Shown one piece after another: positions 1 to 33,600 of a stretch of 33,600 nucleotides of DNA. The notes under the pieces were generated by a model. That model was not told where the DNA came from. It saw only the letters and a program-made list of their open reading frames with translations, and made no database searches. Location: contig CAMSTM010000020.1 in NCBI GenBank assembly GCA_947063675.1, positions 1 through 33,600 of the forward strand, read 5' to 3'. This DNA comes from an uncultured Lachnospiraceae bacterium. Its GTDB lineage: Bacteria > Bacillota > Clostridia > Lachnospirales > Lachnospiraceae. The position numbers and the translations under genes were made by a program. Within the stretch, counting starts at the first letter, position 1. Every line of letters starts with the position of its first letter.

Positions 1-2
1 AC

Positions 3-98
3 TGGCCAGTATCTAACCTAGTGCAAGAAGCTCACGAAAAGGCTTTGAAGGCTCTGGAAGAACTGAGAGCAAATGGCACTTATAAATCACTGAAATAG
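3..98 (+). pseudogene. C-terminal fragment, substrate-binding-protein-like
   Basis: An open frame enters from the window edge and stops at TAG (96-98). Its 31 residues end in a helix-rich tail containing ALKALEELRANGTYKSLK. That tail resembles the C-terminus of periplasmic or lipoprotein solute-binding proteins (the 'aLkeLkanGTYdkI' type). The frame is the same as that of the GH2 fragment that follows, but the two do not belong to one protein family. It could be the end of a real upstream gene or one side of a deletion/insertion junction. The family assignment is weak because only 31 residues are visible. Confidence 0.3.
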
Positions 99-104
99 TT
101 TGCT

Positions 105-998
105 ATGGTATATAAAGGTATCGAAAAACAGGCGGACGGTATTCCTCTGTTTTGTTTAAACCATAAACCCTGTTTCCTCATGGGCGTGCTTGACCAGGGC
201 TACTGGCCGGACGGCCTTTATACTGCGCCTTCCGACGAAGCGCTTATCTACGACATCACAGCCATGAAAGCCCTTGGATTTAACATGCTGCGCAAACATA
301 TCAAGGTTGAAAGCGCCAGATGGTATTACCACTGTGACAGGCTGGGCATGATTGTCTGTCAGGACATGGTAAACGGCGGGAGTAAATACCGCATGCCTGT
401 TATCAATTATCTGCCTACCCTGTTTCCAAAGTTTTCTCTTAAGGACTCTAACTATGCCCTGTTTTCCAGAAAGGATAAATCAGCCAGAAAACAGTGGGAA
501 AAGGAATGCACAGAAACGATTGAACACCTGAGATTTTTCCCTTCCATTGCAATCTGGGTACCTTTTAATGAAGGTTGGGGACAGTTTGACGCTGCCCGTA
601 TAACAGACATGATAAGGAAAAAAGACCCCTCCCGGCTGATTGACTCCGCCAGCGGGTGGTTTGACCAGGGCTGCGGCGACTTCATCAGCATACATAATTA
701 TTTCCGTCCCCTTTCCGTTACGGAAAAGAATTGGAACAGCCGCGCCTTTTTCCTGTCGGAATACGGCGGCTTTGCCTGCCATATCAAAAATCATTCCAGT
801 GTGGAGCGGGTATTTGGCTATAAGCGCTTTGACAGCCTTGAGGAATTCGGCAGAGCCTACCGTGAATTTATAGCAAAATCCCTGCTTCCCCTCAGGGAAC
901 AGGGACTTTGCGGCGCCGTGTATACGCAGGTTTCCGATGTGGAGGAGGAAGTGAACGGACTTCTCACTTATGACAGAAAGGTCAATAAATTAGTCTGA
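105..998 (+). pseudogene. 5'-truncated GH2 family glycoside hydrolase (catalytic domain only)
   Basis: This is the catalytic (beta/alpha)8 half of a GH2 enzyme of the beta-galactosidase/beta-glucuronidase superfamily. The run GVLDQGYWPDGLYTAPSDEA (about residues 27-46) is typical of the start of that barrel. The acid/base glutamate is visible in FNEGWG (E156) and the nucleophile in LSEYGG (E218), so the active site is intact. The N-terminal sugar-binding and Ig-like domains, roughly the first half of a usual protein of about 600 residues, are missing. Homology seems to start at codon 99-101, directly after the TAG at 96-98. There is no ribosome binding site before ATG 105. It is therefore probably a remnant rather than a working gene. 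The C-terminus looks complete. The next gene is convergent. Confidence 0.75.
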
Positions 999-1010
999 CC
1001 TCTACGCACA

Positions 1011-1046
1011 ACCCGTCAGGGCCGGGCAAGCCCGGTTCCAACGGGT
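1011..1046. terminator. GC-rich stem-loop between convergent genes
   Basis: Two nested inverted repeats are visible: outer arms ACCCGT (1011-1016) and ACGGGT (1041-1046), and inner arms CCGGGC (1022-1027) and GCCCGG (1030-1035). The structure sits between the GH2 remnant and the convergent Uma2 gene and touches the stop codon of the latter. No clear T-run follows on either strand, so calling it a terminator is inference from position and stability. Confidence 0.45.
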
Positions 1047-1047
1047 G

Positions 1048-1839
1048 TCAGTCTCTGTCCCCGTCGGGATAGTCCTGAATCATGCCCTCCATCAGGTTCA
1101 TGTCAATCATAAGCTTTCCCTCGTACATCCCCACCGGAATCTGACCGTTTATTCCGTAAATCACGGGGTAGTTTTCCTTCTCAAATTCATAGACAATCAC
1201 CTTTTTCTGATAAGGGTCTATCATCCAGTATTCCTTTACGCCGGCCTCCGCGTACTTATCCAGCTTTTTAAAGCAATCCTTGCGTTTGGTGGACGGGGAA
1301 AGCACCTCCACTACAAAATCCGGCGCTCCCATGATTCCCCATTTCATAATCTTCTTCTCGTCGCAGAGTATCAGCACATCCGGCTGCACCATCGTCCTGT
1401 CATCGCAGTCAAGACGGACGTCCACCGGGCTTATCATGGGTATACAATTTCCTTTATTCTCGAAAATAAAATTGGAAATCTGCCGGTAAATCTCGCCTCC
1501 GATTCTCTGATGAACAAAGGTCGGCGCAGCCATATCATAAAACACGCCGTCTATGAGCTCCACCCGCTTATCATCCGGCAGAGCATAATAATCCTTTACC
1601 GTATATTCCCCCTGCTTCTTCTGCGTTCTGTAAACGGCAGCCTCCTCGCTGACAGACGAAACCCTTTCCCCCAGAAAAAAAACCTCCAGCGCCATCAGCG
1701 TTTCGTAGCGCGGCGAGGACGTCTCTCCTCCGAAAATCTTCTGAACCGTCCCCACGGGCACCCCGCTCATGTGCGCAATCTGAGAGTAGGAATACCCCTT
1801 TTCCTTTTTTATCCGTTTCATCTCTTCTATCGTCATCAC
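1048..1839 (-). CDS. HTH domain-Uma2 family nuclease-like protein
   Basis: The first ~55 residues form an XRE-like helix-turn-helix (YSYSQIAHMSGVPVGTVQKI). From about residue 80 to the end is a Uma2-type PD-(D/E)XK fold. It shows ELIDG (E95), QPDVLIL (D154), the FVVEVLSPST motif (E178), and the usual DKYAEAGVKEYWMIDP stretch. Uma2 proteins are restriction-endonuclease-like proteins common in cyanobacteria and Firmicutes; their biological role is unclear. The start may be GTG at 1839 or ATG at 1836; both lie downstream of an AGGGGG-type ribosome binding site. The gene is monocistronic, with its own promoter at 1869-1897. Fusion of an HTH to the nuclease fold suggests DNA-directed or self-regulatory activity, which is inference. 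Confidence 0.85.
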   Translation of the reverse strand: MMTIEEMKRIKKEKGYSYSQIAHMSGVPVGTVQKIFGGETSSPRYETLMALEVFFLGERVSSVSEEAAVYRTQKKQGEYTVKDYYALPDDKRVELIDGVFYDMAAPTFVHQRIGGEIYRQISNFIFENKGNCIPMISPVDVRLDCDDRTMVQPDVLILCDEKKIMKWGIMGAPDFVVEVLSPSTKRKDCFKKLDKYAEAGVKEYWMIDPYQKKVIVYEFEKENYPVIYGINGQIPVGMYEGKLMIDMNLMEGMIQDYPDGDRD

Positions 1840-1868
1840 CAGATACCCCCTTTTCTTATGATGACTTA

Positions 1869-1897
1869 ATCATAACCGAGATTTATCCGTTTGTCAA
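1869..1897 (-). promoter_or_regulatory. Promoter of the HTH-Uma2 gene
   Basis: On the minus strand a perfect -35 (TTGACA, 1892-1897) is followed by a 17-bp spacer and a -10 of TATGAT (1869-1874), about 30 bp before the start codon. Two copies of CCTTATTTTA[T/C]CC lie just upstream (about 1898-1910 and 1939-1951), 41 bp apart, and may be binding sites. The rest of the spacer up to 2041 holds nothing else recognisable. Confidence 0.7.
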
Positions 1898-2041
1898 CCT
1901 TATTTTATCCAAATTAAATCCAATTTCTCCTGTATTCATCCTTATTTTACCCGCAAAATATCCGTTCCATCTTCCCCTCCGGACGCGCGGCCAGACTGTT
2001 ACCGCCCTGTCTAACCTCATGTATCCTGTATTCCACAGACC

Positions 2042-3436
2042 TTATCCCTCAATCCCCATCATCTTATCCAGCCTTCGCCGCACATGAATATATGCCGGAA
2101 TCAAAAACGCATCCGCAAACAGCCAGGCAAGGGGGCTTGCCAGACAGACACCTGTAAACCCGAAAACCGGAACCAGCAAAAGAGCCGCCAGAGTCCTTGC
2201 AACCATCTCAAACACGCCGGCCAGAATTGCCAGAACACCAAATCCCATTCCCTGTATCATAAACCGGATGATGTTCACCAGCGCAAGCGGAATATAAAAA
2301 GCGCCGCTGATTATCAGAAACTGCCTTGCCATTTCCAGAAGCCGGATTTCCCCGGTATCCACAAACAGCGCCGCCAGATGGGTGCCGAAAAAATACAAAA
2401 TCACGAAAGCAAGGACAGAATATCCTATTCCCAGAATCGTACAGTCTTTCAGGCCTTTTCCCAGACGCTCCAGCTTTTTCGCCCCCACGTTCTGACCGCC
2501 GTAGGTAGCCATGGTAGTTCCCATAGCGTCAAAGGGACAGCTCACAAACATGCTTACCTTGCCTGCCGCCGTCACCGCTGCCACCACGGCGGAGCCCAGC
2601 GTATTTACTGCAGTCTGAAGAATAACTGAGCCGATTGCCGTAATGGAGTACTGCAGCCCCATGGGAATCCCCATCCCGCAAAGGGTCCATATATGATGGG
2701 GATTAAATCGCCATTCCTCCCTGGAAATATGTAAGAGCTCAAATTTCTTTATCGTATAAACAAGGCACAAAACTCCCGAGACAAGCTGTGATACCACAGT
2801 AGCGACTGCCGCTCCGGCAACGCCCATATCAAAGGTCAGAATGCAGAGAAAATCCAGCCCGATATTTAATATGGAGGACAGCGTCAGAAAGTATAAAGGC
2901 GTTTTGCTGTTTCCCATGGCCCTGATAATGCCCGACAGCATATTGTAGAGAAAGGTCGCCGGTATGCCTGCAAAAATAACAACAATATAAGCATAGGACT
3001 CTGCAAAAATATCCTCCGGCGTTTTCATCCAAATCAATATATTTTTGCATAAAAAAACAACTGTCACCGTAATAACAGCAGAAAAGGCCGCTGCAAGCCA
3101 CGTGCTGTTCGCAACAAACTGCCGCATGCCTGAATAATCCCTTGCCCCGAATTTATGCGCTATGGGAATGGAAAAACCGCTGCACACGCCCATGCAGAAT
3201 CCCACTATCATAAAATTGACGGAGCCTGTTGCGCCCACTCCCGCCAGAGCATTCACGCCCAGAATCCGGCCTACGATAACCGTGTCCACCACGCTGTAGA
3301 ACTGCTGGAACAGCGCGCCGCACAAAAGCGGAATGGAAAATCCCAGAATCAGCCTCATAGGGGAGCCTACCGTCATATCCTTCGTTGCACTCTTTGACGC
3401 ACTCTTTTTTTCTTCCCTGACCTTTACCTCAGCCAT
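2042..3436 (-). CDS. MATE family efflux transporter
   Basis: This is a 464-residue polytopic membrane protein of the multidrug and toxin extrusion family (NorM/DinF-like), expected to export cationic compounds using a Na+ or H+ gradient. It has about 12 hydrophobic segments in two halves. The first half contains the typical sequence PLLCGALFQQFYSVVDTVIV; the second contains the equivalent GIPMGLQYSITAIGS and QNVGAKKLERLGKGL. The start at 3436 (MAEVKVREEK) is chosen because AGGAGG lies 7 bases upstream; an upstream in-frame ATG (3475) lacks a ribosome binding site. The cytoplasmic N-terminus is short and lysine-rich. The gene lies just downstream of the sugar operon terminator and so is probably transcribed separately. 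The substrate cannot be told from sequence. Confidence 0.9.
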   Translation of the reverse strand: MAEVKVREEKKSASKSATKDMTVGSPMRLILGFSIPLLCGALFQQFYSVVDTVIVGRILGVNALAGVGATGSVNFMIVGFCMGVCSGFSIPIAHKFGARDYSGMRQFVANSTWLAAAFSAVITVTVVFLCKNILIWMKTPEDIFAESYAYIVVIFAGIPATFLYNMLSGIIRAMGNSKTPLYFLTLSSILNIGLDFLCILTFDMGVAGAAVATVVSQLVSGVLCLVYTIKKFELLHISREEWRFNPHHIWTLCGMGIPMGLQYSITAIGSVILQTAVNTLGSAVVAAVTAAGKVSMFVSCPFDAMGTTMATYGGQNVGAKKLERLGKGLKDCTILGIGYSVLAFVILYFFGTHLAALFVDTGEIRLLEMARQFLIISGAFYIPLALVNIIRFMIQGMGFGVLAILAGVFEMVARTLAALLLVPVFGFTGVCLASPLAWLFADAFLIPAYIHVRRRLDKMMGIEG

Positions 3437-3481
3437 TTCAATCCTCCTGGCAGACCTTTCCCGTCTGCATTGCACTAAAAA

Positions 3482-3539
3482 TTTTTATAAAAACAGCCTG
3501 TGCGATTACAGTAAGTAAGAGTATAATCACACAGGCTGT
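3482..3539 (-). terminator. Rho-independent terminator of the sugar operon
   Basis: The arms 3493-3508 and 3524-3539 form a 16-bp stem with one mismatch and a 15-base loop. On the minus strand the stem is followed by a T-rich tract (TTTTTATAAAAATTTTT). It lies 38 bp beyond the stop of the isomerase gene, so it ends transcription of the 3578-8585 operon before the MATE gene. Confidence 0.85.
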
Positions 3540-3577
3540 AAATTACAATACTAATTTTTCAAAAATAAAATAAATTT

Positions 3578-5062
3578 TCAGGCGAACGGATTTTCAGACT
3601 TATAAAGCATTCCCTTCGGCTGATTGAAACCGATTTCTTCCATCGGAACGCCGATATACTTAAACACTTCATAGAGCGCTTTTCCGTGATGGCCGAAAGC
3701 CACCGCGCCGTGATGAGGATAATTCCCTTCAATCAGTACATGACGGTAGAATCTTCCCATCTCAGGGATTGCAAATACTCCGATGCCGCCGAAAGACTTT
3801 GTCGCCACGGGAAGAACCTCGCCCTGGGCAATGTAGGCGCGCAGTTTATTGTCCGCCGTTGACTGAATCCGGTAGAATGTGATATCGCCGGGAACAATGT
3901 CGCCTTCCAGTGTGCCGTTGGTAACCTCCACCGGCAGAGACCTTGCCATAATCATCTGATTCTTCATGCTGCAGAATGCCAGCTTCCTGGAACAGGTGTT
4001 GCCGCAGTGGAATCCCATGAAAGTATCCTTATGGGTATAATCAAATTTGCCTCTGATGGATTCCTCATACATATCGGCAGGAACTGTGTTGTTGATGTCG
4101 AGCAGCGTAACCACGTCGTCGCTCACTGCCGTACCGATAAACTCGCTCAGGCATCCGTAAATATCCACCTCGCAGGAAACAGGGATTCCCATTCCTGCCA
4201 GACGGCTGTTCACGTAGCAGGGAACAAAGCCAAACTGCGTCTGGAACGCGGGCCAACATTTTCCGGCAATGGCAACATACTCCCGGTATCCTTTATGCGC
4301 TTCCACCCAGTCAAGAAGCGTCAGCTCATACTGTGCCAGCTTGCTTAAAATTTCAGGCTTCTGGTTACCCCCGCCAAGTTCCTCTTCCATTTCCTTTACC
4401 TTGGCCGGAATCCTCTCGTCGCCCTCATGCTTATTGAATGCCTCAAACAAGTCCAGCTCAGAGTTTTCTTCAATTTCCACTCCCAGATTGTAAAGCTGCT
4501 TAATAGGGGCGTTGCAGGCAAGGAAATTGAGAGGTCTGGGGCCGAAGCTGATAATCTTAAGACTCTTAAGTCCCACGATTGCCCTTGCAACGGGCACAAA
4601 TTCATTAATCATATCCGCGCATTCTTCCGCGGTGCCTACGGGATACTCGGGAATATAGGCTCTCACATTGCGGAGCTTTAAGTTGTAGCTTGCGTTCAGC
4701 ATACCGCAGTAAGCGTCGCCTCTGCCGCCCACCAAATCATTCTGGCTTTCCTCGGAAGCCGCAATAAACATGGACGGCCCGTCAAAATGCCTGGCCAGAA
4801 GGGTTTCGGAAATTTCGGGGCCGAAGTTGCCAAGATATACGCAAAGAGCGTTACAGCCAGCCTTTTTGATATCCTCAAGAGCCTGAACCATGTGGATTTC
4901 GCTTTCCACAATGCAGACCGGACATTCATAAATGTCTGCCGCATCATATTTGGCTTTATATGCCTCCACCAGGGCTTTTCTTCTGTTGACGGACAGAGAT
5001 TCCGGGAAACAGTCGCGGCTCACCGCTACGATTCCGATTTTTACTTTGGGTAAATTGTTCAT
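3578..5062 (-). CDS. L-fucose/L-arabinose isomerase family protein
   Basis: A 494-residue cytoplasmic enzyme of the fucose/arabinose isomerase superfamily, which interconverts an aldose and its ketose at a divalent metal site. Visible landmarks are the N-terminal Rossmann-like part (KVKIGIVAVSRDCFPESL), the central CEVDIYGCLSEFIG, and the C-terminal FHCGNTCSRK and NYPHHGAVAFGHHGKAL motifs. The last two carry the histidines and acids expected at the metal site. The start at 5062 is preferred over ATG 5068: AGGAGG is 9 bases from the former but only 3 from the latter. It is the last gene of lacI-xylB-DUF4867-isomerase. With a xylulokinase in the operon, the ketose product is probably phosphorylated next. 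The actual sugar (L-arabinose, D-arabinose, L-fucose or other) cannot be read from the sequence. Confidence 0.85.
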   Translation of the reverse strand: MNNLPKVKIGIVAVSRDCFPESLSVNRRKALVEAYKAKYDAADIYECPVCIVESEIHMVQALEDIKKAGCNALCVYLGNFGPEISETLLARHFDGPSMFIAASEESQNDLVGGRGDAYCGMLNASYNLKLRNVRAYIPEYPVGTAEECADMINEFVPVARAIVGLKSLKIISFGPRPLNFLACNAPIKQLYNLGVEIEENSELDLFEAFNKHEGDERIPAKVKEMEEELGGGNQKPEILSKLAQYELTLLDWVEAHKGYREYVAIAGKCWPAFQTQFGFVPCYVNSRLAGMGIPVSCEVDIYGCLSEFIGTAVSDDVVTLLDINNTVPADMYEESIRGKFDYTHKDTFMGFHCGNTCSRKLAFCSMKNQMIMARSLPVEVTNGTLEGDIVPGDITFYRIQSTADNKLRAYIAQGEVLPVATKSFGGIGVFAIPEMGRFYRHVLIEGNYPHHGAVAFGHHGKALYEVFKYIGVPMEEIGFNQPKGMLYKSENPFA

Positions 5063-5083
5063 TTTCATTATCCTCCTATTAAA

Positions 5084-5286
5084 AGTTCCGCTTCGGCTCA
5101 TTCAGTGCACCTGGTCTAAATCAATTTCCGGTCACTTTGTGCCCGTAAGTTGATTTGTGCACCTTCTGAGCCTTCGCTGTTTTCAAGTTCCGCTTCGGCT
5201 CATTCAGTGCACCTGGCCTAAATCGACTTCCGGTCACGCTGTGCCCGTAAATCGATTTGTGCACTTCTGAGCCTTCGCTGTTTTTT
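5084..5286. repeat. Two tandem ~102-bp structured repeats
   Basis: Copy 1 spans about 5084-5185 and copy 2 about 5186-5286. They differ at only about eight positions. Each copy folds into a long hairpin with nested arms: GGCTCA/TGAGCC, then GTGCAC/GTGCAC, then AAATCAA/TTGATTT (copy 1) or AAATCGA/TCGATTT (copy 2), and an inner CAC/GTG. The A-T to G-C change occurs in both arms, so pairing is kept. The repeats fill nearly all of the 232-bp gap between the DUF4867 and isomerase genes. They may act as a REP/BIME-like or RNA-stability element, or be a small non-autonomous repeat; which of these is not shown by the sequence. Confidence 0.85.
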
Positions 5287-5294
5287 AGTTTTGC

Positions 5295-5918
5295 TTACTC
5301 GTTCACGCAGAGATTTTTTCCGGTAAGTCCCATGGGGCTTCCCTCCGGCAGTCCTCCCTCCGGGTGTCCTAAAAGCCATTTGTTTTTGGCTGTCAGGTGT
5401 CCGTCCTCGCCGCCTGCATGCTCCTTATCCAAAGGCAGATTGGTTCCCTTAGGAAGCACAATCGTCACCTTGAAGCCGGCGTCGCCCACTCCGCAGGGGG
5501 CATAGTGAAGGGTCGTTGCATAAATTTCCACTGCCGTTCCCTTTGGCAGAAGAAATGCTTCCGCCAGAGCGGTATCATAGGTAAAATCATCCGTAATGTC
5601 CTGCTGGCTCCCCAGAATTAAAATGGCGTCCGTTGCGGCCACGTTAATTTCGGAATTTCTGTGGTATTCCAGCGCGTTCAGCATGGAATTATGACCGTTG
5701 CAGTAACCGACCTGAATGGGCAGCTCCCCGTACGTCTTTTCGGTAAGCTCCTTCATCACCGGAAGCGCTTCTAAAGGCTCGAACCCGGGTACATACGCCA
5801 CGTCGTCGGGCAGAGGCGTTTCCTCCTCCATGACTTTCACAAGGCCGGAAAAGTCGATGTCTTTCACAACTTTTCCGTATTTTTTGAAACGCTCGTCCGT
5901 TACATCGTAAATCTTCAT
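5295..5918 (-). CDS. DUF4867 family protein
   Basis: This 207-residue soluble protein begins MKIYDVTDERFKKYGKVV and matches the DUF4867 family as I know it. It is rich in beta-strand-like segments (VGYCNGHNSMLNALEYHRNSE, GTAVEIYATTLHYAPCG, FKVTIVLPKGTN), which suggests a cupin-like barrel. The histidines in GHNSML, EYHRNSE and LHYAPC could bind a metal. Related proteins usually lie beside sugar isomerase and kinase genes, as here. A role as an auxiliary sugar isomerase/epimerase or mutarotase-like protein is inference. The start has an AAGGAAAAAGAT ribosome binding site. It lies between xylulokinase (68 bp) and the isomerase (232 bp). Confidence 0.75.
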   Translation of the reverse strand: MKIYDVTDERFKKYGKVVKDIDFSGLVKVMEEETPLPDDVAYVPGFEPLEALPVMKELTEKTYGELPIQVGYCNGHNSMLNALEYHRNSEINVAATDAILILGSQQDITDDFTYDTALAEAFLLPKGTAVEIYATTLHYAPCGVGDAGFKVTIVLPKGTNLPLDKEHAGGEDGHLTAKNKWLLGHPEGGLPEGSPMGLTGKNLCVNE

Positions 5919-5986
5919 ATCTTTTTCCTTTCTCTCTGTAAATATTTCCGCAGGCTCTCTTTACTGCATTGAAAGTCCGCCGTTTT

Positions 5987-7459
5987 TCAGTTCCGCAAAA
6001 TATCAAACATAGGTCTGCAGGCAGGGTAAATTTCCTTGAACTTCCGGTATCTTTCTTCGTATTTTGCAACAAGCTCCGGCTCCGGTTCCACGGTGTCAAC
6101 GATTCTGACGATTTTTTCCGCAGCCGCCTCCACGCTTTCATATTCCCCGCAGGCTACCGCCGCCAGCATGGCTCCGCCAAGGGCCGGCCCTTCCTCGCTT
6201 TCAATCACGTCCACCTTTAAATTCAGTATATTCGCAATCATCCTCTTCCACAAAGGACTCTTTGCGCCGCCGCCGCAGATTTTGGTTCTCTCCAGATGAA
6301 TGCCAAGGGACTTCGCCACCTCCAACGAATCCCGAAGGGCAAAAGCAACGCCCTCAAGCACTGCCTGGGTCATATCCGCTCTGGTAGTATCCATTGTCAT
6401 ACCGATAAAAGTTCCCCTTGCGTTGGGGTTATTGTGCGGGGAACGCTCGCCCATCAGATAAGGAAGAAAATACACGTGGTTTTCGCCCAGCTTCTGAATC
6501 TCCTTTTGCTCTCCGGCATAGTTTTCCGTCCCGATAATATCCTCCATCCACCACTTATTGCAGGAAGCCGCGCTTAACATACACCCCATCAGGTGGTAGT
6601 GTCCGTCCGCGTGCGCAAAAGCATGGAGGGCGTTGAATTTGTCCACGCCGAATTTTTTCGAGGAAATGAAAATCGTACCGCTGGTTCCCAGAGAAATATT
6701 GCACATTCCTTCGCCGACGGTTCCGGTTCCCACCGCCGCCGCCGCATTATCCCCGGCGCCCGCCGCTACCTTAACGGAGGGAGAAATGCCAAGCTGCTGC
6801 GCAATGTCCTCCTTCACCGTTCCCACACACTCGTAGCTTTCAAAAAGCTTCGGCAGCATTTCCACGCTGATTCCGCAGATATCGCACATTTCCCCGGACC
6901 ACCTGCGGTTCTTCACATCCAGAAGCAGCATACCCGAAGCGTCCGACACGTCCGTACAGTGTACGCCGGTCAGCTTATAGGCAATGTAATCCTTGGGAAG
7001 CATGATTTTGGAAATCCTCGCAAAATTCTCCGGCTCTTTATTTTTTACCCATAAAATCTTGGGAGCAGTAAAACCGGTAAAGGAAATATTCGCCGTATAT
7101 TCGGATAGTTTTTCCTTCCCAATCACATTGTTCAGATAATCGCATTCCTCGTATGTTCTCCCGTCATTCCACAAAATAGCGGGACGTATCACATTGTCAT
7201 CCTTATCCAGAATCACAAGCCCGTGCATCTGCCCGCCAAAGCTGATTCCCTTAACCTCACTCTTATCCACATCGGCCGTCAGCTCCTTAATTCCCTCCAT
7301 GGTCTGGGTAAACCAGTCCTCGGGATTCTGCTGCGACCATCCCGGATTCGGGTAAAAAATCGGGTACTCTCTGGAAACGATTTTCCGGATTTTTCCCTCT
7401 CCGTCCATCAGCAACAGCTTTACCGCGCTGGTTCCCAAGTCAACACCTACATACAGCAT
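5987..7459 (-). CDS. xylB: Xylulokinase (FGGY family)
   Basis: A 490-residue FGGY carbohydrate kinase that phosphorylates D-xylulose, or a closely related ketose, with ATP to give the 5-phosphate for the pentose phosphate pathway. The N-terminal ATPase fold starts MLYVGVDLGTSAVKLLLMD. The xylulokinase-specific MHG motif is at residues 78-80 (GGQMHGLV). The catalytic base aspartate is in AAGAGDNAAAAVG (D237), and the C-terminal ATP-binding glycine motif is CGGGAKSPLW. The start at 7459 is set by GGGAGG 7 bases upstream; the longer frame to 7567 overlaps lacI and is not used. It follows lacI by 34 bp in the same operon and precedes DUF4867. Confidence 0.92.
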   Translation of the reverse strand: MLYVGVDLGTSAVKLLLMDGEGKIRKIVSREYPIFYPNPGWSQQNPEDWFTQTMEGIKELTADVDKSEVKGISFGGQMHGLVILDKDDNVIRPAILWNDGRTYEECDYLNNVIGKEKLSEYTANISFTGFTAPKILWVKNKEPENFARISKIMLPKDYIAYKLTGVHCTDVSDASGMLLLDVKNRRWSGEMCDICGISVEMLPKLFESYECVGTVKEDIAQQLGISPSVKVAAGAGDNAAAAVGTGTVGEGMCNISLGTSGTIFISSKKFGVDKFNALHAFAHADGHYHLMGCMLSAASCNKWWMEDIIGTENYAGEQKEIQKLGENHVYFLPYLMGERSPHNNPNARGTFIGMTMDTTRADMTQAVLEGVAFALRDSLEVAKSLGIHLERTKICGGGAKSPLWKRMIANILNLKVDVIESEEGPALGGAMLAAVACGEYESVEAAAEKIVRIVDTVEPEPELVAKYEERYRKFKEIYPACRPMFDILRN

Positions 7460-7493
7460 AACAAAACCTCCCTTTCCGCTTTTCAATTCTCTG

Positions 7494-8585
7494 TTACTCT
7501 TCCGTAAAATAACACAGATTTTCCCCTGTGATAATTTCAAGCTTGGAATAGAACTTCTTTTTTTCATTGGAAATCCCGTAACACATTTCCTCGAACAAAA
7601 GCTTGATTCCCAGATACGCCTGCCTGCTTAAATCCTGATACACCACCGCGTCAATCACCGAATCCCGAATGTCCTTTTGGATTTCCTCAAATAAATCAAA
7701 GCCTACCAATCTGATATCACACCTGCCGCAGCCCCGAAGCGCCCTCGCCATGAGGTCAAGACGGTAAGTCAAATCAAAAATACCGCGCAGCTTTGGCTCC
7801 TTCTGCACACAGGAAGTAACCGCCCTGAAAATCTCCTCATCCTCCACCAGCTCAAAGGCAGCGGGAAGCACCTGACAGTCCGGGAAGTCCTTTATTTTAT
7901 CCAGAAAACCGTTCAATCTGTCATGGATATCCTGATTGCTCCGGTATTCCGTGGTTACCGGCACAAAAATCTTTTTGGTTTCGGCGCCTTTGCCCGCCCC
8001 GACTACCCCTCCTGAAATCATCTTGCCAAGCAGCTCCGCCGCAAGCCGGCCGCTCCGGTAATAGTCCACGCCCACATAATAATTTTCTCCGCCTTTTTTG
8101 CTGTCCCGGCTCAGGAGAACCACCTGACAATCTTCCTCCGCAAGCCTTTGCAGAATCTTCTCCGTCACTTCCTTATCATCGGAAGACGCAAGCAGAAAGC
8201 TCCCCACTCCCTTAGCCAGCATCTCTTCCACTTCCTGAAGCTGCCGCCAGGGCTCCTCCAATAAAGCCTCCGCAATTAAAACATGCAGGCCGTCGTCTCC
8301 AAATTCCCTGACCGCCTCGCCGATTCCCTTTCTCACCTCCGGAGAAAAGTAGTTGGCGCTCCGGGACTGAAATCCCACATATCCGATGGTATACTGTCTG
8401 TTCAAAGCAAGATTTCTGGCGTTTTTATTCTGTACATAATGATACTTTTCCAGAGCCGCAATCACCGTGGCTTTTGTTTTCTCGCTGACATTTCCCTTGT
8501 TCTTTAAAACCTTGTAAATCGTAGTTCTGGAAATGCCGATTTCCTCGGCAATTGCTTCCAGTGTCATCCGTGCTGCCGTCTCCAT
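7494..8585 (-). CDS. LacI family transcriptional regulator
   Basis: A 363-residue repressor. The N-terminal LacI-type HTH (MTLEAIAEEIGISRTTIYKVLKNKGNVSEKT, about residues 7-37) is followed by the hinge helix region and a periplasmic-binding-protein-like sensor domain (from TIGYVGF onward). The ligand is probably the sugar handled by the operon or its phosphate. ATG 8585 is taken as the start; ATG 8567 (MTLEAI) is an alternative that matches most LacI proteins. A longer frame to 8681 would cross the promoter and can be discounted. It is the first gene of the operon and probably autoregulates through the operator at 8604-8625. Confidence 0.88.
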   Translation of the reverse strand: METAARMTLEAIAEEIGISRTTIYKVLKNKGNVSEKTKATVIAALEKYHYVQNKNARNLALNRQYTIGYVGFQSRSANYFSPEVRKGIGEAVREFGDDGLHVLIAEALLEEPWRQLQEVEEMLAKGVGSFLLASSDDKEVTEKILQRLAEEDCQVVLLSRDSKKGGENYYVGVDYYRSGRLAAELLGKMISGGVVGAGKGAETKKIFVPVTTEYRSNQDIHDRLNGFLDKIKDFPDCQVLPAAFELVEDEEIFRAVTSCVQKEPKLRGIFDLTYRLDLMARALRGCGRCDIRLVGFDLFEEIQKDIRDSVIDAVVYQDLSRQAYLGIKLLFEEMCYGISNEKKKFYSKLEIITGENLCYFTEE

Positions 8586-8603
8586 ACAGGCGCTCTCTTT
8601 CTC

Positions 8604-8625
8604 AAAGTTTACACGTGTTAACTTT
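8604..8625. promoter_or_regulatory. LacI-type operator
   Basis: A 22-bp near-perfect palindrome with core ACACGTGT and flanks AAAGTT/AACTTT; only one symmetric pair is mismatched. The central CG is at 8614-8615, as in LacI/CcpA-class operators. It directly abuts the -10 element and covers the predicted transcription start, so a bound repressor would block initiation. Confidence 0.8.
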
Positions 8626-8654
8626 ATGATAACACCACCGGTTTCCATTGTCAA
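8626..8654 (-). promoter_or_regulatory. Promoter of the lacI-xylB-DUF4867-isomerase operon
   Basis: On the minus strand: perfect -35 TTGACA (8649-8654), 17-bp spacer, and -10 TATCAT (8626-8631). The operator begins at the next base. The transcription start is expected near 8619, giving a leader of about 35 bases before ATG 8585. Confidence 0.8.
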
Positions 8655-8777
8655 TTTGGACTTATATACATGATTCCGCATCTGTTTTTATGCAATATGT
8701 ACAACTGACAGCTTTTAAGGCCAAAGCCCGCCCTGGCAGGAATGCCGGCGCAAACGAAACCGCATCCGCCTTCCCGC

Positions 8778-9851
8778 TTATTTCCCATCCGGCAGGCCCG
8801 GGGCGTATTTTATAAAAAAGTCCTCCGCCTTCTTTTCATTAAGAGCAAACCGCTTTTGCAGTTTCGCGACAATCCTTTCTTTGCCAAATCCCTCCTCCAG
8901 GTAATCCAACACAAACGCTTCTATTCCGCATTCCATTCCCTGGGCTATTCCGCGTTCCAGCCCTTCTTTCCGCAAGTCCTCTCCCCACTCTTCCATCGCC
9001 CTGCACATATCTACCCTGTCTCCTTCCTGCCGGTAATTTCTTTTTTGCTCTATGAAATCGGATTTGTTTATCATAACGCTGATAACGTCAAAGGTGTCCT
9101 CGTCCATCTCCCGCATCCGCCGTTCATTTTCCCCGCAGTACTTCCGAAGCTCCTCCTTGCTTTCTCTCCGCTTCAAAAAACCTATAAGCTCTCTTATACC
9201 CGTCTGAAAATTCTGTTCTTCCAGGTCCTTCGCCGTCACAAGATTTATGTGGTAATTCGAAATATACTGTTTGAAAATTTCGTTCTTCTCTCCAAAGTCT
9301 AACATATCGTGCAAATTTCTGCAACCGTCATATTCATCCTCGCCGTGGTAGAATACTATTGTAATCACAGGACTCAATCTGTCTTCCTTCCGCATACCTG
9401 ACAAGAATTCCGCGCCGCCGGCTGTCGTGCTGACTGCAGTGTTCACAGCCGCGTTGCCGGCAATGCCTTTCCCGCTTATTTCCTTGCTTTCACCGATAGA
9501 TGCGGCGCCATTTCCCATCTCATTCTTTCTCTCACGCGCTTTACGGTAATCCTCCTTTATCCTTTTAAGCTGCTTTTTATATTCCAGAACATCATATTCC
9601 ATACAGCGAAAGGGCATGGCATAGTGGACCATATCCTGATTTTCCACGCCTATCAGAATATAGCTCCCTTCCCTGCAGACCTTTTTCAGGATATCCCTGC
9701 TCCTTGCCGCTTTCGAATAGACAGTCTGTCCCTCCTCAATCTCCTTTGCCGATATCACCTGTCCTCCCCCATAAAGACTCCCGTTAATGAAGTCGGCAAA
9801 CCGCTCCGGCTTCTCCAGATAGTCGCAGATAACGTTATTCTTTTTTCCCAT
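8778..9851 (-). CDS. Rpn family PD-(D/E)XK nuclease / putative transposase
   Basis: A 357-residue protein of the Rpn (recombination-promoting nuclease, formerly transposase_31-like) group. The N-terminal half shows the family core: SRDILKK (D53), GVENQ (E70-x-Q72), and YAMPFRCMEYDVLEYKKQLKRI. An alanine/glycine-rich insert (about residues 110-150) separates this from VITIVFYHGEDEYDG. A charged helical C-terminus carries the common EEWGEDLRKEGLERGIAQGMECGIE repeats. Rpn proteins cut DNA and promote recombination in E. coli; others have been linked to phage defence. The start at 9851 has AGGAGAAGAT just upstream; ATG 9869 is less likely. It stands alone, with a folded leader at 9881-9963. Confidence 0.78.
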   Translation of the reverse strand: MGKKNNVICDYLEKPERFADFINGSLYGGGQVISAKEIEEGQTVYSKAARSRDILKKVCREGSYILIGVENQDMVHYAMPFRCMEYDVLEYKKQLKRIKEDYRKARERKNEMGNGAASIGESKEISGKGIAGNAAVNTAVSTTAGGAEFLSGMRKEDRLSPVITIVFYHGEDEYDGCRNLHDMLDFGEKNEIFKQYISNYHINLVTAKDLEEQNFQTGIRELIGFLKRRESKEELRKYCGENERRMREMDEDTFDVISVMINKSDFIEQKRNYRQEGDRVDMCRAMEEWGEDLRKEGLERGIAQGMECGIEAFVLDYLEEGFGKERIVAKLQKRFALNEKKAEDFFIKYAPGLPDGK

Positions 9852-9880
9852 ATCTTCTCCTGACTGCATAATTTAATCTT

Positions 9881-9963
9881 ATTGGAAATACCGGCGAACC
9901 AGCCCGGCAGAAATGCCCTTTGAATATCCCTTTAAAATTCAGGGATATGGTAGAATTTCCAAT
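9881..9963. repeat. Three-way-junction inverted repeat upstream of the Rpn gene
   Basis: A closing stem ATTGGAAAT (9881-9889) / ATTTCCAAT (9955-9963) encloses two hairpins: CCGGC...GCCCGG (9891-9907) and the perfect ATATCCCT/AGGGATAT (9924-9931 with 9941-9948, 9-base loop). The layout could be a folded 5' leader RNA of the Rpn gene or a small element with terminal inverted repeats. No target-site duplication was obvious. Confidence 0.6.
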
Positions 9964-10070
9964 GTGTTTTCTGATAAAAACAGACTAACAGAATTTGACG
10001 AAAAATCAAGAAAAAAACCGGTAAAAAATTATTATAAAAGTATAAACTGCTGCCGGCGCGCCGCCGGTAT

Positions 10071-10110
10071 TTAAAACGTCCGGGCGAAAGAAACTCTTCC
10101 TGCCCGGACG
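10071..10110 (-). terminator. Terminator of metNI
   Basis: A perfect 9-bp GC-rich stem (CGTCCGGGC 10077-10085 with 10102-10110) and 16-base loop. On the minus strand it is followed by TTTTAA. It lies about 50 bp beyond the metI stop. Confidence 0.7.
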
Positions 10111-10162
10111 CACTCCGGCCCCATCAAGGCCGCTTCAAAACGCAGTTAAAAATTTTAACGGT

Positions 10163-10828
10163 CTAACCCGTAATCCTTCTGTCCAGCTTCTTTGAAATCC
10201 TTGTCCCAATCATCTGCAGGATTTGCACCAGGGCCACCAGAAGAATTACCGTCACAATCATAATATCTCCTTGCCATCTGTAATACCCGTAGCGGATGGC
10301 GATGTCTCCAAGACCGCCGCCTCCGACTACGCCGGCCATTGCCGAATAGCCGAGGATTGTGCCAAGGGAAATGGTAGCCCCCACTATCAGGGACGTCCTG
10401 GCCTCGGCCATAAGCACTTTCCAAATAATCGTCCACAAACTTGCCCCCATACTCTGGGCCGCCTCAATCACGCCGTGGTCCACTTCCAGCAGGGAAGACT
10501 CCACCATTCTCGCCACAAAGGGCGCCGCCGCAATGGCAAGAGGCACGATGGTCGCCGTGGCCCCATAGCTTTTCCCTACAATCAGCCTTGTGAAAGGAAT
10601 TATCAGCATCAGAAGGATTAAAAACGGAATACTTCTCACAATATTCACCACAACATCCAGAATTTTATACACTATCTTAATCGGCTTTAATCCTCCCGGC
10701 GCCGTCACCACCAGTATAATTCCCATGGGAATCCCCAGCGCATAGGCAATCAGCGTTGAAACAAGGGTCATATAAAGGGTCACTCCCGTGCCCTCGACTA
10801 TCATCATAATTGTCTGACTATCCCACAT
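10163..10828 (-). CDS. metI: Methionine ABC transporter permease
   Basis: The membrane subunit of the MetNIQ importer for D/L-methionine. It is about 221 residues with five hydrophobic segments. The cytoplasmic coupling (EAA-type) loop is visible as VESSLLEVDHGVIEAAQSMGASLWTI in two adjacent parts. ATG 10828 is preferred: GGAGGAG lies 10-12 bases upstream, whereas the alternative TTG 10837 lies too close to it. The gene overlaps the end of metN by 11 bp, so translation is coupled. No metQ lipoprotein gene is present next to it. Confidence 0.88.
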   Translation of the reverse strand: MWDSQTIMMIVEGTGVTLYMTLVSTLIAYALGIPMGIILVVTAPGGLKPIKIVYKILDVVVNIVRSIPFLILLMLIIPFTRLIVGKSYGATATIVPLAIAAAPFVARMVESSLLEVDHGVIEAAQSMGASLWTIIWKVLMAEARTSLIVGATISLGTILGYSAMAGVVGGGGLGDIAIRYGYYRWQGDIMIVTVILLVALVQILQMIGTRISKKLDRRITG

Positions 10829-11831
10829 AATTATCAAGCTCCTCCACTTCCAGTTTTCTGCTCTTTAAGTACTCTATCATCTTTTCCGCCACCGCTTCAT
10901 CCTCCGGGAGCTGCAGAATCATCTGCCCGTGCGCCACGCCGCCGATATCCTGAGTATCCGCCAGAAGAATGTTCACCGGCGTCTTGCAGGCAAGCACCAT
11001 GTTGGCGATTACCGGCTCAAAAGATGAGTTACTGGTGAAAACAATGCGGATGCACCGCTTCCCCTGCATTTCCTCGTAAGAAGCATTTTCTCCCCGGAAA
11101 ACAAGCTTTTTGGCCGCCTTTGATTTCGGTCTCTGGAATACTTCCTCAACCCTTCCGGTTTCGGCCAGCATCCCTTCATCTATGATTGCCACATGGCTGC
11201 AAATCTCCTGCACCACAGCCATTTCATGGGTGATAATTACAATGGTAATGCCGTATTTTTGATTAATTTCTTTCAGCAGCGCCAGTATCGCCTTGGTTGT
11301 GGTCGGGTCAAGGGCGCTGGTGGCCTCGTCGCAGAGCAATATCTTGGGATTGGTCGCAAGGGCTCTTGCAATCGCTACCCTCTGCTTCTGCCCGCCGGAA
11401 AGCTGCGCCGGGTAGGCAAGCTCCTTTTCCGAAAGCCCTACAATGGAAAGCAACTCTCTTGCTCTCGCTACCGCATCCTTTCTGGGCGTTTTGATAATTT
11501 CCATAGGAAAACAGACATTGTCAAGAACGGTTCTCTGCATCAACAGATTAAAATGCTGGAAAATCATTGCAATCTCCGTGCGTATGGCGCGGAGTTCGCC
11601 GCCGTTTAACGCCGACAAATCCTTTTCTTCTATATAAACAGTACCTGTGGTGGGCCGTTCAAGAAAATTCAGGCATCTTACCAGCGTGGACTTTCCCGCG
11701 CCGCTCATACCGATGATGCCGTAAATCTCTCCCTTATGTATCTCCAGATTAATGCCCTTAAGGGCTTCCACCTGATTGTCCTTTCCCACAAAGGTTTTGG
11801 TGACATTGTCTATTCGTATCATTGTTTCCAT
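10818..11831 (-). CDS. metN: Methionine ABC transporter ATP-binding protein
   Basis: A 337-residue ATPase of the methionine importer. Walker A is GMSGAGKST (41-49), the signature is LSGGQ (144-148), and Walker B is ILLCDEATSALDP (about 164-176). The C-terminal ~90 residues (from about RCIRIVF) match the NIL domain, which binds methionine and mediates transinhibition in MetN. ATG 11831 and ATG 11822 are both possible starts; neither has a strong ribosome binding site. A possible promoter is TTGAGG-17 bp-TAAGAT on the minus strand (about 11885-11915). There is only 110 bp to the GH42 gene, and no SAM riboswitch was seen there. Confidence 0.92.
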   Translation of the reverse strand: METMIRIDNVTKTFVGKDNQVEALKGINLEIHKGEIYGIIGMSGAGKSTLVRCLNFLERPTTGTVYIEEKDLSALNGGELRAIRTEIAMIFQHFNLLMQRTVLDNVCFPMEIIKTPRKDAVARARELLSIVGLSEKELAYPAQLSGGQKQRVAIARALATNPKILLCDEATSALDPTTTKAILALLKEINQKYGITIVIITHEMAVVQEICSHVAIIDEGMLAETGRVEEVFQRPKSKAAKKLVFRGENASYEEMQGKRCIRIVFTSNSSFEPVIANMVLACKTPVNILLADTQDIGGVAHGQMILQLPEDEAVAEKMIEYLKSRKLEVEELDNYVG

Positions 11832-11941
11832 CTGCTGCCATGACCTCGTTTCTTCCGTTCTTTTTCTGTATAGAAAAGCTGACGCCTTTATATCTTATCA
11901 CAAACCGGATTTACCCTCAAGCATTATCGCCCTGCGGATTT

Positions 11942-13990
11942 TCACCTGTCACAGGAGAGGCGCAGGCACACTGTACCATAACCTTCCAACGTCAGGGAGC
12001 CGGAAACTTCTTTTCCCGTATACATATCCCTCATTTTTTCCAGAACTGTGATTTCCGCCGGCGTATCCGAATAATTTAACACAAAGACGTACTTTGCGCC
12101 TTCTTTCACGCGAACCGCAATCTCGCATTTCTCCGGTACAGTAATAAAATTCCCGTAAGGATTTTCAACGCAGGCTTCTTTTAAGAACGCTCTGACGGCT
12201 CCTTCCGTAAAAGCGCTTCCGTAATAGTAAACTCTCCCTTCTCCCACCTGTCTTGACACAAGGGCTCCTGCCCCCGCGTCGTCGCCGCTTATGTAAAGGG
12301 CCTCTTGTACGCCGGTTAAAGGCTCCACCAAATCCGTGAACACCGCCGCCGGAAAAGTTTCCTCTCCCCACTTAACCGTAACTTCCCCTGCGTCCGGCGC
12401 AATTGCCGTGTATTCGGGAATATCCGCACCGGTAAGGCCGGCGATAACGCCCGGCAGTTTTTCCATGGTGCATTTTCCGTTAATATCCTTATAGGCGCTC
12501 CGGCAGCCAAATACCAGAATACCGCCCTTTTGCGCATAATCCTCCAAAACTGCCGCCTGCCTGCCTGACAGAATGGCGGGATGAGGGTAAAAAAGAACCC
12601 TGTACCTTTGCAAATCCTCCGCCCCGGTCTTTTCCGTCAGATACACATAATCCATCGGCGTATGGGTTTTCTGCATGGTCTCAAACAATGCCCTCTGGCT
12701 CTGCTTCTCTATTTTTTCATGCAGTTTATCGTATTCGGCGTCAAAAATATTGTCATAGTCCCTGATGACGCCGACTTCCGCTTCGTATTCTCCTCCGGCA
12801 ATTTCGCTGACAGCCGTCACTTTTTTATAGATATCGCCGACTTCCTTAAGCCTTCTGTTATCCCTGCCCGAATAGTCCAGAATTCCGTGCCAGTAAATCT
12901 CCGTTCCAAAAATGCAGGTCCGCCATCTGAAATAGCTGATAAAATCCGCTCCGTGGGCGATGGACTGCATGGTCCATAAGGTCATCTGCCCCCTTTTGGG
13001 CGACGGCTGTATCATGCGGGAATTCCATCCTCCGCCTCCCGACTGCTGCTCCATAATTCCGAAAATCCGTGAGACCGCCCGCGTCTCTGCAAGGTTCCGG
13101 CTCCACTTCCTGTCCTTCATTTCATCCTTATCACTATAATTATTCAAACCATAAGCAAAGTTAGGATAGGAATCATAAGTAATGAAATCGATGCTTTCCC
13201 TGGTCATTTTCTGATAATCCACATGCCCGAAAAGGCCGTTGGTGGTGATGAAGTCTCCCTCTTTTATGTACTTTCTGATAATATCCGCCTGCAGACGGGC
13301 AAATTCATTGGTGCTTTCTGAGATAAACCGAAGGTAATCCAGCGTCTGGTGGGGATTGACGCCTCCGCTGACGGTAGGGCGGGGAACATAAATCTCCTTC
13401 CAGTCCGTATAAGTCTGATTCCAGAAAACCGCGCCCCACGCTTCGTTAAGTTTCTCCAGACTGCCGTATTTTTTCTGCAGATATACCCGGAACGCCGCCG
13501 TATCGCTCTCAGAATAAAACTCATTTGCCTCGCAGTTCAGCTCATTGTCAATCTGCCAGCCAATCACACAGCTTCTTCTCCCGTAACGGCCCGCCATGCG
13601 CTCCACAATCTCTGCACAGAATTTCCGGTAAACGGGGGAATTGTAATTATAATGCCGCCGCAGGCCATGTCTGTACAAAGTCCCGTCGATTCCGGCGTTT
13701 AAGCATTCCGGGTATTTTTCCGTCAGCCATGCCGGAGGCGTCGCCGTCGGCGTTCCCATAATCACCTTCATTCCGGCTTCTTCCGCAACATCCAGAAACC
13801 GGTCAAAGAAGTCATAGTTATATACGCCCTCCGCGGGCTCGATTTTATTCCAGGCAAATTCCGCAATCCTGACGACCTCGATTCCGCACGCCAGCATTCT
13901 TGACAAATCCTCTTTCCACATCCCCTCGTCCCAGTGTTCAGGATAGTAGCATGTTCCCAGCGTGATTTTTTCTCCGTTCAATATCTGCAT
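11942..13990 (-). CDS. GH42 beta-galactosidase
   Basis: A 682-residue cytoplasmic glycosidase of family GH42 that releases terminal beta-D-galactose (in some members alpha-L-arabinopyranose) from oligosaccharides. The family start GTCYYPEHWDEGMWKEDLSRM is clear. The acid/base is E150 in GWQIDNEL, and the nucleophile is E314 in GIMEQQSGGGGW. The beta-galactosidase trimerisation domain (from about residue 395) and a C-terminal beta domain follow. No signal peptide is present. ATG 13990 follows AAAGGAAAAAGAAAA. Its promoter carries the same box as that of the XRE gene upstream, which suggests control by that regulator. The length is normal for the family. Confidence 0.92.
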   Translation of the reverse strand: MQILNGEKITLGTCYYPEHWDEGMWKEDLSRMLACGIEVVRIAEFAWNKIEPAEGVYNYDFFDRFLDVAEEAGMKVIMGTPTATPPAWLTEKYPECLNAGIDGTLYRHGLRRHYNYNSPVYRKFCAEIVERMAGRYGRRSCVIGWQIDNELNCEANEFYSESDTAAFRVYLQKKYGSLEKLNEAWGAVFWNQTYTDWKEIYVPRPTVSGGVNPHQTLDYLRFISESTNEFARLQADIIRKYIKEGDFITTNGLFGHVDYQKMTRESIDFITYDSYPNFAYGLNNYSDKDEMKDRKWSRNLAETRAVSRIFGIMEQQSGGGGWNSRMIQPSPKRGQMTLWTMQSIAHGADFISYFRWRTCIFGTEIYWHGILDYSGRDNRRLKEVGDIYKKVTAVSEIAGGEYEAEVGVIRDYDNIFDAEYDKLHEKIEKQSQRALFETMQKTHTPMDYVYLTEKTGAEDLQRYRVLFYPHPAILSGRQAAVLEDYAQKGGILVFGCRSAYKDINGKCTMEKLPGVIAGLTGADIPEYTAIAPDAGEVTVKWGEETFPAAVFTDLVEPLTGVQEALYISGDDAGAGALVSRQVGEGRVYYYGSAFTEGAVRAFLKEACVENPYGNFITVPEKCEIAVRVKEGAKYVFVLNYSDTPAEITVLEKMRDMYTGKEVSGSLTLEGYGTVCLRLSCDR

Positions 13991-14035
13991 TTTTCTTTTT
14001 CCTTTCGCCGCATTTCCGAATGTTTTCCTGTCGAA

Positions 14036-14064
14036 ATTATACCCCTAAAATAAGAGGTTATCAA
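14036..14064 (-). promoter_or_regulatory. GH42 promoter with XRE-type operator in the spacer
   Basis: On the minus strand: -35 TTGATA (14059-14064), 17-bp spacer and perfect -10 TATAAT (14036-14041). The spacer is filled by an imperfect palindrome (14041-14058) that closely matches the box in the XRE gene promoter at 15031-15047, including the neighbouring -35 and -10 hexamers. Confidence 0.75.
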
Positions 14065-14111
14065 CGTTTTTTTGAAAGTCAGCGTCGGTATCACCCATAA
14101 AAATTGTGTGC

Positions 14112-14438
14112 TCATCCGCTAAACAAATATTGATACTTTCTCCTTTGATTTACCAGAATCTCACGTACCCTATGCTTTACCTCATCCGAATAATACGGCT
14201 CGGCTGTTCCACCAAAAAACGGGCTCTGTCCGTATAATCGTTTATAGAGTAAACCGACTTGTTTAAACTTTCTCCATATAAATTCTGGAACAGCCTCTCC
14301 AGTGTAATCAGTTTCCAACCCTTCATATCCTGTATAATCTGCCTTATACCAGATACCCTGGTTTTCCCACTTTAGCTGATTCCCTTTTGATGACCGCCTT
14401 TTATTTTGTTTTTCATCCTGCTCAAATAATTCCACCAT
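14112..14438 (-). pseudogene. Shortened HipA-like protein (kinase core missing)
   Basis: A 108-residue protein. Its N-terminus has KGNQLKWENQGIWYKADYTG followed by YEGL, which resembles the start of the HipA-like proteins encoded next to this type of XRE regulator. Full members are about 300 residues. After YEGL the sequence jumps to VPEFIWRKFKQVGLLYKRLYG and a C-terminal YYSDEVKHRVREIL helix. No kinase nucleotide-binding or catalytic motif is present. It may be an in-frame internal deletion that kept both ends, or a distinct small protein; I cannot decide from sequence alone. ATG 14438 is chosen (AGAGG 8 bases upstream); GTG 14447 overlaps the XRE stop. The pair is translationally coupled. 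Confidence 0.5.
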
Positions 14439-14443
14439 GTCTG

Positions 14444-14986
14444 TCACCTCTCAATCCGTATCCGGAAATCGTCCTCGGCCATTCTTCCGTCTGTCTTTTC
14501 AATTATCAGAATCGGGTCATAAAAGGGTATATCCAAATCCTTCAAAATCAGTTTCATTTTATCCCGGCTTTCGGGAAAACATCTGGATTCCAGAAAAGCC
14601 TCATACTCCTCAAAAGACGGATGTTCCTCTTTTCCAAAAGCTCTCTCTATATAATTCCTGGTATAATTATAAATCTTAACCCTTCTGTTTCTCTCATCCA
14701 CATCGATAATCGTACAAACCCTGTTTTCGGACATATACCAGAGTCTAAGAGGATAAACCCTTTCCGGGATAACATAATCCTCTCCGATTTGAGGATATTC
14801 ATTTAATATTTTTATCAGAGTAGTGATAGGTCCTGTTATTTCCCTTTTTCCCCCTTCCCACCGCTCAATGGTTTTGGACGATACATGTACCAGCTCCGCA
14901 AACTCGCCCTGCGTCATCCCGAGTTTTCTGCGGATTGCTTTGATATCCTTCCCCGACGCTGTATCAGGAATTGCAAATCTGCCCAT
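14444..14986 (-). CDS. XRE family regulator, toxin-antitoxin-type
   Basis: A 180-residue DNA-binding protein. The HTH (residues about 14-55) contains KLGMTQGEFAELVHVSSKTI followed by ERWEGGKR. A C-terminal domain (YPLRLWYMSENRVCTIIDVD... ending MAEDDFRIRIER) is typical of regulators paired with HipA-like proteins in Lachnospiraceae. It probably represses its own promoter through palindromes at 15031-15047 and 15064-15080, and perhaps the GH42 promoter. Its start is supported by GGGAGG 8 bases upstream of ATG 14986. The stop overlaps the alternative GTG of the next gene. Confidence 0.8.
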   Translation of the reverse strand: MGRFAIPDTASGKDIKAIRRKLGMTQGEFAELVHVSSKTIERWEGGKREITGPITTLIKILNEYPQIGEDYVIPERVYPLRLWYMSENRVCTIIDVDERNRRVKIYNYTRNYIERAFGKEEHPSFEEYEAFLESRCFPESRDKMKLILKDLDIPFYDPILIIEKTDGRMAEDDFRIRIER

Positions 14987-15025
14987 AAAAATGCCTCCCT
15001 TTTTGCTTTTGACTGTTTCTTATCT

Positions 15026-15055
15026 ATTATACCCTTAAAATAAGGGTTATATCAA
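15026..15055 (-). promoter_or_regulatory. XRE gene promoter with operator in the spacer
   Basis: Minus-strand -35 TTGATA (15050-15055), 18-bp spacer, -10 TATAAT (15026-15031). The spacer is a perfect 17-bp palindrome (15031-15047): arms ACCCTTA/TAAGGGT around AAA. Occupancy would block RNA polymerase directly. Confidence 0.8.
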
Positions 15056-15063
15056 CAGTTTTA

Positions 15064-15080
15064 TCCCTTATTTTAAGGGT
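15064..15080. promoter_or_regulatory. Second XRE operator copy
   Basis: This is an inverted copy of the 15031-15047 palindrome, matching 16 of 17 bases. It lies just upstream of the XRE -35 and 34 bp upstream of the -35 of the divergent carbamate kinase promoter. Spacing between operator centres is 33 bp, about three helical turns. Confidence 0.75.
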
Positions 15081-15113
15081 TCTTCCATTTTTCATATCCC
15101 GGTCATATTTAAA

Positions 15114-15142
15114 TTGTAATCTTCCTCCGATTTTGTTATACT
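15114..15142 (+). promoter_or_regulatory. Carbamate kinase promoter
   Basis: -35 TTGTAA (15114-15119), 17-bp spacer, -10 TATACT (15137-15142), about 65 bp before ATG 15209. Confidence 0.65.
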
Positions 15143-15208
15143 GTTTACATATTTTTAATATTACAAATTCCCATTTGAAAATACATTCAGCAGAAAGGGT
15201 TTAAAATT

Positions 15209-16144
15209 ATGAGCAAAAAAAGAGCTGTCGTTTCACTTGGACACAACGCCCTTGGCTATACCACAACCGAACAGTGGGACGCCGTTAAGGTTACTGCGAA
15301 AGCCCTTGCCGATTTGGTGGAGGCCGATTACCAGCTTACCATCACCCACAGCAACGGCCCGCAAATCAGTATGATACACAAAGCCATGACGGAACTTCGC
15401 CGTCTTTATATCGACTATACCCCCGCCCCCATGTGCGTGTGCAGCGCCATGAGTCAGGGATACGTGGGCTATGATATCCAGAATTCCCTGAAAGCGGAGC
15501 TTCTTGGCCGGGGCATCAGCAAAACCGTGTCCACGATTCTGACCCAGGTCACGGTAGACCCCTACGACGAGGCTTTTTATGAGCCCTCCAAGCTGATTGG
15601 ACGGTATATGTCCGCCGACGATGCGGAAATTGAGATGAAAAAGGGCAACTATGTGAAGGAGTCGCCCGGAAAAGGCTTCCGACGAATCATTGCCGCCCCG
15701 AAGCCCATTGATATTGTGGAAATAGAAGCCATCCGCACACTGGCGGACGCCGGCCAGATTGTCATTGCATGCGGCGGAGGCGGAATTCCCGTTATCGAGC
15801 AGCGGCACGCATTAAAGGGCGCTTCCGCGGTCATTGAAAAGGACGCCATCGCCGGAAAACTGGCAGCTGACCTTATGGCCGACCAACTCATTATTTTCAC
15901 CTCGGTTCCCAGTGTTTACCGGAATTTCGGAAAAGAAAATCAGGAGGTAATCGCCTCCCTTACCATCGCCGACGCGGAAAAAATGATTGCGGACGGCGAG
16001 TTTGAAAAAGGCACCATGCTTCCCAAAATCGAAGCCGCCATTTCCTATCTGTCCGTGAACCCGAAAGGAAGCGTACTTATCACTTCTCTTGAAGCGGCCG
16101 CCGATGCGCTCAAGGGAAAGGCCGGAACCGTCATTACGGCGTAA
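15209..16144 (+). CDS. arcC: Carbamate kinase
   Basis: A 311-residue amino acid kinase family enzyme. It transfers phosphate between carbamoyl phosphate and ADP, making ATP during arginine, agmatine or purine-ring catabolism. Landmarks are the N-terminal VVSLGHNALG, THSNGPQ (substrate loop, about residues 47-53), PSPGKGFRRIIAAPKP-like region (here SPGKGFRRIIAAPKP), ACGGGGIPV, and EKDAIAGKLAADLMADQL (metal/nucleotide region). GHNALG replaces the commoner GGNALG. AGAAAGGG lies about 10 bases before ATG 15209. It is not beside arginine deiminase or ornithine carbamoyltransferase genes, so its pathway is not given by context. It is divergent from the XRE gene. Confidence 0.92.
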   Translation: MSKKRAVVSLGHNALGYTTTEQWDAVKVTAKALADLVEADYQLTITHSNGPQISMIHKAMTELRRLYIDYTPAPMCVCSAMSQGYVGYDIQNSLKAELLGRGISKTVSTILTQVTVDPYDEAFYEPSKLIGRYMSADDAEIEMKKGNYVKESPGKGFRRIIAAPKPIDIVEIEAIRTLADAGQIVIACGGGGIPVIEQRHALKGASAVIEKDAIAGKLAADLMADQLIIFTSVPSVYRNFGKENQEVIASLTIADAEKMIADGEFEKGTMLPKIEAAISYLSVNPKGSVLITSLEAAADALKGKAGTVITA

Positions 16145-16211
16145 AATCAATAACCCCCCGGCAAGTAAGGCTGGTAACTGCAAGCAGCCGCCAGCCTCGT
16201 TACTCATAAGA

Positions 16212-16270
16212 ATCAAAAAGTTCCGGTGTTATGAGATTTCACAATTCCATAACCCGGAACAATTTTTGAT
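16212..16270. terminator. Bidirectional terminator, arcC / GH78
   Basis: Long imperfect stem: 16212-16233 pairs with 16248-16270 (core GTTCCGG/CCGGAAC and TTATG/CATAA) with a 14-base loop. T-rich tracts flank it on both strands (AATTTTTGAT on plus, CTTTTTGATT on minus). It separates the convergent carbamate kinase and GH78 genes. Confidence 0.8.
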
Positions 16271-16305
16271 TTATATCCATTTCTTCATTCCCGGATTCCA
16301 AAACC

Positions 16306-18417
16306 TCACTTCCGCACCACCGTCAGTCCCAAATCCTCCGTAAACAAAATCACCGGCGCGCTTGCCCATGGATGGCACAGGCTGGTGTTCCATTTCTGTT
16401 CCTTTCCCCACGCTTCAAAGCACGTGGTCGCGCCCTCCCTCAGCATATTTACCCAGGAGTGAATCCCACCGCCTGTAATCAGTTCATACACAAGCTCCTT
16501 CTCCCCGATATTCGCCAGTCCCTTCAAAACAAAATAGGCCATGTATACCCCGCAGTTAAGCCCCTTTTTCCGAATCAGCTCTGTTATGGCCTCTTCGCTT
16601 TCCTCCGGCTGCATGGAAAAATAGAGGGCCAGGGCATTTACATGAATGGAAGGGTGCCGGGAACCCTCCCTGTCCACAAACAGTTTTTTCCCGCTGTCAT
16701 AAAAAGCGGATGTAAAGGCGGCTTTGCGCTTTTCCAATTCCCTTTTCCTGTCGGCTTCACCAGGCAGCGCCCCGTCAGAGAGTATTTCCTCCACCTTTGA
16801 GAGATACCGGCACGCGCCGTAATAAAACGCGTTGATAACACTGTGGCAGCCCGGCCCTACCGGCCTTGTCAAATCAAAGTCATAATTATCCCGGAGGTTT
16901 TCCGGCCAGTCAACCATATTCCACTTGGCATAAACGTCGGCAACAAGACCGTCCTCTCTTTCATACTCTTTAAAATACAGGACTACCTCCCTTGCGTATG
17001 GATATAACTCCCGCAGGGTATCTTTGTCCCCGGTAATCTGATAGTAGTAATACAACTGCAATGGGTACAGCAGGGAATAGTCGGCAATTTCCTGCATGAT
17101 GCCGGATGCGGATACCGCCATCATCCCTTTGTCAATCCTCGTGGAGGCGGCGAAATCATAGAGAGCCTTTTTAAACATGGCGCCATCCCCGGTAAGATAC
17201 ATATGGCTTAAACCGGTTACCAGCAAATCCCCAAGGTACTGGCCCTTTTCTCTGGACGGACAGTCCACATACACCTCCTGAGTACCCAGCATCACCGTCC
17301 GGGCGCACAAATCCCATATTTCCTTTGCCACAGGTTCGCAGTCATCCCTGAGGGTCCGCACCATATGGAACGGATAGTGTCTTTCTGTCACCACCAGATT
17401 CTTTTCTGAAAAGTTTTTGCAGTCCGTGATAATTTCTATGTACCGGAATGCTTTGTAGTCATAACTCTCTATGATATCCTGTGTATCAGCAGTTTCCTTC
17501 CCGGCATCCTTCCCCCGCCCGGAAAGCGTCCATTCCTCCCGGTAGTTGCAGTTACACCGCATCTCGTATCTTGCATGGCCGTTTTCGTCCAGCTCCTCTG
17601 CGTAATACAGGCTGATTTTATCTCCCTTTTCCCCGGAAACGGCAATTCTCACGCCGCCGACAACTTCCTCGCCGCAGTCAAACAGAAAATGCCCTTCCCC
17701 GAAAGTTCTTATCAGCGCCGGGAACCGCTCGCTGATTTCCACCGGAGCGGTTTCCTGCAATTTAAGTTCATGGTCGTCGTAGCTGTTCTCCATACATCTT
17801 TTCCAGTTACTGTCGTCATAATCCAGCTCCTTCCAGCCATAGCTTATCCGCCCCGCGTCAATATCCTCCAGAAAGCAGGTGTCGTACCCTGTGGTGCGGC
17901 CGGAAACAAATTCCTCCGCCCTCTTATATTTCCATTCCCCGTCCGTGGTGGCAATCAGCCCATCCTTCTGCCATACGGCGGCCTTCAGCCCCTGCCGCTT
18001 ATCCGCGCTGTACCAGACACGGTTTACAAGCCCCTGATAGTAAACATGGACGGCTATCACATTTTTTCCCTCGCGAAGCGCGCTGCCAATCTGATACCGG
18101 TTGTAATAGTACCGGAACGGATAGCCCGGAGCCGGTCCCTGCCCGATAAAAACACCGTTTATCCACACCTTGTAATAGTCGTCGGCAGTGATGTCAAGCA
18201 CTGTCTCCCCGGCTCTCTCCATCATGCCCTCATCCATATAAAAAACATGGCGTACAAGCATGTGGTAATTTTTCGGCTCGTCCCCGGGCGGCTGATGCTT
18301 TTCCGCCTCCCGTTCCGGACACATATAATCAAAAGGTCTGCCACTATACTCTTCGGCGCTGAGCCATTTTCCATTATCTATCATTTTTCCGCTTTGGCCT
18401 TTCTGTTCCTGTTTCAT
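16306..18417 (-). CDS. GH78-type alpha-L-rhamnosidase
   Basis: A 703-residue glycosidase expected to remove terminal alpha-L-rhamnose from plant glycosides or pectic side chains by an inverting mechanism. N-terminal beta domains contain a carbohydrate-binding-like part (DDYYKVWINGVFIGQGPAPG). The (alpha/alpha)6 barrel has the family motif DCPSREKGQYLGD (canonical DCPxRxExxGWxGD), and the C-terminal CHPWASAPV is typical of GH78. No signal peptide is seen, so the substrate must be imported. The stop of the J-domain gene is one base before ATG 18417 (TGA-A-ATG), so translation is coupled. ATG 18384, with GGAAAA upstream, is an alternative start. Confidence 0.85.
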   Translation of the reverse strand: MKQEQKGQSGKMIDNGKWLSAEEYSGRPFDYMCPEREAEKHQPPGDEPKNYHMLVRHVFYMDEGMMERAGETVLDITADDYYKVWINGVFIGQGPAPGYPFRYYYNRYQIGSALREGKNVIAVHVYYQGLVNRVWYSADKRQGLKAAVWQKDGLIATTDGEWKYKRAEEFVSGRTTGYDTCFLEDIDAGRISYGWKELDYDDSNWKRCMENSYDDHELKLQETAPVEISERFPALIRTFGEGHFLFDCGEEVVGGVRIAVSGEKGDKISLYYAEELDENGHARYEMRCNCNYREEWTLSGRGKDAGKETADTQDIIESYDYKAFRYIEIITDCKNFSEKNLVVTERHYPFHMVRTLRDDCEPVAKEIWDLCARTVMLGTQEVYVDCPSREKGQYLGDLLVTGLSHMYLTGDGAMFKKALYDFAASTRIDKGMMAVSASGIMQEIADYSLLYPLQLYYYYQITGDKDTLRELYPYAREVVLYFKEYEREDGLVADVYAKWNMVDWPENLRDNYDFDLTRPVGPGCHSVINAFYYGACRYLSKVEEILSDGALPGEADRKRELEKRKAAFTSAFYDSGKKLFVDREGSRHPSIHVNALALYFSMQPEESEEAITELIRKKGLNCGVYMAYFVLKGLANIGEKELVYELITGGGIHSWVNMLREGATTCFEAWGKEQKWNTSLCHPWASAPVILFTEDLGLTVVRK

Positions 18418-18418
18418 T

Positions 18419-19381
18419 TCAATTATCCGCTCTTTCTCTTAAAAACGCTTCATATTTCCTGAGGATATCCGCCGTTTCCAGATACAAATCATTGCCGGAA
18501 GCATTATCGGCACCCTTTTCCACCCGAAAATAAAAGTCAATCTCCGCTTTTACGGCCTCCGCCTTTTTCACTGTCATTTTAACCTGCGCCAGCCTTCTTT
18601 TCAACAAAGGGATAACGCAAAAATACAGTTCATCGTCCTCAAGGGATAAATACCCCAAAAGGGTCCTGTCCCCATCCATCACCCGGATTTTATTGCCCTC
18701 AAAGGACGCAGGATAAAGAACTTCTCCCGCTTTCAGTCTCTCAATTGCAGGAAATCGCCGCCTGCGCCCCTCCGCCCCGAGAAACGCCCGGAAGAGGTAA
18801 ATCTCCCGTCCCTGCCCGTCCCTCCTTAGCGGCTCCGCCATCTTTTTCAGTACCGCTGCCGGACGGATATACTGCATGGAAAGGCTCTGGAAAAGCCGCG
18901 CCTGAAACCGGAATCTCTCCGTTTCAAAAAGCGCGTCCTCCTCCCCCGGGCAGAAACAAAGTCTTCCCTCCGCCTGCTCCAAAAGCTCCCCGGTGGCATG
19001 CCGGATACTGACAAGGAACAGTTCAAATTCCTCTTCATCCGGGTTCCACAGATATTTCCCCCGCGCCTCCTGATAAAAGAGCTTTTCCTCTCCGGCATCT
19101 AAGCTGTAATAGCAATAAATGTTTCTGTCGCAAAAGGCTTTTTCGTTCACTTCCCCCTGCCATACCGGCTTTTCCTTTTTGGGGGCCGGCGTTTTTGCTT
19201 CTTTTTTCAGTACACTGTATGCGGCGTTAATCTCCTGCGCCCGTCTTATATACTCAGGTTTGTCCGCTCCCGCCGCATCGGGATGAAAAGCGCTCATCAG
19301 CCTGTGGTATTTTCTTCTGATAGCCGCTTTGTCATCCTCTCTGTCTATATTCAGGATTCTTTTTGCCTGCTCGGGGGTCAT
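18419..19381 (-). CDS. J-domain (DnaJ-like) protein
   Basis: A 320-residue protein with an N-terminal J domain (residues about 1-60: KRILNIDREDDKAAIRRKYH, HPD motif at 33-35, and AQEINAAYSVLKKE). This domain stimulates DnaK-type ATPases. There is no G/F region, zinc finger or canonical DnaJ C-terminal domain. The remaining ~240 residues show alternating beta-like and helical stretches that I do not recognise. It may therefore be a specialised co-chaperone. It is between DUF6179 and GH78 on the same strand, and coupled to GH78. The ribosome binding site before ATG 19381 is weak (AGAAAGAA). Confidence 0.8.
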   Translation of the reverse strand: MTPEQAKRILNIDREDDKAAIRRKYHRLMSAFHPDAAGADKPEYIRRAQEINAAYSVLKKEAKTPAPKKEKPVWQGEVNEKAFCDRNIYCYYSLDAGEEKLFYQEARGKYLWNPDEEEFELFLVSIRHATGELLEQAEGRLCFCPGEEDALFETERFRFQARLFQSLSMQYIRPAAVLKKMAEPLRRDGQGREIYLFRAFLGAEGRRRRFPAIERLKAGEVLYPASFEGNKIRVMDGDRTLLGYLSLEDDELYFCVIPLLKRRLAQVKMTVKKAEAVKAEIDFYFRVEKGADNASGNDLYLETADILRKYEAFLRERADN

Positions 19382-19452
19382 TTCTTTCTGTCTTCACCTT
19401 TTTCCGGCCTGCCGCAGGTTATCCTTTCCGCGGCGACCGCTCTTATTTTTCT

Positions 19453-20094
19453 TTATTTTGCATTATTTGCCACAATTTCATAAATATTTTCTATCATTTC
19501 CTGATAACCGAAGCAATATTTCCGCAAAACGCCTCTCACATAGCTTTCCGGAAAAGAATGCAGAAAATCCTGCTCCTTTCGGATACACTTTAAGTATTCG
19601 TAAATTCTGTCTATTCCCGTGTACCCGGAAAGGTCCCTTGTCACCGGATAGTCCAGCGTCAGGATGGTGTCCTTTGGATTGAACCTGATATCGTACCATT
19701 TAAAAAACTCCGGCATCCCTTTGACCACAGTATCATACAGACATATATTACCATAATCAGAAAATTCCGGCATCATTTCATTGTACATTGCAAGGGTTTT
19801 CCTCACCTTTTTTTCCACAAGGGCCATACCCCCCTCGTACGCCTGCCGGGCCGTCATTCCTTTTTTCTGCACAAGGACGGTTCCGTTTGCGTTCTCGGAT
19901 TTATCCCGTGCCGTGCCAGTTACGGCATCGTCCCCGCCCTCCATATCGGATAGCTCCGTTTCATGGATGGCATACAAAACGGCGCCCATTAGCTGCTCCG
20001 CTTTCTCGTAAGTAATCGAAGTGCTTTCCTTTGCGGTATACTTCTCCGCCAGTTCTCCCACAATCGGTATCAGTTCTTCCATGGTATAGTCCAT
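19453..20094 (-). CDS. DUF6179-like protein
   Basis: A 213-residue soluble protein. The segment beginning ELIPIVGELAEKYTAKESTS and continuing through EQLMGAVLYAIHE resembles DUF6179 proteins, which in my recollection occur next to DUF6323 genes in Lachnospiraceae. A glycine/aspartate-rich insert (about residues 53-75) is followed by helical sequence (VEKKVRKTLAMYNEM) and a conserved-looking LDYPVTRDLSGYTGIDRIYEYL. The function is unknown. It starts 4 bp after the DUF6323 stop, so the two are certainly co-transcribed. The ribosome binding site is GGGGGTGAG. Confidence 0.65.
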   Translation of the reverse strand: MDYTMEELIPIVGELAEKYTAKESTSITYEKAEQLMGAVLYAIHETELSDMEGGDDAVTGTARDKSENANGTVLVQKKGMTARQAYEGGMALVEKKVRKTLAMYNEMMPEFSDYGNICLYDTVVKGMPEFFKWYDIRFNPKDTILTLDYPVTRDLSGYTGIDRIYEYLKCIRKEQDFLHSFPESYVRGVLRKYCFGYQEMIENIYEIVANNAK

Positions 20095-20098
20095 CGTC

Positions 20099-20632
20099 TC
20101 ACCCCCAGCAAAGTTCTTTTAAGGTTTCAAAATACAGTTCATAGTCCCATCTTTTCACCTCGTCAAACTGTTCATATTCGCCGTAGCCCTGAGAGCTTTC
20201 ATGCCCTCTGTAGCCCGCCCGGATTGCCTGTGAAAAGTTGTTTAAGCAGGTTCCCTCCAGATAATCCAAATCACCGAAGCATATCTCCTCAAACTGCTCT
20301 TTCATAAAATGCAGAAGCTCGTCGTCCGTGATTTCATCCAGCATTTCATTCTTGTACAGATAAAATATCTCCTGCAGGCGAATAATCGTTTCCACATAAT
20401 TATTCTGGTCAATAAATGCGGAATCGCAAAATTCATGGATAATCTTCGGCGCAATCCCCTCCCCGAACTCGATTCGCCTCTGCTCCTTGAGGGTATGGCG
20501 CTGCTCGCTTAAAATCAGCTTTGCCTCCTGCTCGCTCAGCGAAAGCCCGAATCTGGCGGTTTCATTATTTGCCGCAACAATCCCCCCTAATTGACGTTCC
20601 TGCTGTAATAATACCATCCAATCCTTATTCAA
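20099..20632 (-). CDS. DUF6323-like protein (TTG start)
   Basis: A 177-residue, mainly helical, acidic protein. Segments NNETARFGLSLSEQEAKLIL, IEFGEGIAPKIIHEFCDSAF and DEITDDELLHFMKE resemble DUF6323. The function is unknown. TTG 20632 is chosen because a perfect AAGGAGGG (20640-20647) lies 7 bases upstream. The longer frame to 20755 would include the promoter at 20685-20713 and its proposed first codons overlap a hairpin. It is the first gene of a cluster with DUF6179, and possibly with the J-domain and GH78 genes. Confidence 0.65.
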   Translation of the reverse strand: MNKDWMVLLQQERQLGGIVAANNETARFGLSLSEQEAKLILSEQRHTLKEQRRIEFGEGIAPKIIHEFCDSAFIDQNNYVETIIRLQEIFYLYKNEMLDEITDDELLHFMKEQFEEICFGDLDYLEGTCLNNFSQAIRAGYRGHESSQGYGEYEQFDEVKRWDYELYFETLKELCWG

Positions 20633-20684
20633 GAAATCGCCCTCCTTGCACATTTGTTTTCTGTATTCAGTTGTAGGAATACCG

Positions 20685-20713
20685 ATTATAGCATTGGCGG
20701 TATTTTGTTTCAA
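20685..20713 (-). promoter_or_regulatory. Promoter of the DUF6323-DUF6179 cluster
   Basis: Minus-strand -35 TTGAAA (20708-20713), 17-bp spacer, perfect -10 TATAAT (20685-20690). The predicted transcript starts near 20678, about 46 bases before TTG 20632. This excludes the upstream in-frame ATG. Confidence 0.8.
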
Positions 20714-20754
20714 GTCTTGACTTTTTAATGTTTCTGTGGTATGATTAAGCCACA

Positions 20755-20799
20755 ATCAGGAAAGGGATATGGTCGGACATGCCATATCCCTTTCCTGAT
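20755..20799. terminator. Perfect 18-bp hairpin after the toxin-antitoxin pair
   Basis: Arms 20755-20772 and 20782-20799 pair without mismatch around a 9-base loop. It lies 31 bp beyond the toxin stop, so it probably ends that transcript. A strong T-run is missing on both strands. Confidence 0.6.
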
Positions 20800-20829
20800 T
20801 TCGCTGTTTTCCTTCGTATTTTACACCGG

Positions 20830-21162
20830 TCAGTCGATATTCATTTTGGACAGCATTCGAAGCTGGTCACGTTTACTGTAAATAATATTCAAAACATAAA
20901 CTCGCCTGGTTTCACTGTCTATCCTGTAGTATACATAGAAATTCCCTGTTATAATTCTGCGAATACCACGTGAACGCCATGGCTCATCCAAAACAGGGGC
21001 CACACTTGCAGCCATATATGCAAGCTTACTTATCTCTTTGCGGATGCTACGGATATACGTAAGCGCAGTTTCCGGCACAAGCAGGACATCGGCAATATAA
21101 TTTCGAAGCTCTGTCAGGTCTGTCTCAGCGTCCGGCGTTACAATAATTTCGTAATAATCCAT
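20830..21162 (-). CDS. RelE/ParE family toxin
   Basis: A 110-residue RelE/ParE-superfamily toxin. Recognisable parts are MDYYEIIVTPDAETDLTELR (first strand and helix), RIITGNFYVYYRID and VYVLNIIYSKRDQ (the core strands). Family members either cleave mRNA on the ribosome (RelE) or poison DNA gyrase (ParE); the sequence alone does not decide which. Its ATG overlaps the antitoxin stop by one base (TAATG), typical of coupled toxin-antitoxin pairs. Confidence 0.88.
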   Translation of the reverse strand: MDYYEIIVTPDAETDLTELRNYIADVLLVPETALTYIRSIRKEISKLAYMAASVAPVLDEPWRSRGIRRIITGNFYVYYRIDSETRRVYVLNIIYSKRDQLRMLSKMNID

Positions 21163-21458
21163 TATATGAGACCCCTTTCAAGCTCGTCAAACACCTCTGC
21201 GTATGGTCTGCCCTCACCCTTAAGAGACTGCTCATAGCTTTGCGCAAGCTTTGCCGTCAGTTCAGCGTCGGTCATCATATCATGGGTTTGTGGCTCATCC
21301 GGCAGAACAAGTGCAAATGGTACACCGTGTCTGTATATAATCTGGCGGTAAAGAGAATTAATAACGACAGAAACGGGAATCCCCAGCTTTTGAAGTATAT
21401 CTTCAGCTTCCGTTTTCACATCATATTCCACTCTTGCGCTGACAGTTGCATCTTTCAC
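21162..21458 (-). CDS. RelB/DinJ family antitoxin
   Basis: A 98-residue antitoxin. The N-terminal ribbon-helix-helix (ATVSARVEYDVKTEAEDILQ and LGIPVSVVINSLYRQII) binds DNA and the C-terminal tail should bind the toxin. GTG 21458 is chosen: AAGGAAGG lies 8 bases upstream, while the alternative GTG 21467 directly abuts it. The operator at 21478-21495 suggests the usual autoregulation. Confidence 0.85.
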   Translation of the reverse strand: MKDATVSARVEYDVKTEAEDILQKLGIPVSVVINSLYRQIIYRHGVPFALVLPDEPQTHDMMTDAELTAKLAQSYEQSLKGEGRPYAEVFDELERGLI

Positions 21459-21477
21459 ATCTAACACCTTCCTTTCA

Positions 21478-21495
21478 AATATAGCCTACTATATT
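21478..21495. promoter_or_regulatory. Operator/-10 region of the toxin-antitoxin operon
   Basis: Perfect inverted repeat: AATATAG (21478-21484), spacer CCTA, CTATATT (21489-21495). It covers a likely minus-strand -10 (TATAGT), with a -35-like TTGTCT 17 bp upstream. It fits an RHH antitoxin binding site. Confidence 0.65.
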
Positions 21496-21545
21496 GTATT
21501 GCGGTTTGCAAGACAAACAGTTATCTTTTTGCCAGTATTTATTAT

Positions 21546-24500
21546 TTATCTAATCAGCATCCTGCATACCTCCTCCACTTCCCTCTTTCCCCTTCCGACT
21601 ACAAAATAAAAATCCATCTGCCCCTTATTTTCCATATAAAGATAAGAGCCATAGGCCGGAATGTCACAGCATATCGCGGTATCCGCCGCCAGGACCAGCC
21701 CGTATCCCCGCTCGGAAGCCACAACGGCGGGTTTTCCGTTCCCATGGGAAATGTATCTGGCACCGCCCCGCAGAGCAATACCGGCTTTTCCGGAAATCCC
21801 CGGCGCATAAAGATTTTCCGCTTTCTGCCAGTCCAGATACAGCCGGCTCTTTGCTTTTCCGCCCGGGCTGTCCTCAATCTGGCGGCATTCCTTCTCCCGC
21901 TCCGCAAGCAGAAGCTTTTTATCCCGCGTCATATAGTGAATGGCCCCGCTTCCTTTATTAACCCGCAGACAAATCTCGTCCGTCAGAAATTCCACCGTAT
22001 TGCCGGATTCCTTATACAGCCACGCGCTTTCTTTTTTGCAGCCGGCAATGCCCGGATGGACTCTGTCCGAAAGCGCCGCTCCCTTTGCAAAGGTTACCCG
22101 TACAATGCCGCCGGTAATCGCGCATAGCCGCAAAGTGCCGTACCGGCTCTGAAAATAAAGCCCGTCCGGCTGCCCCATAAACCATTTCACCGACAAGTCA
22201 ATTTTTCCGTGTCCCGCCGGGCGCAAAATTTCTGTGGGCGGCATGCCGCCAAATTCGCAGCCTGCTTTTGCTCCGTCTGCTTTTTCTTCCCTGACGGAAA
22301 CTCTTTCCGGGGAAGGTTTTACCTGTCTGCTTATAAAAGGCTTTTTATCCTCCGGCGTCACGGCTTTTTTCACAACGGCAACCGCCCGTTTTCTGGGCCG
22401 GATGGCCGCTCCGCTTCCTGCCGAATCTTTTTCTTTTCCGCCCTCCGTCTCATAAGATACGGATTTTTTCTCATTTTCCTTATCTTCTGCGAAAACCGCA
22501 AAGGTTCTTCCTTTTCCTGCCGGCGCCGGGTCGGCTATCAGCCCTGTCAGAGTATCGCAGCAGAGCACGCACAGCTCATGCAGCGCGCGGGTCGCCGCCA
22601 CATAGAGAAGCTTCGCGTGACCGTCGTCTGACGGATAGTCTTCCCTTGTGGGATTTAAAATCAGTACGGCGTCAAATTCCAGTCCCTTTGTGTATTCCAC
22701 GGGAAGCACCATGATTCCGTTTCCAAACTCCGCTTTTTCAAGATTGCTTTCCATCACCTCCACATATTCCGACAGCAAAAGAGCCATCCTGGCCGCCTCC
22801 TTTTTGCTGCGGCAGATAACCGCAATGGTATCAAGCCCCTTCTTCTGCCAGTCCCTGCAAAGATGCGCCGCTTCTTTTATCAGCGCATTTCGCTCCGGCG
22901 TCCTTTTCACCAGAACCGGATTTCCGTGCCTGATTATAGGCTCTACGGGATAAACCGAAAATTTCCCGTGGCGCAGAATATCCGTGGCAAAGTCCGAAAT
23001 TTCCACCGTGTTCCGGTAGCTTTTCTTTAAAACCCCAAAGCTGTCCATAGCGTCCGGCAAAAGCAGCGCTTTCAGCTCCTCCCAGTCGTTTAGACCGAAG
23101 CCAAAATGAATATTCTGGGAAACGTCCCCCATAACGGTGTAGGTACATCTGTTGATGCAGAATTTCAGCGCGTGATACGCCATCATTCCGAAATCCTGGG
23201 CCTCGTCAATTACCACATGGCTTGCCTCGCTTATGACCTCCTCCTCTTTTACCCTCTTATAAAGGTAAGCTAACGCCGCCAAATCGTACACGTCAAATTC
23301 ATTCTCCGGCGCTTCAACCCGTATTCCTTTTTCTTGCTGCTTCCTTAAGAAATCCCGGTACATTTCAAAAACAGATATCTTCCAGTGTCTTCCCCCGTAC
23401 CAGCCCCGGTAAGCCTTTAAAATTGCTTTTCTCTCCGCCTCCGAATAGCTGATTCCTTTTCCGAGAAATTCCTCCTTTACCTTTCCGAGCAGCCGCCCGT
23501 TCAGCATATTAATTTTGTTCTGAATAGAAACGGAGGGATTTTCCTCAATATAAGCCTCCACGGCTTCCCCCGTTAAAAGGCTGACCAAATCCTTCTTACT
23601 GACTTCTCTGTCGTCTGTTTCGTCATATACGCCGGTTTTTCCGTTCCGGAAGCCTTCCACAAACGCTTTTGGATTTAAGTATACGGTATCGGCGGAAATT
23701 GCCTTCCGTTCCAGTTCCCGGCAGTACCCGGCCAAGTCCCGAAACCACCGGGAGCTGCCCTTTACGGCGTCTTTCCCCGTTCCCTTAATCCTGTATTTCT
23801 TTTCGTCCCAGTCCTCGTACAAAAGCCGGACAAAAAGCTGTTCCATGGTCATCTGCCGCACGCCGTACACATCCAGGTCCGGCAGAACGCCCGTGATATA
23901 ATTCAGCAGAATCCGGTTGCTCCCCACAATGTAAAAATCCTCCGGCCTGAAACGCTCCGCATAGTTATACAGGATATAAGATATCCGGTGCATGGCCACC
24001 GTGGTTTTTCCCGAGCCCGCCATCCCCTGCACAATCACATTGTGATAGGGGGATTTTCTGATAATCTCATTCTGCTCCTTTTGAATGGTGGCAACAATTT
24101 CTCCCAGAACCGCCTGCTTGTTTTTGGCCAGATACTTTGTAAGAAGCTCGTCGTTGGCAATCACCTCGCTGTCAAAAAAATCCAGCAGCTTTCCGCCTTC
24201 AATTTCATAAGTACGCTTGCGCGTCAAATCAATCGGAATATCCACATCCCCCGGCGCCCTGTAGCTGCATTTTCCCAGATTGTTTTCGTAATATGCGTTT
24301 GCCACCGGCGCGCGCCAGTCCACCACCGCCTGATGGGTGGCGTCCCTTGCTATGCCGCCCCTGCCGATATAAAGAGACTCCTCCTTACCGGTTTTTTCAT
24401 CGCGGAAAACAATTCGGCCAAAATAGGGCTTGTTTTTTGCCTTTTCATTGCGCATAAGCGCCCGCTTCATGTGCTCGTGCATCGTGACCGTGTTGTTTAA

Positions 24501-24689
24501 AATGGTCAGCACCTCCACGTCGTTGTCATGGTAACGGGCCAGCATTTCGTCGATATTTTCCTGCATCCGGGCGACTTCCCCGCTGTAATTTTTCAGATTG
24601 CGGCTTACTACCTCCAACGTCTCCCGAAGATAATCCTCCTCCGCCTTCCGCGACACTCCAAAATTTTTCCTTTTATCTCCTGCTCCCAT
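21546..24689 (-). CDS. helD: HelD-type helicase fused to a GH31 N-terminal-like domain
   Basis: A 1047-residue protein. Residues 1 to ~730 are a HelD-class UvrD-like ATPase, which in Bacillus frees stalled RNA polymerase from DNA. They show an N-terminal coiled-coil (about 15-85), the HelD stretch YIGRGGIARDATHQAVVDWR, Walker A GMAGSGKT (222-229), Walker B VVIDEAQD (D495), GDVSQNI, and motif VI VAATRALHEL (about 696-705). A charged low-complexity linker follows (about 730-818). The last ~225 residues resemble the N-terminal galactose-mutarotase-like beta-sandwich of GH31 glycosidases (VEFLTDEICLRVNKGSGAIH, ASERGYGLVL, DFYFVVG). They end exactly where the GH31 catalytic barrel would begin. Usual HelD is about 700-780 residues, so this tail is extra. 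The ATG has AGGAGGG 8 bases upstream. Confidence 0.85.
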   Translation of the reverse strand: MGAGDKRKNFGVSRKAEEDYLRETLEVVSRNLKNYSGEVARMQENIDEMLARYHDNDVEVLTILNNTVTMHEHMKRALMRNEKAKNKPYFGRIVFRDEKTGKEESLYIGRGGIARDATHQAVVDWRAPVANAYYENNLGKCSYRAPGDVDIPIDLTRKRTYEIEGGKLLDFFDSEVIANDELLTKYLAKNKQAVLGEIVATIQKEQNEIIRKSPYHNVIVQGMAGSGKTTVAMHRISYILYNYAERFRPEDFYIVGSNRILLNYITGVLPDLDVYGVRQMTMEQLFVRLLYEDWDEKKYRIKGTGKDAVKGSSRWFRDLAGYCRELERKAISADTVYLNPKAFVEGFRNGKTGVYDETDDREVSKKDLVSLLTGEAVEAYIEENPSVSIQNKINMLNGRLLGKVKEEFLGKGISYSEAERKAILKAYRGWYGGRHWKISVFEMYRDFLRKQQEKGIRVEAPENEFDVYDLAALAYLYKRVKEEEVISEASHVVIDEAQDFGMMAYHALKFCINRCTYTVMGDVSQNIHFGFGLNDWEELKALLLPDAMDSFGVLKKSYRNTVEISDFATDILRHGKFSVYPVEPIIRHGNPVLVKRTPERNALIKEAAHLCRDWQKKGLDTIAVICRSKKEAARMALLLSEYVEVMESNLEKAEFGNGIMVLPVEYTKGLEFDAVLILNPTREDYPSDDGHAKLLYVAATRALHELCVLCCDTLTGLIADPAPAGKGRTFAVFAEDKENEKKSVSYETEGGKEKDSAGSGAAIRPRKRAVAVVKKAVTPEDKKPFISRQVKPSPERVSVREEKADGAKAGCEFGGMPPTEILRPAGHGKIDLSVKWFMGQPDGLYFQSRYGTLRLCAITGGIVRVTFAKGAALSDRVHPGIAGCKKESAWLYKESGNTVEFLTDEICLRVNKGSGAIHYMTRDKKLLLAEREKECRQIEDSPGGKAKSRLYLDWQKAENLYAPGISGKAGIALRGGARYISHGNGKPAVVASERGYGLVLAADTAICCDIPAYGSYLYMENKGQMDFYFVVGRGKREVEEVCRMLIR

Positions 24690-25035
24690 CCGCTATGCCC
24701 TCCTGCCATCTTCGTAACCGCCTGATACAGACGGACGCCTTTTTGTTTTCTCTGTTGCCGGTATCTTCCATTGTAAGGGAAAAAGAAAAAATTACTAGAC
24801 TTTAATTTCAAAATGTGGTAGACTATATACTGTTCCAATGATTAAAATTTTTATTCTTATATCGTTCTTTTATATATGTTTTTTAATTATATTTTTATAA
24901 TCAAGCAGGGAAGAGGAATCTTCCCTGCTCGTGCGCTAAGGCAGGCTGCGAAAGCAGCATATACCTTTCTGCCCCATGTGCATAAAAATACCCCGAATGC
25001 CTGTTACAGCACCCGGGGGTTTTCTTTTTTACATA
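24690..25035. other. Intergenic region with several hairpins
   Basis: This is 346 bp without a convincing gene. From 24690 to 24900 it is AT-rich leader of the HelD gene; I saw no clear promoter hexamers. At 24904-24929 there is a perfect 10-bp hairpin (AGCAGGGAAG/CTTCCCTGCT, 6-base loop). At 24940-24973 there is a stem GGCAG/CTGCC enclosing GCTGC-GAAA-GCAGC (24945-24958), a GNRA-capped hairpin. At 24990-25030 there is a terminator. A small open frame at 24876-25061 looks like chance. Confidence 0.55.
24981..25030. terminator. Bidirectional terminator downstream of the ABC operon
   Basis: Outer arms ACCCCG (24990-24995) and CGGGG(G)T (25014-25020) with an inner CTG-TTA-CAG. On the minus strand it is followed by ATTTTTAT and ends the GntR-ABC operon. 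On the plus strand it is followed by TTTTCTTTTTT, a strong T-run, although no plus-strand gene precedes it. Confidence 0.7.
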
Positions 25036-25863
25036 TTATTCCAGTTCCAACTGCTTTCTAATCAGATACTCGCTTAAAAAGTACAATCCCACGCCGATTA
25101 TAACGGACACCGCCGAAATAATTAAATACATTACCGTCATAAGCGGAAACGGCGTTTCTACATATACGTTATCAAAAGTACTAATCATATAGGGAAACAG
25201 AATCACCGTACTGATAATCTGCATGACTGTGCCTATTGCAAAGTATGCGCCAAAGGCTCCTAAAATCCGGTGCCTGCGCACCATCTGGCCAATTGTAACA
25301 GAGGCGATTATTGTCATGGTGCCGCTGAAAGCGCTGGCAAAAACCATAACAATCATGCTTACACAAAAGCCCCCGAACTCCTGCATATACGGGGAATCCC
25401 AGATACCCATATCAAAAAGTTCCCAAAAGCCGTCCACAATGGTTTTTCCGTCTCCCGGCTCCATAAAAGCCAGTATTATCATTCCCATAAAAATCACTAT
25501 ACTGGCAGCAACTGCAAGAATACTGATGATATTCCATGAAAACATGGTTATTACTTTGCTTAAAAGAAGCTGGTGGGAACTGACCGGCAGCGTGTTTGTC
25601 AGGTATCCCTCATCCGTAAACATATTTTTGTAGTAGCGGACCGCAAAATAAATGGTAATGCCAAGACTGACGCCGATTATCGCTACATAAAAAGTTATTA
25701 TCATCATCACGCCGGACAGAGGCAGCCCTACCCATTCACTTTCCCAGATAGGAAGGTGAAAGGTGAAACCGGCCATCATGGCCGCGGCCAGCAATATTCC
25801 GATTAAGAGCACGGGGATTTTCCAGACTGCTTTCCATTCGTGCTTCAATAATTTTCCTAACAT
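25036..25863 (-). CDS. ABC transporter permease
   Basis: A 275-residue integral membrane protein with about six hydrophobic segments (e.g. IPVLLIGILLAAAMMAGFTF, VMMIITFYVAIIGVSLGITI, LMTVMYLIISAVSVIIGVGL). It starts with the cytoplasmic MLGKLLKHEWKAVWK typical of permeases in GntR/YtrA-controlled ABC exporters. EGYLTNTLPVSSHQLLLSK is a usual motif after the second membrane segment. ATG 25863 overlaps the ATPase stop by 7 bp and has GGGAGG upstream. The substrate is unknown; such systems often respond to cell-wall-active agents. Confidence 0.85.
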   Translation of the reverse strand: MLGKLLKHEWKAVWKIPVLLIGILLAAAMMAGFTFHLPIWESEWVGLPLSGVMMIITFYVAIIGVSLGITIYFAVRYYKNMFTDEGYLTNTLPVSSHQLLLSKVITMFSWNIISILAVAASIVIFMGMIILAFMEPGDGKTIVDGFWELFDMGIWDSPYMQEFGGFCVSMIVMVFASAFSGTMTIIASVTIGQMVRRHRILGAFGAYFAIGTVMQIISTVILFPYMISTFDNVYVETPFPLMTVMYLIISAVSVIIGVGLYFLSEYLIRKQLELE

Positions 25864-26558
25864 GCGAACACCTCCCTGAAATACATATCCACGGATTTTC
25901 CTCTGGATTCACGGATATGCTCCACCGTATCATGCAGCATCATGCGTCCGTCCCGGATAAAAATCACCTCGTCCAGTACCTTCTCGATATCGGTTATCAG
26001 ATGAGTAGAGATTAAAACCGTGGCATTCTCATTATAATTGGAGATAATGGTTTTCAAAATGTAATCTCTGGCAGCCGGGTCAACCCCCGCAATGGGTTCA
26101 TCCAGAATATAAAGCTGCGCTTCCCTGCTCATCACCATAATGAGCTGCACCTTCTCCTTCGTCCCCTTGGAAAGGGTTTTTAAACGGGCGTCCTCGCTGA
26201 TATTTAAATTTGCAAGCATCTGCCTTGCCTTTTCCGGACGGAAATCTTTGTAAAAATCCGCGAAAAAGGCTATCAGCTCCCTGACCTTCATCCCGCCCTG
26301 AAAGTAAGTCCGCTCCGGCAGATAGGACACGCATGCCTTGCTCTCCGGCCCGGGCTGCTTTCCGTTGATTAATATTTCCCCTTCCGTTGGCACCAAAAGC
26401 CCGCTGATTAATTTAATTAACGTGGTCTTGCCGCTTCCGTTCGGTCCCAGCAGACCGATAATCTTCCCACGCGGTATTACAAGATTCATATGGTCTAAGG
26501 CCATTTTTTTCTTCTCGTAAACCTTGGTAAGATTGTTTACATACACAAGTTCACTCAT
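25857..26558 (-). CDS. ABC transporter ATP-binding protein
   Basis: A 233-residue ATPase that powers the adjacent permease. Walker A is GPNGSGKT (about 38-45), the signature is the variant LSKGTKEKVQL (canonical LSGGQ), Walker B is LYILDEP and the H-loop is STHLI. LSKG variants are common in YtrB-like ATPases of GntR-linked exporters. GGGAG lies 8 bases before ATG 26558. It is the second gene of the GntR-ATPase-permease operon. Confidence 0.9.
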   Translation of the reverse strand: MSELVYVNNLTKVYEKKKMALDHMNLVIPRGKIIGLLGPNGSGKTTLIKLISGLLVPTEGEILINGKQPGPESKACVSYLPERTYFQGGMKVRELIAFFADFYKDFRPEKARQMLANLNISEDARLKTLSKGTKEKVQLIMVMSREAQLYILDEPIAGVDPAARDYILKTIISNYNENATVLISTHLITDIEKVLDEVIFIRDGRMMLHDTVEHIRESRGKSVDMYFREVFAC

Positions 26559-26614
26559 TTCTCGTTCTCCCTCTTTTATTCCGGCTTTGCATCATCCCGC
26601 CGCCGGTTCTGAAA

Positions 26615-26998
26615 TTATTCCGCCGCATCCGCCGGCTTCGGCTTTTCGTCCTGTTCCAGCAGGGACAGGATTTCTTTCTTCTCGAAGCCCAGCTTTTTCA
26701 TCTTGTCAATAAACTCGCGAATCTGCTCCCTTGCCAGTTTATTGCGAACCTCGCTAATCATTTCCATATTCTCCGTCACAACCCTTCCGCTTGTTCTTTG
26801 CGCCATCACCAGTCCGTTTCTCTCCAGCTCGGCAAACGCCCGCTGCATTGTGTTGGGATTGACTCCCGCCTCGGACGCCAAATCCCGCACGCTGGGAAGC
26901 CGCTCTCCCGGCTGATACCTGCCGGCAACTATCTGGTATTGTATCACTTCAAGAATCTGAGTATATATCGGACGGTCAGAATCCAGTTTCCACGCCAT
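26615..26998 (-). CDS. GntR family regulator, YtrA type
   Basis: A 127-residue repressor with an N-terminal winged helix (PIYTQILEVIQYQIVAGRYQ, PGERLPSVRDLASEAGVNPN and TMQRAFAELE; residues about 10-60) and a short helical dimerisation tail (MEMISEVRNKLAREQIREFI). That short tail marks the YtrA subfamily, which lacks a ligand-binding domain. It is first in the operon with the ABC transporter and should repress it through the operator at 27017-27050. ATG 26998 has GGAAGAGG upstream. Confidence 0.9.
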   Translation of the reverse strand: MAWKLDSDRPIYTQILEVIQYQIVAGRYQPGERLPSVRDLASEAGVNPNTMQRAFAELERNGLVMAQRTSGRVVTENMEMISEVRNKLAREQIREFIDKMKKLGFEKKEILSLLEQDEKPKPADAAE

Positions 26999-27016
26999 TA
27001 TCCTCTTCCTTTCTTT

Positions 27017-27050
27017 GTATTATTGTACTGTTCTGTTAATACAATAATAC
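27017..27050. promoter_or_regulatory. GntR/YtrA operator
   Basis: Perfect 11-bp inverted repeat: GTATTATTGTA (27017-27027) and TACAATAATAC (27040-27050), 12-bp spacer. It covers the promoter -10, as expected for autorepression. Confidence 0.8.
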
Positions 27051-27069
27051 TAAAAAGGCGTTTTGTCAA
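27041..27069 (-). promoter_or_regulatory. Promoter of the GntR-ABC operon
   Basis: Minus-strand perfect -35 TTGACA (27064-27069), 17-bp spacer, -10 TATTGT (27041-27046), the latter inside the operator arm. Confidence 0.75.
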
Positions 27070-27089
27070 TATCATTTTAGATATTTTTA

Positions 27090-27554
27090 TCAAAAACCCT
27101 GTATTTCTTCCCCAAATGAGGCAATCAGGACAAACAGCGAACCGGCCATAATTGCGAAATCTCCGATATTAAAAATCACTTTCCGCAGACCGCACGGCAC
27201 GTTAAAGCTCACATAATCCACCACGTATTTGCGGAAAAGCCTGTCGTAGGTGTTGCTGTAAGCTCCGCCAAGGAGCAGCGTAAGCCCCCATTTCAAAGCG
27301 CCTTTTCCGGCAGTTCCGAGGGTAAGAATGAAAAACACCGTCAGCATTGCCGTCATAAGAACGGAAAGGAGCATTACGATTTTCCGCTTCTTCTCACCGA
27401 AATTTAAGAAGGCCCCTTTATTATGGTGCTTTTTTATGATGAGGAGACAGCCAGGTTTTTCCCTGACTTCTCCCTCATTTATATTTTTTTCTATATAACT
27501 TTTTATGCCCAAATCCAGGCCGAAGATGCCGGATATTACTGCTAAATATTTCAT
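27090..27554 (-). CDS. Signal peptidase II family protein
   Basis: A 154-residue membrane aspartyl peptidase-like protein that would remove signal peptides from prolipoproteins. The LspA signature is present but divergent: HHNKGAFLNFG (family NxGAAF), GGAYSNTYDRLF, YVVDYVSF (catalytic D113) and FNIGDFAIMAGS (catalytic D132). Four hydrophobic segments are visible. The second catalytic motif reads NIGD rather than NxAD. It may be a second LspA paralogue rather than the housekeeping enzyme; its neighbours (GntR/ABC and a beta-lactamase-like hydrolase) are not the usual lspA-rluD context. A ribosome binding site (AAGGA) is somewhat distant. Confidence 0.75.
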   Translation of the reverse strand: MKYLAVISGIFGLDLGIKSYIEKNINEGEVREKPGCLLIIKKHHNKGAFLNFGEKKRKIVMLLSVLMTAMLTVFFILTLGTAGKGALKWGLTLLLGGAYSNTYDRLFRKYVVDYVSFNVPCGLRKVIFNIGDFAIMAGSLFVLIASFGEEIQGF

Positions 27555-27586
27555 AATTTTTGTTTTTCCTTATTGGGGTAACGTGA

Positions 27587-27617
27587 CCGCTTACATGCAA
27601 AACACCGCATAAAGCGG
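27587..27617. other. Stem-loop between hydrolase and LspA-like genes
   Basis: CCGCTT (27587-27592) and ATGC (27595-27598) pair with GCAT (27607-27610) and AAGCGG (27612-27617). It could end the hydrolase transcript, but no T-run follows on the minus strand. Confidence 0.4.
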
Positions 27618-27651
27618 AATCGACCAGATGTTGTTTTCATTCCAGGAATCT

Positions 27652-28533
27652 TTATAACTGCGGATACAGCTCCTCAAAAACGGCGTCCATCAGCCGCTTT
27701 CCGTCCCGGCACTGCGCCGTCAGGGAAATCACCACGTCTTTTTCCCGCAGTATGATGGAATACTGGGAATATTTTCCGTCCGCCCTGAACGAACCGAACG
27801 GGCCGCCCCAGAACAGATAGCCATACCCGTAATCCTCCTTACGGTCTGTCGCCGCCTGTACCTTCGTGCTCTCCGCCACCCATTTTTCCGGTATAAGCTG
27901 CTTCCCGTTCCATGCGCCCTTCTGCAGATAAAGGAGTCCCAGCTTATGCATCTCCGATAAAGTAAGCATCAGGCCGCCGGAACCGAAGGTATTCCCAAGC
28001 GGGTCAGTCTCCCAGGTAGGTCTTGAAATACCCAGCGGCCTAAAAAGCCGGGGCATCAGATAAGACACCAAATCGCAGCCGGCCCGGCGCTGGACCAGCA
28101 TTCCCGCCAGATACGGCCCCACGTTATTGTATACGAATTTTGTCCCTGGCCGGCAGGTGAAGGGAAGGGCCAGCGACATTTTGACCCAGTCCTGCTCCCT
28201 GTACAAAGGACGCTGTTCCCCCATCAGCGCCGGCGTTTCCTGTCCCAGACACATGGTAAGCAAATCTCTCACCGTTGCCTGTAAGAGAAATTCTCCCGGA
28301 TTTTCCGGCATATCTTCCACAAATGCGTCCGCTAACGTCTCCTCAAGGGCAAGCAGCCCTTCCTTTATGGCAATTCCCACCGCCGCGGAGGTAAAACTCT
28401 TGCTCACGGAATAGACATTACGCCTGCATTCCTCGTCCCAGAGGTGCTTTCCGATATCTTCGCCGTTTTGGGTAATCTTTATTCCCAGAATCCCGTCTTG
28501 TGTGGTGCGGTTGATGAAATTTTGCAGTTCCAT
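27652..28533 (-). CDS. Serine hydrolase, beta-lactamase/class C family
   Basis: A 293-residue penicillin-binding-protein-like hydrolase (EstB/DD-peptidase/class C fold). The nucleophile motif SxxK is S42-V-S-K45 (NVYSVSKSFTSAAVGIA), and the second motif is the YxN of FVYNNVGPYL. No signal peptide is present from the chosen start, so it is probably cytoplasmic and more likely an esterase or peptidase than a true beta-lactamase. ATG 28533 has AAAGGAG 9 bases upstream; the longer frame to 28641 crosses the divergent intergenic region. It is divergent from the histidine kinase. Confidence 0.85.
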   Translation of the reverse strand: MELQNFINRTTQDGILGIKITQNGEDIGKHLWDEECRRNVYSVSKSFTSAAVGIAIKEGLLALEETLADAFVEDMPENPGEFLLQATVRDLLTMCLGQETPALMGEQRPLYREQDWVKMSLALPFTCRPGTKFVYNNVGPYLAGMLVQRRAGCDLVSYLMPRLFRPLGISRPTWETDPLGNTFGSGGLMLTLSEMHKLGLLYLQKGAWNGKQLIPEKWVAESTKVQAATDRKEDYGYGYLFWGGPFGSFRADGKYSQYSIILREKDVVISLTAQCRDGKRLMDAVFEELYPQL

Positions 28534-28644
28534 AATGAGGGTCTCCTTTAGATTGGGTTTTTGTTTATAGTCTAGCATAAAGAAACAGAGCCGTAAAGAA
28601 ACAGGTTGCAACAAAAATTTCCAGAAAAGCCGTCTTCGCAAAAG

Positions 28645-28673
28645 TTTGCAATATCCGCCTATAGTGATACAAT
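28645..28673 (+). promoter_or_regulatory. Promoter of the two-component system
   Basis: -35 TTTGCA (28645-28650), 17-bp spacer, -10 TACAAT (28668-28673), leading to ATG 28701. Confidence 0.6.
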
Positions 28674-28700
28674 GTGTGTACTAAATGTCAGGAGGCCGCA

Positions 28701-30464
28701 ATGTCTTTAAAAAAACAGATGATACTGTATTTTTCCTGTCTGATGATAGGAATCTTTATTCTGGTGGAACTGATTAACGGGAGTCAGGCTTATTCCCTTC
28801 TGGAAAAAAACATCACCTCTTCCATCGGCGAATCGCTGGGGCTGGGTCTTAAAAATATGGATTATTATTTTCAAAATACCGGCAATATCTGCGCCTCTAT
28901 CATGGCGGATGAAAAGGTTCAGGAAATCCTGAAAAAAGATGTGGAAAATAATCTGGAAGGAAAAATCCTTTTCCGGGAGCTGAACAAAATCATAGCGCAG
29001 TATTCCTTAACGGCTCCCTATATAACCAAAATTTATCTTTTGAACAGCAATCGGCAGATAATGAGTCAGGAGGTGGATTACAATGATTATGAGCTGGCCG
29101 CCAACGCAAAGGAAAGTGAAAACCCGGTAAAAATCTCATCCCTTCACCAGACCGGATACATTGCCGGCGATACGAAAGTATTTTCTCTGTTAAAGGAAAT
29201 TTATGCCTACAATGACCGCACACATCAGATAGGAACTATTGTCGCGGATGTTGACTACCATATCATCGACGGTCTGATTCGTGATTTTACCCTGCCCATG
29301 AACGGCCTCCTCGTTCTCGTTGACGAACAGGAAGAAATATTTATAAAAGAAACCGGAAAAAATATCAGTTGGAATCCATCCAAAGAATATAAGGAATTGT
29401 TATTGGAATTACAGGATAAAGACAGAATCTCACTGGACGGAAAGCCGTACATTGCCCTGTCAAGGCGCTCAGAAATAACCGGTTTCAAAATGCTGGCTTT
29501 AATTCCCAGAAATGAATTGGTAAAATCTATTTTTCTGCAGCTTCGCATGACGATTTTCCTTTTGTTTATCTGTCTGACCGTCATCGGGTTTGTGACAAGA
29601 AAAATTATTTTTTCCATTTACGGCCCCTTAAATCTATTGTTAGATTCCATGTCCAGAATAGAAAAAGGCGATTTTAACACGAAAATCACATATAACAGGC
29701 GGGATGAATTTTCCACACTGATAAACGGCTATAACATTATGGTCGTCAAAATAAAAGCTCTTCTCGAGGAATTAATTGAAAAAGAAAAGACCAGGCGGAA
29801 TGCTGAGCTGTATGCTTTACAGGCACAAATCAATCCTCATTTTTTATATAATACCTTAAATTCCATCCGGTATTTTGCAAAAGCTTATAACATCCCAGAA
29901 ATAAAAGAAATCACCACCGCTCTTATACAGCTTTCCAAGGCAAGCCTGAGTTCTGAAAAATTTATCAGTATCGGACAGGAAATCGCTTTGACAAAACAAT
30001 ATCTGGCCATCCAGAAAATACGGTATGGAGATATTCTGAAAATATCTTATCATATAGACAGCGAACTTAAGCAGTGTATGATTCCCCGGTTTTCCATTCA
30101 GCCGATAGTGGAAAATTCACTGTTTCATGGGATTCTTCCTAAGGGACAGGGAGAAATTGAAGTTGTTGTATCCAGCCGGGACAATGGTATTCAAATCAGT
30201 ATCAGGGACGACGGAATCGGAATGGAAAAAGAGCAGATTGACGCTCTGAACGAAAGTCTGGGAAACAGTATCGGCAAAAAGGAACCCAAAGAGGACATCA
30301 GTAAGTTAAAAAATATAGGCCTGGAAAATATCCATTACAGGATAAAAATACACTACAAAAACGGCCGGCCCCAGCTATGGCTCGCAAAAGAAAATCCCGG
30401 AACTTCCGTATACATTTGGATTCCGGAAAAAATTTACGGGGACTTTCCGGGAAACGGAGAATGA
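28701..30464 (+). CDS. YesM-type sensor histidine kinase
   Basis: A 587-residue membrane kinase of the LytS/YesM class that senses extracellular sugars or peptides. A first membrane segment (about 8-26) and second (about 280-300) flank an extracytoplasmic Cache-like sensor. A HAMP domain follows (ISIYGPLNLLLDSMSRIEKGD-like; here SIYGPLNLLLDSMSRIEKGD), then the His_kinase domain with QINPHFLYNTLNSI (phospho-acceptor H380) and the ATPase G-box DDGIGM. ATG 28701 has AGGAGG 5 bases upstream; the frame's earlier ATG (28674) lies at the promoter -10. It precedes the response regulator by 4 bp. Confidence 0.92.
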   Translation: MSLKKQMILYFSCLMIGIFILVELINGSQAYSLLEKNITSSIGESLGLGLKNMDYYFQNTGNICASIMADEKVQEILKKDVENNLEGKILFRELNKIIAQYSLTAPYITKIYLLNSNRQIMSQEVDYNDYELAANAKESENPVKISSLHQTGYIAGDTKVFSLLKEIYAYNDRTHQIGTIVADVDYHIIDGLIRDFTLPMNGLLVLVDEQEEIFIKETGKNISWNPSKEYKELLLELQDKDRISLDGKPYIALSRRSEITGFKMLALIPRNELVKSIFLQLRMTIFLLFICLTVIGFVTRKIIFSIYGPLNLLLDSMSRIEKGDFNTKITYNRRDEFSTLINGYNIMVVKIKALLEELIEKEKTRRNAELYALQAQINPHFLYNTLNSIRYFAKAYNIPEIKEITTALIQLSKASLSSEKFISIGQEIALTKQYLAIQKIRYGDILKISYHIDSELKQCMIPRFSIQPIVENSLFHGILPKGQGEIEVVVSSRDNGIQISIRDDGIGMEKEQIDALNESLGNSIGKKEPKEDISKLKNIGLENIHYRIKIHYKNGRPQLWLAKENPGTSVYIWIPEKIYGDFPGNGE

Positions 30465-30468
30465 TTTT

Positions 30469-31665
30469 ATGAGAAAAGTAATGATTGTAGATGACGAAAT
30501 GCTTGCCAGAAAAATGTTAAGGGAAAGTATTGTATGGGAAGAATACGGATACACCGTGATATCTGAAGCGCAAAACGGAAAAGAGGCATTGGAAAAAATA
30601 AAGGAACTGTCCCCCGACGTGATTTTCGTGGATATCAAAATGCCCGTGATGGACGGGCTGGAGATGCTGCGCCAAATGAACGCCCTGCAAACCGACAGCA
30701 AAGCAGTACTGCTCACCTGCTATGAGGACTTTTCCTATGTACGGGATGCAATGCGGTACGGCGCTGTGGATTATCTGACCAAGCATACTTTTGAGCCGGA
30801 AGACTTGATTTCTCTGCTCGACAAAATTGAGAAACAAATACGGAAAGAAAAGGCTCATCAGGAAAGCTTCAATATTCTGAAAGATGATGTGCTCAATAAG
30901 GTGATGGAATCTTCTCTTACCCGGGAAGATATCCGCAGATACGTGGAAATAGGAATACTGCCTGTATCAAAACCCCGGTATCTGATGGTCTGTTTTAAAC
31001 TACAGAAAGATTTAAATAATGAAAAATGCCGGATTTTTGAAAATAAACTGAAAGAAGTTCTGAGAGAACGAATCGACGGAAAGGTTATTACCGATGCCTA
31101 TACCTCCACTGTCAGGGAAAAGGAAATTTACTCCATCCTTCTCTGTCAGGAAGAATGCAGCGTTTCAGAGATAAAGCAAAATATCCGTGAAGGAATAACC
31201 AGCCTTCACAGTACAATGCCGGATAAGGAAATCCGGTGGCTGACTGGCATCACCTATCATATTTTTAACCACTGGAGCGACCTTCCAGGCGCCCTGAAAG
31301 AGGTGAGGGATATCGTAAGAGTGGAAGGCGAATACCTGGAATGCTCACCTAAAATTATTATGGCAATAGAGTATATCAGGGAGAACTATCACAAGCCCAT
31401 CACCCTGGAGGAAGTTGCGGACTATGTAGGCATCAGCAGAGTGTATCTGAGCCAGACTTTCAAGAAAGAAACCAATAAAAATATATGGGACTATCTGGCT
31501 CAGTACCGCCTTTCCAAGGCAAAGGAGCTTTTGCTCACCAGCAACCTGAAAATTTATGCCATAGCGGAATTATGCGGATTCGGCAGCCCGCAGTATTTTA
31601 ACAAAATCTTTAAAAGACTTACCGGTTTCAGTCCTTATCAGTTCAAGGATAATAAAATGCAATAA
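30469..31665 (+). CDS. YesN-type response regulator (REC-AraC)
   Basis: A 398-residue regulator. The receiver domain (1-120) has the acidic pocket VDDE, the phospho-acceptor D55 (VIFVDIKMPVMDG), and the switch residues T/K in LLTCYED and LTKHTF. A middle linker (~130-290) leads to two AraC-type HTH motifs at the C-terminus (ITLEEVADYVGISRVYLSQT, and IYAIAELCGFGSPQYFNKIF, then KRLTGFSPYQF). It most likely activates the following binding-protein/permease operon. It is translationally adjacent to the kinase. Confidence 0.92.
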   Translation: MRKVMIVDDEMLARKMLRESIVWEEYGYTVISEAQNGKEALEKIKELSPDVIFVDIKMPVMDGLEMLRQMNALQTDSKAVLLTCYEDFSYVRDAMRYGAVDYLTKHTFEPEDLISLLDKIEKQIRKEKAHQESFNILKDDVLNKVMESSLTREDIRRYVEIGILPVSKPRYLMVCFKLQKDLNNEKCRIFENKLKEVLRERIDGKVITDAYTSTVREKEIYSILLCQEECSVSEIKQNIREGITSLHSTMPDKEIRWLTGITYHIFNHWSDLPGALKEVRDIVRVEGEYLECSPKIIMAIEYIRENYHKPITLEEVADYVGISRVYLSQTFKKETNKNIWDYLAQYRLSKAKELLLTSNLKIYAIAELCGFGSPQYFNKIFKRLTGFSPYQFKDNKMQ

Positions 31666-31743
31666 ATCATAACGGAGATTCTATATTTTCTTTTCCAGAT
31701 TGTTATACTTCTTTATAGACAGACTATTAAGCAGCACGAAACA

Positions 31744-31768
31744 GCAGATGTACGGAAAGTGTATCTGC
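31744..31768 (+). promoter_or_regulatory. Leader hairpin of the sugar-binding-protein gene
   Basis: GCAGAT (31744-31749) pairs with ATCTGC (31763-31768). Four further pairs (including G-U) close a GGAAA loop, giving about 10 bp. It ends 11 bases before the GGAGG ribosome binding site and may protect or control the mRNA. Confidence 0.4.
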
Positions 31769-31790
31769 AAAGCCAAATGGAGGATAACAT

Positions 31791-33173
31791 ATGAAAAGAA
31801 AAACAGCATTATTTCTGGCCGGAATCTGTCTGGTGTCATTATTAAGCGGATGCGGAAGCAAAGAGTCAGCTGAAAATACGGATATTAAGGACCCGGCACC
31901 TGCAGTGACCCGCGAAGAAGCAGACGGTGAAGAGCCCAACGCACAGCCCGAAAACGATCCTTCCAATCAGACCGACGAATATTACATGGTCAATGGGAAA
32001 TCGCCTGAGGAGGTTACAGGCAACATCCTCTTCTGGAGCTGGGACCCTAACTTCTTTGATATGGTGGAAAAAATGAACACCATTTACCCCAACGTCACCT
32101 TCGACTTTGTTACCGTAGCTTCTGCAGACGACTATATGCAGAAACTACAGGCCGCCCTTACCAGCGGCAGCGATGTTCCTGATATTCTGGCAATGGAAAT
32201 CAACAACCTTGGAAAATTCTATGATATGGGCATCTGCGAAAATCTGGATGAACATGAAATCGATAAAAGCCTGCTGATTCCCTACCTGGAAGAAATGGGT
32301 AAGGATAATAACGGAACCTTCATCGGCATACCAAACACAGCGGCGCCCGGAGGTCTTTATTACAGAAGAGATATTGCCAGAGAGTATCTCGGAACAGACG
32401 ACCCGGATGAAATTACAGAGATGGTAAAGGATTGGGATTCCTTTATTGAAACAGGAAAGAAAATCAAAGAGGCGTCCGGCGGTGAAGTAAGTATGATACC
32501 CGGAATCGACACTCTGGTGCAGCCTCTGGTAAATCAGACAGGGCTTCGCTGGCGCGACGGAAACAAACTGACGATACAGGAAAATTTCACGGATACCATT
32601 GCATTAATGCAGAAAATAAAAGAAGCAGAGATAGACGCCGGTCTGGACGTTTGGACGCCTGCATGGAACGCGTCTTTTGCACAGGGAAATGTATTCTGCT
32701 GCCCGGGTTCCTGCTGGTTCCAGAGCTATGTCATAGAACCTAATGACCCGGAAGGCGCCGGAAACTGGGGCGTAGCGGAAGTCCCCGGCGGCTACTATAA
32801 CTGGGGCGGAATCTGGTGGGGAATGTACAACCAAAGTCAGAACAAAGATGCCGTTGCCGCCTGGATGAAATATGAGCTTACAGTGGAAGGCGCGCAGAAT
32901 AAATACGACCTGATTCATTTTTATCCCGGTGTAAAAGCAGTCTATGAAGATGATTACCTCAATAAGCCCAATGAATTTTTCGGAGGGCAGAACGTAACTG
33001 AGCTGTATCTGAAAGAAATGGATGAAATGACGGTTTTGAGACCTATTGCCGACGACGCCCTGTTCTATAACAGCATGACCTTTTTTGCACAGTCATTGGA
33101 GGGAACCCCGGAAGAAATTGCGGACAAGATAGAAGACGATATTATTTCCTCCAATCCTCAATACGAAAAGTAA
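31791..33173 (+). CDS. Extracellular sugar-binding lipoprotein (CUT1 ABC importer)
   Basis: A 460-residue family 1 solute-binding protein that delivers an oligosaccharide to an ABC importer on the outer face of the membrane. The signal peptide ends in the lipobox LLSGC (lipidated C21). A low-complexity acidic linker (22-65) follows. The mature domain has typical features: GNILFWSWDPNFFDMVEKMN, DYMQKLQAALTSGSDVPDIL and many aromatic residues (WTPAWNASFAQ, GGYYNWGGIWWGMYNQ) fit for a glycan cleft. GGAGG lies 7 bases before ATG 31791. It is upstream of a permease and downstream of the YesMN system, which probably controls it. Confidence 0.92.
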   Translation: MKRKTALFLAGICLVSLLSGCGSKESAENTDIKDPAPAVTREEADGEEPNAQPENDPSNQTDEYYMVNGKSPEEVTGNILFWSWDPNFFDMVEKMNTIYPNVTFDFVTVASADDYMQKLQAALTSGSDVPDILAMEINNLGKFYDMGICENLDEHEIDKSLLIPYLEEMGKDNNGTFIGIPNTAAPGGLYYRRDIAREYLGTDDPDEITEMVKDWDSFIETGKKIKEASGGEVSMIPGIDTLVQPLVNQTGLRWRDGNKLTIQENFTDTIALMQKIKEAEIDAGLDVWTPAWNASFAQGNVFCCPGSCWFQSYVIEPNDPEGAGNWGVAEVPGGYYNWGGIWWGMYNQSQNKDAVAAWMKYELTVEGAQNKYDLIHFYPGVKAVYEDDYLNKPNEFFGGQNVTELYLKEMDEMTVLRPIADDALFYNSMTFFAQSLEGTPEEIADKIEDDIISSNPQYEK

Positions 33174-33182
33174 ACCACATTT

Positions 33183-33216
33183 GGGCTGCGGCATGAAATA
33201 CTGCGCGGCCCTTTTT
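33183..33216 (+). terminator. Leaky terminator between binding protein and permease
   Basis: GGGCTGCG...CA pairs with TGCGCGGCCC (33183-33193 with 33202-33211, one bulge and a G-U pair), followed by TTTTT. Its place inside the operon suggests partial termination, giving more binding protein than permease. Confidence 0.7.
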
Positions 33217-33266
33217 CACACATAAGAACAAGCGCATGACAATCCCACTGCAAGGAGGAGCATCCA

Positions 33267-33600
33267 ATGAAAAAAAAGAAGGTGTGCTGGCCGTTCGTAT
33301 TTATCGCCCCCTTTTTTATCGTCTATGGAATTTTTAATTTATTTCCTATTTTATTCAGCTTTTATATCAGCCTGACAAACTGGCAGGGATATGGTCCCAT
33401 GAATTATGTCGGCTTCAGTAATTATGCATCACTATTGAAAAACGGAGCCTTCTGCAAATCTGTCCTGAACAGTTTTATTATCGTTCTGGAAGCTATGATT
33501 CCGATTCAGACACTTGGCCTTGTTCTTGCCCTGCTGCTGAATTACGGAATTATAAGTATACTAACCAATTATGAAATTAGTATGATGGAAGAGTTAGAAG
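33267..33600 (+). CDS. Sugar ABC transporter permease, incomplete at window edge
   Basis: A MalF/UgpA-like CUT1 permease, with 111 codons visible. The start MKKKKVCWPFVFIAPFFIVY and GIFNLFPILFSFYISLTNWQ are typical of the first transmembrane segment. The motif NYVGFSNYASLLKNGAFCKSV and a second hydrophobic segment (SFIIVLEAMIPIQTLGLVLA) follow. AAGGAGGAG precedes ATG 33267. After LLLNYGII (about 33553) the frame stays open but no longer reads like a permease (SILTNYEISMMEELE), where relatives continue with a basic loop and third membrane segment. The gene may therefore be interrupted just inside the window. Confidence 0.8.
   Translation, partial: MKKKKVCWPFVFIAPFFIVYGIFNLFPILFSFYISLTNWQGYGPMNYVGFSNYASLLKNGAFCKSVLNSFIIVLEAMIPIQTLGLVLALLLNYGIISILTNYEISMMEELE

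Follow-up and report, generated by a model that had tools for sequence, protein, structure and literature searches.

HelD is described as freeing RNA polymerase (RNAP) from stalled complexes and, in some bacteria, also from rifampicin. The Class I protein of Bacillus subtilis (structures 6WVK and 6ZCA) has 774 residues and, as described in PMC7749165, ends after its D2 domain, with neither a tether nor a sandwich. Large HelD variants are given as about 740–850 residues, with one listed at 872, and length differences among HelD proteins are ascribed to the two arms (PMC8655204); the main text of that paper has no words beginning with C-terminal, extension, fusion or glycos. HelD is described as working with the RNAP delta subunit (RpoE), a separate protein that combines a folded domain with a long charged disordered segment, its tail being acidic (PMC7749165). 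RNAP-interaction domains are also found in PcrA/UvrD, where a Tudor-like C-terminal beta domain accompanies an SF1 motor, and in Mfd (the RID); the C-terminal domain of PcrA is reported to be necessary and sufficient for RNAP binding (PMC5397179).

Here, we analysed a stretch of 33,600 nucleotides from an uncultured Lachnospiraceae bacterium (contig CAMSTM010000020.1, hereafter the window). It encodes a Class I-like protein of the HelD family whose motor (residues 1–720, with coiled-coil arm, DWRAP motif and ATPase core) is like that of B. subtilis HelD and which continues into a tether and a C-terminal sandwich. The whole fold of this sandwich, including the last strand and the helix before the barrel, is like the N-domain (PF13802 type) of GH31 enzymes such as MeXyl31 (5ZN6), BoGH31A (5JOU) and FjDex31A (6JR6), which comprise alpha-xylosidases and dextranases; it differs from these enzymes in lacking a catalytic barrel and in having a conserved lead segment (residues 813–836) and residues of its own, such as C1008. 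While the HelD motor and the GH31 N-domain fold are both known, HelD with a captured GH31 N-domain appears to be new. A new domain combination had been proposed in an initial annotation of the DNA, in keeping with the open-access literature, where a search that is noisy ('HelD' also matches 'held') gave no report of an additional domain on HelD, whether of GH31, galactose-mutarotase-like or any other type. The best explanation overall, with a probability of roughly 0.48, is that a GH31 N-domain was captured and re-used as a docking module on HelD.

Domain organization

The gene is a single open frame of 1047 residues with no internal stops, and its features are as follows.

21546..24689, minus strand: whole gene, with HelD-type motor, disordered tether and GH31 N-domain-like tail, 1047 amino acids
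22530..24689, minus strand: HelD motor, residues 1–720 (NCBIfam NF041464, phmmer and Foldseek)
24438..24650, minus strand: predicted N-terminal coiled-coil arm, residues 14–84 (model helices 14–52 and 58–84)
24306..24320, minus strand: DWRAP motif, residues 124–128 (invariant in 72 full-length aligned rows)
24000..24026, minus strand: Walker A GMAGSGKTT, residues 222–230 (G222 and A224–T230 invariant in the 72 rows)
23193..23207, minus strand: DEAQD (Walker B/motif II), residues 495–499 (D495, E496, Q498 and D499 invariant in the 72 rows)
22254..22529, minus strand: disordered basic tether, residues 721–812 (pLDDT below 50 for 725–809)
21549..22253, minus strand: GH31 N-terminal (galactose-mutarotase-like) beta-sandwich, residues 813–1047 (profile and model)
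22182..22253, minus strand: conserved lead segment of the tail, residues 813–836 (poorly matched in GH31 N-domains)

The motor matches the HelD_BACSU profile NF041464 (E 1.7e-99) with 333.8 bits, below the equivalog cut-off of 419 bits, and is thus a HelD-family protein rather than one filed as a HelD_BACSU equivalog. The B. subtilis HelD structure 6wvk_H was matched by both phmmer (E 5.7e-70) and Foldseek (E 3.6e-36). The UvrD-like core contains the SF1 ATPase motifs, Walker A and DEAQD, and the N-terminal region contains DWRAP; in HelD, DWR is described as absolutely conserved, usually as DWR[A/S]P (PMC8655204). Helices 14–52 and 58–84 of the model form an N-terminal coiled coil, and by homology to B. 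subtilis HelD, residues 14–84 are the predicted secondary-channel arm (PMC7749165). The alignment of 72 full-length rows leaves out nine of the 80 loci L061–L140, which are cut, frame-split, near-identical or contain undetermined residues; a second alignment leaves out L104. The HelD-type motor with an apparently intact ATPase proposed in the initial annotation is thus borne out by the HelD_BACSU and 6wvk matches and by the presence of both ATPase motifs.

In the full-length model, pLDDT falls below 50 not only in the tether (725–809) but also at motor residues 1–11 and 175–202, and the ten-residue blocks from residue 811 on reach 80–97, except for 821–830, with 71. The protein is modular, consisting of a motor, a flexible basic tether and a folded sandwich without a barrel. 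Since the pTM of the whole protein is 0.51, the arrangement of motor and tail cannot be read from this model.

Across 99 homologues, the tether has 68–256 residues (median 115) and a net charge that is positive in 94 and negative in five, in agreement with the charged linker noted earlier between motor and tail. The linkers of L022 and L025 contain tandem peptide repeats, with units like QPSQKKAVAE and AADESLAENTT, and such repeats are a likely source of the length variation. Short motifs in common, such as GPKRIVVQ and LLTG, are found in the linkers of L041, L048 and L056 and in those of L015 and L020. LLSG/LLTG occurs in 7 of 99 tethers (shuffled mean 0.14) and K[KRQ]P[FYV][IL] in 17 of 99 (shuffled mean 0.175), counts that are inflated by kinship among the sequences and refer to motifs picked after looking. 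These could possibly be short binding motifs.

Identity of the tail

The tail is almost certainly a complete GH31 N-terminal beta-sandwich, being a galactose-mutarotase-like sandwich that ends in the pre-barrel helix, as in PF13802. Its membership of this fold is based on profile and model rather than on the Pfam score, as the window tail reaches 18.7 of the 27 bits required for gathering. When the tail family profile was compared with solved structures, the best sequence matches were alpha-xylosidases. As a single sequence, the tail gave no match among PDB sequences at E ≤ 10, the family profile alone being effective, and an NCBIfam scan of the tail alone returned no family. Among the structural matches listed, those of the tail are GH31, and missing Tudor rows there exclude nothing. 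Profile, model and structural matches therefore agree with the initial reading of the tail as a GH31 N-domain that stops just before the barrel, a reading under which structural matches to GH31 were expected for this region and were found.

The frame ends before the catalytic barrel, which would carry the Asp nucleophile of a GH31 enzyme, and eight GH31 barrel queries detected no barrel remnant at E 1e-3 in 144 loci and the window. By its sequence, the tailed protein is not a GH31 enzyme. The GH31 catalytic pocket lies mainly in the barrel, and because the barrel is absent, sugar binding is not inherited by default. The earlier description of the tail as carbohydrate-binding-like thus holds for its galactose-mutarotase-like fold and not for an assumed ability to bind sugar. 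The sandwich might nevertheless act as a ligand sensor, binding a sugar or other small molecule and coupling RNAP rescue to nutrition, which would suit the fold, the alpha-xylosidases among its best solved matches, the gut habitat of the bacteria and an alpha-L-rhamnosidase gene three kilobases downstream of the HelD gene in the window. However, given the absence of the barrel and the lack of any sugar gene widely conserved as a neighbour, we consider such a role quite unlikely.

Residues R864, E930, E958, S992, Y996 and D1026 are common to the tail and GH31. By contrast, near-invariance that is seen in tails but not in GH31 occurs chiefly in the lead segment and at A977 and C1008. Within the lead segment, F813, P817, L822 and H827 are conserved in 96, 97, 99 and 96% of 68 HelD tails, and the GH31 rows have gaps in 38–73% at these columns. 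W890, Y979, Y1013 and G1014, also near-invariant in tails, are present in at least one of the three nearest GH31 sequences and hence point to descent and stability rather than to a new surface.

Distribution of the tailed HelD

Matches at E ≤ 0.001 were found in 30 of the 37 genomes of this genus, and in 29 of them a single open frame encodes both motor and tail. The HelD of G017 is solely of the tail-less form, and G008 has both forms. The other seven genomes, two of them more than 94% complete, have no HelD-like match at this threshold. When a collection of genomes from 84,980 species was scanned with two peptide patterns derived from the tail profile, 89 places encoding a relative were detected and 80 were kept. 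The motor is in the same frame as the tail in 78 of these 80 loci, the exceptions being L113, where the tail lies in another frame beside HelD, and L127, which is cut by a contig end before the motor. In L055 and L113, motor and tail are in overlapping different frames with the break within the tether, which may be a sequencing error, a real fission or a programmed shift. Carriers include Eisenbergiella tayi DSM 26961, E. porci, Acetatifactor muris DSM 23669, Parablautia intestinalis and P. muri, as well as CE91-St56, a record titled complete genome.

In a family-wide sample of 299 genomes (298 genera in the tally), 98 give a match to the fusion profile at E ≤ 1e-20. The tail itself is present in no fewer than 24, lying in an overlapping frame in G185 and at a contig start, with no motor seen, in G042. 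In the phylum sample, the tail profile is matched in 29 of 398 genomes; in 28 of these, all but the window's own, the best-matching frame has no HelD motor and either resembles GH31 in type or size or is truncated at the end of a contig or locus. Many mammalian-gut members of the Lachnospiraceae carry the tailed HelD. An assembly error, or two genes fused by a frameshift or deletion in this genome alone, has a negligible probability given that 29 of the 37 genomes of the genus share the architecture and that one frame is seen in 78 of 80 loci, including named strains and L099, whose record is titled complete genome. The view in the initial annotation that the fusion was not random was thus supported, and the other tailed HelD proteins for which it proposed a search in Lachnospiraceae were found beyond one assembly.

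A different arrangement was observed in one genome, in which L209 (G068:C53:4500-9500, minus strand) is a 1032-residue frame with an extra enzyme at the HelD N-terminus and no GH31 tail. From its sequence, the N-terminal partner reads like a ketopantoate-reductase-type NAD-binding enzyme, and the joint frame may be a fusion or a lost stop.

Origin and selection

In a motor tree of 96 rows (62 tailed and 34 not) from which the tail columns were excluded, the tail label requires one change (SH-aLRT 99), and none of 500 shuffles did as well. This tree leaves out 68 of the 80 loci L061–L140 as surplus and L031, L032, L141, L201 and L202 as duplicates; rows with fewer than 500 motor residues were dropped, and L055, whose tail is in an overlapping frame, was labelled tailed by hand. 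The result was the same, with support of 98, in an 81-row tree without 13 long branches or outgroups (L030, L037, L038, L047, L049, L191, L192 and L195–L200) and without the surplus loci L075 and L099. No tail loss was found among the 62 tailed rows. In this sample, the tail needs a single gain within one family, Lachnospiraceae, and no loss. The nearest tail-less relatives are L050, L052, L053 and L054, followed by L058, and they end at most three residues from the end of the motor; no tail remnant was found in the flanks fetched for these relatives (best E 0.14; 1.4 kb downstream covered for G151).

The 68 tails form one clade with respect to 27 GH31 N-domains (support 96). The GH31 sequences nearest to the tails are L144, L145 and L155, whose join with them is without support, and the best solved match of L155 is an alpha-xylosidase.

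In eight pairs chosen by hand among close relatives, with small dS in some, dN/dS was 0.045–0.145 for the motor, 0.073–0.296 for the tail and 0.18–0.78 for the tether. The tail value was below that of the tether in all eight pairs, only slightly so in two (0.174 versus 0.182 and 0.178 versus 0.216), and above that of the motor in seven. Selection keeps the tail, and so the tail probably does something useful on HelD. The tail could instead be a passenger without function, a neutral addition that its tethered, C-terminal position makes tolerable, as its looser constraint relative to the motor and the separate frames of L055 and L113 would allow; we regard this as very unlikely, given the low tail dN/dS in every pair, the lack of losses and the near-invariant residues across the group. 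The extra domain is fixed, clear in origin and present in many gut Lachnospiraceae, and it offers a clean single event, with one gain, identified tail-less sisters and cultured carriers, in which to study how an enzyme domain becomes an adaptor of the transcription machinery and how HelD is recruited or gated in bacteria without the delta subunit.

Putative role of the tail

We propose that a GH31 N-domain, by profile most like those of alpha-xylosidases, was joined to the HelD motor via the long, mostly basic tether and re-used, as a non-enzyme, as a tethered docking module. The motor would act as HelD does, invading RNAP, opening it and stripping off nucleic acid, while the tail would swing free on its tether and bind a partner, most likely RNAP itself or a factor on it, so that the motor would be held near its target. 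The lead segment (813–836) and tail-specific residues such as Cys1008 would be the likeliest parts of a new surface. The related motor PcrA/UvrD is held near its target in this way by its C-terminal Tudor-like domain. We give a docking role of the tail about an even chance. The likeness to that domain and to the Mfd RID is one of working only (PMC5397179); the former is a Tudor-like fold of about 50 residues with shown RNAP binding, and the HelD tail is a 235-residue sandwich with putative RNAP binding.

This role is favoured because of the identity of the domain, the disordered-tether layout, the single gain without loss and a tail dN/dS below that of the tether; because the lead segment and C1008 hardly vary among tails, unlike in GH31; because no HelD other than the fusion was found in the window's genome and the tether is mostly net positive; and because the C-terminal domain of PcrA provides a precedent. 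Against it, the gene neighbourhood suggests no partner, and the GH31 N-domain is unrelated to Tudor domains. To our knowledge, no GH31 N-domain has previously been described as binding RNAP.

The window's genome, which is 95% complete, contains no match to the full protein apart from the protein itself, and the HelD model finds this gene alone at HelD level and two weaker matches in frames of 765 and 1125 residues, which by length alone resemble UvrD- or RecB-type helicases other than HelD. A second HelD was seen in just one of the 29 fusion-bearing genomes of the genus, G008. Some other members of the family have a second match in a frame of 696–713 residues (e.g. G078, G126 and G138), which in G078 was checked and has no tail. 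The delta subunit family TIGR04567 was detected in none of the 37 genus genomes, with positive B. subtilis and Lactococcus lactis controls.

An intramolecular regulator, in which the tail would bend back onto the motor or onto the arms of the motor, or partly replace delta, and set ATPase activity or release, would fit the absence of delta and the cis placement of motor and tail seen in 78 of 80 loci. It is nonetheless an unlikely explanation, as tether length varies more than would suit a fixed intramolecular dock, the mostly basic tether is the opposite of the acidic tail of delta (PMC7749165), and HelD without delta is also the rule in the Clostridia covered by PMC8655204, apart from two species. 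The last two points also led us to abandon the idea of a delta mimic, which was kept only as part of this alternative.

With respect to the docking module, we tentatively suggest, somewhat short of even odds, that the tail would represent a new class of RNAP-associated adaptor fold, unlike the Tudor type, in which a non-catalytic glycosidase domain would have become a permanent part of a transcription-recycling machine. It would mark a Lachnospiraceae HelD subfamily, with no further HelD detected in 28 of the 29 genus genomes that bear the fusion, and the motor would be recruited or gated by a partner not used in other bacteria.

Gene neighbourhood

No widely conserved neighbour, sugar genes included, was found, and every neighbour family is confined to 17 or fewer of the 80 loci. 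The commonest family, present in 17 loci at differing positions, reads like an ABC transporter protein from the sequence of its longest example. The neighbourhood was consequently set aside as a clue to function. A promoter scan 5' of the HelD gene gave one promoter-like site (1.3 expected), on the strand opposite to the gene. A terminator-like hairpin at 24991–25018 on the strand of the HelD gene (minus; one found, 0.4 expected) follows the transporter gene located upstream. Immediately 3' of the HelD gene, the window contains a RelB-type antitoxin and ParE-type toxin pair (20830–21467, minus strand), and further genes on the same strand include two adjacent ones of the uncharacterised families DUF6179 and DUF6323 (19453–20755) and, adjoining the alpha-L-rhamnosidase gene, one for a 320-residue protein (18419–19381) with an N-terminal J-domain as its sole Pfam match.
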